Positions 1-64,000 of a stretch of DNA of 64,000 nucleotides are shown here, piece after piece. The first letter of the stretch is position 1. Each line of letters opens with the position of its first letter. The stretch is from positions 124,001 to 188,000 of the forward strand of contig NZ_CACZDK010000004.1 of the NCBI RefSeq assembly GCF_902779965.1, read 5' to 3'. The notes under the pieces are model-generated. The model made no database searches. It worked only from the letters and a program-made list of their open reading frames with translations, and was not told the origin of the DNA. Source of the DNA: Fibrobacter succinogenes (GTDB lineage: Bacteria; Fibrobacterota; Fibrobacteria; Fibrobacterales; Fibrobacteraceae). Both the position numbers and the translations under genes were made by a program.

Positions 1-2
1 AC

Positions 3-1853
3 TTCACGATCGAAGTGGAACGTTCTCTCCGCGTGTTGGACGGTGCTATCCTCGTCCTCACTGGCGTTGAAGGCGTTCAGTCCCAGTCTATTACTGTTGA
101 CCGTCAGATGAAGCGCTACCATGTACCGCGCGTCGTGTTCGTGAACAAGTGCGACCGCTCTGGTGCAAACCCGCTCCGCGTGGCTGTCATGCTCAAGGAA
201 AAGCTCAACCACAAGCCGTGCGTGATGCAGATTCCTATAGGTTTGGAATCCAATCTTAAGGGCGTGGTTGACCTTATCGAAATGAAGGCCTACTACTTCG
301 AAGGCGAAAACGGCGACGACATGATCGAAAAGGATATCCCGGAAGAACTCGTCGATCAGGCTAATGAATACCGTGAAAAGCTCGTTGACTGCTGCGCTGA
401 CTACAGCGACGAAGTCATGGAAAAGGCTATGGAAGGCCAGTATGGCGTTGACCAGATCGACAAGGCCCTCCTCAAGAAGGTTATCCGCGAAGCTACCATC
501 CGTCTCGACATCACTCCGGTGTTCATGGGCTCCGCTCACAAGAACGTTGGTGTCCAGAAGCTCCTCGACGGTGTCATCGACTACCTCCCGTGCCCGACCG
601 ACGTTGAAAACAAGGCTCTCGACCTCGACAACAACGAAGCAGAAGTTATCCTCAAGTCCGAAGACAACGCACCGCTCGTTTGCTACGCATTCAAGCTCGT
701 GAACGATCGCTATGGCCAGCTCACCTACGTCCGCGTTTACCAGGGTACCCTTAAGAAGGGCGACATGATCACCAACATGGCAACCGGCAAGAAGGTTTCC
801 GTTGGCCGTCTCGTTCGTATGCACGCTGACGAAATGGTGGACATCACCGAAGCTGGTGCAGGCGACATCGTTGCTCTGTTCGGTATCGACTGCGCATCCG
901 GTACGACATTCACGGATGGCAAGAACCACTACAACATGACTTCTATGCACGTTCCTAACCCGGTTATCGAACTTGTTATTGAAGCCAAGAACCGTGACGA
1001 CCTCGACAACATGTCCAAGGCCCTCAACCGCTTCACGAAGGAAGACCCGACGTTCCAGGTCGAAGTTGACAAGGAATCTGGTCAGACCATCATCAAGGGT
1101 ATGGGCGAACTTCACCTTGACGTTTATATCGAACGTATGCGCCGTGAATACAAGTGCGACGTGACGACTGGTGCTCCGCAGGTGGCTTACCGCGAAACCA
1201 TCACCCGCCCGGCCAAGTTCGACTACACCCACAAGAAGCAGACTGGTGGTTCCGGTCAGTACGCTAAGGTCGTCGGTGAAATGCGTCCGATGGCTGTCGA
1301 AGGCGACCAGGAAAAGGTCTACAACTTCGTCAACTCCGTCGTCGGTGGCCGTATTCCGAAGGAATACATCCCGTCTTGCGACAAGGGTTTCCAGAGCTGC
1401 ATGGAAGCAGGTTCTTTGATCGGCTTCCCGGTTGTGGGTATCGAAATGGAAGTTCAGGATGGTGCATTCCACCCGGTCGACTCCTCTGATATGGCGTTCC
1501 AGGTTGCAGCCCGTATGGCCTTCCGCGAAGCTTTCGCCAAGGCTGGTGCTCAGATCCTCGAACCGATCATGAAGGTCGAAATCCAGACTCCGACCGAATT
1601 CCAGGGCGGCGTTGTGGGTAACGTGTCCCAGCGTCGTGGTGCTATCACTGGCACTAGCGAAGAACAGGGCATGACCACAATCGATGCTGAAGTTCCGCTT
1701 TCCGAAATGTTCGGTTATGCTACGGACCTCCGTTCCATGACCCAGGGTAAGGCAGAATTCACCATGGAATTCTGCAAGTACCTCCCGGTTCCGAAGAACA
1801 TCCAGGAAGAACTCATCAAGAAGTACGGCGACAAGGTCAAGGCTCGCGCTTAA
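3..1853 (+). CDS. fusA: Elongation factor G, EFG1-like, 5' end outside window
   Basis: Translation elongation GTPase that moves tRNA and mRNA through the ribosome. The frame is open to the window edge and begins just after the expected G3 (DTPGH) motif, so roughly the first 85 residues are missing. Visible are G4 (NKCD), G5 (GSAHK), domain II, the GMGELHLD segment of domain III, domain IV beginning near [12 protein letters not shown], and domain V. Wording such as [19 protein letters not shown] and THKKQ follows the mitochondrial EFG1 / spdEFG1 subfamily rather than E. coli FusA. That is recalled family knowledge, not an alignment. The codon use looks strongly biased, as in a highly expressed gene. 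A terminator follows. Confidence 0.97.
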
Positions 1854-1880
1854 TATTGACTAAAGTCTAAATACTTTAAA

Positions 1881-1912
1881 GCCCTCGGTTATAATACCGA
1901 GGGTTTCTTTTT
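1881..1912 (+). terminator. Rho-independent terminator of EF-G
   Basis: A CCCTCGG / CCGAGGG stem with an 8-base loop is followed by a T-rich tail about 30 bases after the EF-G stop codon. Confidence 0.85.
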
Positions 1913-1953
1913 GCTCACGAATTCTAAAAGCCAAGCCTTCTTGAAAAGCTTAC

Positions 1954-1989
1954 AAAAAAGGCCTGCAACTTTGGTTGCAGGCCTTTTTT
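1954..1989. terminator. Bidirectional terminator
   Basis: The arms GGCCTGCAAC and GTTGCAGGCC are flanked by A6 on the left and T6 on the right, so the structure can terminate on either strand. On the minus strand it would end a transcript coming from about 2170. Confidence 0.8.
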
Positions 1990-2172
1990 ATTGACCCAAA
2001 CACCCTAGCTGAGCCACATATCCTCATTTTTAACTCGTATAAAACTTCCCTTATAAAGGAAGAGTCCCACAAGGCGGGCTCACGGGACTCTCTTTATAAC
2101 GTAACACTAGTAAGTTCTACTCCGCGATTCGATTCGGCTTCCCGTCTCAGAACCAGAATTTACTTGTGCCAC
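1990..2172 (-). ncRNA. Candidate structured RNA in a gene-free gap
   Basis: The 488-base gap before the next gene has no convincing reading frame. On the minus strand a TATATT -10-like hexamer near 2177-2182 is followed by a stem closed by GTTCT/AGAAC (about 2114-2153). Then comes a long near-perfect hairpin, TTATAAAG plus GAGTCCC pairing with GGGACTC plus CTTTATAA (about 2051-2098), and finally the terminator at 1954-1989. The order promoter, stems, terminator suggests a small RNA of about 200 nt. I could not match it to 6S, tmRNA, SRP or RNase P RNA, and the -35 match is weak. Confidence 0.3.
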
Positions 2173-2341
2173 AAGAATAATATACCACACGAAATATTGG
2201 CATGGAAAAATTTTTCGCACAAAGCATACTCCAAAATGGAATGAAAAATTTACAAAGTTGCCCAAATTATTCAAAAAATTCACTTTTCTCAATCTGTGCT
2301 ATTTGCTACTTTAATTCATCGAGGTAAAGAAAAGGTGCTGT

Positions 2342-3043
2342 ATGACAAACAAGATTCTTCAATTTTTCGCAAAAAATACTTCAGCTAAATTGCTTACTCT
2401 ATTCGCAATTGGAATTGCAGCGAGTTTTGCGGCATGCGCTTGCGAAGACTGCGAGGATTCTTGCAGCGAAATCAACCATTTTCAAAAACCTCTCACAAAT
2501 TATGCAAAAACAGCCGATCTATTCAAGATTGGGAACAAAGTGCATTATGTTCATTCTGATGGATTTGAATTCGATTTGTCCGTAACCAAGGACACAATCT
2601 ACACCGAAAACAAGACTGATTTTTGCTCTGAAATAAGCATCGAAAATCGTGATATACAACTTAAATCAAACGAACAAGCCATAAGCTTAGACGTTCAATT
2701 CAACGGACGGATTGAATTCGTTAACGAAAACAATCAAGCCAGTTTCATCACACCGTTTTACATCAACTTCGAAAATACTAGTTTTTATGTAGACCTAGAC
2801 TCTTCTGGAGTGCCCGTAGAATCAGGCATCGAAGGACACATCACAATGCTAAATACGGTGACATTCAACGATGTTTCCTACGACAGTGTATTTGTCATCT
2901 TGGATTCACGCCACGTCAACGCCCGCAGCTACAACGAAGACTCTTCCGAATTAGGGGAACCAGCATACCTCTATTTTTCGAAATCAAAGGGCATCTTGAA
3001 AATAGAATCCCTTAATAGAAAAAGTATCACAATCAAGGAATAG
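2342..3043 (+). CDS. Hypothetical lipoprotein
   Basis: 233 residues of unknown function. The N-terminus has a basic start, a hydrophobic stretch and the lipobox-like FAAC ending at Cys32, followed by a Cys- and acid-rich segment (CACEDCEDSC). This predicts a lipoprotein exported and anchored by an N-terminal lipid. The rest looks like a soluble beta-rich domain without a motif I recognise. AAAGGTG lies a few bases before the ATG. The gene ends 2 bases from the convergent mazG stop, with no room for a separate terminator. Confidence 0.75.
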   Translation: MTNKILQFFAKNTSAKLLTLFAIGIAASFAACACEDCEDSCSEINHFQKPLTNYAKTADLFKIGNKVHYVHSDGFEFDLSVTKDTIYTENKTDFCSEISIENRDIQLKSNEQAISLDVQFNGRIEFVNENNQASFITPFYINFENTSFYVDLDSSGVPVESGIEGHITMLNTVTFNDVSYDSVFVILDSRHVNARSYNEDSSELGEPAYLYFSKSKGILKIESLNRKSITIKE

Positions 3044-3045
3044 CA

Positions 3046-3846
3046 TTAAACGCTTTTTGCCTTAGCTTCTTTCCAGAGCTTTTGCAGGCCTTCTAGCCCA
3101 ACATCCTTGATTTCTTGACCTTGTTCCTTAACACGGCGCTCCACTTCGCGGAAGCGCTTTTCGAATTTGTTGTTTGCACGTTGCAAGGCAATATTCGCAT
3201 TAAAACCGCAATGGCGCGCCACATTCACAAGGCTAAACATGATATCGCCAAATTCATCTTCCAGGCGATCTACATTATCTTTTTCAGGAGAAACATTTTC
3301 CATCTCGGCGCGAAATTCCGCAAATTCCTCTTGAGCCTTGTCGAATACGGGCCCCGGTTCGCCCCAGTCAAAACCGACTTTGGCCACACGACGGATAATA
3401 TCTTGGCTACGGGCAAGCGTTGGCATGCTTTTGCTAACTTTATCCATAATAGATTCACCGGCATGCTTTAAGTTGTTCTTTTCTTGTGCCTTGATGCGTT
3501 CCCAACGGCGGCTGACTTCGTTAGCATTATCAACTTGAGCATCACCAAAAACATGTGGATGCCTGCGCACCATCTTTTCGCAAAGTCCTTGAATCACATC
3601 GTCAATGGAAAAATCGCCTTGTTCCTTGCACACTTGCGAATGAAAAATCACTTGGAAAAGCACATCGCCAAGTTCCTCGCACATGTGCTCCTTGTCGCCC
3701 TCTTGTGCGGCATCGATAAACTCACAACTTTCTTCGACCAGATAAGGCAACAGCGAATGCGTATCTTGCTTGCGGTCCCACGGGCAACCGTTCTCCGAGC
3801 GGAGACGCGCCATAATATCAACCAAATCGTTAAACGAGTATTTCAT
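3046..3846 (-). CDS. mazG: Nucleoside triphosphate pyrophosphohydrolase MazG
   Basis: Hydrolyses NTPs and dNTPs to the monophosphate and pyrophosphate, cleaning the nucleotide pool. At 266 residues it matches the length of E. coli MazG (about 263). Both tandem MazG domains are present. The first has EESCE at 38-42 with EELGD at 57-61, and the second has EEFAE at 173-177 with DEFGD at 197-201. These are the ExxE...ExxD magnesium-binding sets. The opening segment with GCPWDRKQ is typical of the family. The gene stands alone on this strand and faces the lipoprotein gene. Confidence 0.95.
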   Translation of the reverse strand: MKYSFNDLVDIMARLRSENGCPWDRKQDTHSLLPYLVEESCEFIDAAQEGDKEHMCEELGDVLFQVIFHSQVCKEQGDFSIDDVIQGLCEKMVRRHPHVFGDAQVDNANEVSRRWERIKAQEKNNLKHAGESIMDKVSKSMPTLARSQDIIRRVAKVGFDWGEPGPVFDKAQEEFAEFRAEMENVSPEKDNVDRLEDEFGDIMFSLVNVARHCGFNANIALQRANNKFEKRFREVERRVKEQGQEIKDVGLEGLQKLWKEAKAKSV

Positions 3847-3994
3847 GCCTTAAAAGATAGAAAGTATAACGTGGCCCTTGTTTTTATTCAACAAAATCAG
3901 TAAATTACATATCGTTAATTTTATCGTTTCCTTTTATCGTTACGTTTATTCAACCCCACCCCACTTGTGCGTCGGGAATCTTTATTAAGAACTT

Positions 3995-4891
3995 ATGGAA
4001 ACGAATCTTTTAAACGAACCGTACCGCGAACTCGCCCCCGAAACATATCCCCTGCTATTAGGGCAATCCAAATACCGTCCCAAGCGTCTTTTTTGCAAAG
4101 GCGCCCTCCCCTCCGCGGATAAAATCGGAATCGCCATGGTCGGCACCCGCCGCCCGACAGCCTCTGCCGAAGAGCTTTGCAGGCGGCTTGTCGCATCGCT
4201 AAAAGGCACGAACGCGGTTGTGGTTTCTGGGCTTGCCCAAGGCATCGATAGCTTTTGCCACAAAGCCTCATTAGACGCCGGAATTCCGACGATAGCCGTT
4301 CTCGCGCAAGGGCTAGACGCCAAAATCGATGGAGAACGCGCAACTATTGCAGAACGCATTTTGCAAGCCGGAGGCGCGCTCCTAAGCGAATACGAAGGGG
4401 ACGCTCCCGCCTACAAAGGTTGCTTTGTAGCCCGCAACCGCATTATCAGTGGACTCAGCCAGGCAACGCTCGTAGTACAAAGTCGCAAAAAAGGGGGCGC
4501 CCTCATCACCGCACAATATTGCATTGACGAAGGCAAATTGCTCCTCGCCATCCCCGGGAACTTCGACTGCGACCTCTATAGCGGCACAAACGCACTCCTC
4601 GACAGCGGGCACGCAAAGCCCGTCTTCATTCCCGAAAATTTGCGGTCGGCAGCAGGCATTTCTCTCATCGAAGGAGCTAAAATCGAGCAGCTAACAACAT
4701 GCGGAGTCCAGCTTTCAAGCGGGGCGCAGAAGGTTTTCGACCGATTTAACGGGTTCCGCAAAACATTTTCAGAACTTCAAGAAGATTTTGGCTTTAAGGC
4801 ACCGGAACTTTTAGCTATATTGACGGAGCTAGAAATATCTGGTCTGGTCACATCAAAGGACAACTTCCAATTCTATTTTAACGGAGCATAA
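3995..4891 (+). CDS. dprA: DNA-processing protein DprA/Smf
   Basis: Binds incoming single-stranded DNA and loads RecA during transformation. The Rossmann-like fold shows VGTRRPT (49-55), SGLAQGID (78-85), ARNRIISG, KKGGALITA and the PGN...SGTNALLDSGA-type segment. The C-terminal 70 residues resemble the winged-helix domain of the family. At 298 residues it is shorter than many DprA proteins (about 360) and seems to lack most of the N-terminal SAM-like domain. An array of TTTTATCGTT words (about 3908-3945) lies just upstream. Its stop is followed after 4 bases by the ftsB-like gene, so the two are probably co-transcribed. Confidence 0.93.
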   Translation: METNLLNEPYRELAPETYPLLLGQSKYRPKRLFCKGALPSADKIGIAMVGTRRPTASAEELCRRLVASLKGTNAVVVSGLAQGIDSFCHKASLDAGIPTIAVLAQGLDAKIDGERATIAERILQAGGALLSEYEGDAPAYKGCFVARNRIISGLSQATLVVQSRKKGGALITAQYCIDEGKLLLAIPGNFDCDLYSGTNALLDSGHAKPVFIPENLRSAAGISLIEGAKIEQLTTCGVQLSSGAQKVFDRFNGFRKTFSELQEDFGFKAPELLAILTELEISGLVTSKDNFQFYFNGA

Positions 4892-4895
4892 TTAG

Positions 4896-5174
4896 TTGCA
4901 CATTCGGCTTATTATTGGAATTGCCACCTCGATTACGTTCGCGTTCCTGGTGTTCCATTTGCTGTTCGGCAAGAACAGCATCCCGGAGCAACGTCGAATA
5001 GCGAGGGAAATCAAGCTCTACCAGATGCAGATTGACTCGCTCGGCAAAGTTATCGAAGAACGCGACGAGCTCATCCAAAAGCTAAAGACCGACTCCCTCT
5101 ACAAAGAAGAAATTCTGCGCACCCGCTACGGCATGAGCCGCGAAAACGAAAAAGTATTTCAGCTGGTGAAATAG
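4896..5174 (+). CDS. Septum formation initiator, FtsB/DivIC-like
   Basis: A 92-residue bitopic membrane protein with one N-terminal transmembrane helix (about residues 4-24), a coiled coil rich in E, K, L and R (about 31-70), and a C-terminal RYGMSRENEKVFQL segment. That segment corresponds to the AREKLGxxxPGE motif of FtsB/DivIC. These proteins join FtsL and FtsQ in the divisome. The start codon appears to be TTG at 4896, and no better ATG is in frame. It lies directly behind dprA. Confidence 0.82.
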   Translation: MHIRLIIGIATSITFAFLVFHLLFGKNSIPEQRRIAREIKLYQMQIDSLGKVIEERDELIQKLKTDSLYKEEILRTRYGMSRENEKVFQLVK

Positions 5175-5309
5175 ACGAAAGACGAGAGACGAAAGACGAA
5201 AGAAGGATAATCGCAGCGAAGCCGCTCCAATATAAAAGCGCGAAGCGCCATTATAAATCTTTCGTCTCTAGTCTGTAGCCCGCCACAGCGGGCGTTCTTT
5301 CGTCTAAAA
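5175..5309. repeat. Inverted array of GACGAAA-type words
   Basis: After the ftsB-like stop come about four tandem variants of GACGAAAGA, then a short GC hairpin region (AGCGCGAAGCGCC), then inverted copies (TCTTTCGTC, TTCTTTCGTCT). The unit is about 135 bp and non-coding. Compare the arrays at 24340-24490 and 51851-51930. Confidence 0.75.
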
Positions 5310-8300
5310 CTAAGCCATTTTACTTGCGTCACTGCGGACGGATTCGACTTTTCCGGCAAAGAAGCTATAGGCGGCAGGCACAATAAAGAGCGTCATAAAC
5401 GTTGCAAACGTAAGACCGCCTACAATAGCAACACCCATTGCAATGCGGCTCGGGGTGCCGGTCATGATGAGCGGCACCGCGCCCAATACCGTCGAAAGGC
5501 TCGTCATGAGAATTGGGCGGAAGCGGCGTTCCGCCGCCATCCGAGCCGCCTCAAGCTTGCTGCATCCGGTATTTTCGGCAATCTGGTTAGCAAATTCCAC
5601 AATCAAAATGCCGTTCTTCGTCACAAGAGCAATCAACAAAATCAAAGCAATTTCGCTAAAGATATTAAGCGTCTGGCCTGTAACAAACAAGCTCACCAAC
5701 GCCCCCGAGAGAGCAAGCGGCACCGTAAAGAAAATCACGAACGGCGCACGGAAACTTTCGAACTGCCCGGCAAGCACCAAGAACACTAGCGCCAAAGCAA
5801 GCAAGAACACCACATACAAGCCCGAAGAGCTTTCTTCAAATTCCTTGGACGAACCGCTCAAGGTCGTACTCACGCTCGGGTAATCCTTCAACAACTTCTT
5901 TGCGATAGCGCGCATTTCTTCCACACCATCGCCAATCGTCTTGCCGGGTACAAGCCCAGCCTGGATTGTCGCCGCACTAAAGCGGTTGTAACGCGGGAGC
6001 GACGGCGATGCCGACTGTTCCTTATACGTGATGAAGTTATCCAAGCTCACCAACTCGCCCTTACCGTTCTTGACCGTAAGCATTGAGAAGTTTTCAGGCG
6101 TATCGCGGTACTGGTAACCGACAGCGCCAATGATATCATACTGGCGGCCGTCCTTGTAGTAATCGCCATACGTCTGATCGCTTATCGCAAGCTGAACCGC
6201 CTGTGCAATATCATTCACCGAAACGCCTTCTTCGTTCGCCTTGTCACGCAAAATCTCGATGTGGAGTTCCGGCTTCGTGAAACGCAAATTGCTGTTCACC
6301 ACGCTAAACACAGGGCTCTTGCTTGCCGCTTCTTCGAATTTCGGAACAAGATCGCGCAACACTTCGATATTCGGAGCCTGCAACACAAACTGCACCGGAA
6401 GGCCACCACGTTGCGTACTGATACTCTGCGGTTCAAACACCATCACGCGCAAATCCGGATATTCATTACCAAGCACCTGGATCGCTCTTGCGATTTCACT
6501 TTGCGGACGACGAGCTTTCTTATCGTCATTCAGGAACAAACGCATTCTCGAGTTGCCTGCATTCCAAGCACCTGCCTGAAATTCCGTATATTCATTGGAA
6601 TCGAGAATCGAAGTCACTTCATCGACAAACTCGTCAGCCATGCGCTTTGTACGCGAGAGGTTCACGCCTTCGGGCATGCTCATGTTCACCATCACAGCGT
6701 TAGAGTCTTCAGTCGGCGCCATTTCGCTACTCATGTTATTGAAGCAGAAATACGCTGCCACAAACAGAGCCGCCACAATCGGGAACAACAGAAAACGCAA
6801 CCGAAGGAATCCACCCAGCAAGCGGGAATAAAGTCCGTTGAAGCCTTCAAAGAACGGTTCTGTAATGCGGAAAAACCATCCCTGTTTCTGGCGTTTCAAA
6901 AATTTCGAACAAAGCATCGGCGAAAGCGTAAGAGCGCACAAAGTCGAAAGGAACACCGTTCCAATCATCACCGCCACGAATTCGCGGAACAAAAGCCCCG
7001 TCGTGCCCCCCAACGCAAGTACAGGCACAAACACGGTCATAAGCACAATCGAAGTCGCAATCACAGCAAAGAAGATCTCATTAGTTCCAGCCACAGCAGC
7101 CTGTTTTGGCGTCATGCCGTTTTCAATCTTGTGGTAAATGTTTTCCACAATCACAATAGCATCGTCCACCACAAGCCCAATAGCAAGTACCATCGCCAAA
7201 AGCGTAAGCACATTGATACTGAACCCACAGAGATAAAGCACAAAGAAACTACCAATCACAGATACAGGCACCACAACCATCGGGATAAACGTTGTACGGC
7301 CTTCGCGGAGGAATGCAAAGATAATTGCAATCACGAGCACAAACGCAATAAAGATGGTCTCCACCACTTCCTTGATAGAAGCGCGGATGTTAATCGATGT
7401 ATCGCGACCGTAAAGCAATTCTACGCCTTCCGGGATTTCACGACGGATATCTTCGACACGCTTGTAAAACTCGTTTGCAATTTCCACATGGTTACTGCCC
7501 GGCTGCGCCATAAGCGCAAGCGTAATAGAATTCTTGCCGTTACGTCTAAAACCTGTACGCGTATCTTTCGGTTCGTAATGGATGTCCGCCACATCCGAAA
7601 TGCGGATAACATTTCCATCGGCAGCTGTCTTAACAGCAATATTGCCAAAAGACTTCGGATCGAGAATTCGGCCAAGCGTTCTAATCGAAAGAGTTGTTTC
7701 GCTACCTTCGATAGAACCAGACGGAAGTTCCAAGTTACCTTGTTTCAAAGCAGCTGCCATTTGCGCACCCGAAACACCAAGGGCCTGCATGCGAATCGGG
7801 TCTATCCAAAGACGCACCACCGGACGCTTTTCACCCCAAATAGCCACTTCAGAAACACCGTTAATCGTCTGCAAACGTTCCTTCACATGGTTATTCGCAA
7901 TTTCAGAAACGTCCATCGGATCAAGCTTGTCGCTCACCAAGCTCACCATCAAAATCGGATCGTTATCGCTATCGGACTTATAAACAGTCGGTTCATCAAC
8001 GTCATCGGGCAAGCGGCGGCGCACGCGGCTCACACGGTCACGGATTTCGTTCGCAGCCGCTTCCAGGTCCATGCCCGTTTCAAATTCAATACTGATGTAA
8101 GAGAAACCATCGCGGCTCGTCGAAGTCAGCGCCTTGATACCAGACGCACTGTTGATGGAGGCTTCCAAAATTTCGGTCACTTCGGCTTCCACGACAGCAG
8201 CGTTTGCACCGGGGTAAGAAGTACGCACCTGAATCAACGGATAGTCGACGTTCGGGTATTCACGAATACCAAGCGAAGTCAAACCAAAAAAGCCAAGCAA

Positions 8301-8366
8301 CAGGATGACTAGCGCCATCACTGTCATAAGCACTGGGCGGCGAACAGAGAGTTGGCTAACGCTCAT
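5310..8366 (-). CDS. RND efflux transporter permease (AcrB/HAE-1 type)
   Basis: 1018 residues, the length of AcrB-like pumps. A proton-driven inner-membrane trimer that exports drugs or other amphiphiles through a tripartite complex. Visible are the N-terminal helix (RRPVLMTVMALVILLLG), the porter-domain segment with SYPGA, the TM4 double Asp (GLVVDDAIVIVEN) used in proton relay, and the duplicated second half ending in TM helices with VTKNGILIVEFAN. It starts with ATG overlapping the adaptor stop codon by one base (TAATG), so translation is coupled. No outer-membrane TolC-like gene is adjacent, so the partner must be elsewhere. The substrate cannot be told from sequence. Confidence 0.96.
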   Translation of the reverse strand: MSVSQLSVRRPVLMTVMALVILLLGFFGLTSLGIREYPNVDYPLIQVRTSYPGANAAVVEAEVTEILEASINSASGIKALTSTSRDGFSYISIEFETGMDLEAAANEIRDRVSRVRRRLPDDVDEPTVYKSDSDNDPILMVSLVSDKLDPMDVSEIANNHVKERLQTINGVSEVAIWGEKRPVVRLWIDPIRMQALGVSGAQMAAALKQGNLELPSGSIEGSETTLSIRTLGRILDPKSFGNIAVKTAADGNVIRISDVADIHYEPKDTRTGFRRNGKNSITLALMAQPGSNHVEIANEFYKRVEDIRREIPEGVELLYGRDTSINIRASIKEVVETIFIAFVLVIAIIFAFLREGRTTFIPMVVVPVSVIGSFFVLYLCGFSINVLTLLAMVLAIGLVVDDAIVIVENIYHKIENGMTPKQAAVAGTNEIFFAVIATSIVLMTVFVPVLALGGTTGLLFREFVAVMIGTVFLSTLCALTLSPMLCSKFLKRQKQGWFFRITEPFFEGFNGLYSRLLGGFLRLRFLLFPIVAALFVAAYFCFNNMSSEMAPTEDSNAVMVNMSMPEGVNLSRTKRMADEFVDEVTSILDSNEYTEFQAGAWNAGNSRMRLFLNDDKKARRPQSEIARAIQVLGNEYPDLRVMVFEPQSISTQRGGLPVQFVLQAPNIEVLRDLVPKFEEAASKSPVFSVVNSNLRFTKPELHIEILRDKANEEGVSVNDIAQAVQLAISDQTYGDYYKDGRQYDIIGAVGYQYRDTPENFSMLTVKNGKGELVSLDNFITYKEQSASPSLPRYNRFSAATIQAGLVPGKTIGDGVEEMRAIAKKLLKDYPSVSTTLSGSSKEFEESSSGLYVVFLLALALVFLVLAGQFESFRAPFVIFFTVPLALSGALVSLFVTGQTLNIFSEIALILLIALVTKNGILIVEFANQIAENTGCSKLEAARMAAERRFRPILMTSLSTVLGAVPLIMTGTPSRIAMGVAIVGGLTFATFMTLFIVPAAYSFFAGKVESVRSDASKMA

Positions 8367-9457
8367 TACTCCACCTCGTAATTAATCGAGTGACGGAGTC
8401 CCTTAATCTTAACATCGGCTCCCGGACGAAGGCTCACAATACCAGAGACGATAACCGTATCACCAACATCAAGACCCGAAAGCACCTGCACAGACATCGG
8501 CGTGCGGAGCCCCGTCGTGATGTGCTTGATTTTAGCTTTGCCGCCTTGGCTCACGAACACGTAAGCACCTTCCCTGTCGAGAATCATCGCTTCGGACGGA
8601 ATGGTAAAGCTTTGCACGTTGCTAGCTTCCATCGCGACATTCACGCTCACAAAGCTACCTGCAATGAGTTCGCCCTTCGCATTATCGACATCGACCATCA
8701 CGCGGCGAGTGCGGCTGCTCTCGGAAATCACGGCATCAAGCGCAGACACAACGCCTTGCTTTTCGACATTACGCTCGGCATCCTTAAGCGAAATCTTGTC
8801 GCCCACCTTAATCACAGAAGCGTAACGCTGCGGGAGAGCAAACTTAGCCTTGAGGCGATCGACTTCACTGAGTTCAGCAATCGGCGTTCCGGAATTGAGC
8901 CAAGCGCCCACGGACACATCGACAAATCCAAGTTTGCCGCTAAACGGAGCACGCACTTCGGTCTTTGCGAGTTGAGCACGAATCAGTTCCACACTTGCCT
9001 GCGCCGATTTGAGCGAAGCCTCGGCAGATTCCAAGTCCTGCTTTGTGGCACCATTCTTTTCAAAAAGACCGCGAACACGTTGTTCTTTTTGCTCTGCAAG
9101 CATCCTGTTCGATTCAGCTTGCTTGAGCTGCGCACGGAGTTCTGAATCATCAATCTTTGCAAGGAGCACGCCCTTCTTGACTACAGCACCATCCTTTGCA
9201 GTAAGGCTAACCAAGCGACCAGACATCGCCGCCGAGAGCGATACGCTGTTCCTCGGCACGAGAGTTGCCATTGTCTGAAAATTTTTGCCTTGCGAAGAAA
9301 GCTCTGCCACATAACCTTCGACATTGAGCATTCGCTGGGCGCCAGCTTTTTTACCGCCATTACCTTTGCCGCCAGGAGCACCCTTGGCGGAATCGTCTTT
9401 ACTACCACAAGCAACAAGAAGGAGAGAAGATAAGGCTATTAGAAGAAGGTGTTTCAT
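8366..9457 (-). CDS. RND efflux periplasmic adaptor lipoprotein (MFP/HlyD family)
   Basis: 363 residues from the ATG at 9457; an upstream TTG is also in frame but less likely. The signal ends in the lipobox VACG with Cys17. A Gly/Lys-rich linker follows, then the biotinyl-lipoyl-like halves (around AKDGAVVKKGVLLAKIDD and VRAPFSGKLGFVDV), with a helical hairpin rich in Q, E, K and A between them, and the beta-barrel and membrane-proximal domains. It bridges the permease and an outer-membrane channel. It is the first gene of a two-gene operon with the permease. Confidence 0.95.
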   Translation of the reverse strand: MKHLLLIALSSLLLVACGSKDDSAKGAPGGKGNGGKKAGAQRMLNVEGYVAELSSQGKNFQTMATLVPRNSVSLSAAMSGRLVSLTAKDGAVVKKGVLLAKIDDSELRAQLKQAESNRMLAEQKEQRVRGLFEKNGATKQDLESAEASLKSAQASVELIRAQLAKTEVRAPFSGKLGFVDVSVGAWLNSGTPIAELSEVDRLKAKFALPQRYASVIKVGDKISLKDAERNVEKQGVVSALDAVISESSRTRRVMVDVDNAKGELIAGSFVSVNVAMEASNVQSFTIPSEAMILDREGAYVFVSQGGKAKIKHITTGLRTPMSVQVLSGLDVGDTVIVSGIVSLRPGADVKIKGLRHSINYEVE

Positions 9458-9463
9458 AATCAA

Positions 9464-9635
9464 TTAGCGGCTGCGCCGCAGTTAGTAGAACTTAGTTGGC
9501 AGAACTTAGAATTCGTTATTTAGATGATTAGCGCTGTAAAAGAGTTGCATAAAAAAGGAGATTCCCGCTCGCCGGCAGGAATGACTAGCTCAGAACCTCA
9601 TACCCCAAAGCGACCATCGGGAGCGACCCCATACC
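9464..9635. repeat. Intergenic repeat fragments
   Basis: No gene seen. Contains a GCGGCTGCGCCGC hairpin, AGTAGAACTTAG / CAGAACTTAG word repeats, a GGAGATTCCCGC...GGAATGAC element, and the pair ACCTCATACCCCAAAG ... GACCCCATACC, which recurs at 58090-58122. Confidence 0.6.
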
Positions 9636-10343
9636 TTAAAACTTCACGTTCATGAAGAGCGCGCCGCCGTCCTGATAAAATTCCGGCTCAAACTGCACCC
9701 TACTAGAGAAAGACTTGGACGAAGTGGCGCGGTAAATGCGCACTGCATCGAGCATAGAAATCACGCGGTTCAAAATCAACGCACCAACAGAAATCTGGAA
9801 CACGATACGGCTCACACGGAAATGGCGCATACGACTTTTGAATTCTTCGATATGCTCCGTCGATTCCGGATTGTCGGAGCTCCCCCAATCCCACAAGATA
9901 TCCTTCGAAAATTCCTCGTCAATGTTCTTGCCCGAACGAATCATCGCCTGATTGTAATCCTCGTCCATATCCGGCGAAGAATTCTGACCGAACACGCCAG
10001 AGCGACTACGGTAAGAGCCCACTGTATTCAAAAGCGAGACATCCTTGCCGCCAGTAAATCCCGCATGGCGAACGGCGTAATTATGGGCAGACGTCACATA
10101 GCGGTCGCCCACCACATAAGAACCAATAGCTGCAACCCACAGAGCTAGATCGGTCCACACGAACGGACGCACAAACTTCTGTTCGCCCAAATAAAGCTCG
10201 CCCATGCCCGGCAAAAGAGCCGAAGCACCAACGGCCAAGAACACGTTTTTATCACTGTTCTTGTAAACGTTTTGGTCAACGCTCACCACAATCTGCGAGA
10301 AAGCGGCGACTGACGCAAGCAGTATGGCAAGAATGATGCGCAT
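9636..10343 (-). CDS. Envelope protein, DUF5683-like, second of a tandem pair
   Basis: 235 residues from the ATG at 10343, which overlaps the upstream stop as TAATG. The signal peptide is MRIILAILLASVAAFSQ. The segment ASALLPGMGELYLGE, followed by hydrophobic stretches, resembles the PGxGQxYxG motif of DUF5683-type proteins and of the upstream neighbour. Two further hydrophobic segments are near residues 65-85 and 180-200. It is probably membrane-bound or outer-envelope. Function unknown. The C-terminus (ending VKF) has the alternating pattern of a beta strand. It is likely translated together with its paralogue. Confidence 0.75.
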   Translation of the reverse strand: MRIILAILLASVAAFSQIVVSVDQNVYKNSDKNVFLAVGASALLPGMGELYLGEQKFVRPFVWTDLALWVAAIGSYVVGDRYVTSAHNYAVRHAGFTGGKDVSLLNTVGSYRSRSGVFGQNSSPDMDEDYNQAMIRSGKNIDEEFSKDILWDWGSSDNPESTEHIEEFKSRMRHFRVSRIVFQISVGALILNRVISMLDAVRIYRATSSKSFSSRVQFEPEFYQDGGALFMNVKF

Positions 10344-11803
10344 TAGAATCCCCAGTTTGCACGAACCGACCAACCGAAGGAATCCTTGAACGACATGCCG
10401 CTATCGAAATGCAAGCGTTCATACCAAGAAACGTCTTCTTCGTAAAGGACCTTGTTATGGGCGTTAGCCGTAAGGGCTGCATCAATAGCGGAAACGATAT
10501 GGTTCAAGATGAGTCCACCAATGAACAATACCTGCCTGTCAGCGTAATCGTTAGCGTCACTGCGCATGTCACGATACTTGTTCAAATTTTTGGATTCACC
10601 CAGCGAAACCACTTCGGAATTTTCATCTTCGAGATTAAGATTATCGATTACAGTTCCACCATCCTTAACGTCATCCCAACCGCGCACATAAACACCTTCT
10701 GAAATCAGCTGGAACAATTCAGATTCGTTGGCAAAGGATTTCTTGAAATCCTTCATTTCGTCAGCAAGCTTTTTGTTTTTGTCATTAAACTTGTTGTAGT
10801 GCTGTTCATCGCCAGCAAACAATTCATTTTCTTGATAGCACTTGGCCGAGGTAGCATCGCCATAGATAGATTCGCAGAACGACTTGCGAGAGCCCATATA
10901 GCGGCTACGGAAGGTCGAAGGATAAAGCGAACCACCGGCATTGTAAAGATCACGCATAGCGCGTTCATATCGACCAATCGAGTAGTGTTCCTTCGCAAAC
11001 TTTTTGTACTTGTCAACTTGCTGATTATACTTGTAAATAGAGTTGTAGGCCCAGGCACTCCACAAGAATACTTCCAAAGCAATATAGACACCACCACGGA
11101 CATAAGTCGAGGTATTACCGCCCACATACATTTGACCAGCACCCGGCACCAAGAGCGAAAGGAACAAAGCCTTACGCGGATTCTTATAGCGTCCCTTCAT
11201 TTCGTCAATACCATTAACCTTAGAAACCTTTACCGGTCCAAGCAATTCACGACGGCTCATGCTGTTAGACGAAGCTGCAGTAGAGCTGCTACTCATGTTC
11301 GTAAGGCCTGCCGCCTGTGCTTGGGCTAAAGAATCGGCCTTACGGGTAGAATCGGCAAGCGCACGGACACTTTCGGCTTCGGCAATAGCGGCTTCGCGCA
11401 TCAAGGAATCCCGTGTTGCAGAATCAAGAATCGCCGTATCGGCCGTTGCTACAGCAGGAGTAACTTCTACAGCAGAAGGCACAACAGAAGAGCTAGACGC
11501 AACCGGAGCAAGCGATGAGGAACTCACAGGGACAACCGCAGCCACAGACGATGAACTCGGAACACTCACTATCACAGAGGAAGAGCTCAAAGCAATCGCA
11601 GCAGAGCTCGCCGGAGTTACCGGAGCTGGAGTCTGAACAGCAGCGGAACTTGCGGGAGCTGCCGGTGCTGGAGTTTCCACAGCTGGAGCCGTAGGAACAC
11701 CGGCTTCTTTTTCAAATTCATCGAAAAGGTCTCGCACTTGAGCAAAGGAGACCTGAGCGAGAGATAAACCAAAAAACAAGGGTAAAAGAACAAACTTGCG
11801 CAT
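10343..11803 (-). CDS. Ser-rich envelope protein, DUF5683-like
   Basis: 486 residues. A signal peptide (cleavage likely after SFAQ, about residue 21) leads into a long low-complexity linker of Ala, Pro, Ser and Val with many SSS blocks (about 30-130). A helical stretch follows, then the globular part starting RKALFLSLLVPGAGQMYVGG (about 213). That PGAGQMY segment and the following hydrophobic helix match the DUF5683 pattern. A second hydrophobic segment (VLFIGGLILNHIVSAIDA) lies near residue 425. The downstream gene is a shorter paralogue translationally coupled to it. Role unknown; the linker suggests display in the periplasm or outer envelope. Confidence 0.78.
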   Translation of the reverse strand: MRKFVLLPLFFGLSLAQVSFAQVRDLFDEFEKEAGVPTAPAVETPAPAAPASSAAVQTPAPVTPASSAAIALSSSSVIVSVPSSSSVAAVVPVSSSSLAPVASSSSVVPSAVEVTPAVATADTAILDSATRDSLMREAAIAEAESVRALADSTRKADSLAQAQAAGLTNMSSSSTAASSNSMSRRELLGPVKVSKVNGIDEMKGRYKNPRKALFLSLLVPGAGQMYVGGNTSTYVRGGVYIALEVFLWSAWAYNSIYKYNQQVDKYKKFAKEHYSIGRYERAMRDLYNAGGSLYPSTFRSRYMGSRKSFCESIYGDATSAKCYQENELFAGDEQHYNKFNDKNKKLADEMKDFKKSFANESELFQLISEGVYVRGWDDVKDGGTVIDNLNLEDENSEVVSLGESKNLNKYRDMRSDANDYADRQVLFIGGLILNHIVSAIDAALTANAHNKVLYEEDVSWYERLHFDSGMSFKDSFGWSVRANWGF

Positions 11804-11889
11804 GCTTCTAAAATAGCAAAAAATGTTATCAAAACAAAAAGCCCCGGACTCAAATCCGAGACTTTCTACAACAAAATTCTATAAAAAAG

Positions 11890-14799
11890 CTATTTAATAC
11901 GGATACGTTGCGTAGATGAGCCAACACGAACCATGTAAATGCCAGCATTCGAAACCGGAATTTCAAAGTTCGGGGAATCAACAACGCCCTGGCGAACAAC
12001 CTTGCCCTTCATATCGATAACGGCAAAACGCTTTCCAGCCGTAGCACCGCTGACCTGAATCTGACGATTCATAGAAGAAAGTCCAAACGCCTTAACATCC
12101 TTGACGCGAGCAATAGAAGTTTCCTTATCGGTAATCTTAAACGTTCCCTCAAGAATAACGACGAAGTTGACATTGTCAAAGTTGAGTGAAGTATTGACAA
12201 AGTCCGTAGCTACAAGACCCATAGAATATTCGCCAAGGTCCTTTTCAGTCATGGACATTTCACCCTTGTAGGTAACAAATTCCTTTCTGTATGCAAATTC
12301 TTCAGGCAACCAAGGTTCACCAGGAATACGCATCGGGCTTACATCAAAGCTCTTCTGGATTGTAATTTCTTCGCCTTCTTGATACTTTGCGGTAACAGTT
12401 TCCCCATAAATCGCAACGGTAATTTTTTGAGAGCAAGGCTTAATCGTAAAGTTACCTTGATTGATTTTAACAGAATAATTCGAGCTCGGTTTTTCCTTAG
12501 CAAAAGTAGCGGAAATGGCATAAGTTTCATCATCCGGGAGCACGTCTTCACCAGCCTGACGTTTCAGAACAAGTTCAGGAAGTACATCGCCATCAAGAAG
12601 ACCTTCAACTTTATATTCGTACTTTTCTGGATCAGCTTCGCTATAGACCTTAGAAGTATCGGCAACCGTCACCGTCACGACCTTTTCACGCACAGTAAGG
12701 ATGTTAGCAACATACTTGGTTACGGTATAATTCTTATTGGTCGGATTTCTCTGATCGAATGTGAGTGCATAATCACCAGCATCAAGGCGGCCAGTCTTAT
12801 TAAGAGTAACATGAATGTTACCAAGTTCATCACCGTCCAAAAGGCTATCAGCAGACCACGTAAAGTCAGTCGGAATTTCATCACCATAAGTGATAGTATC
12901 AGGATTAGCAGTAACCACCAACTTTTTCGGATCAATTTGCAAGACACCATCCGTAATATTGAATGTCACATTGGGATAGTTCAAAGAAGTATTCTTGAAA
13001 TGACTTGCAGAAAGTCCCATAGCGTACTTGCCAGCATCCTTGCCCGAAACAACGGAATCACCGGTATATTCGACAAACTTGAGAGAATAAGCTTCGTTAT
13101 TGGTAGAAATATCGAAACCCTGCACTGTATGTTCATTACCATCGTACTGAAGCGACTCGGTATGGCCCTTAATCGTTACCACAATCTTGTCGTTATTAGC
13201 GGTAATTGTCAACTTGCCATCAGTGGTTTTTACAATGTAATTCGGGTTTGATTCAGCATCAACTGTTGCCGTAATCGCATATTCACCGGCATCTTCGCCA
13301 GCTTCACGCATCAAGGAAACGCCCTTCAATACATCTTCTTCATTGCCAAACTTAACAATACCATCGACAGTATAAGCCAGTTCTGGATCTTTTTCGCCAT
13401 ACTTTTTCGTAATATCCGTTACGTTCAAAGTAACAGCTTTGGGCGTAATCGTAAGAGAGCTCGGCACCGTAGTCAAGGTGTAGTTGGGATTAGAGCCTTC
13501 TGCGAAATCAATATTAACTTTGTATGTATTAACATCTTCACCTTCGTCACGAGTGATTTTAGCACCTTTAAGACTTTGATTTCCAACAATGCCATCCACA
13601 GTGTACTTAAACTCTGGGTCCTGGTCGCCATAAATCTTTTCAGCATTAGCAAGAGTTACAGTAGCATCCTTCGGTTTAACCGTAAGCGTACCGTTCGTAG
13701 TCGTCACTTTGTAGTTGGGGTTAGACGAGACGTTCACACTTGCAGAAATAACATACTCGTCAACATTTTCAAGACCCGTCGCAGAGCACTTAGCACAAGC
13801 AAGCGTAACATCCTTCAGCACGTCCTCACCCAAAAGGCCCGAAACCTTGTATGTAAATTCTGGAGTCGCATCGCCATAGGTTTTCGAAACGTCATCTACA
13901 ATCACCGTAGCAGTAGCTGGTTGAATAACAAACGTTCCAGAAACTACATATATGTAGTAATCAGACGTTTCTTTACAGTAAGGCAGTTCACATTCATCAA
14001 CCTTAGCAGGTCTATCCTTATATTCTTTACCATCAATGCTTACCCCAATGGGATAGAAGGTTGCATCTTCACCAGCAGCTCTAGCCAATGTAATTTTACC
14101 AAGCTTCTCATAATCGGCGGCAACGATATTTCCACGAATATCGTATTCGAATGTCGGATCATCTTCGCCATAGAATTTTGCAGTGCTCCTTACAACAATT
14201 GTGATTATGGTTTTGGTGATTTTCATTTTACCACTTTTCACAATAATATTGTAGTTCGGGAAAAGAGTGGTCAAGTTAACGGAAGGATCAACAGCAACTT
14301 CAAAAGTGACACCGACTTCTTCTACACCATCAGCAACAGACAACTTCACCTTTTGCTCCAACTCGCTTACAAAATTGCTCATGGTATCCGCTTGGAGAGA
14401 CGACAAATCGCTAACTTTATCAATAGTCCACGTAAGAGTTGGGCTTTCGTTCTCACCGCATTTAGGAACTTCGCCACCTAGTTCTTTTTCACAATCATCC
14501 GCAATTAAACGAACACCTTTTCGTTTAATATCGAATTTTTTTTCAATTACATCGCCGTTAGTCAAAGTTATTGTAACAGAACCGGCATCAGTACCAGCGT
14601 TTATGTTTTTTCCATAATCAATTTTCGCAAAATCGGTATATTCTTCGTCGCCGCAATCCACCTTTTTTACGGCGGGCTTTATCTGATTACCCGTAAAAAT
14701 AAAGTCGCCAGTCAATGTGACAGAACATTCATCGGCGGCAAAAACACTTGAAAACGCCGCAGAAGCGGCAAGAGCTAGCATTGCAATTTTTTTAATCAT
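11890..14799 (-). CDS. Large secreted MBG-repeat protein with C-terminal sorting-type domain
   Basis: 969 residues from the ATG at 14799 (AGAGAG upstream); a TTG further upstream would add seven residues. The signal peptide ends near SSVFA. The body is built of about six MBG-type beta domains, each opening with a K-[TIKV]-Y-[GS]-[DE]-x-x-P motif (for example KTYGDATPEF, KIYGDQDPEF, KKYGEKDPEL, ITYGDEIPTD, KVYSEADPEK). The last 75 residues (NRQIQVSG ... FAVIDMKGKVV ... GIYMVRVGSSTQRIRIK) have the layout of type IX secretion C-terminal domains. Probably an extracellular or surface protein; ligand unknown. The N-terminal domain has several Cys pairs that could form disulfides. Confidence 0.85.
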   Translation of the reverse strand: MIKKIAMLALAASAAFSSVFAADECSVTLTGDFIFTGNQIKPAVKKVDCGDEEYTDFAKIDYGKNINAGTDAGSVTITLTNGDVIEKKFDIKRKGVRLIADDCEKELGGEVPKCGENESPTLTWTIDKVSDLSSLQADTMSNFVSELEQKVKLSVADGVEEVGVTFEVAVDPSVNLTTLFPNYNIIVKSGKMKITKTIITIVVRSTAKFYGEDDPTFEYDIRGNIVAADYEKLGKITLARAAGEDATFYPIGVSIDGKEYKDRPAKVDECELPYCKETSDYYIYVVSGTFVIQPATATVIVDDVSKTYGDATPEFTYKVSGLLGEDVLKDVTLACAKCSATGLENVDEYVISASVNVSSNPNYKVTTTNGTLTVKPKDATVTLANAEKIYGDQDPEFKYTVDGIVGNQSLKGAKITRDEGEDVNTYKVNIDFAEGSNPNYTLTTVPSSLTITPKAVTLNVTDITKKYGEKDPELAYTVDGIVKFGNEEDVLKGVSLMREAGEDAGEYAITATVDAESNPNYIVKTTDGKLTITANNDKIVVTIKGHTESLQYDGNEHTVQGFDISTNNEAYSLKFVEYTGDSVVSGKDAGKYAMGLSASHFKNTSLNYPNVTFNITDGVLQIDPKKLVVTANPDTITYGDEIPTDFTWSADSLLDGDELGNIHVTLNKTGRLDAGDYALTFDQRNPTNKNYTVTKYVANILTVREKVVTVTVADTSKVYSEADPEKYEYKVEGLLDGDVLPELVLKRQAGEDVLPDDETYAISATFAKEKPSSNYSVKINQGNFTIKPCSQKITVAIYGETVTAKYQEGEEITIQKSFDVSPMRIPGEPWLPEEFAYRKEFVTYKGEMSMTEKDLGEYSMGLVATDFVNTSLNFDNVNFVVILEGTFKITDKETSIARVKDVKAFGLSSMNRQIQVSGATAGKRFAVIDMKGKVVRQGVVDSPNFEIPVSNAGIYMVRVGSSTQRIRIK

Positions 14800-14901
14800 A
14801 AACCACTCTCTTTTAATCAAACCCTAAGAAAAATATAATTTTTTACTTACTTTTTCAACTAGAGCTTAGACAAAACGTTGTAAAAAAGGGCTTATTTATA
14901 C

Positions 14902-14930
14902 AAAAAACCGCCCCTCGAAAGGGACGGTCC
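14902..14930 (-). terminator. Terminator of the rpsF-rpsR-rplI operon
   Basis: On the minus strand GGACCGTCCC pairs imperfectly with GGGGCGGTT across a short loop, followed by T6. It lies downstream of rplI, after a repeat element. Confidence 0.7.
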
Positions 14931-14961
14931 TCAAAATTAAAGTGGTTTGAGAATTACTTTT

Positions 14962-15032
14962 GGGTGCTACGCACCCGTCCGTAACTGCACCTCGGTCATA
15001 AGGTCAAACTAGTTTGACCTTGCGACTCTCGG
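14962..15032 (-). repeat. Two-hairpin repeat, copy D
   Basis: Minus-strand order: CCGAGAGTCGCA, the perfect palindrome AGGTCAAACTAGTTTGACCT, TATGACCGAGG, then the hairpin GGGTGC-gta-GCACCC. The same layout occurs at 31699, 31777, 36695 and 57014 with different palindromes. It sits just behind the rplI stop. Confidence 0.75.
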
Positions 15033-15036
15033 TTTG

Positions 15037-15483
15037 TTACTTCTCAGCGACCACCCAAACCTTGACCTGTGCTTCAACGTCGCTGAAGACCTTGACAGTC
15101 ACGGTGTAAACACCGAGCTGCTTGATCGGTTCAGCAAGGTCGATCTGAGCACGAGAAACCTTGACACCAGCCTTGGTGATTGCTTCAGCGATGTCACCTG
15201 CGGTCACAGAACCGTAGAGACGTTCGCCTTCAACAACGCGGCGTTCGAGGTTGACAGAAACCTGAGAAAGCTTTGCAGCCACGTCACCAGCAGCAGCGAG
15301 TTCCTTCTGGAACTGAGCTTCAACAGCAGCGCGGTTGTTTTCGATTTCGAGCTTGGCTTCCTTAGTTGCACGAACAGCGAGCTTACGCGGGAAGAGGTAG
15401 TTACGTGCGTAACCGTCCTTAACCTTCACGACGTCGAGCATCTTGCCCAAGTGGGGGACGTTAGCCTTAAGAATAATTTCCAT
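15037..15483 (-). CDS. rplI: 50S ribosomal protein L9
   Basis: 148 residues, the normal bacterial length. The N-terminal domain shows MEIILKANVPHLGKMLDVV, VKDGYARNYLFPRKLA and the long connecting helix. The C-terminal domain includes GERLYGSVTAGDIAEAI. It binds domain V of 23S rRNA near the L1 stalk. Third gene of the rpsF-rpsR-rplI operon, with AGGAGG-like bases before the ATG. Confidence 0.98.
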   Translation of the reverse strand: MEIILKANVPHLGKMLDVVKVKDGYARNYLFPRKLAVRATKEAKLEIENNRAAVEAQFQKELAAAGDVAAKLSQVSVNLERRVVEGERLYGSVTAGDIAEAITKAGVKVSRAQIDLAEPIKQLGVYTVTVKVFSDVEAQVKVWVVAEK

Positions 15484-15499
15484 AGTCTAGTTCCTCCTA

Positions 15500-15751
15500 T
15501 TAGCGCATGCTGTCCGAAACGAACGGGAGAATAGCCATCTGACGGGCACGCTTGATAGCTTCGTTCAGCATACGCTGATACTTAGCGGAAGTGCCAGAAA
15601 TGCGGCGCGGGATGATCTTGCCACGTTCAGAGATAAAGCGACGAAGAGTCTTTTCGTCCTTGTAGTCAATGAACTTGACGTTGTTCTCGGTGAACCAGCA
15701 AGTCTTCTTGCGGCGAATACGAGTAGCCTGCTTCTTATCTTCAAAAGCCAT
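15500..15751 (-). CDS. rpsR: 30S ribosomal protein S18
   Basis: 83 residues. Carries the expected core: [46 protein letters not shown]-type sequence followed by LPF. S18 pairs with S6 on the platform of the 30S subunit. Its ATG overlaps the rpsF stop by one base (TAATG), ensuring coupled synthesis of the S6:S18 dimer. No ssb gene lies between rpsF and rpsR, unlike in Bacillus. Confidence 0.98.
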
Positions 15752-16122
15752 TATTCAGCCTCCCCTTCTTCTGCGTCAACCGGAATGATTTCTTCGGTTG
15801 TCTGTGCCTGAGTCTGGTCGTAAACGATTTCGCTCATCGGATAATCAGCGAGGGTCATCCAACGGAGAACGTTTTCGTTAAGCTTGAGAGCGGCTTCCAT
15901 AGCAGCGACTGTTGCAGCTTCTGCCTTGTAGTAGAAGATGACATAGTAGCCGTGCTGGCGCTTGTTGATTGTGTAAGCGAGCTTGCGCTTGCCCCAGTCG
16001 TCACGGCGGAGAATTTCGCCGTTACCGCTAGTGATGTTCTTGCCGATGGTCTCGACTTCAGCCTTGATAGCGTCGTCAGAGATCATAGCGTCGATGATCA
16101 CCATCGTTTCGTATTGTCTCAT
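15751..16122 (-). CDS. rpsF: 30S ribosomal protein S6
   Basis: 123 residues beginning [17 protein letters not shown], with [23 protein letters not shown] and LRWMTL, the hallmarks of S6. An acidic tail (residues 105-123, ending EEGEAE) extends the fold, as in several bacteria. First gene of the operon. AAAGGGA lies about 8 bases before the ATG, and a structured leader and a promoter precede it. Confidence 0.98.
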
Positions 16123-16139
16123 AATGAGTCCCTTTGGTC

Positions 16140-16196
16140 TATCGCCCAGGTACCACCATTGGCCCTGGGAGGGTTCCGAATAATTCGGTGGCGATA
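16140..16196 (-). promoter_or_regulatory. Structured rpsF leader, possible S6:S18 autoregulatory element
   Basis: On the minus strand TATCGCC (16190-16196) pairs perfectly with GGCGATA (16140-16146). The enclosed part holds ACCG at the start of a small stem (CCGAAT/TCGG) and a CCCAGG/CCTGGG stem. S6:S18 complexes are known to bind a CCG-containing motif in rpsF leaders and repress translation. The position and the CACCG suit that; the exact fold is my inference. Confidence 0.5.
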
Positions 16197-16224
16197 ATAT
16201 AGAAAAATACGTTTTTTACGTCAA
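16196..16224 (-). promoter_or_regulatory. Sigma-70-type promoter of rpsF-rpsR-rplI
   Basis: TTGACG and TATATT are separated by exactly 17 bases, giving a start site near 16188, about 65 bases before the rpsF ATG. Confidence 0.75.
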
Positions 16225-16342
16225 TCCTCAGGAGGCAGTCGGGAGGGAGTAGGAAGTAAATGCCAGGTATGGGCGATGTTCAAAGCGAGTTTACGAGCGC
16301 CCCCATAGCTCAGCATCCATTCAGAAAGCTTAGTTGGATGGT

Positions 16343-17437
16343 TTAAATGCCAAACTGCAAACCGAGAAAACCAGCCACTGCCCATTCTTTCACATGGCGG
16401 TTAAAATAACGCTGGAAAACCATTTCAAAAGAGACCCACGTCGAGCGAAGATTTTTTTTCGACCAAGGCCAAACCTCGCGCAAGTTGAAAGCTACACCAG
16501 GACTAAACGACACCAATTGTGCCCAAGACAAATTAAACTCATAAGAAGCACTAGCAGTAAGTCCTAGATAACGGAACACAACAAGCCCCATGCCCGCTTC
16601 AACTCCAAACGTAAAACCATCTAGCGCAAACATTTTTTCGCAATTTTTTTCAATTTTAAGAGAATCAGAATCGTCATCATCAGAAGCCCCATCAGATGCG
16701 CCTCCAGCCGAGACATCAGTCTGAACACCATCGTGCAGCTCTTTTCTAAATTCCGATAAATCAGTCGTTTCCAATCCGAACAAAGGAGAAATATAAAAGT
16801 CAGCGCCCGTAAAGCCTCGATGGAAACGAACATTCAAACGATAGCGCTGGTACATGAGCATAACATCACTGTCCAGCGTTCCGCCAAAGAAACGAACGTC
16901 AAAACCACCCGTGATATAATCTTTGTAATGATATTCCAACTGACCTTGCCACACCCCCAGGCAATCGCAATCCTTGGAAGCATTGAAAAGCCCGGCACCA
17001 ACACCAGCGGAAAGGCCCTCACCTAAAAAAGCTGACTGATGCGGCAATGGTACATTGTAGACCTTGGGCTTTTCTTGCGAGTGCGCCGATTCGGGCATGA
17101 TCACGTAGACGGTATCGACGATGGTATCACGAACGACAGTTACATTTTCTGCGTCCTCTGCAACTTCGGAAATCGTCGCAACCGATGTTGTGGAAATCGG
17201 CGATGTCGAAACAGAAGTCGAAGAATTAGAAGGAACTTGTTCCGAAGTTGATGAACTCGAAACCTCTGAGTTCTTAGCTGTCGTCTTTGATTTATCCACG
17301 GGCTTTGGTGTAGATTTTTTGGCGACTACCTCGGACTTCGCTTTTTTCGCCTTGGAGCTAGAACGAGCAGAACCGGTGCCCTTGGCTTCGGCATAGACAT
17401 TCAAAATCAGCAAAAGGACTAAAAAAAGAATTCGCAC
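16343..17437 (-). CDS. Predicted outer-membrane beta-barrel protein with Ser/Thr-rich linker
   Basis: 364 residues. The signal peptide ends near VYAEA. A Lys/Ser/Thr-rich linker (about 20-95) leads to an XDTVYV-type stretch (VVRDTIVDTVYVIMPE) and then a C-terminal part of alternating strands with many aromatic residues (for example GGFDVRFFGG, RYRLNVRFHRGF). The chain ends in LGLQFGI, typical of small outer-membrane barrels. An acidic loop (ASDDDDSDS) sits near residue 255. The same RDTVxVxDT style occurs in the protein at 54820. Function unknown; probably structural or a porin-like envelope component. Confidence 0.72.
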   Translation of the reverse strand: MRILFLVLLLILNVYAEAKGTGSARSSSKAKKAKSEVVAKKSTPKPVDKSKTTAKNSEVSSSSTSEQVPSNSSTSVSTSPISTTSVATISEVAEDAENVTVVRDTIVDTVYVIMPESAHSQEKPKVYNVPLPHQSAFLGEGLSAGVGAGLFNASKDCDCLGVWQGQLEYHYKDYITGGFDVRFFGGTLDSDVMLMYQRYRLNVRFHRGFTGADFYISPLFGLETTDLSEFRKELHDGVQTDVSAGGASDGASDDDDSDSLKIEKNCEKMFALDGFTFGVEAGMGLVVFRYLGLTASASYEFNLSWAQLVSFSPGVAFNLREVWPWSKKNLRSTWVSFEMVFQRYFNRHVKEWAVAGFLGLQFGI

Positions 17438-17456
17438 GATTGTAATTTAATAAAAA

Positions 17457-18398
17457 TCATTCGTTTGCGCTATCACTGTCCGACTCCACCTGTTGAATCA
17501 GTGCATTTTCTTTTTCACCACATTTTTTAGAGACTTCATCATAAGAAAGCGTAATAAAAGTTTCGCGAGAGGGCATTAGATCAAACATCATTTTTTCAAT
17601 TGCCATTGCGCCCTGCATTCCAAGTATGGATGCATTGTTCAAGCCCAATCGGCGGTAGGTTTTGCGTTTATAGTCCTTCAACGAGACTCTAACGGAATAG
17701 CCATCATTAACAAGATCCGAGTGGTATTCCTGTTCGTATTTTTCTATAGAATTTTTCAGCGATTTGGCAATTAAAGATTTTTCGGGACTCAGTAGCGCCC
17801 ACTGGCTAGAATCGATATTCGGCTTTACCCATTTTTTATAGCCCTCATTGTCAATATTTTCAGCGCTACACATACGATAGGCGGCACGATAAAAAACAGA
17901 GTCGTTCCGTTCCCTGATTGCCATGATGCGGGAATCATTTTCCCAAGCATCTTCCAGGATCATTTCTATTTCGTAATCAGCATTCCGCGCCACTTTCAAT
18001 TCAACACTCTGCAAGGGTTCATCGACAATTTCTGCAAACGGAAACATTTCTGAATCATGATAAACCATCCATTTAAAAAACAAGAACAGAAGCAGAGCAA
18101 TGACGGAAACTGCTATTACAAACAAAACTTTCTTCGTCTTAAAGAAATTCCCGATAAGAGCTCCCGAGACATACAACACGAGAAAGAGCAAGCCCTCAAT
18201 TGCCATTTCTAAATCATTCTTACAAGCTAGCCATTGGACACTCCGGAACACGATAAATGCCGGAAGAAGCAAGCCAAGAACTAGCCAAAGCTTTTTCCAA
18301 GACGTCCGTTTGCGAAGTGCAAAGAAAATAATTCCCGGGAGGATTACGGGAAGAATCTCCGTTGCAAAAGTCGTTAAGTATTTGAGAATTTCACTCAT
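17457..18398 (-). CDS. Unknown membrane protein, paralogue of the upstream gene
   Basis: 313 residues. Four hydrophobic helices fill the first 110 residues; the rest is a soluble, mixed-charge domain. The segments DEPLQSVELKVARNADYE, RERNDSVFY, LKDYKRKTYRRLGLNNAS and LMPSRETFITLSYDEVSKKC line up with DEPLEQDDLAASQDADYE, REKNDSVFF, LKDYKRKTRRWLYFPNAK and FMPPRETYTTLSYLEVVKRC of the neighbour at 18395. The two are therefore tandem duplicates. The start overlaps the upstream stop as ATGA. I do not recognise the family. Confidence 0.7.
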   Translation of the reverse strand: MSEILKYLTTFATEILPVILPGIIFFALRKRTSWKKLWLVLGLLLPAFIVFRSVQWLACKNDLEMAIEGLLFLVLYVSGALIGNFFKTKKVLFVIAVSVIALLLFLFFKWMVYHDSEMFPFAEIVDEPLQSVELKVARNADYEIEMILEDAWENDSRIMAIRERNDSVFYRAAYRMCSAENIDNEGYKKWVKPNIDSSQWALLSPEKSLIAKSLKNSIEKYEQEYHSDLVNDGYSVRVSLKDYKRKTYRRLGLNNASILGMQGAMAIEKMMFDLMPSRETFITLSYDEVSKKCGEKENALIQQVESDSDSANE

Positions 18399-19468
18399 TT
18401 TTCCTCCGATTTATTTAATTCAAAGGAATCCTTTTGATTTGGAGTTTTAACTTGTTCGGCAACCGTGTTATTTTGTTGACTACGAACGGTGCTATCGACA
18501 AAAACGTCACGAGGTCCATTGCACCTTTTTACGACTTCCAAGTAAGAAAGCGTGGTATAAGTTTCACGAGGGGGCATAAAATTTTCGAACGTCTTTTCAA
18601 TCGTCACAGCATCATATACTCGAGAACGTTTTGCATTCGGGAAATACAGCCAACGACGAGTTTTGCGTTTGTAGTCTTTGAGAACGACCGAAGACGCATT
18701 GCCATCCAAAACATCATCTGTGGAAAGTTCCTGGCTGTAATTTTCAACAGATTTTTTCAATTTGCGGACGACCGCTGATTTTTTCGAATCCAGCAAAATC
18801 CACTTGCCATCTGAAGAAACTCCGCGCTGACTTTTTAATTTCCATTTAGCATAATCATAATCGGTATCGTCACACATATTATAGGTAAACTTAAAAAATA
18901 CGGAATCGTTCTTTTCGCGGAAGGAGACGGTTTTGAAATCATCACCCCACGCAACAGATTCAGACAGAAACATTTCATAATCCGCATCTTGGGAGGCCGC
19001 CAAGTCGTCTTGTTCCAAAGGTTCATCGGAAATTCCGCCGTAAGGATGAGCTAACCAGCTCCAACCAAAGAGCATAAAAATAAAGAGTGGGACAATCACA
19101 ACAAGGGGGACGCACAACCGATGCCAGATTTTATTCGCATCGAAAGCCCGGCCAAAAAATCCACAAGCCATAAAAGAGAAGATATAGGACCACATCGCCA
19201 CAAAGGGCAATGCTGGCGAAAACAAGTCATCAACGTCAATGTCATTAAATTTATTAACCGCCCAAAAATAGCAGCAAACGAAAGCGCAAAAGATTACAAT
19301 CCAAAGCCCGAGCCAAAGTTTTTTAAAGCGAAACTCCTTATAAAATAAGGCAAGCAAGAAACTCAGCAAATGCGGCAAAGCAACCAAGAATACGAAGAAT
19401 AGTATTTCCGACAATTGAGGACTACCATAAAAACCAAGCGTATGCATTTGCCAAAAGAAATTTATCAT
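18395..19468 (-). CDS. Unknown membrane protein, first of a tandem pair
   Basis: About 357 residues from the ATG at 19468; an in-frame TTG at 19486 and an ATG at 19447 are alternatives and none has a clear ribosome site. About four transmembrane helices are followed by a soluble C-terminal domain homologous to the next gene (see its matching segments). The C-terminal tail is rich in Gln, Asn and Lys. No known motif. The two genes are linked by an ATGA overlap and likely form a complex or act on the same process. Confidence 0.68.
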   Translation of the reverse strand: MINFFWQMHTLGFYGSPQLSEILFFVFLVALPHLLSFLLALFYKEFRFKKLWLGLWIVIFCAFVCCYFWAVNKFNDIDVDDLFSPALPFVAMWSYIFSFMACGFFGRAFDANKIWHRLCVPLVVIVPLFIFMLFGWSWLAHPYGGISDEPLEQDDLAASQDADYEMFLSESVAWGDDFKTVSFREKNDSVFFKFTYNMCDDTDYDYAKWKLKSQRGVSSDGKWILLDSKKSAVVRKLKKSVENYSQELSTDDVLDGNASSVVLKDYKRKTRRWLYFPNAKRSRVYDAVTIEKTFENFMPPRETYTTLSYLEVVKRCNGPRDVFVDSTVRSQQNNTVAEQVKTPNQKDSFELNKSEEK

Positions 19469-19489
19469 AAAGTTCAATATACACAAAAG

Positions 19490-19743
19490 CCCTCGGCGGA
19501 AAAGCCGAGAGCCTTGTAAAATGATTTTTCAGAAGGGAGAAGCCCGGTTCCTTCGACTTCGCTCAGGACAGGCTCCGCCGGGCATGACAAGCACCGAGCG
19601 GTCGTCCGTGACCGGCACCTCAACAATAGAATCAAGCAAGCTTTATTCTGCTGTATTCGGTTTAGGTTTATTTAACGAGGTGTGTCGGCGAGAGCGAGCG
19701 CCAATCACATATTTCTATATGATTCTAGGCGCGAGCGGTCTTA
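19490..19743. repeat. Intergenic hairpins and dispersed repeats
   Basis: No gene seen. Contains a CTCGGC/GCCGAG hairpin at about 19494-19513, a dispersed CCTTCGACTTCGCTCAGGAC...GGGCATGAC element (19548-19589), and a stem GCGCC/GGCGC around AATCACATAT/ATATGATT (about 19698-19733). Confidence 0.55.
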
Positions 19744-20739
19744 TTAGTAAGTTCCTAACAAATGACGCACGCGGTCCATCATGACCTTTGCCTTGGCGCG
19801 AGCGCGTTCCTTACCGTAAGCGAGAATCTTTTCGATTTCGTCGGTGTGGTCGAGCAAGTAGAAGTACTTTTCGCGAGCGGCACCGAGATGTTCTTCGAGG
19901 ACATTCTGGAGTTCCTGCTTGGCGTGGCCCCAGCCCATGCCGCCTGCACGATAGCGGGCTGCAAGAGCTTCGGTCTGTTCCGGTGTTGCAAAGAGCTTGT
20001 ACAACTTAAACACGTTGCAAGTATCCGGATCCTTCGGTTCTTCGATGCCCTGGGAATTCGTCACGATCTTGCCGAGACGCTTCTTGAGAGCCTTCGGTTC
20101 GAGGAAGATGTCAATATAGTTGTCGTAGGACTTGCTCATCTTGCGGCCGTCAAGACCCGGGATAACGCCAGTGGATTCCTGGAAAACCGGTTCCGGAACG
20201 GTGAACACTTCTTCGCCAAAGTGCTTATTGAACTTGATAGCGATATCGCGAGCAAATTCGACGTGCTGTTTCTGGTCCTTGCCCACCGGCACGATGTCGG
20301 CGCTGAACATGAGGATGTCGGCATCCATGAGGCACGGGTAGCAGTAAAGACCCATGTTCACGTTGGAATCCACATCAACGCCAGCAGCGGTGTTGGCTTC
20401 GACCTTTGCCTTGTAAGCGTGGGCGCGGTTCATGAAGCCCTTCGGCGTGAAGCAGCTGAGAGCCCAGCTAAGTTCAAAGATTTCAGGAATATCGCTCTGC
20501 TTGTAGAACAGGGATTCTTCCGGGTTGAGGCCGAGAGCGAGCCAAGTAGCTGCAACCTTGTAAATGTTCGCGCGCATTTCGGCGCCGTTCTGCACTGTCG
20601 TCAAAGCGTGATAGTCCGCAATGAAATAGACCGTGTCATAAGTCTTTGTAAGTTCAAGAGCCGGGCGGATAGCGCCCACATAATTGCCGAGATGGGGAGT
20701 ACCCGTCGGCTTGATACCGGTAAGAGAAATCTTTTTCAT
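19744..20739 (-). CDS. trpS: Tryptophan-tRNA ligase
   Basis: 331 residues from the ATG at 20739. Class I aminoacyl-tRNA synthetase charging tRNA-Trp. The nucleotide-binding signature is PTGTPHLGNY near residues 11-20 (HxGN), the second is GRKMSKSYDN, and VGKDQKQHVEFARDIA is the typical dimer and Trp-pocket region. The frame stays open 68 codons upstream, but that part runs into the repeat at 20841-21130 and has no family similarity, so I use the internal ATG, which matches the usual TrpS N-terminus. Confidence 0.96.
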   Translation of the reverse strand: MKKISLTGIKPTGTPHLGNYVGAIRPALELTKTYDTVYFIADYHALTTVQNGAEMRANIYKVAATWLALGLNPEESLFYKQSDIPEIFELSWALSCFTPKGFMNRAHAYKAKVEANTAAGVDVDSNVNMGLYCYPCLMDADILMFSADIVPVGKDQKQHVEFARDIAIKFNKHFGEEVFTVPEPVFQESTGVIPGLDGRKMSKSYDNYIDIFLEPKALKKRLGKIVTNSQGIEEPKDPDTCNVFKLYKLFATPEQTEALAARYRAGGMGWGHAKQELQNVLEEHLGAAREKYFYLLDHTDEIEKILAYGKERARAKAKVMMDRVRHLLGTY

Positions 20740-20840
20740 GGGGTGCAATTTAGGAAATTTTAGAAAGTCGCAATCGTAATACAATTGCAAAGCTCCGCAA
20801 ATCTGCGACAAAGCAGGTTCAAAACGCATTTTCACAGCAC

Positions 20841-21130
20841 AAAAAAAAGCCGAAATTGAAAAAACGCTGTTTTTTACGTAAAAAATCGCCCCAGAAGCCC
20901 AAATCTTACGTAAAATTTTTAGTTTGTTAGTAACAAAATTCAAAATTTCACGAAAAGCGCCTCCAAATCAGCCCCCCAAAAGTACTTTTAGGACGAAGAC
21001 CTACCATTTTCGCATGCCGAAACCCACGAAAACCCTATTCGTGACGCTCAATTCACTTAACTTATTATAAATTTTACGTAAAAAAAGCACGATATCGCAC
21101 ACTTTTTACGTAAAAAACGTCAAAAAATGA
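20841..21130. repeat. Long direct repeat flanking a nuclease gene, copy 1
   Basis: About 290 bp, non-coding, lying between trpS and the nuclease gene. It is in the same orientation as copy 2 at 22101-22387. Landmarks are the palindrome TTTTTTACGTAAAAAA (20870-20885), TTACGTAA (20906-20913), the near-identical block around CCAAAAGTACTTTTAGG, TTTTACGTAAAA (21072-21083) and TTTTTACGTAAAAA (21103-21116). Confidence 0.9.
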
Positions 21131-21163
21131 GAATCAGCTCTGCAAGGCCAAAAATTACTTTAT

Positions 21164-21994
21164 TTACACCAAGTACTTTTTTGCAAGCTTTTGCACCATT
21201 TGGGAATTTAATGGTTTATCACGAGATTCCATCGTAAATATGAAATTGTCCCCAAGGAAATACCCGCTATTCTGATACATTTCAATTTTCACAACGGCAT
21301 TTTGAGCATATTCAGCATCATCCATCATTCCAAAATGTTCCCACACGAACTCTTTTCGAGTACGAACATTCAAACAAGTAAAATCAGAATAGACTTTAAC
21401 GCAACGCGATGATTCCACGCATTTCAACTCATGCGGAAACTCATAGCGATAAGGAATGCCTAAGCTTGCTAAAACATCAGCAATTATAATCTCTGATTTT
21501 GAGCGAACGCACTCCCCCTTTGCAGTCAAAAGCCCAGTATTTTCAATAGTTTTCCCCTTATAGCGCAAGCTCTGCCATAGATCCGCAAAATCCGAATCAG
21601 GAATATTTAGCGGCACAATTTGTTCTCGCAACCTATCCCCCATGGACATAAAAATTTTTTCACCATTTTGCGGAACATAGGAATTCACCAATTGGTCCAA
21701 AACGCTCCTTTGCCGTTTAAAATCATCAAGAAGCAAAGTATTGTATTTCTTTTGAGCAAGAGCTCGAATCAATTTCGTTTTGCCCTTAGACAAATAAGAG
21801 CGCTTCGACCCCACAATACGTTGCCATTGCGCCTGAGAATGACTGCTCGTGCTGTAAAGAGTCCCCTCTGGAGCCTTTTCCAATTGCATCTGCAAAAAAT
21901 CAATAACCTGCTGAAGTTCATCAATTCTTTTTTGAGCTTGAGACAAAATACAATCAACAGAGAGTGCGCACCCATCTATTTTCATCATGTTCAT
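21164..21994 (-). CDS. Predicted PD-(D/E)XK-type nuclease between direct repeats
   Basis: 276 residues. The N-terminal half is helical, with a coiled-coil-like start (about 15-42). The C-terminal half carries a pattern known from restriction-endonuclease-fold proteins: SKSE at 165-168, an IPYRYEFP strand at 180-187, SDF at 203-205, WEHFG at 218-222, then a K-x-E...Y...G stretch and an IFTMES strand. The acidic and Lys residues are as expected for an active metal-dependent nuclease, but no family is named with certainty. GAGGG lies 8 bases before the ATG. The gene is AT-rich and bracketed by ~290-bp direct repeats, which suggests arrival as a unit. Confidence 0.7.
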   Translation of the reverse strand: MNMMKIDGCALSVDCILSQAQKRIDELQQVIDFLQMQLEKAPEGTLYSTSSHSQAQWQRIVGSKRSYLSKGKTKLIRALAQKKYNTLLLDDFKRQRSVLDQLVNSYVPQNGEKIFMSMGDRLREQIVPLNIPDSDFADLWQSLRYKGKTIENTGLLTAKGECVRSKSEIIIADVLASLGIPYRYEFPHELKCVESSRCVKVYSDFTCLNVRTRKEFVWEHFGMMDDAEYAQNAVVKIEMYQNSGYFLGDNFIFTMESRDKPLNSQMVQKLAKKYLV

Positions 21995-22100
21995 TTAAAT
22001 ACCCTCGCCGTACTATAACGGCAATTTCATAAACGAAACGATTTAAAAAGGGATATAAGAACTGATATAGGAACCACTTTAATATACAAATTAACAATTC

Positions 22101-22387
22101 AAAAAAAAGCCGAATTTGAAAAAACGCCGTTTTTTTACGTAAAAAACGCATCAAGATCCCAAATCTTACGTAAAATTCTTAGTTTGTTAGTAACAAAATT
22201 CAAAATTTTACGAAAAACGCCTCCAAATCAGCCCCCAAAAGTACTTTTAGGACGAAGACCTACCATTTTCGCACGTCAAAACCAACGGATCCCCTATTTT
22301 TGGCGCAAATTCGATTAATTTATCACAAATTTTACGTAATAAATCCACGAAACCACACTCTTTTTACGTAAAAATCGCCCAAAAACA
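22101..22387. repeat. Long direct repeat flanking a nuclease gene, copy 2
   Basis: Same orientation and block order as 20841-21130, with scattered base changes and small indels (my by-eye estimate is 80-90 percent identity). The central block around CCAAAAGTACTTTTAGG is almost unchanged. It carries the same series of TTTACGTAAA-like palindromes, one of them altered to TTTTACGTAATA. Confidence 0.9.
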
Positions 22388-22517
22388 TTGAATAACATTT
22401 CAAAGCTCAAATTTTTTAACGAAAAACATCCTTTGCCGCTGAAATATGTCATGTTTTAGGCAATTCAGCAACGGTATGATACACTTTTCGTTTCTTTTAA
22501 TTACATTTCTTTTCCAA

Positions 22518-23678
22518 ATGATGAAAGACGAGAAATACATATTGGTAGATAGCGAAGAATCGCTGGCAAATTTGCTTGCAGATTTGGAGCAATACGACAT
22601 GGCCGCAGTCGATACCGAAGCGGATTCCATGTACCATTACACGGCTCGTCTCTGCCTCATCCAGATTACCATTGGCGAACACCATTATATTGTGGACCCG
22701 CTTTGTGGGCTGGACCTTGCACCGCTGTTCAAGGCACGTGCAATGCAGACGCTGATTTTCCATGGTGCAGATTACGACCTCAGACTTTTGTGGCAGACGT
22801 ACGGTTTTTCACCGAAGAGCATTTTCGACACGATGCTTGCCGCAAAGATTTTGGGAGAACAGCACCTCGGGCTTGCCGATTTGGTCAAAGAATATTTTGG
22901 AGACGAACTCAAAAAGGAAAACCAGAGAGCCGACTGGACGATTCGACCGCTTTCGCTGGACATGTGCGAATACGCCATCCACGACACATTTTATCTACAC
23001 GAACTTTGTGCGATATTAGCTGAAAAATTGCAACAAGCCGGACGCATGTGCTGGCTTACGGAACAATGCAACGCACTCATCGAGCATGCGAAGGCACCGA
23101 ATGTTCCCAAAAAAGATCCATGGCGCATTACGGGCTCCAGTATTTACGGGCCGTGTGCATTGAACATTCTCAAGCACTTGTGGGAATGGCGCGAAAAGCA
23201 GGCCGAGGAACTCGACCGCCCGCCTTACAAGGTAATGCAAGCAGAGCTTATGCTCGCGATTGTTAACGCACAAAATTCGCATTTCCCGGAAGTTAACGAA
23301 AAATTCTTGCCAAAACTCCCCCGCAACTTTAAGGGAGACCGTTTGGAATCGTTCCTCAACATGCTCCGCGAAGCAGTTGCCGAACCTGAATGTGATTGGC
23401 CCATGCGACTCCCCAAGGCTCCACCACCGCCGGTCATTCCGCACTCGGATTTGCTCAGCGCACTCAAAGTTTGGCGTGATGAGAAAGCCGAGGAGCTGAA
23501 AATCGATGCAGCGCTCCTTGCAAACAAATCGCAATTGATTTGGCTTGCCGCTCCGGGCAACATTCCTTGGCAGACCCGCTACGAAGATGCGCACCTGATG
23601 CACTGGCAACAAAATATTTGGAACGAAATTCTGCGTGACAAATTGCCCACTGCAAAGCGCATTGGCGAAGAAGAATAA
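22518..23678 (+). CDS. rnd: Ribonuclease D
   Basis: 386 residues from the ATG at 22518. A 3'-5' exoribonuclease that trims tRNA precursors and other stable RNAs. The DEDDy catalytic set is visible: D32 and E34 in AVDTEAD, D85 or D87 in FHGADYDLRLL, and Y152 and D156 in YAIHDTFYL. Two HRDC-like helical domains follow, rich in W, E and K (HLWEWREKQAEELDRPPYKV; VWRDEKAEELKIDAALLANK). An in-frame extension upstream to 22446 exists but is hydrophobic and not RNase D-like. No clear Shine-Dalgarno. Probably co-transcribed with the next gene, 9 bases on. Confidence 0.94.
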   Translation: MMKDEKYILVDSEESLANLLADLEQYDMAAVDTEADSMYHYTARLCLIQITIGEHHYIVDPLCGLDLAPLFKARAMQTLIFHGADYDLRLLWQTYGFSPKSIFDTMLAAKILGEQHLGLADLVKEYFGDELKKENQRADWTIRPLSLDMCEYAIHDTFYLHELCAILAEKLQQAGRMCWLTEQCNALIEHAKAPNVPKKDPWRITGSSIYGPCALNILKHLWEWREKQAEELDRPPYKVMQAELMLAIVNAQNSHFPEVNEKFLPKLPRNFKGDRLESFLNMLREAVAEPECDWPMRLPKAPPPPVIPHSDLLSALKVWRDEKAEELKIDAALLANKSQLIWLAAPGNIPWQTRYEDAHLMHWQQNIWNEILRDKLPTAKRIGEEE

Positions 23679-23687
23679 AGGTTTTAA

Positions 23688-24272
23688 ATGGCAGCGTCCA
23701 TAGTAATCGTAATCCTCGTGCTGCTGATCTTCGGCAGCAGTCCTATTGTCGAGATGATTTTGAAAATGCGCCGCATGAAAAAAGGCGACGACATTATCAA
23801 AGAACCGTGGCAAGAAATCCACGACATTCCGGGCTACCACGATGCGAGGAACATCGCCGCGTTCTATCCTCTCAAGGGCGAGCCAAACATCATGCCGATT
23901 CTTGAAGAACTAGCAATCGAAGGTCGCCTGTTGCTCCCCAAATGCGAGGGCAACGGCATCATGAATTTTTACAAAATAAGCAACCTCAAGAAGGACTTGG
24001 TCAAGGGGCACTATGGGATCATGGAGCCCCGCGAAGGTATCGAGAAGTTCGAAGGCGCCATTCCTGTGTTCCTGGTCCCCGGGGTCAAGTTCAACTGGGA
24101 CGGTAGCAGACAAGGGCACGGCAAGGGTTACTACGACAGGTTCCTCGCCAAATACCCAAATTCGTTCAAAGCAGGCATCATGACTCCGGCACAGCTTTCC
24201 AAAGAACCGCTTGAGCAAAAAGAAACCGACGTGAAGATGCACACGGTAATTGCTTGTAGAGAAAGATACTAG
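23688..24272 (+). CDS. 5-formyltetrahydrofolate cyclo-ligase homologue with N-terminal membrane helix
   Basis: 194 residues. The cyclo-ligase signature GHGKGYYDRFLAKYP (143-157) and VFLVPGVKFNWDGSRQ (127-142) identify the family, which converts 5-formyl-THF to methenyl-THF with ATP. It is odd at the N-terminus. The usual basic helix that helps bind ATP and folate is replaced by a hydrophobic segment (about 3-24) that looks like a membrane anchor, followed by RRMKK. The segment from FYPLKGEPN onward aligns in order with the family. The activity may be retained or altered. AAAGG precedes the ATG. Confidence 0.82.
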   Translation: MAASIVIVILVLLIFGSSPIVEMILKMRRMKKGDDIIKEPWQEIHDIPGYHDARNIAAFYPLKGEPNIMPILEELAIEGRLLLPKCEGNGIMNFYKISNLKKDLVKGHYGIMEPREGIEKFEGAIPVFLVPGVKFNWDGSRQGHGKGYYDRFLAKYPNSFKAGIMTPAQLSKEPLEQKETDVKMHTVIACRERY

Positions 24273-24339
24273 CACGCAACAAGACGAGCAAATTCTACGA
24301 ATGTAAATTTTGAACAGCATGCGAATGCTAAATTTTAAG

Positions 24340-24490
24340 TTGAGTTTGAAGTTCCGAGTTACTAGTTACTGAGACCGCTTCGCAGCAGTTGCGAGTTTTA
24401 AGTTACTAGTTACTAGAAATGTTTATATTGCAATCTCTAGTAACTACTAACTATTAACTAGTAACTAAATTCTATTAACTAGTTACTAAA
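24340..24490. repeat. Inverted array of AGTTACT words
   Basis: No gene seen. On the left side AGTTACTAGTTACT occurs twice; on the right are reverse-oriented words (AGTAACTACTAACT, ATTAACTAGTAACT, ACTAGTTACT). The centre holds CCGCTTCGCAGCAGTTGCGAG. Same design as 5175-5309 and 51851-51930 but with different words. Confidence 0.75.
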
Positions 24491-24513
24491 ATTTTTTCAC
24501 GGAGATTCCGAAA

Positions 24514-25680
24514 ATGAGTTTCAACAATGACGACAGCCGTCGCGGTTTTGGCAACGATCGCAAGCGCAATTTTGGCCGCTCCCCGCGCCCGAATTTTGAC
24601 GAAAACAGGTTCAACCGCGAACACCCGGACGAAGCCACCGCACCGCACAGTGACCGTGAAAATCGCGGCTTTGGAGAACGTCCAGAACGCCGCAGTTTTG
24701 GCGAACGCGCTACAGAACGCCGTGGTGGCATCGGAAGCCAGGCTCATCTCCGTCGCGACCGCGAGAATTTCGCCAGCCGTCCGAGCCGTTTCGAAGAACG
24801 CGCAGAACATCATAGCTTAAGCGACCGCCCCACATTTGACGACCGTCGCAATTTCAACAGCGAGCGCCGCGAATTTGACAAAAGTCGCGCCAATCAAGAA
24901 AACTTCGTGCCCGCAGTTGGCGATGCCGATGCAGCACCGCAAGTCGCCGTCGGTGGCATCAAGGAAGTCGAAGAACTTCTGAACAAAAGCCCGTTGCAGG
25001 TCCACCGCGTGCTCTTCATGCACAAGTCCGGCAACCCGAAGCTCTATGAACTCCAGAAGCTTGCCAAACGCGCCCACGTGCACGTTCAGCAGGTCGATTC
25101 CAAGATTCTCGATAGCTATGCCCGCCCGAACCACGGCGTTGTGGCTCTCATGAACGAGAAGGAACTGCTCAACTGGATGGACGTCCGCGAAGAATTTTTC
25201 AAGGCCCGCGACACTGGCGAAAAGAAACTTATCGCCGTTGCAACCAACATCGAAGACCCGCGTAACCTTGGCGCCTGCATCCGTAGCTCGCTTGCCCTGG
25301 GTGTCGATATTCTGCTCCTCCCCGCGAAAGGAATGTGCGGCATCACACCGAGCGTCGCCCGAACCTCTGCAGGAGCCCTCGAAAAGCTCCGCATCTGCCG
25401 TCCGGACAATCTCGAAGGCGCCATTGGCGAACTCAAGATGGCCGGTTACCAGATTTTGGGACTCGATGCCGACACCGAAACAAACCTCGCCGGCTTTGAC
25501 TTTGCCGACCACGTTGTTCTTGCTGTCGGCGGCGAAGACGTAGGCCTCCCCCCGTTCATCAAAAAGCAGTGCGATGCCGTACTCCGCATCCCGATGAAAC
25601 CCGAAGCTCATTCCTACAATGCTTCCGTAGCACTATCCCTTGGCCTTTACGAATACGCCCGCTTGCGCATAAAGGCATAA
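24514..25680 (+). CDS. SpoU/TrmH-family RNA 2'-O-methyltransferase with Arg-rich N-terminal extension
   Basis: 388 residues. The last 245 form a SPOUT methyltransferase: substrate-binding part (VHRVLFMHKSGNPKLYELQKLAKRA region), motif 1 NIEDPRNLGACIRSS, motif 2 VVLAVGGEDVGLPP and motif 3 RIPMKPEAHSYNASVALSLGLYE, which build the SAM-binding knot. It is closest in style to RlmB-like rRNA methyltransferases. In motif 3 the usual SLNVSVA reads SYNASVA. The first 140 residues are a disordered, Arg/Asp/Phe/Gly-rich tail with repeated RRxFxERxxF-type units, likely RNA-binding. GGAGA precedes the ATG. The exact target base is unknown. Confidence 0.9.
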   Translation: MSFNNDDSRRGFGNDRKRNFGRSPRPNFDENRFNREHPDEATAPHSDRENRGFGERPERRSFGERATERRGGIGSQAHLRRDRENFASRPSRFEERAEHHSLSDRPTFDDRRNFNSERREFDKSRANQENFVPAVGDADAAPQVAVGGIKEVEELLNKSPLQVHRVLFMHKSGNPKLYELQKLAKRAHVHVQQVDSKILDSYARPNHGVVALMNEKELLNWMDVREEFFKARDTGEKKLIAVATNIEDPRNLGACIRSSLALGVDILLLPAKGMCGITPSVARTSAGALEKLRICRPDNLEGAIGELKMAGYQILGLDADTETNLAGFDFADHVVLAVGGEDVGLPPFIKKQCDAVLRIPMKPEAHSYNASVALSLGLYEYARLRIKA

Positions 25681-25752
25681 AAGTCCTTTTTTTGAGACAA
25701 AATCGCCGTTGTAAGATTGTAAACACAAACAACGCGTAAACAGAATTAAACA

Positions 25753-25778
25753 CACCTCTTTTACAGAGGTGCGTTTAT
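25753..25778 (+). terminator. Terminator after the methyltransferase gene
   Basis: CACCTCT and AGAGGTG form a 7-bp stem with a 5-base loop, followed by a short T-rich stretch. Confidence 0.6.
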
Positions 25779-25814
25779 ATTTAGGTGGGATGGATAAGGA
25801 GTGTGGATAGCTTT

Positions 25815-27659
25815 ATGTTAAAAAAAATCATATTACCATGTTGTTTTGCAGCAGGAATGTCTCTAGCGCAAACTTACGATTTGCCCATAGTCTTCGTGGA
25901 CACCAAGGGTAAATGCCTCGATAATAAAGTCACCGAAAAAATTCCCGCAACCATGCGAGTACTGGACGGGAAAACAAACAATGTGGCAGACAGTGCTAAA
26001 GGCACGTTCTACAACATTGGAATCAAGGTCAGAGGCCAGTCCTCCGCCATGTTCCCCAAACCGGGTTACGGCGTAGAAGTCCGCGATTCAACGGGTGAAG
26101 GCATGGACGTAAGTTTGTTCAACCTTCCGCCTGCAGACGACTGGGTTTTCCACGGTCCTTATGTTGACAAGAGTATGCTCCGAAATGCTCTTGCTCATTG
26201 GCTTTTTAGACAGGCAGGCCGTTACAGCCCGCGCACCAAGCATTTTGACTTGTACATCAACGGCGTTTACCGCGGCGTGTACGTGCTCATCGAAAAAATC
26301 AAACGTGGCAAGTACCGCGTTGACGTAAGCAAGCTAAAAGAAACCGACATTGCAGGCGATAGCCTTACCGGCGGTTACATTTGGGCATTCGACAAGACCG
26401 GAACCAACACCGGTGGCGCAGGCAGTGGCCCAATTGAAAAGGAAGGATTTAGCACTTCTGACGGCTTGAACGTCATTTTGCACTACCCCAAGAAAGAAAA
26501 CATTCAAAAACAGCAGGAAAACTACCTGAAACAATATTTGAACAATCTTGAAGGCTTGTTCAAGAATGGTGGTAGCGGAAAGGGCTACGACAAGTATGTC
26601 GATGTTGGCTCTGCTGTTGACTACGTTTTGCACCAGGAAGTCACCAACAACGCTGACTCCTATTGGTGCAGCTTCTTCTTGTACAAACCCAAAGATAAGG
26701 GTGGCAAGAATGGCAAAGAACTCAAAGAAGGCAAAGTTACACTTGGCCCTCCATGGGACTTCAACCTCGCTATGAGCAATGGCAGCCAGCCCGAAAATGG
26801 TGGCGGCCAAGGCGGCGGTGGCGGCGGCATGTGGGGTGGCGGCGGCTGGGGCGGTGGCTTCGGTGGCGGCTTTGGCGGCGGCATGGGTGGCTTTAGCAGC
26901 TCAGGCAATGGCTGGCAAATTGAAAACAGCATGAAGAGCGGTGGTGGCATGATGGGAAGTTCCTTGAAGGCTCCGAACTGGCTCTTGAAAATGTGGAAAG
27001 ACGCCGATTACCAGAAAGAACTGAAGGCTCGTTGGGCAGAACTCCGCAGTGGCGTTTGGCACACCAAAACTTTAGACCTCTACTTGGATTCCATGAAGAC
27101 GTACCTGAAGAGCGCTGCCGACAGAAACTTCAAGCGTTGGCCGAACTTGGGCAAGGCTAGCGGTCAAAACGATCCTGATCCACAGCCGATGAAATTCTGC
27201 AACAGCAGTGGTGGTGGCTTTGGCATGGCCATGGGTGGCTACAATGCAACAACTTGGGACGGCGAAGTCGAACATCTCCGCAAAAAGATGAAAGAAAGAA
27301 TGCAGTGGATGGACGAACAGCTTGGTTTCAAGGAACCGGCACAAGCCATCGTTACCGAACCCATTATTCACGAACCCGATTGGCAAAAGGAACAAGACGA
27401 AAAGAATAAAGATTCCATTCCGTTGGGTATCCGCTTTGATGACTTGAGCAGACTGTCTCCGACGAACTTCTTTGTCGTCATTGGCAATTACCTCGAAGTC
27501 AATACAGATATCGGTGGAACATTTGCCATTATCGATTTGAACGGCGCCGTCTTGTACAAGACCCGAATCGAAAAGGGAAAGACCACTTTGGAAGTTCCAG
27601 CCAAGGCTAGAGACAAGCATTGGATTGCAACGCTTAACGGCAAGATGCTTTCTAAATAA
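25815..27659 (+). CDS. Secreted CotH-domain protein with Gly-rich loop
   Basis: 614 residues from the ATG at 25815; upstream in-frame starts would place extra residues before the signal peptide MLKKIILPCCFAAGMSLAQ. The CotH domain covers about residues 20-430: IKVRGQSSAMFPKPGYGVEV, DDWVFHGPYVDKSMLRNALA, YINGVYRGVYVLIEKIKRGKYRVD and LGPPWDFNLAMSN. CotH proteins are kinase-like, and the final DFN matches their metal-binding motif. A pure Gly/Trp/Phe-rich insert (about 330-380) interrupts the fold. The last 75 residues resemble a C-terminal sorting or beta domain (FAIIDLNGAVLYKTRIEKGK). Common in Fibrobacter-type secretomes; substrate unknown. Confidence 0.88.
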   Translation: MLKKIILPCCFAAGMSLAQTYDLPIVFVDTKGKCLDNKVTEKIPATMRVLDGKTNNVADSAKGTFYNIGIKVRGQSSAMFPKPGYGVEVRDSTGEGMDVSLFNLPPADDWVFHGPYVDKSMLRNALAHWLFRQAGRYSPRTKHFDLYINGVYRGVYVLIEKIKRGKYRVDVSKLKETDIAGDSLTGGYIWAFDKTGTNTGGAGSGPIEKEGFSTSDGLNVILHYPKKENIQKQQENYLKQYLNNLEGLFKNGGSGKGYDKYVDVGSAVDYVLHQEVTNNADSYWCSFFLYKPKDKGGKNGKELKEGKVTLGPPWDFNLAMSNGSQPENGGGQGGGGGGMWGGGGWGGGFGGGFGGGMGGFSSSGNGWQIENSMKSGGGMMGSSLKAPNWLLKMWKDADYQKELKARWAELRSGVWHTKTLDLYLDSMKTYLKSAADRNFKRWPNLGKASGQNDPDPQPMKFCNSSGGGFGMAMGGYNATTWDGEVEHLRKKMKERMQWMDEQLGFKEPAQAIVTEPIIHEPDWQKEQDEKNKDSIPLGIRFDDLSRLSPTNFFVVIGNYLEVNTDIGGTFAIIDLNGAVLYKTRIEKGKTTLEVPAKARDKHWIATLNGKMLSK

Positions 27660-27685
27660 GCTTCTGAACGAGTTCCTCACTTAAT

Positions 27686-27720
27686 AAAAATGCCGGCTCA
27701 CCGAGAGTCGGCATTTTCCT
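27686..27720. terminator. Bidirectional terminator after cotH-like gene
   Basis: AATGCCG (27689-27695) pairs with CGGCATT (27709-27715), with A5 before and T4 after. Confidence 0.75.
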
Positions 27721-27727
27721 TTCAAGA

Positions 27728-27835
27728 AATAATGGATCCCGTCGCTACGCTCCAGGATGACGAGTGTGTAAGGTGATCCCGGAATGGTTCGGCAGGCTCA
27801 CCAACCTTAATCCGGGGTGACATTGCGTCCGTAAT
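27728..27835. repeat. Dispersed GGATGAC/GGGGTGAC repeat fragments
   Basis: No gene seen. ATGGATCCCGTCGCTACGCT...GGATGACGA is followed by GATCCCGGAATGG...CCGGGGTGACATTGCG. Related pieces occur at 46510, 50158, 57210 and elsewhere. Confidence 0.55.
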
Positions 27836-27840
27836 GATAA

Positions 27841-28761
27841 TTACGTGTTCCAGAGCCAGGTGCTGAGGTAACGCTCGCCAGTATCCGGCAAGAGCGCCAC
27901 AATGCGCTTGCCCTTGAATTCCGGGCGCTTGGCGACGGTGAGGGCGCATTCAAGAGCGGCCCCCGACGAAATCCCGACAAAGATTCCTTCTTCGGCAGCG
28001 GCAGCACGAGCGGCATCTCCCGCTTTTTGCGTGCTCGTCAAATAAACTTCGTCAACCACCTTCGGGTCGTAGTTCTTTGGAACAAAGTTTGCGCCGATGC
28101 CCTGGATTTTATGCGGGCCCGCAACACCCTTAGAAATCATCGGAGAATCGTCCGGTTCAATAGCAATCACGTAGATGTTCGGATTCTTTTCCTTAAGGAA
28201 CTTTGCCGTTCCGCTTACGGTTCCGCCCGTGCCTGCGGTAGCGATAAACACATCCACCTTGCCTTCCGTATCACGCCAGATTTCAGGACCGGTCGTGCGG
28301 TAATGCGCTTCAGGATTTGCGGGATTGTCGAACTGCTGCGGAATAAAACTCCCCGGATTAGCGGCAGCGATTTCGTTCGCCTTTGCGATGCAGCCCGCCA
28401 TGCCCTTTGCACCTTCTGTCAACACCACTTCGGCGCCAAGCGATTTCAAAAGCATGCGGCGTTCCATGCTCATGGAATCCGGCATCGTGAGCACGACCTT
28501 GTAGCCCTTGACGGCCCCCACATAAGCAAGGCCCACACCCGTGTTACCGCTCGTCGGCTCAATGATGAGCGCGCCCGGCTTGAGCTTGCCTTCTTGTTCA
28601 GCACGATTAATCATGTTCAGCGCCACGCGGTCCTTTGCGCTACCGAGCGGGTTGAACATTTCGAGCTTTACATAGACTTCAGCCTCGCCCTTGTTGAGCT
28701 TGTTGATGCGCACCAGCGGCGTATTGCCAATCGTTTCGAGAATGTTGTTATAAATAGCCAT
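27841..28761 (-). CDS. cysK: Cysteine synthase A (O-acetylserine sulfhydrylase)
   Basis: 306 residues. PLP enzyme that makes cysteine from O-acetylserine and sulfide. PLP lysine K43 lies in NPLGSAKDR (the family usually has NPxxSVKDR); TSGNTG (70-75) holds the substrate; ATAGTGGTVSG binds the phosphate. Full length and normal start. The ATG is preceded by GGAGAAC and T6, and the GGAGAA is the 3' arm of a strong hairpin (28768-28790). This may mask the ribosome site or terminate the transcript from the upstream gene. Confidence 0.96.
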   Translation of the reverse strand: MAIYNNILETIGNTPLVRINKLNKGEAEVYVKLEMFNPLGSAKDRVALNMINRAEQEGKLKPGALIIEPTSGNTGVGLAYVGAVKGYKVVLTMPDSMSMERRMLLKSLGAEVVLTEGAKGMAGCIAKANEIAAANPGSFIPQQFDNPANPEAHYRTTGPEIWRDTEGKVDVFIATAGTGGTVSGTAKFLKEKNPNIYVIAIEPDDSPMISKGVAGPHKIQGIGANFVPKNYDPKVVDEVYLTSTQKAGDAARAAAAEEGIFVGISSGAALECALTVAKRPEFKGKRIVALLPDTGERYLSTWLWNT

Positions 28762-28790
28762 AAAAAAGTTCTCCGTACTATACGGAGAAC
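28762..28790 (-). promoter_or_regulatory. Hairpin plus T-run covering the cysK ribosome site
   Basis: On the minus strand GTTCTCCGTA pairs perfectly with TACGGAGAAC across a 3-base loop and is followed by T6 and directly by the cysK ATG. The 3' arm is the only plausible Shine-Dalgarno (GGAGAA, 7 bases before ATG). It also has terminator form for the gene ending at 28809. Confidence 0.7.
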
Positions 28791-28808
28791 AATCTAGTAT
28801 TTTTTATT

Positions 28809-30086
28809 TTATTTTGGCTCCGCAAACAATTGATATTCATTTTTGCACAGGTTGCGCTGTTGGCCAACAATCGATTCGAACGATATGCCAGAAAAGTTTT
28901 TGACAACACACGTTAAAGCCACCCTTATTGGAATTTCAGACAGGAACACAAAATTATCGACATACATCCCCGCCGATGATTCACACTCCGCTTGAAATAA
29001 ATCCTTTACCATAGGTGCAGAAGAGCCAATTTTGCCATAAGCCAAGTACACGATTAAGGAGTCCCTATAAAGAATCGTCGATTCAAGATTCGCTTCGCCA
29101 TCAAACATGAGCGTCGTGAAAACATCAAAATAGCGCACCAAACCACGTTCTTCACTATACAAATCCACATTGCAACGATTAAGAGACGACGTACCTTCAA
29201 CAAAATAATTCTCTTTTGATGTCGTCCATTCATATTGTGCATAGTCATGCACCATGTGCGATACGCCAGAATATTCATCTTTTACATTTTTAGAGCGGTA
29301 TGACCACGCAAGACTATCCATAAAAGCTTGTTCGCTTTCTGAAATGACCATCGCCATTGAATCAACATTCGGTTTTATAATAAATAAACGTTTTGCAATG
29401 GTATCGACACCATCAACAGAACCCGAAGGCAACTCGGGACGATAATCCACAGAATCCGCTGCTCCCGAGCCTACAGGAATATCACCGCAAAGGCCGTCCG
29501 ATTCTTGTACAAAATCACTGACTATCGCATCGAAGTCCATCACGGGATCCGAGTTTAGCGCAGAGCACCCCGGCGTAATACACATCCTCAAAGAATCAAT
29601 TTCGTTTATATAGCAGGAAGCTTTCAATCGACCATTTCCACTACAATCCGCTCCTGAGGCAAAATTCCAGATGCCACGCGCGCAAGAACGTTTGAACAAA
29701 TTGAAAATACTATCGCAATCACTGCCGAAATTATCCAAGTACAGCATTTTTTGCACCGAACGATTTTCATTTATAATGAATCTCAACGTATAAACCTTTT
29801 GGCCTACAGAACACGACGCTTCGGCACCATGCTCTGCGGCATAGACAGAGACTTCGCCCCGTGAAACAGATAACACCTTCGTCGGTTCCGTCTTGAACTC
29901 TATGGATGGCATTGCATCCGAACTGCTATTGACCACATCCGTAGAACTGCTGATATCTACAGCAACGGACGAACTGCTGTTCTGCGCCACCGTACTCGGT
30001 TCAATCGCAGCCCCCGCAGACTTATCATCGGAACAGCCCATAAAAGCGAGAACTACCACCACAGCCAATTTTATTACTTTATTCAT
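28809..30086 (-). CDS. Lipoprotein coupled to a TIGR02147 protein
   Basis: 425 residues from the ATG at 30086, chosen because GGAGGAG sits 6 bases upstream and a clear lipoprotein signal follows (VVVVLAFMGC, Cys18). A Ser-rich linker (NSSSSVAVDISSSTDVVNSSS, split by other residues) leads to a Cys-rich exported domain with at least ten cysteines, suggesting disulfides. No known domain recognised. The start overlaps the stop of the TIGR02147 gene as ATGA, so the two are translated together. In Fibrobacter such pairs are frequent, which is my recollection rather than something shown here. Confidence 0.8.
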   Translation of the reverse strand: MNKVIKLAVVVVLAFMGCSDDKSAGAAIEPSTVAQNSSSSVAVDISSSTDVVNSSSDAMPSIEFKTEPTKVLSVSRGEVSVYAAEHGAEASCSVGQKVYTLRFIINENRSVQKMLYLDNFGSDCDSIFNLFKRSCARGIWNFASGADCSGNGRLKASCYINEIDSLRMCITPGCSALNSDPVMDFDAIVSDFVQESDGLCGDIPVGSGAADSVDYRPELPSGSVDGVDTIAKRLFIIKPNVDSMAMVISESEQAFMDSLAWSYRSKNVKDEYSGVSHMVHDYAQYEWTTSKENYFVEGTSSLNRCNVDLYSEERGLVRYFDVFTTLMFDGEANLESTILYRDSLIVYLAYGKIGSSAPMVKDLFQAECESSAGMYVDNFVFLSEIPIRVALTCVVKNFSGISFESIVGQQRNLCKNEYQLFAEPK

Positions 30087-30910
30087 CGTTTCTCCTCCAT
30101 TTTTTTCGTCAAAGGGAACAACTGAAGATTCAGTCGATAAACTTGATTGATGTTTTCGTATTCCGCAGCAATACTCACCGCCTTGCGGATAAACACATCC
30201 ATTTCCTGCGAGATGCGAGCGTAAGCTTCTTCGCAAAGCCCTAGCGTCACCCCCGTGATATGGCGTTCTTCCGAAGGGAACTTGTCTACAGCAATTTTTG
30301 CAAGCGAGGCCATTTCTTTATGCATCGCACGAATCGCAATAGGCACAGATTCCTTAGAACCGATTACTGTTTTTTCAGTCTGTACATACAAATGCTCATC
30401 TTCACGCTTGAGAAAACCGGTCTTTACAAGGAACGCAAGCGAATCGCGAACCTCTTCGGCCGAAATATTTTGGAGGCACGCTTTCGCCATTTCGAGCGGC
30501 TTTGCCCCCGGCATCATCGGAGCGAGTTCACGAATCGTCGGGTTTTTCCACGAATCGTAAAAGCGGAACGCTTCTGCATCGACGACACGCACCTTGTGCT
30601 CGCGAGCAATTTTTTGCATTTCCAGGAGAGCTTTTTTTTTCGCATCATCTTTTGTGGCATTGCCAAAACGAACCATCTCTTGGAAATACGCAAACTCGTA
30701 GCCCACAAGACCCATCGCATGCGCCACCTGTTCCATTTTGACCAAACTAAGACTGCTCTTATTTTCACACACAAGCTTCAAGTAAACCGGCGACTTGAAA
30801 CCCGCCCGCTTTGAAAATTCTCGCCATGAAAACGCACCGGTCCTTTTACGTTCATCGTAAAAGTCCTGCATGTAAAGGCGATAATCTTTGTATTCAGTTA
30901 TCGAACGCAT
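30083..30910 (-). CDS. TIGR02147 (DUF4423-type) family protein
   Basis: 275 residues from the ATG at 30910, where the family opening SITEYKDYRLYMQDFYDERK lies; upstream codons to 31003 have no similarity. The next part, FSWREFSKRAGFKSPVYLKLVCENKSSLS, is a helix-turn-helix-like segment. A long C-terminal domain follows with FYDSWKNPTIREL and a conserved VRDSLAFLVKTGFLKRE winged-helix-like stretch. TIGR02147 was built on Fibrobacter succinogenes paralogues; its role is unknown, though the fold suggests transcriptional control. It ends inside the ribosome site and start codon of the lipoprotein gene. Confidence 0.9.
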   Translation of the reverse strand: MRSITEYKDYRLYMQDFYDERKRTGAFSWREFSKRAGFKSPVYLKLVCENKSSLSLVKMEQVAHAMGLVGYEFAYFQEMVRFGNATKDDAKKKALLEMQKIAREHKVRVVDAEAFRFYDSWKNPTIRELAPMMPGAKPLEMAKACLQNISAEEVRDSLAFLVKTGFLKREDEHLYVQTEKTVIGSKESVPIAIRAMHKEMASLAKIAVDKFPSEERHITGVTLGLCEEAYARISQEMDVFIRKAVSIAAEYENINQVYRLNLQLFPLTKKMEEKR

Positions 30911-31101
30911 TGATAAATAGGTTATAGATATTAGGGTTTTAGGGGTTTCGCATGAATAAATATAAAGATTCGCGAAATAAAAATCAACACAAAAATGATA
31001 CAAAATTAAAGATTTTTACAAAATTTACGCAATTTTTCAAATATATTTCCAATTTAAAAATCTAAAAGATACACATCGTATCATTTAGCGGAAAAACTTT
31101 T

Positions 31102-31130
31102 TGAAGACTATTCCAAAAAAAATTATATTA
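31102..31130 (+). promoter_or_regulatory. Promoter of rubrerythrin
   Basis: TTGAAG and TATATT are spaced by exactly 17 bases, ending 29 bases before the ATG. Confidence 0.6.
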
Positions 31131-31159
31131 ATGACAACAACCTATTACACGAGGGATTT

Positions 31160-31699
31160 ATGGCAAATAAATACGCAGGCACACAAACCGAAAAGAACCT
31201 TGAAGCCGCATTCGCCGGCGAATCGCAGGCTCGCAACAAGTACACCTACTTCGCCAGCCGCGCCAAAAAGGACGGATTCGAACAGATCGCAGCTATGTTC
31301 CAGAAGACGGCCGACAACGAAAAAGAACACGCTAAGCTTTGGTTCAAGGAACTCGAAGGCATTGGCGACACCGCCCAGAATCTGAAGGCAGCGGCCGACG
31401 GTGAAAACTACGAATGGACGGACATGTACGAAAGCTTCGCTAAGACCGCCGAAGCAGAAGGTTTCAATGAACTCGCCCAGAAATTCCGCCGCGTCGCCGC
31501 CATCGAAAAGATGCACGAAGAACGCTACCGCGCCCTCCTCAAGAACGTGGAAACCGCCCAGGTGTTCGAAAAATGCGAAGTCAAGGTCTGGGAATGCCGC
31601 AACTGCGGACACATCGTCGTGGGCACGAAGGCCCCGGAAATCTGCCCCGTCTGCGCCCACCCGCAAGCCTACTTCGAAGTACATGAAGAAAATTACTAA
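31160..31699 (+). CDS. rbr: Rubrerythrin
   Basis: 179 residues. Non-haem diiron peroxidase that removes hydrogen peroxide in anaerobes. The N-terminal four-helix bundle has the ligand motifs E-S-Q-A-R-N, N-E-K-E-H-A and E-K-M-H-E-E-R. The C-terminal rubredoxin domain has CRNCG and CPVC, with the four cysteines that bind one iron. Full length. GAGGGA precedes the ATG. Two copies of a two-hairpin repeat begin at its stop codon. Confidence 0.97.
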
Positions 31700-31769
31700 G
31701 AGCCGAGTGTCGCAGAAAAATGCTTGCATTTTTCTATGACCGAGGCGAAAAGTAAGGCGCTTCAGCGCC
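31699..31769 (+). repeat. Two-hairpin repeat, copy A
   Basis: AGAGCCGAGTGTCGC, palindrome AGAAAAATGC-tt-GCATTTTTCT, ATGACCGAGGCGAAAAGTAA, hairpin GGCGC-ttca-GCGCC. Starts at the last base of the rubrerythrin stop codon. Confidence 0.85.
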
Positions 31770-31776
31770 ATTACTA

Positions 31777-31847
31777 AGAGCCGAACGCCGCAAAAACAAG
31801 CTCGCTTGTTTCTATGACCGAGGCGAAAAGTAAGGCGCCTTAGCGCC
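31777..31847 (+). repeat. Two-hairpin repeat, copy B
   Basis: Tandem with copy A. The flanks are the same, but the palindrome is now AAACAAGC-tc-GCTTGTTT, and the second hairpin is GGCGC-ctta-GCGCC. Confidence 0.85.
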
Positions 31848-31884
31848 ACTATTAATAACATCGCAAAACTCAATTGAGACTGCG

Positions 31885-31914
31885 CACTGCCAATTTTCAT
31901 TGGCGGTGTTTTTT
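31885..31914 (+). terminator. Terminator after rubrerythrin
   Basis: CACTGCCAAT and ATTGGCGGTG form a stem with a TTTC loop, then T6. Confidence 0.8.
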
Positions 31915-31929
31915 ATTGCTCCCTCCCAC

Positions 31930-31962
31930 AAAAAAAGTCACCCCCAGCGCGGAGGGTGACTT
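31930..31962 (-). terminator. Terminator of the CBM11-like gene
   Basis: AAGTCACCC (31935-31943) pairs with GGGTGACTT (31954-31962). On the minus strand it is followed by T7. Confidence 0.8.
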
Positions 31963-31998
31963 AAAAAGCAACATTATATTAATGCTTACGGCACTACA

Positions 31999-33501
31999 TT
32001 AGCGCACTTGCATTTTCAAGGTCTTGGCAGAAGAGCCTTGCTGCACACGGACAACGTAAGAGCCGCTAGAGAGCATTCCGAAGGTATGAGCGAAGCTGCC
32101 AGAAGCAACCTTTTCGCTGTGAGATTCAACAGCATTGCCCATCATGTCAAACACTTCTACCTTCACAACGCCAGCCTTGGCAACAGACACATGCAACGTG
32201 CGACCTTGGAGAGAAGCCTTGAAGCTAGCACGAGCTGCGCCAACCTGAATAGCACTCTTAGTAGGCAATGTTCCAACGCACTTCACATTATCAACAGCCA
32301 AAGATGTTCCGAGGTTCGAGGCAGTAACTTTTTCGTCAACGACCCAAGTCAGCTTGGACACCTTGGCCCAAGAGAAGGCGACGATGTTGCTCGGGGAAAC
32401 TTCGGCAACCCAATCGGGCTGTTCCATGGTAGAAACCGTTACGGTCTTCCAGCCTGTAGAGGCATTCTGATCGCCAGCAACGTGTTCGTAGCCTGCATCG
32501 GCCTTAACACCAGTCACAGAGCCACGCAAGTGGTGACCAGAGCCCTTGTAATCGTACTGGACAGCGGTGCAACCAGAAAGCGTACCGGCATCAAAAGCGA
32601 CTTCCATACCTACAGACGGATAGGTTGTGTCACCCGGAGTAATGCCAGAAATGCCCTTCATTTCGACATAGTTGTTAGAAGCTTCCTTAACAACAATATC
32701 CCAAGACTTGTTTGCATCTTGCGTATTGGTGAAAGATCCACCTGCTTCGTACAGGTACCAGTAAGCAGCCTTGCCGAGACTTTCAGCAGTGGTGTTGCCA
32801 TCTTCAAAGTCGTCAATAACTGTGGTCGTGCCCGTTTTCGGCGGATTCGTAGAACCGCCACCAGGATTGCTACTACCACCAGCATAGCCGGCGCAGTTCA
32901 CATCGTCAATGTAGAGATAATCGGCAGAAGCTTCGCCCTTGACTTCCCATGCAAGTTGTACCACATTCGCCATCTTCAAAGCAACCGTAGTACCCCAGCC
33001 AGCATCTTGTTTAAGTGCCGAGACGCTAACACTAGCCGTGGACCAGCTTGAGCTGCCGGCAACAGCTTTGTAATGTCTGTTATATTCAGTCAAGCCGCCC
33101 GTTTCGTCACCATCCATGACGGCCTTAAGATTATGGCCTGCGCCCTTGTACTTGTAAGAAATCGTGGTACAGCCAGAAAGACCACCAGCGACATTCAAAC
33201 CAAGAACGACATACGGATCATACGGATTATCACCCTGAACCAATTGAATTCCAGTCAAACCAGCACCATATTCAGAGCCACCCGCAGCAGCTTCAGGAAT
33301 CACGACAACAAGACCGTATTCATCTTCCGTATTCGTGTAAGACGAAGCACCCTTGTCATTTTTGTCGTTGTAAGCGTACCAAGCATCATTCTTGCCACCG
33401 GTACTTGCCAAGCCGTTACCATCTTCAAAGTCATCAATGTTTGCGGCTGCAGAAGCCAGAGTTGCTGTTGCACAAAGCGTAAATAGGATTTTCTTTTTCA
33501 T
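31999..33501 (-). CDS. Secreted protein with two CBM11-like domains and a C-terminal sorting-type domain
   Basis: 500 residues from the ATG at 33501, preceded by GGAGGAAAGG. The signal peptide ends near TLASAAA. Two homologous beta-sandwich domains start at NIDDFEDGN (about 22) and VIDDFEDGN (about 230). Each has a YKYKGAGH or YDYKGSGH strand and a late DDVNC or DNVKC. This is the style of CBM11/CIA30-like carbohydrate-binding modules. A Gly/Pro/Ser/Asn linker joins them. The final 75 residues (ASLQGRTLHVSVAKAG ... VFDMMGNAV ... SGSYVVRVQQGS) match the sorting-type tail seen in the MBG protein. No catalytic module, so probably a cellulose- or glucan-binding surface protein. Confidence 0.82.
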   Translation of the reverse strand: MKKKILFTLCATATLASAAANIDDFEDGNGLASTGGKNDAWYAYNDKNDKGASSYTNTEDEYGLVVVIPEAAAGGSEYGAGLTGIQLVQGDNPYDPYVVLGLNVAGGLSGCTTISYKYKGAGHNLKAVMDGDETGGLTEYNRHYKAVAGSSSWSTASVSVSALKQDAGWGTTVALKMANVVQLAWEVKGEASADYLYIDDVNCAGYAGGSSNPGGGSTNPPKTGTTTVIDDFEDGNTTAESLGKAAYWYLYEAGGSFTNTQDANKSWDIVVKEASNNYVEMKGISGITPGDTTYPSVGMEVAFDAGTLSGCTAVQYDYKGSGHHLRGSVTGVKADAGYEHVAGDQNASTGWKTVTVSTMEQPDWVAEVSPSNIVAFSWAKVSKLTWVVDEKVTASNLGTSLAVDNVKCVGTLPTKSAIQVGAARASFKASLQGRTLHVSVAKAGVVKVEVFDMMGNAVESHSEKVASGSFAHTFGMLSSGSYVVRVQQGSSAKTLKMQVR

Positions 33502-33709
33502 CCTTTCCTCCATGTTTGTTAGGCTATAATTTAATTTCAACAACGTTGAAAGTCAAGCAGTTTATTAACATACTTTTTCACTTTTTTGACCATTTTGGGG
33601 TTCAATCGCCATTTTTACCATTACCGAAGTCGAGCAAACTGGCCATCATAGACGTTTTTCGAGCTTGGCGGACTTTTTTAATAGACAGAAAACAGATTAT
33701 ATTTCTATT

Positions 33710-34852
33710 ATGTCCTCCATTCGACAACTCCCCTACTATGTTTGGTTTGCGCTCGCTTTGGGCGGTTTTGGGATGTGCGCGGCAGCGAATTTTGACGGAG
33801 TTTTTGACGCGGGTTGGACAACGGCTTACCAATCAGCGGATTCAATCAACCACATGCATAAACGGCTGAAAGCTCTCGGCATGGAGCAAGTCGTGTTGCA
33901 ATATGCAGCGGTAGAAAAGACGCATTTGTATTATCCTTCTCAGCTGGATTTTTTGCAAAACACGCAGTACAAAAACAAGCAGCTTTTCCCAAAGAGCATC
34001 GACGCGGCAAAGGCTGCCGGGAACAAGCTTTGGCTTGGACTTTATTACGATGGTGAAAATTGGTACACACCGCCAACAGCTACGCAACTTGATACACTGG
34101 CAACACAAAATTTACAGGTACTTGACGAGCTGTATGCGCTTTACGGGAACGAAACCGTAATTGAAGGGGTTTATATACCGCAGGAAATAGCGCGCTATTA
34201 TTGGGATGGGCTCAGAGTCGATGCAACGACAACTGCGCTTGCAACACATTTTTTGATTCCTGTTACGCGGTCCGCTCAAGCGAAAGGCTGGAAAGTCATG
34301 GCGGCACCGTTTTACAACCAAAACTTGGAAACACCCGAAAAATTGCAAACGTTTTTCGAATCACTTTTTGCAGCTGGATTCAAGCCAGATGTCATCGCGG
34401 TGCAAGATGGCGTTGGGGCTAGCGATACAGGCAAGCCGCATGCCAGCACTGCAACCGTCGGGAATTACGAACGGGCGGTCGCCAAAGCTTGTTCGCAATA
34501 CGGGATTGAATTTTGGGTCGATCAAGAACTGTTCCGCACCGATGATTCGCACGCACTTGCCGATAGCGCTAGACTTTCCGCGCAATTGGATTCGGCACGA
34601 GCGGCTGGTGCATCAAAAGTTATCGCATATGATTTGGCCGTTCTCGGGAATTCGGGTTTGGACTCGCTTGAGAATTGGTTTCCGCGAGATCGTTCGCAGA
34701 TGACAGAATCGATTTTTGAGATTCGCAGAATTCGCCAAGACGGGAATCGTCGCGGCACGAAACAGCGCACAACAGGCAACACACAAAACCACATCCATCC
34801 GCACGATAAAGATATCCGCTATTACAAGTTGAATGGTGCGAGAATCCCTTAG
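33710..34852 (+). CDS. Secreted DUF4434 (glycoside-hydrolase-like) protein
   Basis: 380 residues from the ATG at 33710. The signal peptide spans about residues 5-26, ending near GMCAAA. The mature chain begins FDGVFDAGWTTAYQSADSI and follows a TIM-barrel rhythm: alternating strands and helices with GMEQVVLQYAAVEK, LWLGLYYDGENWY, IEGVYIPQEI and VIAVQDGVG. This layout agrees with DUF4434 proteins, thought to be glycosidase-like. Acidic residues at strand ends (for example in VYIPQEIARYYWD and AVQDGVGAS) could be catalytic; this is unproven. The C-terminal 50 residues are basic and polar. Confidence 0.75.
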   Translation: MSSIRQLPYYVWFALALGGFGMCAAANFDGVFDAGWTTAYQSADSINHMHKRLKALGMEQVVLQYAAVEKTHLYYPSQLDFLQNTQYKNKQLFPKSIDAAKAAGNKLWLGLYYDGENWYTPPTATQLDTLATQNLQVLDELYALYGNETVIEGVYIPQEIARYYWDGLRVDATTTALATHFLIPVTRSAQAKGWKVMAAPFYNQNLETPEKLQTFFESLFAAGFKPDVIAVQDGVGASDTGKPHASTATVGNYERAVAKACSQYGIEFWVDQELFRTDDSHALADSARLSAQLDSARAAGASKVIAYDLAVLGNSGLDSLENWFPRDRSQMTESIFEIRRIRQDGNRRGTKQRTTGNTQNHIHPHDKDIRYYKLNGARIP

Positions 34853-34885
34853 CTTTTATCGACTCGCATTTTGTATATTCAGCTC

Positions 34886-36070
34886 ATGAATAAATTTATT
34901 TTCACTCTACTTTTTGCGGTCGGACTCGGAACTGCTTTTGCGGATGCAATTGTCAGGGACAAGAACATCAAAGAAAAAACGCCCCAATACGCCAAGACCG
35001 ACATCATGAATTTTGGTGGAAGTAAAGTTTTACTGGACGAACGCACAGAAAAAACATACATTCAAAAATTAATAAGCGGAGCGTACCTCAAATTTCCACA
35101 CCCGTTCGTCGCCATGGTCGGAATGGCATTTGCCAACCACCACTCTATTGAAATTTACCCTGACGACATTTGGCTTTTGCTGATGGACGGGATTCGCTTG
35201 CATGTCAAGAACAACCGCGACGCACTCAAAGAAAAATTTGTTCAAGACGGTTCCGATACAAACATCGTTATTATCGACAATTCCTTAACTTTGCAAGCCC
35301 CGCCAGCAGCGTGGAAAAGGCACATCACCGAGATTTATGACACGCTCTATCAAAAGCTGCCTGAAACGACAAGGACCGCATTTGATGTCGATTTTTCCAC
35401 TTCGACCGCTATAGACAAATTCGTTTCAAAAACAATGCTCATGGCCATCAGTTCAGAATTCTATACCTACACTTCGGTAACAATGTGCGGCATCCCGAAA
35501 ATTTTTATCAAAGGCACAAAAGAAGACTGGGAAAAATTGAAAAGTACATTCGACAACTTGGCAAACATTCTCGATATGCCTTGGTGGGCTGAACAAATCG
35601 ATCCGATTCTCAAAGAGTTTGTCAACACTTTTGACAAAAAATACAACATGAAATTTTGGAGACGCATCTACAAAGATGTACCTCGTGGCAAAGGAAGCGG
35701 AACGCAGCCTAAAATCAATGGTTGGATAACCAAATTTTTCCCCTACATCGACAAGACGGGAGAATACAAAATGTATAAAGACTTTATTGCCGAAGTATTC
35801 GAATCATGGCCCGAAGAACAGAAAAAGACATTTAAAGCCCGTATGGAGGCCGATTCCATAGCCTCTCGGCAACACCGCACCGACTGGGTCGAGCCGCTCG
35901 AATATAAGGATTTTACAATCGGCAAAAGCGACATCACGATAAAGTGGAAATATCTTGACCGCGATATTCCCTTGCAACTATCCACCGGATTCTGGGGCGT
36001 AACCATCGATTCCAAAACAAAACGACTGAGAACCATCCGCGGATACGTGCTGACATGGGAAACGAATTAG
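34886..36070 (+). CDS. Secreted DUF4419 protein
   Basis: 394 residues from the ATG at 34886. The signal peptide is MNKFIFTLLFAVGLGTAFA. The DUF4419 pattern is clear: PFVAMVGMAFANHHSIEIYPDDIWLLLMDGIRLHV near residues 75-110, then FSTSTAIDKFVSKTMLMAISSEFYTYTSVTMCGIPKIFIKGTKEDWEKL. DUF4419 is found in eukaryotes and scattered bacteria; its biochemical role is unknown. The end overlaps the convergent small gene at 36067 by 4 bases. Confidence 0.85.
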   Translation: MNKFIFTLLFAVGLGTAFADAIVRDKNIKEKTPQYAKTDIMNFGGSKVLLDERTEKTYIQKLISGAYLKFPHPFVAMVGMAFANHHSIEIYPDDIWLLLMDGIRLHVKNNRDALKEKFVQDGSDTNIVIIDNSLTLQAPPAAWKRHITEIYDTLYQKLPETTRTAFDVDFSTSTAIDKFVSKTMLMAISSEFYTYTSVTMCGIPKIFIKGTKEDWEKLKSTFDNLANILDMPWWAEQIDPILKEFVNTFDKKYNMKFWRRIYKDVPRGKGSGTQPKINGWITKFFPYIDKTGEYKMYKDFIAEVFESWPEEQKKTFKARMEADSIASRQHRTDWVEPLEYKDFTIGKSDITIKWKYLDRDIPLQLSTGFWGVTIDSKTKRLRTIRGYVLTWETN

Positions 36071-36255
36071 GACTTTTTCGTTAATTTGCCGCCCGCGATA
36101 AGCACTAAAAAAGCGGCACCGCCTACACCCACAATTTTCTTGATATCGCTCCAAAATTCGCGACGTTTTTCTTTGCACGATTCGCAAAGTTTTTCGGAAT
36201 CCGCGGCTTTATCGCAGCCGCATTTTTTGCAGGTATTCCATAATTTTTGAAGCAT
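36067..36255 (-). CDS. Small zinc-ribbon membrane protein
   Basis: 62 residues. The N-terminal half has CKKCGC ... CESCK, two Cys pairs fit to bind one zinc. The C-terminal half has one hydrophobic helix (VGVGGAAFLVLIAGG) and a basic end. A predicted bitopic protein of unknown role. The tight convergent overlap with DUF4419 and the intact Cys pattern argue that it is real. Confidence 0.55.
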   Translation of the reverse strand: MLQKLWNTCKKCGCDKAADSEKLCESCKEKRREFWSDIKKIVGVGGAAFLVLIAGGKLTKKS

Positions 36256-36320
36256 AGAATTAATCCTTAATTTTTGGGGTTTGGGCTTAGAAGTCTTTGT
36301 AAAATACCAAAATTTTTTAA

Positions 36321-36967
36321 ATGAGAGTAGTGGGGATTACGGATTTGGGGAAAGGGCGCGCCACACCTATAGTTGACAAAATGACTGTTGCAATCGTTTT
36401 GTACAATGGAAAAGATCCATTCCGCATAGAAAAAGAGGTAATGTATCCGAATTATCCTGAATACTACCACAAGATTGGATTGCCGTTCTTGTTGGAAGTC
36501 GTTGACGTGAGTGAAATCTTCGAAGACTTTGAAATTCCGCAGATATCGCCTAAAATTGCGCTTGCATTAGTTGCGTTGAAGTACGTTTTTAACGGAGAAA
36601 AACTAAAGAAACACTTGAAGCCAGCCATGGCAGGACTCAAGTCTCTCCCTCGCGAAGAGGCTGAAGACTTTCTTACCCAAACTTTTATATATTTGACGCC
36701 TACGGCGTCCGCGGCGGCGGCTCGGTAATAAAAATATGCAAGCATATTTTTGCAACGCTCGCCTTGCACGCTTATTAATGCAGCGAAGTTTATGGATACA
36801 AGTCCATCGCCGAAGTCGAAGAAGAAGAAATGGCGGAAAAACTGGCTCAACGTGATCGCGATTGGATTGAGGCTATGTTTGCCAATCCCAAATTTACGGA
36901 TGAAGACATCTCTAGCATTTCTGGCGTTCCGCTAAACGAAATCCAAAAACGTAGAGCACAACGTTAA
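36321..36967 (+). pseudogene. Remnant of an Rpn/PD-(D/E)XK transposase-family gene, split by a repeat
   Basis: The first piece (from 36321) has [30 protein letters not shown]-type sequence and a helical part ending FLTQTFIYL. The second piece, in another frame from about 36783, continues EVYGYKSIAEVEEEEMAEKLAQ and ends QKRRAQR. Between them lies two-hairpin repeat copy E (36695-36763). The order fits the C-terminal part of Rpn-type nuclease/transposase proteins, which usually have an N-terminal nuclease domain that is absent here. The gene is thus truncated at the front and interrupted in the middle. Family assignment is moderate. Confidence 0.6.
36695..36763 (-). repeat. Two-hairpin repeat, copy E, inside a broken gene
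   Basis: Minus-strand order: GGCGAGCGTTGCA, palindrome AAAAATATGC-tt-GCATATTTTT, TATTACCGAGCC, hairpin GACGCC-gta-GGCGTC. It interrupts the reading frame of the Rpn-like remnant. Confidence 0.75.
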
Positions 36968-36980
36968 GAATTCCATTTAA

Positions 36981-37012
36981 AAATCCACAGAGTCAAATCC
37001 GTGGATTTTTTT
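36981..37012 (+). terminator. Terminator after the Rpn-like remnant
   Basis: AAATCCAC and GTGGATTT form the stem, followed by a T-run. Confidence 0.75.
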
Positions 37013-37033
37013 CAACTTATTTAGCTGTCTTTT

Positions 37034-37176
37034 TATCGCCATTTTTCAAATTTATCGCCGTTTTTTTGTCGCCACTTTTGGTATTTGTCGCCATTTTATC
37101 GTCGATTTAAGCAATTATCGCCACTTTTATCGCCGTTTTTCATATTTATCGCCGATTTCTGAATTCGTCGGCGATA
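37034..37176. repeat. Cluster of TATCGCC words (iteron-like)
   Basis: In a gene-free stretch, TATCGCC or TGTCGCC occurs at 37034, 37053, 37067, 37086, 37116, 37128 and 37147, TATCGTC at 37097, and an inverted GGCGATA at 37170. T-rich spacers of uneven length separate them. The last two copies form a 10-bp inverted repeat (TTATCGCCGA / TCGGCGATAA). Confidence 0.8.
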
Positions 37177-37192
37177 AAAGTTGACTTTTGAA

Positions 37193-37753
37193 TCAGTCAA
37201 CTAAATCATTTATATTAAAGACAAATCCCTCGCAAAATGGATCGCCTTCTCTAGTAACATAAAATTGTTCACACGGAATATCTGTCTTGTACGACCACGG
37301 AATGCATTCGCCGCAATCATTCACGGCATCGCAACTATACCACAAAGCCGAAATATTATTGCATTTGCCGACACCATCCGTCAATTTTCAACAGCCCTTA
37401 TTCTTTACCAAGTGAAATTTACCACCTTGAAAACAATCACCAAATGTACGAACAGCACCATCCACTTGAATCACATCATCAGAATAACCATAAACGATTA
37501 CCAAACCGTTCCTTTTCGCACATTCCGCCTCGACATCATACAAGCCGTCTGAGAAATCGCGAAGGCTTAGAACCTCAGCAAACTGTTTTGCGGATAAAGT
37601 CTTTGTCTTCATTAATAAAACGTACTGCACCACTCGCTTTTGTTTTTTCCCGAAACGAGCCAAAGCCTTTTCTGCAATTATATTCGGGTCATCACAAACA
37701 CTTGCAACTCCGTCAACGAAAAGGCAAACATCATGAATTAATTCTTTCGCCAC
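37193..37753 (-). pseudogene. Unknown soluble protein gene with an in-frame TGA
   Basis: GTG start at 37753 with AAGGAG upstream. The frame reads 121 codons to a TGA at 37388-37390, then continues in the same frame for about 64 codons to a real stop at 37193. Both halves look like one protein: the first has GLVIVYGYSDDVIQVDGAV and GGKFHLVKNKGC, the second SALWYSCDAVNDC, IPWSYKTDIP and CEGFVFNINDL. This resembles a small family of uncharacterised gut-bacterial proteins, from memory. The stop is either a recent nonsense mutation or, less likely, recoded. Confidence 0.6.
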
Positions 37754-37871
37754 TGAAAGCTCCTTTTTGTAGTTTTATCCATAAACTACATTCGCAGGAA
37801 TGTTGCAGTCAAGAGGGTGTGCTGTTAGAGAATTAACATTGTTCTCTATTGACTCTATCAAAATCTGGCAA

Positions 37872-40800
37872 TTATATTCCGCCTCTTGCCCAGCCATAGC
37901 CTTGCACGGCCATATCAATGAAGTGGCTCAGGAGCAGGTTGCTTTTGACGTTGAATAAATCAATGTCGTAGCAATCGGGCAGATGCGGAGGATCCTGCGC
38001 ATCGAGAACTTCTTCGATCGTACTCTTGACTTTCGCGCGGGTCTGTTCGTCCTTGAACCAATCCACCACAAGAATTTTTTGACGATTGTCATGCAACTTG
38101 TGGAACAAAGCCTTAGATGTCAGCAAGACTTCCTGTTCCTGCGCCTTCGTCAGCTTTTTTCCCATCACGAGAAGGTCGAATATTTCAAGTTCTTCGTCGC
38201 TCAGACCCATTGTTGCCGAGCGTGAATCTTCCTTTTTCAATTCTTCGACGAGCTTTACCAGCTGCTCGTAGTAATCCTCATTTTCGGTGCCACCCGCATT
38301 GTAGCGGTTGATAATATTGCGGAACCGTTCCGAGAACTTGATACGCGTAACGTTGCGGTTTATCATTTGCCGTAAGGCCTTTTCGATAAACTCTTTCAAA
38401 TCATTAATTTCGACGGCCTTGTATTTTGCCTGTTTGATTTCCTTGCGCAGTCCGTCGGCATCGATTTTAGAAAGGTCAATCAGCTTGGATCCGCGCATAT
38501 ACGACCCAACGCCCGATACATCACGGAGTTCTGTTGCTCCATCAGCCTTCACTCTTTCCGATGAAACACTGCTATCCAGCAAATCGCCCATGCGCTTACG
38601 GGCCTTGTTGATTTTTTCATCGTCAATAAGCCTGAAGAAAAGCCCGTGCAAATAAATAAGCGGACTGAATTTCGGATTACTCCAGTTGCGTTCAAAAATT
38701 TCCGGCTTAGAAGATTCATAAAGATTCATCAAGGTATTCAAAATCACCTTGAACTTGTTGACATCTTCATCAACAGAAATAATGGTGTCATAAGCATTGC
38801 GGAACTCGTCCAGTTTGTCGAACGTGGAGACTCCATCGAGAATCTTTTCAATATTGATATTCCGTTCCAGCAAAAACTTGTCCGCTTCGTCAATACAAGC
38901 GTCGATATAGCCAATCAATTCATCAATGTTCTTAGCCGGGAATTCCGCACCGTCATCGCCAATGGCATATGCAGCCAAAGCCTGTTTCATGAACTTGAAC
39001 ACGTTCACATAATCAACAATGATACCGCATGGTTTTCCCGGATACACGCGGTTTGCTCTGGCGATTGCCTGCATAAGCGTGTGGTTCTTCATCGGCTTGT
39101 CAAGATAGAGCGTAGAGAGGTTCGGAACGTCGAAACCCGTAAGCCACATGGCACACACAAACACAAGCTGCAGTTTGTCTTCAGGGTCCTTATAGCGATC
39201 CTCGATGTCCTTGCCTTCGGGCGTAATTTCGTTCATTTTCTTGCGATGAGCTGTAATATCAAGACCCTGTGCCTTGAACTTTTCATTTTCGTCCACTTCT
39301 TCCGAAACGATAACCGCCATTTCGACTTTATCCATGTAGTTCAAGATGGCGGTCAGGCGACCACGTTCTTCTTGTGTTGCGACATTATTCCGTTCAATGG
39401 TCAGCGCTTTCTTTTCTTCTTTCCAGTAGTGCTGAACCTTGTCGTACATCTTTACAGCGGTGAACTTATCTACCGAAACGACCATTCCCTTGCCGAGGAA
39501 CCCGCGACGCGGAAAATGGTGTGCAATATCCCGAGCAATTTTATCCAAGCGGTCTTCGCGCTTGATGACTTCTAGAATGCGAGAACTAGAATTTTCAAGC
39601 AAAGTGGCTTCGGCGTCGTTCAGATTTTCATCTTCGATAATCGTCACGACATCGTCATCAAGGAAGTTGTTTTGCAAACCCACTTCAGGAACGCGACGGC
39701 TATAGAACAGCGGCACCGTCGAGCCATCTTCCACAGACTGCGCGAAGTTGTATTCCGAAACATAGTCGCCGAACCACTGGTTCGTCAGACGTTTGCTTCC
39801 CAATAACGGAGTGCCAGTAAAGGCAACGAAGTTCGCATTCGGCAACGCCGTGCGCATATTTTCGGCAAGAGTCTTGTATTGCGTGCGGTGTGCCTCATCC
39901 ACCAACACGAAAATATCATCGCGGGTAGAAAGGACAGGGTATTTTTTACCCTTGTCGTAACCGAACTTATGAATCAGCGTGAATATAAAAGGCTTGTTCC
40001 CTTGCAAGTATTCGCGAAGCTGTTCGCCATTCTTGGGCTGGCATTCATCTTGCGGGCCGATGATTTCTGTCCGCAAGAAGTTCTTGTATATCTGCGTATC
40101 AAGGTCTTCGCGGTCGGTGATAATAAGGAACATGAAGTTGCCACTGAACTTACGCTTGACCTTACGGGCAAACATCGCCATCGAGTAACTCTTGCCGCTC
40201 CCTTGCGTATGCCAGAATACGCCCAACTTGCCGTCCAGTTCCTTACGGTTCTCTACGGCGCGGCACAAGTTGTTGACACCCATAAACTGGTGGTTCTTGG
40301 CGATAATCTTTATAGAACCGTTCTGGAACAGAATAAAATTTTCGATGTAGTCAATAAGGGTTGCCTTGTCGAGCAAACTTTTGACCATGTACTGCGCACT
40401 TACGCCTTCGCCTCGAATATACTTGCGGTCAATCTTGTCGCTTTCGCTTTTCTTGAGCCATTCGAAGAAGTAATCGTAGCTCGCGTTGAACGCGCCCAGC
40501 TTGGTTTCAAAACCGTTCGAAAGAACGCACACCTGGTTCAGGGCGAACAGATTCGGGATTTCTTTCCGGTAATCCTGGAGGTTCTTGTTGTAGGCTTCTT
40601 CAATCTTGACGGTGCTGTTCTTGAGTTCGATAAAAACTAGCGGCAACCCGTTGACAAACACCAGAACATCGGGGCGGCGAAAATGATAGTGTCCCTGAAT
40701 CCACATTTGCGAAACGGCAGTAAACGTGTTGTTTTCGGGGTTGGCGAAATCAATAAGCGACACATCGCCAAAATCCGGCTTGCCGTCCTTGAGGAATGTG

Positions 40801-41120
40801 ACGCGCACACCGTCACGAATTTTCTTATAGAGCGCGTAGTTGGTCGCCGTCATGTCGGTGCCGGAATAGTCGCGAACCAAATCCTGCGCAATCTCGTCCA
40901 GCTTGTTTGCGGGAACTTCGGGATTGAGCCTCGTGAGCGACTCGCGCAAAACAACAGGCAACACGCACTGCTTTTTGCTGGAACGCCCCGTGCCATCGGG
41001 CAGCACTTCCATCTTTTCCGGAGAAGGGTCGCAATGGACCACCTCGTAACCGAACTCCGGTGATTCCAGCATCTGGAGAATCGCTTGTTCGATATCATCT
41101 TCGGAAATAAAGGACTTCAT
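37872..41120 (-). CDS. hsdR: Type I restriction enzyme, restriction/translocase subunit HsdR
   Basis: 1082 residues. Cuts unmethylated DNA after ATP-driven translocation. The N-terminal nuclease shows RRPDVLVFVNG (D151) and FIELKN (E165, K167), the PD...ExK core. The SF2 motor has Walker A TQGSGKS (305-311), DEAH (407-410) and FTGTPLLG. The C-terminal helical region that docks on the methylase is present. No frameshift or missing motif, so it appears active. It is separated from hsdS by five other genes, all on the same strand, and begins 9 bases after the abiEii stop. Confidence 0.97.
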   Translation of the reverse strand: MKSFISEDDIEQAILQMLESPEFGYEVVHCDPSPEKMEVLPDGTGRSSKKQCVLPVVLRESLTRLNPEVPANKLDEIAQDLVRDYSGTDMTATNYALYKKIRDGVRVTFLKDGKPDFGDVSLIDFANPENNTFTAVSQMWIQGHYHFRRPDVLVFVNGLPLVFIELKNSTVKIEEAYNKNLQDYRKEIPNLFALNQVCVLSNGFETKLGAFNASYDYFFEWLKKSESDKIDRKYIRGEGVSAQYMVKSLLDKATLIDYIENFILFQNGSIKIIAKNHQFMGVNNLCRAVENRKELDGKLGVFWHTQGSGKSYSMAMFARKVKRKFSGNFMFLIITDREDLDTQIYKNFLRTEIIGPQDECQPKNGEQLREYLQGNKPFIFTLIHKFGYDKGKKYPVLSTRDDIFVLVDEAHRTQYKTLAENMRTALPNANFVAFTGTPLLGSKRLTNQWFGDYVSEYNFAQSVEDGSTVPLFYSRRVPEVGLQNNFLDDDVVTIIEDENLNDAEATLLENSSSRILEVIKREDRLDKIARDIAHHFPRRGFLGKGMVVSVDKFTAVKMYDKVQHYWKEEKKALTIERNNVATQEERGRLTAILNYMDKVEMAVIVSEEVDENEKFKAQGLDITAHRKKMNEITPEGKDIEDRYKDPEDKLQLVFVCAMWLTGFDVPNLSTLYLDKPMKNHTLMQAIARANRVYPGKPCGIIVDYVNVFKFMKQALAAYAIGDDGAEFPAKNIDELIGYIDACIDEADKFLLERNINIEKILDGVSTFDKLDEFRNAYDTIISVDEDVNKFKVILNTLMNLYESSKPEIFERNWSNPKFSPLIYLHGLFFRLIDDEKINKARKRMGDLLDSSVSSERVKADGATELRDVSGVGSYMRGSKLIDLSKIDADGLRKEIKQAKYKAVEINDLKEFIEKALRQMINRNVTRIKFSERFRNIINRYNAGGTENEDYYEQLVKLVEELKKEDSRSATMGLSDEELEIFDLLVMGKKLTKAQEQEVLLTSKALFHKLHDNRQKILVVDWFKDEQTRAKVKSTIEEVLDAQDPPHLPDCYDIDLFNVKSNLLLSHFIDMAVQGYGWARGGI

Positions 41121-41129
41121 GCCATAAAA

Positions 41130-42227
41130 TTAACTCTTTAGCAATTCAAAAACACGAAACCAGTAATAAAAAGCCTCGGGATTTGACTTTTTTAGCTTAT
41201 TTAGCTTAGTCCATACCGCCAAATCTGAACCAACAGAAGCCTCGATTTTCACCTCTGCAAGATTTTTCGCATTGGCAGAGGTGTATTTTTCAGGAATAAA
41301 CATTCCTTTCAATAAGCACGCCGACAGATACGCAATCTTAGACGAATCAACAACCGCATTACTTAATCCATAACGATTCCCATAAACAAAGCTCTGCAAC
41401 TTAGGAATCCCATGATTCAATAACGAAAAACGTTCTTTATCAGAATATCCATTTGTTCCTATGCACAAAGCCGTATTTATTGAATCCATCAGAACATCCT
41501 CAACACCAATTTTTAAGTTGCGATAATCCAACTCTACAGAAGCATTTTTCTTATAGACTTCAAAAACATTTTCAAAATTATCTAGAGAATCAAACAAGCA
41601 AGCCACATCAAACAATTGCTTCATAATTTCCAAAGAACAGTCCCTATCGTTTCCGGCCTTGTCCTTTTTAAAATAGGGAATCCCGGTTGTATTTGGAGCA
41701 AACGCAGCAAGTTTATCGCCAAGAATATCGGATTTTGAGGGAACATTGACCCAAACATTTTCGCCTTCGATCTTTAAAAAAGGACTCTGTACAGCCTTAT
41801 TCTCAACTTGTTTATAAGGAGAATCTTCCAAAAGAACATCTAGCAATACATAATCGCTCCGACTCCCGTTATAAGCGACTTGGTAATTATACTTTGCGTG
41901 CATCTTAGGAACATTGAATCTCGATTTTCTATTCACAAGCTCAGGCTTTTCAAACCCATAATCATTGGCATACATACCTATATACCTTTCAACGTCCGTC
42001 CCAGGAGCACAAATAATATCAATGTCAACCGATAGACGTTTTTCAGTATTGAAATGCAGCATCAAACACGAACCGCCCTTAAAAACAAACGGACAACCGC
42101 TACGAGCTAACGCCTCAAGTAAAGAAAACGCACGGATAGTCTTTTCAAGTAACGCTACATCAGAAACCCGATACTTCTTTGAAACAAACGTTATCCATTC
42201 CCTCGTCCTACTTTCTGGAGAAATCAT
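41130..42227 (-). CDS. abiEii: AbiEii-type nucleotidyltransferase toxin
   Basis: 365 residues of the AbiEii/AbiGii family. Toxin of the type IV AbiE toxin-antitoxin system, a nucleotidyltransferase-like enzyme that gives phage abortive infection. The signature is FKGGSCLMLHF (GGS at 51-53), then SVDIDI with D68 and D70, the two metal-binding Asp. A later PSKSDILGDKLAAFAP stretch matches the conserved DxxxDKxxA segment. The catalytic set is intact. It follows abiEi by 86 bases with its own AGAGGTG ribosome site, and precedes hsdR by 9 bases. Confidence 0.92.
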   Translation of the reverse strand: MISPESRTREWITFVSKKYRVSDVALLEKTIRAFSLLEALARSGCPFVFKGGSCLMLHFNTEKRLSVDIDIICAPGTDVERYIGMYANDYGFEKPELVNRKSRFNVPKMHAKYNYQVAYNGSRSDYVLLDVLLEDSPYKQVENKAVQSPFLKIEGENVWVNVPSKSDILGDKLAAFAPNTTGIPYFKKDKAGNDRDCSLEIMKQLFDVACLFDSLDNFENVFEVYKKNASVELDYRNLKIGVEDVLMDSINTALCIGTNGYSDKERFSLLNHGIPKLQSFVYGNRYGLSNAVVDSSKIAYLSACLLKGMFIPEKYTSANAKNLAEVKIEASVGSDLAVWTKLNKLKKSNPEAFYYWFRVFELLKS

Positions 42228-42313
42228 TTACGCACCTCTTTTTACAACCATATGATATATACATAATGATCTCTCCCCGCGCAATAGGTGCAACTTTTCG
42301 CCACAAAAGGGGA

Positions 42314-43036
42314 TTAAGCGATATTCGCAAGCAAAGACTCAACCTCTTTCAGCTTATTCCTTCTGCTAGCGTAACGTTTTAGAGCCTTCACATTTATATC
42401 GTATAAATCAAAAGCTTTCTGATACACATAAACAGTTTCCATACCGCGAAGAAAGTAGAATTCATTATCGCAGAGAATATCAACGAGAATTTTTTCGAGC
42501 CTCGGAGCATTGAGTTCATCAGTTTTATCTAAAGGTCCCTGACTGACTAAATTTTTAACGACAATAATTTTTTTTGACGAGGAAAAATATTCCATCGTCT
42601 CTAGCGATGGATTCTTTAGGACAATCCTTTTGTCAGGTTCATTAAGCCGATCTGCAACAGCATCGACCACATCCTTTTCGGCTTCAATAATTACGAAATT
42701 CACCATCGGAACATGCTGCGTAAAATACGCAAGTTCCTTTACATTCCAAGCACACAATTGAGCGAAAGGAAAACTCTGCTTTAAAAACGAATACAGTTTT
42801 TTTTCCGCAAGAGAGTCTTCTGTTCGGAAACCATTTTTTTGTGATTCGGCAATTTCGTACACATCATCCCCCACCTTTACCAATTGCTTTTTAGCAACCA
42901 TTTTTTGGATGGCGTTATGCACCGACATCAGCGAATACTCAACTTTTGAATTGAACAAAGAAACAAGAAGTTCCTCTAAACGGAATTTCCTATTGTTTTT
43001 CAGCGCAAAATCCTTAATGTCCAAGTCAACATTCAT
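42314..43036 (-). CDS. abiEi: AbiEi-like antitoxin and autorepressor
   Basis: 240 residues. The N-terminus (about 1-70) is a winged-helix-like region (FRLEELLVSLFNSKVEYSLMSVHNAIQKMVAKKQLVKVGDDVYEI). The rest is a mixed alpha/beta domain with FPFAQLCAWNVKELAYFTQHVP and LVSQGPLDKTDELNAPRLEKILVDIL, typical of AbiEi-like (DUF6577-type) proteins that accompany AbiEii toxins. AbiEi antitoxins also repress their own promoter by binding inverted repeats; two such repeats lie upstream here. Confidence 0.85.
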   Translation of the reverse strand: MNVDLDIKDFALKNNRKFRLEELLVSLFNSKVEYSLMSVHNAIQKMVAKKQLVKVGDDVYEIAESQKNGFRTEDSLAEKKLYSFLKQSFPFAQLCAWNVKELAYFTQHVPMVNFVIIEAEKDVVDAVADRLNEPDKRIVLKNPSLETMEYFSSSKKIIVVKNLVSQGPLDKTDELNAPRLEKILVDILCDNEFYFLRGMETVYVYQKAFDLYDINVKALKRYASRRNKLKEVESLLANIA

Positions 43037-43061
43037 AATCGATATAAATATAGCTCGTATT

Positions 43062-43086
43062 TGTCAAAAAATCAAGTAATTTGACA
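43062..43086. promoter_or_regulatory. Inverted repeat 1 upstream of abiEi (probable operator)
   Basis: TGTCAAA, 11 bases, TTTGACA; 25 bases upstream of the abiEi ATG. Same spacing as inverted repeat 2. Confidence 0.65.
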
Positions 43087-43191
43087 TTTTAAACATATTT
43101 TTATACATTTAAAATTGCTTATTTTTGCAAATATATAGTCATTTTCAATTAAAAAGTGGCAAAAATATAAAACACTATTATGAAAATAATT

Positions 43192-43220
43192 TTTGTCAAA
43201 AATTTGTTAAATTTGACAAA
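43192..43220. promoter_or_regulatory. Inverted repeat 2 upstream of abiEi (probable operator)
   Basis: TTTGTCAAA, 11 bases, TTTGACAAA, a perfect 9-bp inverted repeat between the last AbiTii-like gene and abiEi. With inverted repeat 1 it frames an AT-rich stretch that should hold the abiE promoter. Confidence 0.65.
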
Positions 43221-43252
43221 GACAACAAAAAAAAACACCTATTTTTTAAAAC

Positions 43253-43837
43253 TTACGATTTATTTACTGAGGCAGACGAATTATCCATATTTCCAACAAT
43301 ATTGGAACCATTTACAGAGCCATTGATATTGATGTTGTTTATCTCCATTTTAGGATTGCTTCCGTCTAAAGCCAACTTCCCATTTTTAAGCATCTGATTT
43401 TTCCAGTCATTGATTTTCTGCCTAACAAAAAATTCAATTCTTTGGAAAGAAATGAGTCTTATTATCTCTTTATTTTTATATAAACCTTTCCAAGGGTCGT
43501 TTGGTATTTCAAAAAAACGTTCATAGTCTTTCTGTTCTTTCGATATGTCGCAAACAACTTTCATCGGATCTCTAATCTCATACGATTTAGACATTGTCGT
43601 CATGTAACGTTTGGCATTGGGTTCAAGTGGACTATCATACCAACCTTGCACCTTCTTTTCAACATAGCGATAATCGGGCAAATCGTCTTCGTCATAGCCG
43701 TTTAGTTCCTTTTCGCAAAAAGAAGCAAATTCAAATTCGCCAATCACGTTCGCGACAGAACGAGCCTCTTCCAATAAATCTGGGAGCGGTGTTTGCGATT
43801 TTGCACTATCGGCGATAAAGTCTTCGATTAGTTTCAT
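43253..43837 (-). CDS. AbiTii-like protein 1
   Basis: 194 residues from the ATG at 43837; it starts 5 bases after the previous stop. The N-terminal 60 residues show the AbiTii pattern: a helix with LPDLLEEARSVANVIG, then FCEKELNGYDEDDLPDYRYV. The C-terminus is a short Asn/Gly/Ser stretch, NINGSVNGSNIVGNMDNSSA, shared with the two paralogues next door. AbiTii is known from the lactococcal AbiT abortive-infection system; the biochemical function is unknown. Third of three tandem copies. Confidence 0.8.
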   Translation of the reverse strand: MKLIEDFIADSAKSQTPLPDLLEEARSVANVIGEFEFASFCEKELNGYDEDDLPDYRYVEKKVQGWYDSPLEPNAKRYMTTMSKSYEIRDPMKVVCDISKEQKDYERFFEIPNDPWKGLYKNKEIIRLISFQRIEFFVRQKINDWKNQMLKNGKLALDGSNPKMEINNININGSVNGSNIVGNMDNSSASVNKS

Positions 43838-43842
43838 TCTGC

Positions 43843-44733
43843 CTAACCCGTTATCGATGAAATATAGCTTGACACCGTTGAGCCAATAGACCAAATGCCA
43901 GAGGATATCGCTCCTGCTGCAATGGCTTTTAACGTTTCAACAACAGAACTTTCGTCTCGATTATCTATAGATTGTTCCAATTGCTCTATTTTTTCTTTCA
44001 AAACAACGACTTCCTCAGAATCAGCTGTTTGCGTCTTTTCCATTTCTTTCTTGATTTGTTCGACAAGCAGTCTTAAAGATTCGAAATCTAATTTGCCATT
44101 GTTATTAACTGTAGCGGACGAGTTCGTCATACTTCCGACTATATTAGCACCATTAACATTTCCGTTGACAATAAGAGTCATAGTTTTAGCAATTTCCTTT
44201 TCTTTTTCTGAAAAAATGCAATCTTCTCCAAGAATACCCTTTCGCTCTAAATCAATAGACCAATCCAAAATCTGATTTTTTACAGTGTCAAGAATCCTTA
44301 CCAATTGAGTTTTTGAGAAAAAAGCCTTGATCTCAGTATCAAAAAACATATTTGAATTTTTTATAAGTTCTCGTTGTAATTCAAATGGGACCACGGTATT
44401 TAATACAGAGTCTTCTGCATCAAGAAATTTCTGCATTTCCCCAACAGATAAAAATATTGGTCCCTTCAGCAATTTGGAATATATTCCTGTCGAAGGAATT
44501 TGAAAAGGAATCCAACCTCGCATAGGATTAAAGGCTTTATATGTCAAATCAACATAACGAATATCGGGAAGTTCATCAATGTTTTTATAGCCATTTATTT
44601 CATTCTTCAGAAAATCAACCATCTCTTTTTGCTCAAGTTTTTGAGCAATGAAATATGCTTTCTGAAAAAGATTCGCATAGGACAAAGCTGGATTTAAACA
44701 TTCCTTCTGTAATTCTATAACCAGTTTAGCCAT
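43843..44733 (-). CDS. AbiTii-like protein 2 with coiled coil and hydrophobic tail
   Basis: 296 residues. N-terminal AbiTii-type domain: LVIELQKECLNPALSYANLFQKAYFIAQKL, then FLKNEINGYKNIDELPDIRYV. A linker helix region leads to the shared motif LIVNGNVNGANIVGSMTNSS (about 187-206). Unlike the others it goes on into a charged coiled coil (about 215-262) and a C-terminal hydrophobic, Gly/Ser-rich helix (AIAAGAISSGIWSIGSTVSSYISSI) that could enter membranes. This is the longest and probably the effector-bearing copy. It begins 3 bases after the upstream stop. Confidence 0.82.
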   Translation of the reverse strand: MAKLVIELQKECLNPALSYANLFQKAYFIAQKLEQKEMVDFLKNEINGYKNIDELPDIRYVDLTYKAFNPMRGWIPFQIPSTGIYSKLLKGPIFLSVGEMQKFLDAEDSVLNTVVPFELQRELIKNSNMFFDTEIKAFFSKTQLVRILDTVKNQILDWSIDLERKGILGEDCIFSEKEKEIAKTMTLIVNGNVNGANIVGSMTNSSATVNNNGKLDFESLRLLVEQIKKEMEKTQTADSEEVVVLKEKIEQLEQSIDNRDESSVVETLKAIAAGAISSGIWSIGSTVSSYISSITG

Positions 44734-44736
44734 AAA

Positions 44737-45387
44737 CTATCCCTGTGTTTGGATATTTGAAATAGAGTCTTTGAGTTCACCGGCTATATTTGAATTAGAA
44801 ACATTTCCGTTAATGATGATTTGAATAGAAGGGATGTTTTTTACTCGATTTTGTTCTTCGCTGGAAAAGGTAAGGTTTTCGCCTAAAATGCCTTCTTTTT
44901 CCAATTTTAGCGCCCAATCTAATACAAGTTTACGGACTAAATGAAGAATTGATGTAACTTGTCCAGCCATAAAAATTTGGCGAATAGGCAGAGGTTTTGG
45001 CATATCAATAATCTCGTAAATAGCCACTTGTTCATCGTAATTGAGCCGAATATGCAACATTTTTTCTTTGGACTCGTCAATTTTTTCAATTTCAGCAATA
45101 GATCCAACAACAGAGTGCATAGACCAAGGATTTCCCGCAGGAAACGATACAGGTTCCCACCGTTTAGAAGATTCTTTATAGGCTTCTGTATTTACAGGAA
45201 TACGTCGATATGAGGGAATAAGCGATCTTTTAACTCCTGCATAACCATTTATTTCTCTAGTACAGAAATCCGCCATATCTGTGATGGACAGTTTAGAGGC
45301 TATGGCGTACGCTTTCAGAAGCAGATAGTAGCAAGAAATCTTATCATCTAAACATGCTTGCTGTAAATCTAAAACCATCTTTGCCAT
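44737..45387 (-). CDS. AbiTii-like protein 3
   Basis: 216 residues. N-terminal AbiTii-type domain: MVLDLQQACLDDKISCYYLLLKAYAIASKL, then FCTREINGYAGVKRSLIPSYRRI. A middle region with LDWALKLEKEGILGENLTFS aligns with LDWSIDLERKGILGEDCIFS of copy 2, showing common descent. It ends in IIINGNVSNSNIAGELKDSI, the shared Asn/Gly motif. AGAGG lies before the ATG, 14 bases after the hsdS stop, so it is co-transcribed with the restriction-modification genes. First of the three copies in transcription order. Confidence 0.82.
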   Translation of the reverse strand: MAKMVLDLQQACLDDKISCYYLLLKAYAIASKLSITDMADFCTREINGYAGVKRSLIPSYRRIPVNTEAYKESSKRWEPVSFPAGNPWSMHSVVGSIAEIEKIDESKEKMLHIRLNYDEQVAIYEIIDMPKPLPIRQIFMAGQVTSILHLVRKLVLDWALKLEKEGILGENLTFSSEEQNRVKNIPSIQIIINGNVSNSNIAGELKDSISNIQTQG

Positions 45388-45401
45388 AAGAGCCTCTTTT
45401 A

Positions 45402-46502
45402 CTATACAGCAAGTTTTCCGCTCATGAGGCGGGGCAAGAGCAGGTCGCGCTGTTTGATGAGGTTTTCGTTATGCTTTAGTAAAGAAAGTCTATTCCGTAT
45501 CATTGGACCAACGATATTGTCAAATTGATCAAGAATAGATTTAGGCGGAACAACCATTTTTTTCTTTTCCATAGATTCCTTTGTTATATGAACCATTGCT
45601 GTTCCGTTAGTTCCACCCATCCATAATGGAGTAGATGTTTTTAAGTAGAAATACAGATATGCTTTGTTGACATTGTTCTTAGGGACGACTTTCCAAATGT
45701 GATAATGGTAAATGACTTTTTCTTCATTCCATATTTCGGGACCAAAATTGCAAGCCCATTTATACAACAAATCCCCTTGTTCGCAATATTTATCACTTTC
45801 TAATTCCATATCCGAATAGAACCATTCGTCTTTTCCGGAAAAATTTCCTACACGAACGATGCGATATTTTCCCTCTGACAATAATTCAGGCATCAAATAT
45901 GCTCTTCCATTAATCAACATAGCTGCTGTATCAAAACGATTTATACTCCATCCCTTAGGGATTCCGTTTTCGATGGGGGTGGTTTCGTGGCCGGGGAAGC
46001 GGAAGCGAACGAACCATTCCTTGTAAAGGTTCTCCGCCATCTGTTGCAAAATCTTAATTCGCTTGTTGTTGTTTTCTATCAGGTTGTCGTAAGCGGAGAG
46101 AATGGAGGCGATGCGGCGTTGAGTCGAAATTGATGGTAGCTTTATTTTTATTCCATAATAACATTTTGATGTCATACTTGGAATACTAGCACCAGAATCT
46201 AAACCACTCAAATCAAGATATCTTAACATTCTATATAAATAATACGGAACGACTTTTTCTTGATTAATTATCGTATAATAACACGTGTCAACAGTCCAAA
46301 ATTTGCCCTTAATATACTGAATGTTATTAAGCGTGCCTTTTCGTGGCAAAAGAACACTTTCACCATCATACAAATACTGATTTGCGTAGCGCATTACTCC
46401 GCCACTGCCTAAAACAGGATATTCGCCATCATCCAAGGAAGAATGGTCTTTCCCATTCCCAATTTTCAAGATGTCACTCAATTTATACGTTGTATATTCC
46501 AT
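45402..46502 (-). CDS. hsdS: Type I restriction enzyme specificity subunit HsdS
   Basis: 366 residues from the ATG at 46502; an in-frame start 15 codons earlier would be translated from a dispersed repeat and is rejected. Two target-recognition domains (about 1-125 and 180-310) are separated by conserved helices: LPSISTQRRIASILSAYDNLIENNNKRI with EWFVRFRFPG, and at the end VGPMIRNRLSLLKHNENLIKQRD followed by LPRLMSGKLAV. It fixes the bipartite DNA site; which site cannot be read from sequence. The gap to hsdM is filled with repeats. Confidence 0.95.
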   Translation of the reverse strand: MEYTTYKLSDILKIGNGKDHSSLDDGEYPVLGSGGVMRYANQYLYDGESVLLPRKGTLNNIQYIKGKFWTVDTCYYTIINQEKVVPYYLYRMLRYLDLSGLDSGASIPSMTSKCYYGIKIKLPSISTQRRIASILSAYDNLIENNNKRIKILQQMAENLYKEWFVRFRFPGHETTPIENGIPKGWSINRFDTAAMLINGRAYLMPELLSEGKYRIVRVGNFSGKDEWFYSDMELESDKYCEQGDLLYKWACNFGPEIWNEEKVIYHYHIWKVVPKNNVNKAYLYFYLKTSTPLWMGGTNGTAMVHITKESMEKKKMVVPPKSILDQFDNIVGPMIRNRLSLLKHNENLIKQRDLLLPRLMSGKLAV

Positions 46503-46740
46503 AATATGATTCCCTGGATCCTTCGGCTCCGCTAACGCTTCGCTCAAGATGACATGCTGTTAACATCACTCCTTAAGATTTCTTCGCAACGCTCGCAATG
46601 ACATTTTCGGGGTGTTGCGGGGTGTCCCCGCAGAAGGGGAAGCATAAGACGCTTGGAGATTCCCGCCTTCGCGGGAATGACAGCGAAGGTTGCGGGAATG
46701 ACAAGTGGCTGTAGCGAGGGGAATGCTTTCCCCTTTGTCC
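46503..46740. repeat. Repeat-filled gap between hsdM and hsdS
   Basis: No gene seen. It contains a CCTTCGGCTCCGCTAACGCT...AAGATGACA piece, CTTCGCAACGCTCGCAATGACA, GCGGGGTGTCCCCGC and two GCGGGAATGAC elements. hsdM and hsdS normally touch or overlap, so this material was probably inserted between them. Confidence 0.65.
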
Positions 46741-48480
46741 CTAAAATAACGCATTCATGTTTTCCGCAATCTGTTTTTCTAGCTTCTTCGCTTCGGCGCT
46801 CAGCTTGGCGAAATCGTCGTTCAGTCCGAGCATCGTTTCCTTGAATTCATCTTCGGTCATGCCGTCATCTTCAATCACCACGCCCACATAGCGGCCGGCG
46901 TTCAGCGAATAATCCTGGTCCTTGATTCCGTCTTCGCCGTCAATTTTTGCGACCTTGCAGAGTCCGATTACGTCCTGGTATTTGCCGTTGGGGAAACGTT
47001 CGGCGAGCCAATTCAGTTGCGCTTGCCAATAATCTTTGGTTTTGACATCCTTGTCGTCGCTGCTTGCGGGCGCGTTCTTGAGATTTTCCTTGTATTCCTT
47101 GAGCAAGTCCTTGAACGATTGCGTATCGCCTTCGTAGAGTCGGCTGATGACGGCGAGGTTCTTTATCTGTTCGTCGCTAAACTTGCGGTGTGCCCTGTCC
47201 ACCTGCGTAAATACGTTGCGTGCGTCAATGAAGAGGATTTCGTCTTTCTTTTTGCTGTTCGCCTTTTGCTTGTCGAAGAACCAGAGCGTTGCCGGGAGCG
47301 TCACCGAGTTGAACATGTTCGAGGGTAGCGTCACCATCTGGCTGATGATTCCTTCTTCGACCATTTTCTTGCGGATTTCGTATTCGCTCTTGCCTGCATC
47401 GCTTGCGGAATTCGCCATGACGAGTGCCGCCTTGCCGTTTTCATTCAGCGCGGTCGCAAAGTAGCCAATCCAAAGGTAGTTCGCATTGGGCACGGTTTCC
47501 TTTTTGTCGGAGCCCTTCTTTGCGGACTTTGTCGCGTTGCGCGGCACGCCGTAAGTGCAGAAACGTTCGTCCTTCTGGACTTTTTCGACGACGACTTCAT
47601 CGACGTTGAACGGCGGATTCGCCATCACGTAATCGAACTGCCCTACCGCATTGTAGGGGTCGCTGTAGAAGGAATTCGCCTCGGTGATTTCGCCGCGCAC
47701 ATTGTTCAAAAGCAGGTTCATCTTCGCGAGCTTTACGGTGTCGGGTTCTTTTTCTACACCGTAGCAGCGGAAGTTCATCGCCGTGTCGTTTTCGGCACTT
47801 GCATTGTGGCGGTGCATGTAGCGGGCTGCCTGCACGAACATGCCGCCCGAACCGCAAGCGGGGTCCAGGAACTTCTTGTTGATGCCGTGAGGCTGCAACA
47901 CGTTCACCATGTAGCGCACGACCGTTGCGGGCGTATAGAATGTTCCGCCGTCCTTGCCTTCGGCGAGTGCAAAGTTGCCCAGGAAGTATTCGTAGATTTC
48001 GCCGAACAGGTCAATGCTAATGTCTTCGGGAATGTCCTTGAACACGCGCACGATTTTCGAGAGCAATTCCGGTTCTTCTTCGGGAACGAGCTGCGCATAG
48101 ACATCCTTGGGGAGAACGCCGTCCATCTTCTCGTTTTCTTCTTCGATGGCCTTCATCGCACCCTTTACAAGGGTCGCCTTCTTGGCATCGTCCGGCGCGT
48201 CGTTGATTGCGTCAAAGTAGGCGCATTCCGGCAGGTAGAAACCGCACTTTTCGATGGAAATGTCTTTCAGGGTGCGGGCGCGGCGCGTGCCCTTGAGCTT
48301 TTCGAACTCGGCGTTGATTTCGTCTTTGTGCTGTTTGTACAAAATATCGGCATAGCGCAAAAAGATGAGGCCAAGAATCGGCTGCCCGTACTTGTTTGCG
48401 GCAAGGTGCGCACCCGCGCGGAGCATGTCGGCAGAATGCCAAAGACGGTCTTTCAAGTTCTTAAGTTCAACGTCGGTCAT
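46741..48480 (-). CDS. hsdM: Type I restriction enzyme methyltransferase subunit HsdM
   Basis: 579 residues from the ATG at 48480 (AGGA upstream); 20 extra in-frame codons precede it but lack a ribosome site. N6-adenine methylase: HsdM N-terminal helical domain (LKDRLWHSADMLRAGAHLAANKYGQPILGLIFLRYAD region), SAM motif I DPACGSGG (206-213) and catalytic motif IV NPPF (288-291). With HsdS it protects host DNA, and with HsdR it forms the nuclease. First gene of the island transcript. It faces away from the unit at 48631 across a 150-bp spacer. Confidence 0.97.
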   Translation of the reverse strand: MTDVELKNLKDRLWHSADMLRAGAHLAANKYGQPILGLIFLRYADILYKQHKDEINAEFEKLKGTRRARTLKDISIEKCGFYLPECAYFDAINDAPDDAKKATLVKGAMKAIEEENEKMDGVLPKDVYAQLVPEEEPELLSKIVRVFKDIPEDISIDLFGEIYEYFLGNFALAEGKDGGTFYTPATVVRYMVNVLQPHGINKKFLDPACGSGGMFVQAARYMHRHNASAENDTAMNFRCYGVEKEPDTVKLAKMNLLLNNVRGEITEANSFYSDPYNAVGQFDYVMANPPFNVDEVVVEKVQKDERFCTYGVPRNATKSAKKGSDKKETVPNANYLWIGYFATALNENGKAALVMANSASDAGKSEYEIRKKMVEEGIISQMVTLPSNMFNSVTLPATLWFFDKQKANSKKKDEILFIDARNVFTQVDRAHRKFSDEQIKNLAVISRLYEGDTQSFKDLLKEYKENLKNAPASSDDKDVKTKDYWQAQLNWLAERFPNGKYQDVIGLCKVAKIDGEDGIKDQDYSLNAGRYVGVVIEDDGMTEDEFKETMLGLNDDFAKLSAEAKKLEKQIAENMNALF

Positions 48481-48630
48481 AATCGTTCCTGTGTATCTTT
48501 GCGCAATATAGATTTTTGCGGGGGACGGGGGTAAAGGCAAAGGTTATTTTTAGACTTTTGCGAATGCATTATGTTTAAATCAAGAAAAAGATGTATTTTA
48601 GTGGATGAAAAAAATTCGATAAGGATAAAA

Positions 48631-49377
48631 ATGTCATACGATGCAATTTTAATAACAGCTCTATCCGGCTTTTTAGGAGCAGCAATTGGCTCCATTACAA
48701 CTCTTTGGCTTCATTTTAAAAACAAGAAAAATGATGAAAGGAAGATATTGAATGAATCTATCCACTACTTATTAGAAGTATTCTTTCTAGTAAATCGTTT
48801 TGATGTTGAAAAAATGACATCCGCATATTTAGACTATTTCTTTATGCAAATAAAGAAAATCTCCCCTAAATTAAACGAAGACTCTTTAAAAAATATTAAA
48901 GAACAGATTACATCGATTATGAAATCAACTTCTGTTCCTTTAGCCCAAAAACAAACTTTCGAAAACTTTAGAATTATTAGCGGAGATTATGAGAATATGT
49001 TGACTAAATTAGCAACAATTTTACCAATAGACGCTTTTTATTTAAGAGGAAAAAACAAACTTGAAGCTCTTATAAATACGGCTTCGTTATATTTTGACAG
49101 CATTCAAATTGCAAATTCTGAAAATGCAGAAGCTATAAGAACAACCATTAATCAAATGCAGCCCTCGATAATCACTAGCCTCATAAACGAGTTTAAAAAA
49201 GATTTAGAGACTGAGCTTTTGGTTTTGTTAAAAAAGACTGATCGTTATAATTGTAAAAAAGGCAAAAAAGCGATTGCAATGGTTAAATCAGTTGAATTGA
49301 CGGACTATGATAAGCGAGAAATCGATTCAATAATTTCCAATATTTTGAATCAATTGAAGCAAAATCCATCTAAATAA
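48631..49377 (+). CDS. Unknown membrane-anchored protein, partner of a HEPN-like gene
   Basis: 248 residues from the ATG at 48631 (AAGGAT upstream); 20 in-frame codons before it are less likely. One transmembrane helix (about 5-28, ILITALSGFLGAAIGSITTLW) leaves a helical cytoplasmic domain rich in Lys, Glu, Ile and Asn. No motif recognised. The base composition is clearly more AT-rich than in the core genes, suggesting transfer. The next gene starts 10 bases on, so they form an operon. It lies divergent from hsdM at the edge of the defence island. Confidence 0.68.
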   Translation: MSYDAILITALSGFLGAAIGSITTLWLHFKNKKNDERKILNESIHYLLEVFFLVNRFDVEKMTSAYLDYFFMQIKKISPKLNEDSLKNIKEQITSIMKSTSVPLAQKQTFENFRIISGDYENMLTKLATILPIDAFYLRGKNKLEALINTASLYFDSIQIANSENAEAIRTTINQMQPSIITSLINEFKKDLETELLVLLKKTDRYNCKKGKKAIAMVKSVELTDYDKREIDSIISNILNQLKQNPSK

Positions 49378-49387
49378 AAAAAAAACA

Positions 49388-49984
49388 ATGTCTAAGAATA
49401 CCCTAAAAAATAGCGTATCCACTCAATCTCAGATTTTTGAATTATTGGGTAGGACGCTTTATGTATGCAACTTCATTGAACTTAGACTCCGTTGGATGCA
49501 TCAACATCGTGGAGGCCTTTGGATCGGCAAAACTCCAGAAGAACTACTAGATAAATTAAAGAAGGCTATAGAAAAGCAGCAAAAAGGAGACAAAGCACCA
49601 CTTGGCCCTATTGGCCAAGAAATGCTAGACGCCATTTATACGCCTCGTTGCAACAAAGATTTAGAAAAAGCCGAGGAGAAGAATCTATACGCATTCAATC
49701 TTGACTATAAAATCCAGTCAAAAGGACGATCCCACCGCGCTAAAACAAAATTCAAAAAATTTATTGAAACTCGAAATTATCTCGTTCATTATTTTGCTAG
49801 AGACTATGACTTGGCAAACGAAGATTCATGCAAAAAAGCCTATGCTGATTTGAAAAATAAAAGCATTATAATCAAAGATGCGCTTGAGTTCTTTAACGAG
49901 GACTATGAAACAATGCAAAAAGCATTGAAAGAGCTTCAAGAACATTTTAAAAAGATGTCTTCCAAATCAGATAAATTGCGTTAG
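49388..49984 (+). CDS. HEPN-like small protein (candidate RNase toxin)
   Basis: 198 residues, mostly helical. The segment FIETRNYLVHYFARDYDL holds R129-NYLV-H134, an Rx4H motif followed by an aromatic pair, as in HEPN ribonucleases (RNxxVHxY form). A long first helix (SQIFELLGRTLYVCNFIELRLRWM) could be the dimer helix. HEPN proteins often act as RNA-cutting toxins in defence and toxin-antitoxin systems. The motif is short and the family is not identified, so the function remains inference. Directly behind the membrane-anchored gene. Confidence 0.6.
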   Translation: MSKNTLKNSVSTQSQIFELLGRTLYVCNFIELRLRWMHQHRGGLWIGKTPEELLDKLKKAIEKQQKGDKAPLGPIGQEMLDAIYTPRCNKDLEKAEEKNLYAFNLDYKIQSKGRSHRAKTKFKKFIETRNYLVHYFARDYDLANEDSCKKAYADLKNKSIIIKDALEFFNEDYETMQKALKELQEHFKKMSSKSDKLR

Positions 49985-50157
49985 GGATAGTGACCACGGT
50001 GTGGCGGAGACTTGCGAAAGCAAGGCTCCGTTCTAGGAGGTGAGCGGCGAGCGTAGCGAAGGCGGTTGCCCCTAGAATATAGCCCGACCTTGCCCGTGGG
50101 CAAGGGAACGCCCAAAAGGCAAGCATTCGCTCACAACGCATTTTTACAGAATCACTG
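49985..50157. repeat. Hairpin-rich intergenic stretch
   Basis: No gene seen. It contains GACTTGCGAAAGCAAGGCTCC (split as GACTTGC-gaa-AGCAAGGC), a stem closed by CTAGG/CCTAG around GCGGCGAGCGTAGCGAAGGC, and a CCTTGCCCGTGGGCAAGG hairpin. Confidence 0.5.
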
Positions 50158-50442
50158 GATCCTTCGACTCCACTGGCGTTACGCTCAGGATGACACCGCT
50201 GATATGCAATAACTAGACTTTACTGGATTGGGCTAAAGCTCCCATGACGCGATCGAAGCGCATTCATGAAACTTGACTAGATCCTTCGACTCCACTGGCG
50301 TTTCGCTCAGGATGACACCACTGATATGCAATAACTAGACTTTACTGGATTGGGCTAAAGCCCCCATGACGCGATCGAAGCGCATTCATGAAACTTGACT
50401 AGATCCTTCGACTCCACTGGCGTTTCGCTCAGGATGACACGT
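50158..50442. repeat. 122-bp tandem repeat, 2.3 copies
   Basis: GATCCTTCGACTCCACTGG starts at 50158, 50280 and 50402, giving a constant period of 122. The first two units run to completion with only a few differences; the third stops after about 40 bases. Each unit begins with the dispersed CCTTCGACTCC...CTCAGGATGACAC element. Confidence 0.95.
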
Positions 50443-50575
50443 CGCTTTTCACCCATATTTTTCGCACCCGTCCGAACATTTTACACCCCATTTTCTACAT
50501 TATACTCAGTAACATTCTCTACCGGGATCGCCATCCCGATGGATTAACTCTCAACAAATGAGGAACAAACAAAAA

Positions 50576-51850
50576 ATGGCAAGAGCATTGATTATCGGTT
50601 GTGGCGCCGTTGCCACAGTTGCTATCAAGAAGTGCTGCACCTGCAGCGAAGTTTTTAGCGAAATCTGCATCGCCAGCCGTCATCGCGAAAATTGCGAGAA
50701 GTTGGCTCAGGAACTCCGCCCGAATACGAAGACGGTCATCACGACTGCCGCCGTGGACGCTGACAAGGCCGAGAACGTCTCTGCTCTTATTAAGCAATAC
50801 AAGCCGGACCTGGTGATGAATATCGCTCTCCCCTACCAGGACCTCGCCATCATGGATGCATGCCTTGAATGTGGCGTGAACTACATGGACACGGCTAACT
50901 ACGAGCCGGAAAATATCGATGATCCGGAATGGCGCAAGGTCTACGACAAGCGCTGCAAGGAAAAGGGCTTTAGCGCCTACTTCGATTACAGCTGGCAGTG
51001 GGCTTACAAAGAAAAGTTTGAAAAGGCTGGTCTCACGGCATTGTTGGGTTCCGGCTTTGACCCGGGTGTTTCTCAGGCATACTGCGCCTACGCCTTGAAG
51101 CACCAGTTCGACACCATCGAAGAAATCGACATCCTCGACTGCAACGGTGGCGATCACGGTTACAAGTTCGCAACCAACTTCAACCCCGAAATCAACCTCC
51201 GCGAAGTCTCTGCTCCGGGTAGCTACTGGGACACGGACGAGAACGGCAAGGGCCACTGGGTTGAAATTCCGGCCATGAGCATCAAGCGCGAATACAACTT
51301 CGCACAGGTCGGCAAGAAGGACATGTACCTCCTCCACCACGAAGAAATTGAATCCCTCGCCCAGAACATTCCGGGCATCAAGCGCATCCGCTTCTTCATG
51401 ACGTTTGGCCAGAGCTATCTCGACCACATGCGTTGCCTCGAAGACGTGGGCATGCTCAGCACACAGCCCATCAAGTTCCAGGGTCAGGACATTGTGCCTA
51501 TCCAGTTCCTCAAGGCTCTCCTCCCGGACCCGGCAAGTCTCGGTCCTCGCACCGTTGGTAAGACGAACATCGGTTGCATTTTCAAGGGTACTAAGGATGG
51601 CAAGCCAAAGACTTACTATCTGTACAACGTTTGCGACCACCAGGAATGCTACAAGGAACTCGGCAGCCAGGCTATCGCCTACACGACTGGCGTTCCGGCA
51701 ATGTGCGGTGCCATGATGGTGCTCACGGGCAAGTGGAACAAGCCGGGTGTGCATACGGTCGAAGAGTTCGATCCGGATCCGTTCATGGAAGCCCTCACCA
51801 AATACGGTCTCCCGTGGAACGAAGATTTCAACCCGGTGCTGGTCGATTAG
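50576..51850 (+). CDS. Carboxynorspermidine (carboxyspermidine) dehydrogenase, LYS1-like
   Basis: 424 residues from the ATG at 50576; an ATG at 50558 lies upstream of the AGGA and would put it inside the gene. Condenses aspartate semialdehyde with a diamine and reduces the product with NADPH, the first step of the carboxy-route to (nor)spermidine. NAD(P) motif IIGCGAVATVAIKK at the start; family segments GSGFDPGVSQAYCAYA, DCNGGDHGYKFATNFNPE, LLPDPASLGPRTVGKTNIG and AIAYTTGVPA agree with Vibrio CANSDH from memory. It is followed by arginine decarboxylase, so polyamine synthesis is the natural setting. The decarboxylase (nspC) is not in the window. Confidence 0.92.
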   Translation: MARALIIGCGAVATVAIKKCCTCSEVFSEICIASRHRENCEKLAQELRPNTKTVITTAAVDADKAENVSALIKQYKPDLVMNIALPYQDLAIMDACLECGVNYMDTANYEPENIDDPEWRKVYDKRCKEKGFSAYFDYSWQWAYKEKFEKAGLTALLGSGFDPGVSQAYCAYALKHQFDTIEEIDILDCNGGDHGYKFATNFNPEINLREVSAPGSYWDTDENGKGHWVEIPAMSIKREYNFAQVGKKDMYLLHHEEIESLAQNIPGIKRIRFFMTFGQSYLDHMRCLEDVGMLSTQPIKFQGQDIVPIQFLKALLPDPASLGPRTVGKTNIGCIFKGTKDGKPKTYYLYNVCDHQECYKELGSQAIAYTTGVPAMCGAMMVLTGKWNKPGVHTVEEFDPDPFMEALTKYGLPWNEDFNPVLVD

Positions 51851-51930
51851 TAGGAAGTAGGAAGTTAGAAGTAGACAGGAATAACACAAGTAAAACTGTC
51901 TACTGCCTACCGTCTACTGTCTACTGATCC
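51851..51930. repeat. Inverted array of GTAGGAA / GTAGACAG words
   Basis: Left side: GTAGGAAGTAGGAAGTTAG and AAGTAGACAGG. Right side, inverted: CTGTCTACTGCCTACC and GTCTACTGTCTACTG. Non-coding. One-sided relatives lie at 53842-53880 (after speA) and about 16243-16257. Confidence 0.75.
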
Positions 51931-51942
51931 GAAGGATCATTC

Positions 51943-53841
51943 ATGAAAAAATGGCGCATTGACGATTCCCGAGATCTTTACAACGTAAAGGGTTGGGGCG
52001 TAAGTTACTTTGATATTAACGACAAGGGTCACGCGACGGTTTCGCCGATCAAGAATGGCGGTCCGAGCATCGACCTTTACGAGCTCGTGCAGGAACTTTC
52101 CTTGCGCGATGTTTCGACTCCTGTGCTGCTCCGCTTCCCGGATATTCTGGACAGCCGCATCGAAAAGATTCACGAGTGCTTCACGAAGGCGACGACTGAA
52201 TACGGTTACAAGGGCGGTCATTACAGCATCTTCCCGATCAAGGTGAACCAGCAGCGCGCGGTCTTGGAAGAAGTGGTGAGTCACGGTTCCAAGTTCAACA
52301 TCGGGCTTGAAGCAGGTTCCAAGCCGGAACTTCACGCAGTTCTTGCGAACATGCAGAATCCGGATGCGTTGATTATCTGCAACGGCTACAAGGACGAAGA
52401 CTTTATCGAGCTTGCTCTCCTCGCGCAGAAGATGGGCAAGAAGATTTTCATCGTCGTCGAAAAGATGAACGAACTTCATTTGGTCGTGGATCTTTCTCGC
52501 CGCATCGGTGTTCGCCCGAACATCGGTATTCGCATCAAGCTTGCAAGCTCTGGCAGCGGCAAGTGGGAAGAATCCGGCGGATACCACAGCAAGTTTGGCC
52601 TGAACAGTTCGGAGCTTTTGGAAGCTCTCGACTTCATCAAAGAAGAGAAGATGGAAGACTGCATGAAGCTCATCCACTTCCACTTGGGAAGCCAGATTAC
52701 AAACATTCGCCATATCAAGAATGGTTTGCGTGAAGTTTCGCAGTTCTACGTCCAAATTAGAAAGATGGGCATGGGCCTTGAATTTGTGGACGTTGGCGGC
52801 GGCTTGGGCGTCGATTACGACGGCACGCGCAGTTCTAACGCTAGCTCCGTGAACTATTCCATCCAGGAATACGCAAACGACGTTGTGTACGCGATGTACG
52901 AAGCTTGCGAAAACGGAGACGTTCCTCACCCGAATATCATTGCGGAATCGGGCCGTGCACTTTCGGCACACCATTCCATCTTGGTGTTCAACGTGCTTGA
53001 AACGGCTGGCCAGGCTTTCTTCGACGAAAGCGTTCATGAAATCAGCGACGACGCTCCGGAAGCACTGAAGGACTTGTATGGCATTTACAAGAGCCTTTCT
53101 CCGAAGAACTTGCTTGAAAGCTGGCACGATGCCATGCAGATTAACGACGACACCTTGAGTGGTTTCAAGATGGGCGACGTGGATTTGCAGACGCGCGCTA
53201 TGAGCGAACGCTTGTTCTGGAGCATTGCCCGCAAAGTGGATTTGCTAGCACGCGACTTGCGCCATCCGCCTTATGAATTAAGCGAACTCCCGCGTTTGCT
53301 TGCCGAAAAGTACTTCTGCAACTTCAGCCTTTTCCAGAGCCTCCCGGACAGCTGGGGCGTGGATCAGGTGTTCCCGATTATGCCGATCCAGCGTTTGGAC
53401 GAAGAGCCGACGATCGAGACGACGATTCAGGACGTGACTTGCGATAGCGATGGCAAGATTGACATGTTCGTTCGCGGCGGCGAAGTGGCACGCACCATTC
53501 CGCTCCACCCGATCAAGAAGGACGAACCGTACTTTATCGCGGTTTACCTCGTCGGTGCATACCAGGAAATTCTCGGTGACCTCCACAACCTCTTTGGCGA
53601 TACGAACGCAGTGCACATTGTCTGCAACGACAACGGCGGCTACGATATCGACAAGGTAATCGACGGCGAATCCGTGGAAGACGTGCTCGACTACGTGAAC
53701 TTCAGCGACAAGGCTCTTGTCCGCAACATGGAAAACTGGGTCACGCGCTCTGTGAAGGAAGGAAAGATTACGCTTCAGGAAGGCAAGGAATTCTTGAACA
53801 TCTATCGTTCCGGACTTTACGGGTACACGTATCTGGAGTAG
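51943..53841 (+). CDS. speA: Biosynthetic arginine decarboxylase
   Basis: 632 residues, the usual SpeA length. Makes agmatine from arginine, the entry to putrescine. It is a fold-III PLP enzyme. The PLP lysine is K100 in YSIFPIKVNQQ; later come GLEAGSKPEL, HFHLGSQITNIRHIKNG and VDVGGGLGVDYDGT, typical of the family, and IIAESGRAL. The N-terminus WRIDDSRDLYNVKGWGVSYF is also characteristic. AAGGA lies 8 bases before the ATG. Likely works with the preceding dehydrogenase in polyamine synthesis. Confidence 0.97.
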   Translation: MKKWRIDDSRDLYNVKGWGVSYFDINDKGHATVSPIKNGGPSIDLYELVQELSLRDVSTPVLLRFPDILDSRIEKIHECFTKATTEYGYKGGHYSIFPIKVNQQRAVLEEVVSHGSKFNIGLEAGSKPELHAVLANMQNPDALIICNGYKDEDFIELALLAQKMGKKIFIVVEKMNELHLVVDLSRRIGVRPNIGIRIKLASSGSGKWEESGGYHSKFGLNSSELLEALDFIKEEKMEDCMKLIHFHLGSQITNIRHIKNGLREVSQFYVQIRKMGMGLEFVDVGGGLGVDYDGTRSSNASSVNYSIQEYANDVVYAMYEACENGDVPHPNIIAESGRALSAHHSILVFNVLETAGQAFFDESVHEISDDAPEALKDLYGIYKSLSPKNLLESWHDAMQINDDTLSGFKMGDVDLQTRAMSERLFWSIARKVDLLARDLRHPPYELSELPRLLAEKYFCNFSLFQSLPDSWGVDQVFPIMPIQRLDEEPTIETTIQDVTCDSDGKIDMFVRGGEVARTIPLHPIKKDEPYFIAVYLVGAYQEILGDLHNLFGDTNAVHIVCNDNGGYDIDKVIDGESVEDVLDYVNFSDKALVRNMENWVTRSVKEGKITLQEGKEFLNIYRSGLYGYTYLE

Positions 53842-53900
53842 GAAGTAGACGGTAGGAAGTAGGCAGTAGACAGGACTGTAGGCGGGATTGCCCGCCCATG
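53842..53900. repeat. GTAGGAA-type word array and hairpin
   Basis: AGGAAGTAGACGGTAGGAAG and GTAGGCAGTAGACAGG are followed by a GGCGGG-att-CCCGCC hairpin. There is no inverted arm on the right. Confidence 0.6.
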
Positions 53901-53941
53901 GTCCAAGAGCCGAAAGAAGTGTCATTGGTTATACTAATTTT

Positions 53942-54775
53942 ATGATTCACGAAATTACTCCGCACAAGTTAGATAACGAATTTAAAGACATTGCTCCCAA
54001 GCCCACTGATTATTTGATTATTTTCAATGGAGAGCAAACGCTTTTCAAGAAAGTGGTTGAAGGTGTTTACGAAATTCCACGAGTGTGCGACTTTCCCAAA
54101 TGTGAATGCCATTACCTGATCAGCATCGATGGTGATGCTTATTTTTTGTGCAATACGAATCTGCCAGAAGTTCCAGAAGGCTACGAGTTCCGCGGCAACC
54201 GCACATTCCGCACGCTTGAAAATCATTTGGAACGCCTCGGCGGAGCAACTTCCGCACACATTGCCAAATGGGAAAATTTGAACAAATTCTGTGGCATGTG
54301 TGGTCATATCATGACGCGTGGAACTAAAGAACGCTCCATGATTTGCCCCAGCTGCAAGAACACAGTCTACCCCAAGATTTCGCCGGTCGTGATTGTCGCG
54401 GTGCACAACGGCAACGAACTTTTGATGGCGCGCAATTTGGACAATCCAGACAAGACGCGCATGTTCCTGATTTCTGGATTCGTAGAAATCGGCGAATCGC
54501 TTGAGCAAGCCGTCAAGCGCGAAGTCATGGAAGAAGCGGGCGTTCGCGTCAAGAACATCAAGTACTTCGGTAGCCAGCCGTGGCCGTTCTCGGAATCGCT
54601 CATCTCGGGCTACACCGCAGAACTCGATGGCGATCCGACGATTCACATGCAAGAAGCGGAACTCGCTTGCGCCACTTGGGTCAAGCGCGAGGACATTCCC
54701 GAATACGATACGAGCGTGAGCATCAGCAGTTGCCTCATCGAGAATTTCCGTTCGGGATATACGATTAAGGAATAA
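53942..54775 (+). CDS. nudC: NAD(H)/RNA-cap pyrophosphatase NudC
   Basis: 277 residues from the ATG at 53942; the frame is open further upstream but without similarity. Cleaves NADH and removes NAD caps from RNA. Zinc ribbon Cys117, Cys120, Cys135 and Cys138 (FCGMCG...CPSC); Nudix box G179-FVEIG-E-...-REVMEEAGV (179-201); the NudC-specific SQPWPFS at 211-217. All catalytic residues are present. A TATACT hexamer near 53930 may be its -10. A terminator follows. Confidence 0.95.
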   Translation: MIHEITPHKLDNEFKDIAPKPTDYLIIFNGEQTLFKKVVEGVYEIPRVCDFPKCECHYLISIDGDAYFLCNTNLPEVPEGYEFRGNRTFRTLENHLERLGGATSAHIAKWENLNKFCGMCGHIMTRGTKERSMICPSCKNTVYPKISPVVIVAVHNGNELLMARNLDNPDKTRMFLISGFVEIGESLEQAVKREVMEEAGVRVKNIKYFGSQPWPFSESLISGYTAELDGDPTIHMQEAELACATWVKREDIPEYDTSVSISSCLIENFRSGYTIKE

Positions 54776-54787
54776 AGATTAAACGAG

Positions 54788-54815
54788 ACGCGCGGCCGAA
54801 GAGCCGCGCATTTTT
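54788..54815. terminator. Terminator between nudC and the convergent gene
   Basis: GCGCGGC (54790-54796) pairs with GCCGCGC (54803-54809), then ATTTTT. Confidence 0.8.
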
Positions 54816-54819
54816 CTAG

Positions 54820-55467
54820 TTACTTTTCCGATTTTTTATCGGCTTTCTTCTTAGCCTTGCTCGGAGCCGCTTTAGGTGTTGCCTCAGGCTTATTCGCAAG
54901 TACAACGTATAAAGTATCGTGAATCACGACCGTATCGCGCACGACAATCGTATCATGCACAAAGACTGTATCGCGAGCGCACACGACATTCGCGGAACCG
55001 TTAGAAGCCGGAACAGGCACCACAGCCGACGAAGATGCGACCAAAGAAGAACTCGATTGCGCAGCACTTGAGCTAGACTGCGCGGCACTTGAAAGAGCAG
55101 CACTTGATTGTGCGACATTTGCACTCGAAGAAGTCACACTCACAGTCGATGACGTCGGCATTTTTTCAATGACCGTAATCAAAGAATCGCGAACATTGCG
55201 GAGGCTATCCAGCTGTTTGCGGTAACGCGTCTTATTGCCCGGACGGCGTTCTCTAGAATACTGAACTTCAATCTTATCAATCTGCGATTCAACGTCCCTA
55301 AGTTCATCGAAAACAGGACCTTCGCCTTTAACAGAACCTGTCGGCGTGAAAAAATTTGTGAAACGCTGCCACATCGAGCGTTCTTCGGCATTCACATTGT
55401 TCAAACATCCAAGACAAAAGAGGACTGCAAAAGTCCCGCAAGCAGATTTCAACCTAAAATTTCGCAT
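54820..55467 (-). CDS. Ser-rich exported protein with XDTVXV repeats
   Basis: 215 residues. N-terminal signal with a lipobox-like CLGC (Cys21), so probably a lipoprotein. A helical, charged region (about 50-100, FDELRDVESQIDKIEVQYSRER) precedes a block of Ala/Ser/Gln repeats (about 115-155). Then comes a short repeat of D-T-[VIL]-x-V-x-D (RDTVFVHDTIVV, RDTVVIHDTLYVV). The tail is Lys/Ala rich. Function unknown; the repeat also appears in the barrel protein at 16343. Confidence 0.7.
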   Translation of the reverse strand: MRNFRLKSACGTFAVLFCLGCLNNVNAEERSMWQRFTNFFTPTGSVKGEGPVFDELRDVESQIDKIEVQYSRERRPGNKTRYRKQLDSLRNVRDSLITVIEKMPTSSTVSVTSSSANVAQSSAALSSAAQSSSSAAQSSSSLVASSSAVVPVPASNGSANVVCARDTVFVHDTIVVRDTVVIHDTLYVVLANKPEATPKAAPSKAKKKADKKSEK

Positions 55468-55538
55468 GTTGTAATAATAGAAAAAAAGAAGGCATCCCTT
55501 TACAAGCCCCCTAATTTTACTAAATTAACACTACCCAC

Positions 55539-55611
55539 GCGGGAGTAGCTCAGTTGGTAGAGCGCGACCTTCCCAAGGTCGATGTCGAGGGTTCGAGACC
55601 CTTTTCCCGCT
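55539..55611 (+). tRNA. tRNA-Gly (anticodon CCC)
   Basis: GCGGGAG pairs with TTCCCGC in the acceptor stem (one G-T pair). D-arm AGCTCAGTTGGTAGAGC; anticodon stem CGACC/GGTCG with loop TTCCCAA, so anticodon CCC; T-arm GAGGG-TTCGAGA-CCCTT. 73 nt; CCA is not encoded. Confidence 0.95.
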
Positions 55612-55619
55612 CGAAAGCA

Positions 55620-55648
55620 AAAACGACACCTCTATGGTGTCGTTTTTT
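55620..55648 (+). terminator. Terminator of tRNA-Gly
   Basis: AAACGACACC pairs with GGTGTCGTTT around TCTAT, then T-rich. Confidence 0.8.
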
Positions 55649-55665
55649 GCTTTTATTCGTAAACA

Positions 55666-56010
55666 GGTCGAGAACCCGAGAAGAGGGTTCGACAAAATTC
55701 GATCATGGACGAAGTCCGAAGAACGAATTTTGGAATTATCGCGCAAGCGATAAGCCCGTAGGGTGAGGAGTCAGCCGCGTTAGCGGAGACTGACGACGAA
55801 TCACTAAATTTTTTCGTGGGCGTATGCCCGTGGGAAAAATTTAGGACTTTCCGTGTAGCGATAAGCCCGTTAGGGTGAGGAGCCAGCCGCGAAGCGGTGA
55901 CTGGCGACGAATCAAACCCGTTCCCGCTCTAAAATAAAAGATCAGGTCAATGACCTGGTCTTTTATTTTACTAGTGATATAAGTGGGTCGAGAACCCGAG
56001 AAGAGGGTTC
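55666..56010. repeat. Nested direct repeats behind tRNA-Gly
   Basis: No gene seen. A 25-bp sequence beginning GGTCGAGAACCCGAG occurs at 55666-55690 and 55986-56010. Between them a ~57-bp unit beginning GCGATAAGCCCG occurs at 55747-55803 and 55858-55914. The piece TTCCCGCTC, equal to the end of the tRNA plus one base, recurs at 55921. A long hairpin (55930-55970, TCTTTTATTTTA on one arm) has terminator form. Confidence 0.8.
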
Positions 56011-56023
56011 CATCCCCACTAAA

Positions 56024-56926
56024 TTACTGTTCCAGATAATAATCGGGTCTGATTCCAAGCGCAGCTTCGTCTGCATTTAATTCTGCGGCAGGCACATTTC
56101 GCCCCACAACAAGAGCGCTATCAAAGCCTGCAATTTTCGCGCCATACACATCTGTTCCAAGCGTATCGCCAATCATCAACACGCGAGAGCCCGCCGGAAG
56201 CGAGCGTTTTACTTTTTCCCAAATTGCAGGGAACGGCTTGCCCAAGTAATAAGTTTCACAGCCTTCTCCCCCATTCGCATTGCACATCGACGCACGACGC
56301 AAGCGTTCTGAGAGAGCTCCTGAAACCGGTTCACGCAGCGTAACGCCATTTTCATCTGGAATTTTTGGAGCCCAAGCATCTGAATTGAGCACAAGAAGAA
56401 TTGCACCTGGCTTTCGCAAAATCTTGACTGCTTGCGCATACGTTTCGGGCGTATCCTTTGCAGACGAAATCGCCACAATTGGCTCGGCGGGTTCAGCATC
56501 CATAGCAACCGCAGTGATTCCACAAGCATCAAGCACATGCTTGCCCGTGTCACGACCGATGTAATAGACTTCGCGCAATTCAAGCCTGTGACCGCGCAAT
56601 TCAAGCGGTTTCGCGGCAGTCCTACATATCGCCACATTTCCATCTACACGTTCACCACGACGCAAGCGTTCCACGAGTTCTCGCAACAAGCTCCCTGACG
56701 AAATCGTTTCTTCCGTCGAAAAATCAAAACCACGTTTGTCCGCATCACGCGCCAAGACTTCATCGACATCCGAAGCGGCATTCGTCACCAAGCGGAGGTG
56801 CTTGCCGGCATGGCGAAGCATCTTGAACCATTCCATTGCACCGGGGTAAACAAAACTACCGCGATTGTAGAGCGTTCCATAGCCGTCAAAGCAAAAGGCA
56901 TCGTAACGGTCTAGCAAATCCGCCAT
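56024..56926 (-). CDS. HAD-superfamily hydrolase (NagD/HAD-IIA-like)
   Basis: 300 residues from the ATG at 56926, where family similarity begins (MADLLDRYDAFCFDGYGTLY). Motif I reads DGYGT, so the usual second Asp is Tyr, as in haloacid dehalogenases and unlike most HAD phosphatases. Motif II is LVTNAAS; motifs III and IV are represented by GKPFPAIWEKV and VLMIGDTLGTDVYGAKIAGF, which is HAD-IIA style. The substrate is unknown. The frame remains open 74 codons upstream, but that stretch consists of repeat DNA plus a duplicated 21-codon start segment. Confidence 0.85.
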   Translation of the reverse strand: MADLLDRYDAFCFDGYGTLYNRGSFVYPGAMEWFKMLRHAGKHLRLVTNAASDVDEVLARDADKRGFDFSTEETISSGSLLRELVERLRRGERVDGNVAICRTAAKPLELRGHRLELREVYYIGRDTGKHVLDACGITAVAMDAEPAEPIVAISSAKDTPETYAQAVKILRKPGAILLVLNSDAWAPKIPDENGVTLREPVSGALSERLRRASMCNANGGEGCETYYLGKPFPAIWEKVKRSLPAGSRVLMIGDTLGTDVYGAKIAGFDSALVVGRNVPAAELNADEAALGIRPDYYLEQ

Positions 56927-57013
56927 GTGAACATGGCGCGGTTCAGATAGGGAAACAGAACAAGGACGCTCTGCATTTCTAGGAGATTCCCGGTCGGAGC
57001 CGGGAATGACGCA

Positions 57014-57078
57014 GGAGCCGAGAGATGCAGAAACAAGCTTGCATGTTTCTATATCCGAGGCGAACAAGTCATGCCTCG
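57014..57078 (+). repeat. Two-hairpin repeat, copy C
   Basis: GGAGCCGAGAGATGC, palindrome AGAAACAAGC-tt-GCATGTTTCT, ATATCCGAGGCGAA, then the stem CGAGGC/GCCTCG. Lies in the repeat-rich leader of the HAD gene. Confidence 0.8.
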
Positions 57079-57199
57079 AAGAGGAATGACAATCACGCTC
57101 AATTATCTGCTTATAACGCAGGTAGATTTCTGTTTCGAATTGTTCCATTAAAATTCGCTTTTGACCATCGACATTCGCGAGAATGACGATTCTTAAACT

Positions 57200-57295
57200 C
57201 TAGATTTGACTGGATCCTTCGCGATGCTCAGGATGACAATCACGCTCAATTATCTGCTTGTAACGCAGGTAGATTTCAGTTTCAAATTTATCCAT
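57200..57295 (-). other. 31-codon open frame duplicated 147 bases downstream
   Basis: An ATG frame directly behind the gene at 57301. The first 21 residues (ending ERDCH) recur almost unchanged at 57148-57086, reading M-E-Q instead of M-D-K at the start. After that both copies run into dispersed repeat sequence. It may be a duplicated gene start or a small peptide. Real translation is uncertain. Confidence 0.45.
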
Positions 57296-57300
57296 AGCGA

Positions 57301-57963
57301 TTACGCATCGCTGCGGAGAATGCCGTAGTCACGACCTTCCACGGGAATCACGAGTTGCAACTTCAAAAGCGTCTTGATGTGTTTTTCAAAAACGACCTTG
57401 AAGTCTTCACCAAGCTCTTCGTCATCGTCATGGTCAAGGTTGTACGCCACATAGCTACCGTCTGCAAAAATCGAGATGCAGCAATCCCACGTGATGTCAC
57501 CTTCCTGCGGTTCCTCGTCATCTTCGCGATCCTTGCTTTCGAGCATCAAAATCGGGCGCGGAGCAGGAATCGGTTCGGCATGACCGTTTTCGAAAATAAA
57601 GTAATTGCGGCTGATGAGTTCGTGTTCCAAAGCCATTGTGCTCGGCACGCGCGCAAATTCTCCGCGCAAACGATTGATGTTTCCGAGGTCGTCTTCGTAC
57701 GGGTCCTGGAAATCTTCGGGCAATACAATCTGATAATAATCAAATTGCTTTCCGCTAGCAGCGTAGTTGTCTTGCCAAGACTGAGGCGGTTCCGGACGAA
57801 TCGTCAAAAAATCTTCGAACGCATCGAGGATGTCATTCAAGCGGGAATCCCAAGGTTTTTCCTTGAGTTCCTGAACAATGTCCATAAAATTCTTGAGGCT
57901 TTCTTCGCCCGTCACTTGAGTTAAATCGGCACTCGGCACACCAGTTTCATCAAATTCAATCAT
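57301..57963 (-). CDS. Unknown acidic protein
   Basis: 220 residues, rich in Asp and Glu, without signal peptide or membrane helix, so cytoplasmic. Segments such as FDYYQIVLPEDFQDPYEDDLG, WDCCISIFADGSYVAYNLDHDDDEE and VVFEKHIKTLLKLQLVIPVEGRDYG suggest an alpha/beta fold. I do not recognise the family. It stands 5 bases before the short duplicated frame at 57295. Confidence 0.75.
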   Translation of the reverse strand: MIEFDETGVPSADLTQVTGEESLKNFMDIVQELKEKPWDSRLNDILDAFEDFLTIRPEPPQSWQDNYAASGKQFDYYQIVLPEDFQDPYEDDLGNINRLRGEFARVPSTMALEHELISRNYFIFENGHAEPIPAPRPILMLESKDREDDEEPQEGDITWDCCISIFADGSYVAYNLDHDDDEELGEDFKVVFEKHIKTLLKLQLVIPVEGRDYGILRSDA

Positions 57964-58125
57964 GCTAAAATTCCTTTTTATTTCGCAATAAATTTAGAAA
58001 AGTATCCGCAATCCAAGATGTGCTGGGAGGTGCCCGCACGGTGGCGGGCATGACAATGTAATCGGTCCTGCTCAAGAAGTCGCGACCTCATACCCCAAAG
58101 GGGCGAAGCCCCGACCTCACACCGC
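57964..58125. repeat. Dispersed repeats upstream of the acidic protein gene
   Basis: No gene seen. GGTGCCCGCACGGTGGCGGG-CATGACA is followed by GACCTCATACCCCAAA, a GGGGC-gaa-GCCCC stem and GACCTCACACC, matching the layout at 9595-9635. Confidence 0.6.
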
Positions 58126-59040
58126 CTACCACTTTTCCACGGTTTTTACGGTCAAGCTCATGGCAATGTCTTTTTCGTAATACGCGGGTTCGTTGATAAA
58201 AATCGGGTAGACCGAGCGTCCATCCGGTTCACCTTCGAACAAAACATCCTTGCCATCGAACGTGCGGAAAAGCTTGTCGCCCTTCTTGAGTTCACGGTAA
58301 TCGTGACCGTCCAATTCCGGGTGGATCATCGCCTGGATTGAGCCTCCGCCCTGTGGCTTCGGGTAGCCCAAGTCACGCAATTGCGTATAAACTTCAACCT
58401 CAATCGGTTCGCGCTTTTGCAATTCACCGCGATTCCATTCTTCGGCAAGTTCCAGATAACGTTTCACCAATTTTTCGGAACGTTCGAAAATTTCGGCATT
58501 CAGCGTTCCGTGCTGCTGCGGCCCAATTTCAATGCAAACATCCGCCTTCGCGACCGTTCCAAAATACGGTGAAGCGCTGCGTTCTTCGGGCTGGTAATAA
58601 ATCCACGCATCCTCGAATTCTTGCGTGAGCACTGCAGAAGCCTTCATCGTGAACGGGTCACGCGTCGAAAGGATCAAGCAATAGCCCATGTTCGAGCCTG
58701 TATTGTGCACGTCCAGAATCAAGTCCGTGCGCGTGTCAGCACCCTTTGGGCCATAAAATCGATTGAGTTCACGAGCCCTGCGAAATTCATATTGCAAAGG
58801 TTCCGCCGTCACATCCAAACAAGTCTGCGAAAACGAGCGGTTCAAATCATGGTCACGGTAACGGCGGTTCAGGCGCACCGCTTCCGGGTTTGCAAGCACA
58901 ACATCAACTTTCGACGATTTACAAATCGTATTGTAACATTCAGGGTGAGCCAGCCACTTTTCGACCAAACTCACGCCTGTACGTTCATTGCCATGCGTTC
59001 CGCCAGCAACGACAATCGTATTAATCTTACTCATAACCAT
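58126..59040 (-). CDS. Aspartoacylase (AspA/AstE family)
   Basis: 304 residues. Zinc carboxypeptidase-like enzyme that deacetylates N-acetyl-aspartate or a similar N-acyl amino acid. GGTHGNE (metal His and Glu) at the start, DHDLNRSF, DVHNTGSNMGYCLIL (second metal His) and VCIEIGPQQHGTL (catalytic Glu) are all present. The order and wording, including NEPAYYEKDIA near the end, are strikingly like animal ASPA. The ATG at 59034 is an alternative. It lies 3 bases behind the exporter gene and is probably co-transcribed with it. Confidence 0.9.
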   Translation of the reverse strand: MVMSKINTIVVAGGTHGNERTGVSLVEKWLAHPECYNTICKSSKVDVVLANPEAVRLNRRYRDHDLNRSFSQTCLDVTAEPLQYEFRRARELNRFYGPKGADTRTDLILDVHNTGSNMGYCLILSTRDPFTMKASAVLTQEFEDAWIYYQPEERSASPYFGTVAKADVCIEIGPQQHGTLNAEIFERSEKLVKRYLELAEEWNRGELQKREPIEVEVYTQLRDLGYPKPQGGGSIQAMIHPELDGHDYRELKKGDKLFRTFDGKDVLFEGEPDGRSVYPIFINEPAYYEKDIAMSLTVKTVEKW

Positions 59041-59043
59041 CCA

Positions 59044-61668
59044 TCACTTCTTCACATCTTTCTTTTTCAAACAAGAACCGCAAAGGAACATCGAGAATAT
59101 AACACTTGTCACAAGGAACATAAAGATGCCCATGCAAGCAAGGTGGCCAATGCCCTGCAAACCGCGGTGTGTTGTAAAGAGGAATCCAACAAAGCCGGCA
59201 ATCGTGGTCATGGAGCTAGCCATCACGTTACGGCCCGTCGTATCAAAGAGTTGACGAAGATTCATGCCTTCATTGGACTTGGAGCACCAAGAAGTGATAA
59301 AGTGAATTGTGGCGTCAATGCCAATGCCAAGCGTCATCGGAATCACAATCACGTTGTAGATGCTGATTTTTCCAAATTCAAAGAAGTAAGTCAAAGCGCC
59401 CAGCAATCCAAGCGTAAGGAGCGCACCCATGCCGAACGAGACGCCACCCGCCAAGAACATCGACGGTTTGCGGAACGAGATGATCAGCGTGAGGAAAATG
59501 ACGAGCACAATAACCGAGGCCAAATTAAAGCTATCGGCCTTTACCGATTCAATCACGTCCGAAAGAATGAACTGCGAGGAGAAGGTGCGCAAGCGTTCGC
59601 CATCAAAATTCCAGTTGCCATAGCGTTCCTGAAAGCGATGCAACGCATGGGCATCCCAACTCGGAAAGTCACCGTAAATAAAGCCAATCTTACCGTAAGT
59701 GCCATCTTTTTCACGAAGCAAGTCGAGTGTCCAAGACGGGACATCTTCGGCCGAGAACGGCTTTTCCACTTGAGCCAACTTGCGAAGCGTTTGCACGTTC
59801 GTTGAATCTTCGCCTTCGGCCTTGTCAAAGACGCGCGCTTCGACTAGGTCGCGAATTTCTTCGATGACTTCAAGGCGCTTTTCCTGGGAATCCGCAGGCG
59901 GCACAAAGCTCTTGAGCGTGAGGAAGCTACCGAGCAGAGAATCTTTTTCGACATGGAGTCGAATCATCAACGTGTCATAAAGCTTGTCAAGCTGTTCGGA
60001 CTTAGAACCCATCACCGCCGCAGGCGTCGAAGTCACAGCGCGGTTCGTGGCGCGGGTTACCTTGGTCGAAATTTTCTTTTCGGCAGCTGGGATTACCTTA
60101 TCCGTATGAACACGGCGCAAGTTCTTCAAGTTGTGTTCAAAATCCACATGCGGAGCAAAATACAATGACACGGCGCCAAGCACAAAGCCAATCAATGCCA
60201 AACGCTTGAAAAAACCATAAATTTGCTTTTCGCTCCAAGATTTGGGCAACAGCGAATTGTTCGGAGCAGCAGGGATTCCGCCCATGCATGCCACAAATAC
60301 CGGCAAAACAAGGACAGAAGTCATCATACTGAAGAGAACGCCCATCGATGCCACAATGCCGAATTCGTAGAATCCGCGGAAGTGTGCAACCAAAAGTGTA
60401 AGGAACGCGGCAATCGTCGTGAAGCTCGCCAAGATAAACGGCTTGAGCATCTTGCGCTGCGTCTCTTCGAGAACTTCTTCCAAAGAGCTGTACTTGTTCA
60501 AAAGTTTCTGCGCATTACCCAAAATGTGAATGGAATAGTCAATACCAATGCCCAAAATAATCGAGGCGACAAACACTGTAAACGGATTCAATTTGCCATA
60601 GAAAAGCGCCGTGAACGCAAGCGTCGGGAGGCAAGCGTAAAGCACAGAACCGGTCACGAGAATCGGGCCCTTCACGCTCCTAAAGAAGAACGCGGTCAAG
60701 AGGAAAATCAAGACAAGGCTAATGCCAAACGAGAAGATACTGTCGTTAGCAACTTCATCGACTTCCTTCAAGCCTTCGTAAGTACCTTCAACCGTGAAGC
60801 GGGTCGGCACCGGATATTGCTTGCTGCGGAAGTAAGCCAAAAGTTCATCGGTCTTTGCCAAAATTTTCGTCACAAATTCATAGTCGGTCGAAGGCTTAAT
60901 CAACTTAGCATTCACCACGGCATTAAAGAGAATCTTGCCTGTGCTATCTGGTTTAGGGCTTCCGATCAAACGATTTTTCAAATTGTCAGGAAGGTAGGCT
61001 TTCGGATTCCATTCAGTCTTTCCACTGTCTGTTTTAGCAGTTTCCTTCTTTTTAAAGAATGCATCGAACGCCCCCACGGCCTCTTCGGGGAGGCCAAGTT
61101 CCATCGGCAAATTTGCATCAAACCAAACGCGTTCTTTTTTTGCACTCGCTTCACCATTTGCAGAATCGGCAGTTCCATCGCCCAGCAAGTCAACCACAAG
61201 CGGGCCATTCTTGCGGCCAATTTCGAGTTGCAAGTCTTCAAGGTTATCGCGGATGTTTTCAAGGTGCTTGACCGGGAGGTACAAAAGCGCATTGTCCTTG
61301 AAGAACTGATTATCGTTATCCACCTGTGTCGAGACGAAATCCCCTTGCCAATTTTTGTGGATGTAATTCTGAATCGAATCTTGCAAGGCGGCAGCAAGTT
61401 CCACGCTTTCGCTCTGAATAGCAATCATGAAGCGGTCGGTACTGCCGAAACGCTCGTAAGATTCTTCGAGAGCCTTTACACTCGGCGTATCTTCGGGCAA
61501 TAGGTGCGAAAGATCGGCATCCAGTTTGAGCCCCGGCTTCACAAGAATCGGGAACGCGAGGAGGAGCGCAAGGAAAATATAGAATGCTAAAGCCGCATAC
61601 TTATGACGGCAAATGAGAGGGATATACCACTGCGAGAATTTTTCCGCAAACGATTTTTTTGTATTCAT
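59044..61668 (-). CDS. MMPL/RND-superfamily exporter
   Basis: 874 residues from the ATG at 61668. Two repeats of one helix, a large periplasmic domain and five helices. The first opens HKYAALAFYIFLALLLAFPILV; SSD-like helices follow with FVASIILGIGIDYSIHIL and, in the second half, VIVIPMTLGIGIDATIHFI, carrying the GxxxD proton-relay motif twice. Related proteins export hopanoids or lipids (HpnN, MmpL). The substrate is unknown. Neighbours are an LTA-synthase-like enzyme upstream and aspartoacylase downstream, which hints at envelope lipid work for the first pair only. Confidence 0.9.
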   Translation of the reverse strand: MNTKKSFAEKFSQWYIPLICRHKYAALAFYIFLALLLAFPILVKPGLKLDADLSHLLPEDTPSVKALEESYERFGSTDRFMIAIQSESVELAAALQDSIQNYIHKNWQGDFVSTQVDNDNQFFKDNALLYLPVKHLENIRDNLEDLQLEIGRKNGPLVVDLLGDGTADSANGEASAKKERVWFDANLPMELGLPEEAVGAFDAFFKKKETAKTDSGKTEWNPKAYLPDNLKNRLIGSPKPDSTGKILFNAVVNAKLIKPSTDYEFVTKILAKTDELLAYFRSKQYPVPTRFTVEGTYEGLKEVDEVANDSIFSFGISLVLIFLLTAFFFRSVKGPILVTGSVLYACLPTLAFTALFYGKLNPFTVFVASIILGIGIDYSIHILGNAQKLLNKYSSLEEVLEETQRKMLKPFILASFTTIAAFLTLLVAHFRGFYEFGIVASMGVLFSMMTSVLVLPVFVACMGGIPAAPNNSLLPKSWSEKQIYGFFKRLALIGFVLGAVSLYFAPHVDFEHNLKNLRRVHTDKVIPAAEKKISTKVTRATNRAVTSTPAAVMGSKSEQLDKLYDTLMIRLHVEKDSLLGSFLTLKSFVPPADSQEKRLEVIEEIRDLVEARVFDKAEGEDSTNVQTLRKLAQVEKPFSAEDVPSWTLDLLREKDGTYGKIGFIYGDFPSWDAHALHRFQERYGNWNFDGERLRTFSSQFILSDVIESVKADSFNLASVIVLVIFLTLIISFRKPSMFLAGGVSFGMGALLTLGLLGALTYFFEFGKISIYNVIVIPMTLGIGIDATIHFITSWCSKSNEGMNLRQLFDTTGRNVMASSMTTIAGFVGFLFTTHRGLQGIGHLACMGIFMFLVTSVIFSMFLCGSCLKKKDVKK

Positions 61669-61746
61669 GCGTAGAAATATATTAATAATCTTACAACATA
61701 CGCACATCGCCATCGGCAAATTCCGACGAACTGCCTAAAAACAGGA

Positions 61747-63678
61747 CTAGTGGGGCAACATATTGTCGTTGCGCAAAAGCGAACGCAAAACTTTGCTAGC
61801 CCCAACAGCATGCGACTTCCACGTAAGCGACAAGGAATCCGAAACGTGCTCAAATGAGCCATTCTTTCCTTTATACACTTCGTCAGATTCCAAGCCACCC
61901 GTCAACACAAAATCACGAAAACCGAGATAGTAAGCATTTTGAGTATAAAATAGCGCGGGTTGCTCCGCCGGGCGTTTTTCGGTAAGCAAGTCATAACCCC
62001 AGAAATGGTTCGGAGCACGCACTTGCGCCAAATCCAGAATCGTGGGGCCAATGTCCAGCTGCGAGGCAACATCTTCGCGGATCTCAAGACCTTTAAAGAG
62101 CGAGGTATCCGCAGAGAAAATCCCCATGAAAATTTGCGCAGCCGAAACACCAAGCGGTTGCGGCACCTTGTAATCAATGGAATCCACAGGCGTATCGTGG
62201 TCACCAAGAATCACGACAACCGTACGGTCAAAATCAGGCCTTGCATAAAGCGCTTCGAAAAAGCGGCCCATTTGCGCGTCCGTATAACGTAATGCGTTCT
62301 TGAAACGCACCATCGCATCTTCGGGTTTTGCTGCGTAACTGTCCGGGTAACCATAAAACGGAATATGCGTTGCAATCGTATTGGCTGCTAGGAACCAAGC
62401 GCTATCCGTTGGCATAGTCTTGAGTAGTTTTATCGCTAAATCCATCCCGAGACTGTCAGACGTTCCCGGAATTTTCGAGTCCTCAATAACGCGCCAGTTG
62501 TCGCCATAAAAGCGTTCTACAAAAGGCAACGTGTGGTCAAAAACAGGATTTGAAACAGTCATGTACGCACGATGATAATTTGTCAGATATTCCTGGAAAC
62601 CTTTGAAATGGTTCGAGGCATAGAACGCCGGCACATCGCGATTCGGGTGCGATGGGAATCCAAGGTAAGTCGAAGTTGTTCCACGAACAGTCGGATAGCT
62701 ACCGCTGAACGCATTCTTGAACCAAAGCCCGCCCACATTCGCCATTTTCCACAAGTTCGGAGCAAGCGACGTATCACCTTCGAGCATTTTATTCAGCACA
62801 CGGCCTTTATAAGATTCTCCGAAAATGAAAACGATATTGTACGGTTTTGTCGCCTTGTATTCATGCTTCGGAGCATTACGGTAGCCAGGGAATTTCGCAT
62901 CTAGACGAGCGCCTGCAAAATCAGCCGGCAAAAAAGCATCGAGGTCATGGACAAGTTCATCCGTAATAGAATAGCCATCACGGAAAAATTCAAAAGTTTC
63001 AAGCCCTGCAATATGCAACACAGGTGCAGTCAGCGTCCATTTTCCAAGTGTAAAGCGCCAATCGATTTGAAAAGGAAAATTAGTAACGCCACGCGCACCC
63101 ACAATGAACAAGATCAATGGAATCACAGAAAGAGTTGCTCCCGAAGCGAGCATGGTCAAAGGAATTCTCTTATCCGACAACTTTGCAATGCGCAATTCCA
63201 TCATCGTCATGCGTTTTTTCCGAATCGAATACGTCACGCAAAAAGCAATTCCACCCGCCAGAATCAAGAACACAAGCCCAATCCAGAGAACCGTGCCAAC
63301 GACATCGCCACCGAGAGTCGAAACTGTAGTCTCATCCGTAATATTCGAAACATGAAAATAAGTACGTATAAATGAATAAGAAAGACGTTGGTGATTAAAG
63401 CGGAAAATTTCGTAGTCCGCAATCGCAAAGAAAAAATAGACGACATAAAAAACAGCTAGTGCGCGAGGACTCTTCAAGAACGTAAAGATGGAAGACATCA
63501 CAAAGATAGCGCCATACGCCATAAAAACTTGCCAAATCGTTTTGCCAGCAAACATTTCGGACATCGAAAGTCCAAGCGGATCCGGCAAAGCGTAAAACAA
63601 AACAAGCATCACCGTTTGTAACAATAAAGCCACAGACGTAATCAGGATAAACGGATTTTTCAAGAGCTGTTTAATCAT
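61747..63678 (-). CDS. LTA-synthase-like membrane sulfatase/phosphotransferase
   Basis: 643 residues from the ATG at 63678. Five N-terminal transmembrane helices (to about residue 210), then an extracytoplasmic sulfatase-fold domain. Metal-site motifs: FIFGESYKGR (Glu), SGSYPTVRGTTS (nucleophile Thr in PTVRGT) and VVVILGDHDTPVDS (Asp-His). This is the alkaline-phosphatase superfamily group with LtaS and OpgB, which move phosphoglycerol or phosphoethanolamine onto envelope glycans or lipids. Which group is transferred here is unknown. It precedes the exporter by 78 bases on the same strand. Confidence 0.88.
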   Translation of the reverse strand: MIKQLLKNPFILITSVALLLQTVMLVLFYALPDPLGLSMSEMFAGKTIWQVFMAYGAIFVMSSIFTFLKSPRALAVFYVVYFFFAIADYEIFRFNHQRLSYSFIRTYFHVSNITDETTVSTLGGDVVGTVLWIGLVFLILAGGIAFCVTYSIRKKRMTMMELRIAKLSDKRIPLTMLASGATLSVIPLILFIVGARGVTNFPFQIDWRFTLGKWTLTAPVLHIAGLETFEFFRDGYSITDELVHDLDAFLPADFAGARLDAKFPGYRNAPKHEYKATKPYNIVFIFGESYKGRVLNKMLEGDTSLAPNLWKMANVGGLWFKNAFSGSYPTVRGTTSTYLGFPSHPNRDVPAFYASNHFKGFQEYLTNYHRAYMTVSNPVFDHTLPFVERFYGDNWRVIEDSKIPGTSDSLGMDLAIKLLKTMPTDSAWFLAANTIATHIPFYGYPDSYAAKPEDAMVRFKNALRYTDAQMGRFFEALYARPDFDRTVVVILGDHDTPVDSIDYKVPQPLGVSAAQIFMGIFSADTSLFKGLEIREDVASQLDIGPTILDLAQVRAPNHFWGYDLLTEKRPAEQPALFYTQNAYYLGFRDFVLTGGLESDEVYKGKNGSFEHVSDSLSLTWKSHAVGASKVLRSLLRNDNMLPH

Positions 63679-63722
63679 CGTAACCAACTAAAAAGAACCG
63701 AACCGAAATATAAAAAAGTTCG

Positions 63723-64000
63723 TCAAAACGCGAGAGCGTTCACCCAATAGCAAAATGCGGTTATTGCCGAAAGCGGAGTCATCACATATTTTTCTTTTTT
63801 ACTCTTCGAAGCGAGATTGGCAAGACAGTTCATCGTCAAATAAACAGCCAAGGCAATCCCGATAATCTTTGTGACTTTATGCGAAAACCATAAGGACATA
63901 TAGCCACCGAGCTGCAAAAGCACAATGGCAAAGAAAACTTGCAAAAGCAACTGCACCGCAAGAACAATGCGCAATTTAGCAGGAAAAACTTTAAATCGGC
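63723..64000 (-). CDS. Small membrane protein, start beyond the window edge
   Basis: At least 92 residues with no stop before the window end, so the gene probably continues beyond 64000; an internal TTG at 63974 would give 83 residues. Three hydrophobic helices (VLAVQLLLQVFFAIVLLQLG, IIGIALAVYLTMNCL and a C-terminal one near TAFCYWVNALAF). No known family recognised. Forty-four bases upstream of the sulfatase gene on the same strand. Confidence 0.6.
   Translation of the reverse strand, partial: RFKVFPAKLRIVLAVQLLLQVFFAIVLLQLGGYMSLWFSHKVTKIIGIALAVYLTMNCLANLASKSKKEKYVMTPLSAITAFCYWVNALAF

What the first reader, a model, noticed from the sequence alone, without database searches (positions are those of the whole stretch)
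20841..22387. Nuclease gene bracketed by ~290-bp direct repeats full of TTTACGTAAA palindromes
The two repeats have the same orientation and block order and include the near-identical core CCAAAAGTACTTTTAGG. Each holds about four ACGT-centred AT palindromes. Between them sits one AT-rich gene with PD-(D/E)XK features. This looks like a cassette gained by insertion or recombination, with repeats that could be protein-binding arrays or substrate sites for the nuclease.
Basis: partly seen in the sequence, partly recalled or inferred. Interest (0 to 1): 0.72.

Follow-up and report, generated by a model that had tools for sequence, protein, structure and literature searches.

The report
Nuclease with cognate phased repeat arrays
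A rumen bacterium carries an uncharacterised nuclease gene set between two copies of a 300-base element that is also scattered over the genome; relatives of the gene in several bacterial phyla have similar repeats whose sequence changes with the nuclease and whose spacing follows the turns of the DNA helix, pointing to an undescribed pairing of a nuclease with its own genomic DNA sites.

Summary
The two repeats (~20841-21143, ~22102-22401) are copies of a discrete ~300-bp element found 19 times in this Fibrobacter genome: four TTACGTMA sites forming two inverted-repeat pairs, with pair-to-pair distances quantised at 10.5 bp. The gene between them encodes a PD-(D/E)XK-like protein under purifying selection, with a coiled-coil N-terminus bearing a variable beta tip; Pfam and NCBIfam lack the family. 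Most relatives examined (Fibrobacter, Treponema, a few Clostridia) lie beside inverted-repeat arrays whose arm differs by protein lineage. Arm similarity tracks protein similarity (Mantel r 0.60, permutation p <0.001); spacing across taxa has a 10.45-bp period (R 0.91). At orthologous dispersed elements, arm position 7 switches with the species, in all four arms together. Best reading: the arrays are the protein's cognate double-stranded DNA sites (strongly supported), and element plus protein form a REPIN/RAYT-like pair with an unrelated enzyme (likely, unproven). Binding, cleavage and mobility were not tested.

The parts
20841..21143 (+). Element 1 (about 303 bp): outer 33 bp, IR pair P1-P2, motif M, spacer, motif M, IR pair P3-P4, outer 30 bp
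   Evidence: boundaries from where similarity between non-orthologous copies ends
20874..20881 (.). Element 1 site P1, TTACGTAA
20906..20913 (.). Element 1 site P2 (32 bp from P1)
20919..20930 (+). Element 1 motif M (TTAGTTTGTTAG), shared by arrays with other arms
21058..21069 (+). Element 1 second motif M (TTAACTTATTAT)
21074..21081 (.). Element 1 site P3 (200 bp from P1)
21106..21113 (.). Element 1 site P4 (32 bp from P3)
21164..21994 (-). 276-aa PD-(D/E)XK-like nuclease-family protein gene (stop included)
   Evidence: dN/dS 0.09-0.18
21791..21862 (-). codons 45-68: beta-meander tip between two long helices, proposed arm-recognition surface
21167..21517 (-). codons 160-276: PD-(D/E)XK-like domain with invariant R164-S-K-S-E168, D204-F205, E219-H220
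22102..22401 (+). Element 2 (about 300 bp), same orientation and order
22135..22142 (.). Element 2 site P1
22166..22173 (.). Element 2 site P2 (31 bp from P1)
22179..22190 (+). Element 2 motif M (TTAGTTTGTTAG)
22313..22326 (+). Element 2 second motif M (GATTAATTTATCAC)
22332..22339 (.). Element 2 site P3 (197 bp from P1)
22364..22371 (.). Element 2 site P4 (32 bp from P3)

Best explanation
A single-gene, two-part system. The gene product, with a PD-(D/E)XK-like nuclease domain and an N-terminal helical hairpin carrying a variable beta tip, recognises an arm of about 8-11 bp. Two inverted arms 24-37 bp apart form one site. Sites are repeated at whole turns of B-DNA, so that bound protein lies on one face of double-stranded DNA and can bridge or loop the pairs. 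The two elements beside the gene and the dispersed copies are all cognate sites of this one protein. Other paralogues have other arms, so protein and arm co-diverge. What it most likely does: it works like a RAYT-REPIN pair, a vertically inherited enzyme gene with non-autonomous extragenic elements that it binds and whose spread or upkeep it drives, but with a PD-(D/E)XK-type enzyme instead of a Y1 transposase. Shown by sequence: discrete element, cognate arm-protein covariation, helical phasing, concerted arm change, dispersal and turnover, loss of the gene between the direct repeats. Inferred: binding, the beta tip as reader, catalysis, and the dispersal role.
For: Nineteen elements in the own genome; pair pattern 30 hits vs 0 reversed control. 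Outer boundaries are sharp: similarity between non-orthologous copies falls to chance about 30 bp outside the outer arms, and TTACGGGA copies in G025/G056 share body and termini at different loci. Pair spacing period 10.5 bp, R 0.895, n 73; nuclease-flanking arrays across taxa 10.45 bp, R 0.906, n 150; one value per locus R 0.88, n 105. Arrays beside the gene: 27 of 65 non-redundant loci have 3 or more pairs on one side and 43 have 2 or more; of 107 control stretches 2.7-3.6 kb away one has 2 and none has 3. Arm vs protein Mantel r 0.60, p <0.001; the beta tip has the largest partial correlation given the nuclease domain, 0.28. Orthologous elements: arm position 7 is A, C or G by clade, mostly in all four arms, identity 0.44 there vs 0.72 in loops. 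Nuclease under purifying selection. Element numbers are mostly high where a matching nuclease is present (8-19 in the G000 clade and G051) and 0-4 where absent, with exceptions G001 and G056. Treponema genomes carry further arrays of their own nuclease's arm away from the gene.
Against: No binding or cleavage data. No target-site duplication and no insertion caught in the act; empty sites are too diverged to show precise junctions. Several near-identical G025 copies lie in duplicated surroundings, so some may have moved with larger segments. Old elements at fixed loci have had their arms updated, which suggests selection on standing sites and not only copying. G001 and G056 carry many elements without a matching nuclease. 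In Treponema arrays are tandem and mostly upstream only, which also suits autoregulation. Conservation of arm positions 1-6 and 8 is partly built in by pattern-based selection. Genomes are drafts, so absences are provisional. 22 of 65 loci show no array by the 8-mer test.
Confidence: 0.55

Rival explanations
1. Stored or autoregulated defence nuclease: the protein binds its arrays to repress its own gene and be held inactive on chromosomal arrays (reservoirs), and is released on infection or damage to cut foreign DNA. Rapid arm divergence would then be an arms race.
For: Arrays lie upstream of the gene in most loci; patchy gain and loss, 1-8 paralogues per genome; the nuclease domain is shared with the C-terminus of PADLOC candidate PDC-S68 and with helicase/ATPase-type proteins on plasmids.
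Against: No defence-island context was examined; about 17 arrays beside unrelated genes, and arrays on both sides of the gene, exceed what autoregulation needs; PDC-S68 similarity is to the nuclease domain only.
Confidence: 0.27
2. Chromosome-organising or looping system: dispersed phased sites are anchors for a nucleoid protein that happens to keep a nuclease fold.
For: Helical phasing, vertical inheritance at orthologous loci, indifference to neighbouring gene orientation.
Against: 0-20 elements among congeners and none in the close relative G128; repeated gene loss; invariant catalytic residues.
Confidence: 0.1
3. RNA-level array: inverted pairs are transcribed as hairpin RNAs that guide or inhibit the nuclease, like a CRISPR, TIGR or type III toxin-antitoxin array.
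For: Each pair could fold as a hairpin; arrays sit upstream of a nuclease gene in many loci.
Against: A 10.5-bp period of centre distances is expected for double-stranded DNA, not RNA; no Rfam match; loops are not unrelated spacers within an array.
Confidence: 0.05
4. Coincidence: an ordinary MITE family inserted on both sides of an unrelated gene.
For: Elements are MITE-sized with symmetric ends and mostly occur without the gene.
Against: Related nucleases at several loci and in several phyla lie beside arrays with a matching private arm.
Confidence: 0.03

Closest known systems
RAYT (REP-associated tyrosine transposase) and REPINs (PMC3116915, PMC3733652)
   Same: Gene flanked by repeats; extragenic inverted pairs dispersed in the genome; each paralogue with its own repeat class.
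   Different: Enzyme has a PD-(D/E)XK-type fold, not Y1/HUH; arms have no hairpin of their own and no GTAG tag; pairs are helically phased; compound four-site element or tandem arrays with a shared second motif M.
CGTC-tagged REPs, which lack a known transposase (PMC3733652)
   Same: Extragenic inverted pairs, reported also from Spirochaetes; arm variants TTACGTCA/TGACGTAA of the G000 family read CGTC on one strand.
   Different: CGTC REPs are 8-9 bp stems with 4-5 bp loops and a CGTC end tag; the arms here vary completely by lineage.
TnsA, Vsr, Bax1 and XisH (PD-(D/E)XK fold)
   Same: Among the structural matches of the C-terminal domain: Bax1 Z 8.2, TnsA 7.7, Vsr 6.6, XisH 5.8.
   Different: No sequence relationship found; only one gene lies between the elements (no TnsB/TnsC); the N-terminal coiled coil with beta tip is not part of those proteins (own knowledge).
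PADLOC candidate PDC-S68
   Same: C-terminal about 118 residues match (E 3.5e-23).
   Different: PDC-S68 models are about 1200 positions long; this protein is 276 aa and array-associated.
TIGR-Tas (PMC12045711)
   Same: Small nuclease beside an array; the coiled coil of TasH appears among weak structural matches (Z 7.3).
   Different: Different nuclease class (HNH or RuvC vs PD-(D/E)XK); no spacer array; helical phasing speaks for DNA sites.

Membership tests
RAYT-REPIN | Enzyme is a Y1 tyrosine (HUH) transposase | tested here: not met
   No Pfam match, Y1 families included; predicted fold PD-(D/E)XK-like
RAYT-REPIN | Gene flanked by copies of the dispersed repeat | tested here: met
   Both sides in the window, G134, G039, G038, G004, G051
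RAYT-REPIN | Dispersed extragenic inverted pairs | tested here: met
   19 elements, intergenic in the ORF maps
RAYT-REPIN | REP hairpin with GTAG tag | tested here: not met
   Arms are single inverted arms without GTAG
RAYT-REPIN | Evidence of excision or movement | tested here: inconclusive
   Sharp ends, copies at different loci, empty sites; no duplications or live events
PD-(D/E)XK nuclease superfamily | Core alpha-beta fold with conserved acidic residues | tested here: met
   AF2 pLDDT 91.9; E168, D204, E219-H220 invariant in 63 sequences; Bax1/TnsA/Vsr matches at Z 6.6-8.2, though no Foldseek E <0.001
PD-(D/E)XK nuclease superfamily | Nuclease activity | not testable with these tools
   needs protein
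MITE | Small non-autonomous unit with terminal inverted repeats | tested here: met
   About 300 bp; GGRGATAATTT termini in G025/G056, similar outer 30 bp on both sides in the G000 family
MITE | Target-site duplication | tested here: inconclusive
   None visible; empty sites too diverged
Tn7-like transposon | TnsA with TnsB and TnsC genes between ends | tested here: not met
   Only one gene between the elements
CRISPR/TIGR-type RNA-guided array | Array of unrelated spacers expressed as guide RNA | tested here: inconclusive
   Loops are similar within arrays and spacing is helically phased; transcription not testable

The most novel reading that the evidence does not exclude
A previously undescribed class of prokaryotic system, spread over at least Fibrobacterota, Spirochaetes and some Clostridia: a PD-(D/E)XK-like protein that reads its own helically phased inverted-repeat arrays through a fast-changing beta tip and maintains or spreads them through the chromosome, giving a natural protein-DNA recognition code with dozens of protein-target pairs.
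Probability: 0.5. Interest if true: 0.92.

Novelty: categorically new. Interest (0 to 1): 0.84.

Why it matters
If true, there is a second, unrelated solution to the REPIN-type partnership between an enzyme gene and scattered non-coding elements. It offers an unusually clean set of natural protein-DNA recognition pairs (dozens of proteins, each with its target written next to its gene), a ready test of how specificity co-evolves at many genomic sites at once, and a function for a nuclease family present in 49 of 80 Fibrobacter genomes yet absent from Pfam and NCBIfam. The helical phasing makes predictions that a simple gel-shift can break.

Tried and rejected
Rfam: nothing near threshold. Pfam, NCBIfam, PHROGs: no family. 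PDB by profile: none. Foldseek: nothing at E <0.001. Motif M as the ordinary host promoter: rejected, TTANTTTGT is not enriched upstream of 102 genes (2 forward, 2 reverse) whereas TAnnTTTG is (24 vs 11). Elements as promoters or operators of neighbours: neighbour orientation is mixed, convergent, divergent and tandem. Exact TTACGTAA as the definition: too narrow (3 of 61 genomes); relaxing the arm revealed the wider family. Positive selection on the beta tip: not seen (dN/dS 0.17). Phage or plasmid carriage: rare. Literature searches in the open PMC set found REPIN/RAYT and TIGR work but no description of this system; subscription papers and preprints were not searchable. The flank query was cut to the first 4,015 bases, so empty sites were tested only for elements 2-10, and alignments shown for six of these.

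Full report
Observation. The two repeats are real: 163-bp, 75-bp and 78-bp blocks at an offset of about 1,259 bp, 81-87% identical. Each has four TTACGTAA sites at +0, +32, about +200 and +232, the only eight in the window. Between them lies one 276-aa ORF on the minus strand.

It is a genome-wide element. The own genome holds about 17 further copies of the same four-site layout with unrelated sequence between sites; the pair pattern gives 30 hits against 0 for the reversed control. Relaxing the site to TKACGTMA gave 73 elements in nine congeners. The layout is [outer 33 bp] TTACGT(A/C)A - 24 bp - T(T/G)ACGTAA - motif M (TTAACGTTGTCTGTAA) - spacer - motif M (TTAATTTGTACG) - TTACGT(A/C)A - 24 bp - T(T/G)ACGTAA [outer 30 bp]. 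Between copies at non-orthologous loci similarity stops about 30 bp outside the outer arms, so the element is a discrete unit of about 300 bp. Neighbouring genes are unrelated and in all orientations. Many elements are at orthologous positions between genomes, yet close relatives can lack them.

Helical phasing. P1-P3 distances fall at 177-180, 188-191, 197-201 and 209-211 only. A Rayleigh scan of pair-to-pair distance gives a best period of 10.5 bp, R 0.895, n 73; random jitter reached at most 0.38. This is the helical repeat of B-DNA and speaks for protein bound on one face of double-stranded DNA.

The gene. The protein family is in 49 of 80 congeneric genomes, 1-8 copies. It is unknown to Pfam and NCBIfam; PADLOC sees only the C-terminal domain of PDC-S68. 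AlphaFold2 with 63 family members gives pLDDT 91.9: helix 16-39, beta meander 45-68, helix 73-105, then a PD-(D/E)XK-like domain. R164-S-K-S-E168, D204-F205 and E219-H220 are invariant. Structural matches for this domain include Bax1 (Z 8.2), TnsA (7.7) and Vsr (6.6); the coiled-coil half matches only generic coiled coils. dN/dS is 0.09-0.18 over the domains, so the protein is maintained.

Cognate arms. Nuclease relatives elsewhere in the genus also sit beside inverted-repeat pairs, but with other arms: TTACGTGA (G051, G058), TTACGGGA (G025), TTACGGAA (G024), GGCGGTGAAA, GGCGGTGGAAA, GCGGGGTT, GTGACTAA, GTACAGGC, TGCTACCA, TGGGTACC, TTGGGGAT, GGACCAAA. A scan of GTDB species genomes brought 80 loci from Fibrobacter, Treponema and other Spirochaetes, and a few Clostridia. 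Their arrays are often tandem, up to 12-13 pairs (TTCCGACA every 74 bp in L292; TACGGACG every 95 bp in L290). Of 65 non-redundant loci, 27 have three or more pairs on one side and 43 two or more; of 107 control stretches 2.7-3.6 kb away, one has two and none three. Detection is weak in Lachnospiraceae. Spacings across taxa have period 10.45 bp, R 0.906 (n 150), or 0.88 with one value per locus (n 105). Arm similarity tracks protein similarity (Mantel r 0.60, permutation p <0.001). Given the nuclease domain, the beta tip has the highest partial correlation, 0.28; this makes it the likely reader, by inference. In two Treponema genomes further arrays with the arm of the local nuclease lie beside unrelated genes.

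Concerted change. At orthologous dispersed elements arm position 7 is A (G000), mostly C (G004) or G (G051, G047, G045, G014, G044), usually in all four arms together. Identity at that position between orthologues is 0.44, below the 0.72 of the loops. Arm positions 1-6 and 8 look invariant, but the search pattern selected for them. G051 still has a few TTACGTCA elements and one mixed element, as if a switch were incomplete.

History of the cassette. The trpS-rnd interval carries the gene in G000, G134, G039, G038, G004 and G051, with more distant homologues in G058 and G024; it is short and empty in G128, G014, G047, G044 and G019. G136 and G130 keep only a decayed right half of an element. 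G001 has one intact element and no gene; it matches element A of G051 up to the first motif M and element B after it, as expected for recombination between the two direct repeats. So the cassette is old and has been lost several times.

Mechanism. Shown from sequence: element, phasing, cognate covariation, concerted change, turnover, loss by repeat recombination. Inferred: the protein binds the arms through its beta tip, probably as a dimer or higher multimer bridging pairs. My preferred role is REPIN/RAYT-like (closest description in PMC3116915 and PMC3733652, read): the enzyme and its scattered non-autonomous elements persist together. The defence or self-regulating storage reading is the main rival. 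No experiment has been done, and mobility is not proven.

Membership. It is not a RAYT-REPIN member: the enzyme fold and the GTAG-tagged hairpin were tested and not met. It works like one in its anatomy. The C-terminal domain belongs to the PD-(D/E)XK fold by structure and residues; activity is untested.

Limits. Genomes are drafts, so absences are provisional. Arm calls are automatic. The literature search covered open PMC papers only.

Noticed in passing
Arrays of many nuclease loci, e.g. window 20919-20930, 21058-21069; L231, L233, L238, L282, L245: Motif M (TANTTTGTNYG or its complement) lies about 12-19 bp from an arm core whatever the arm sequence, in Fibrobacter systems with unrelated arms. 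It is not the ordinary host promoter; role unknown.
   Followed up: partly
L336, L339, L340 (G128, G045) and G000 near element 6 (L051): A separate REP-like hairpin repeat, TGTCATTCCCGCCTCNGAGCGGGAATC, recurs in intergenic regions of these Fibrobacter genomes.
   Followed up: no
L150 / L227 (G025): The TTACGGGA nuclease sits between duplicated copies of a tRNA-like gene and of the element.
   Followed up: no
Element 4 (L049) vs L126, L138, L143: Flanks match with one side inverted relative to the other, suggesting a rearrangement at this element.
   Followed up: no
G001 and G056: Many elements (18-19, mostly TTACGTGA; 6 TTACGGGA) but no matching nuclease found in the draft assemblies; in G001 the gene was lost between its repeats.
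   Followed up: partly
L366 (G168 C41): A 12-unit, 95-bp-spaced TACGGACG array in a Treponema genome lies on another contig than the nuclease, beside unrelated genes.
   Followed up: partly
L282 (Fibrobacter sp. MAG021): Near-identical arrays lie on both sides of the nuclease, a duplication like that in the window.
   Followed up: no
window 20976-20992 and 22235-22251: CCAAAAGTACTTTTAGG is identical in both elements; its inner part AAAGTACTTTT was not found in the other element loci of this genome that were checked. G001 and G051 element B have a similar CCAAAAGTTACTACTAAAG.
   Followed up: no
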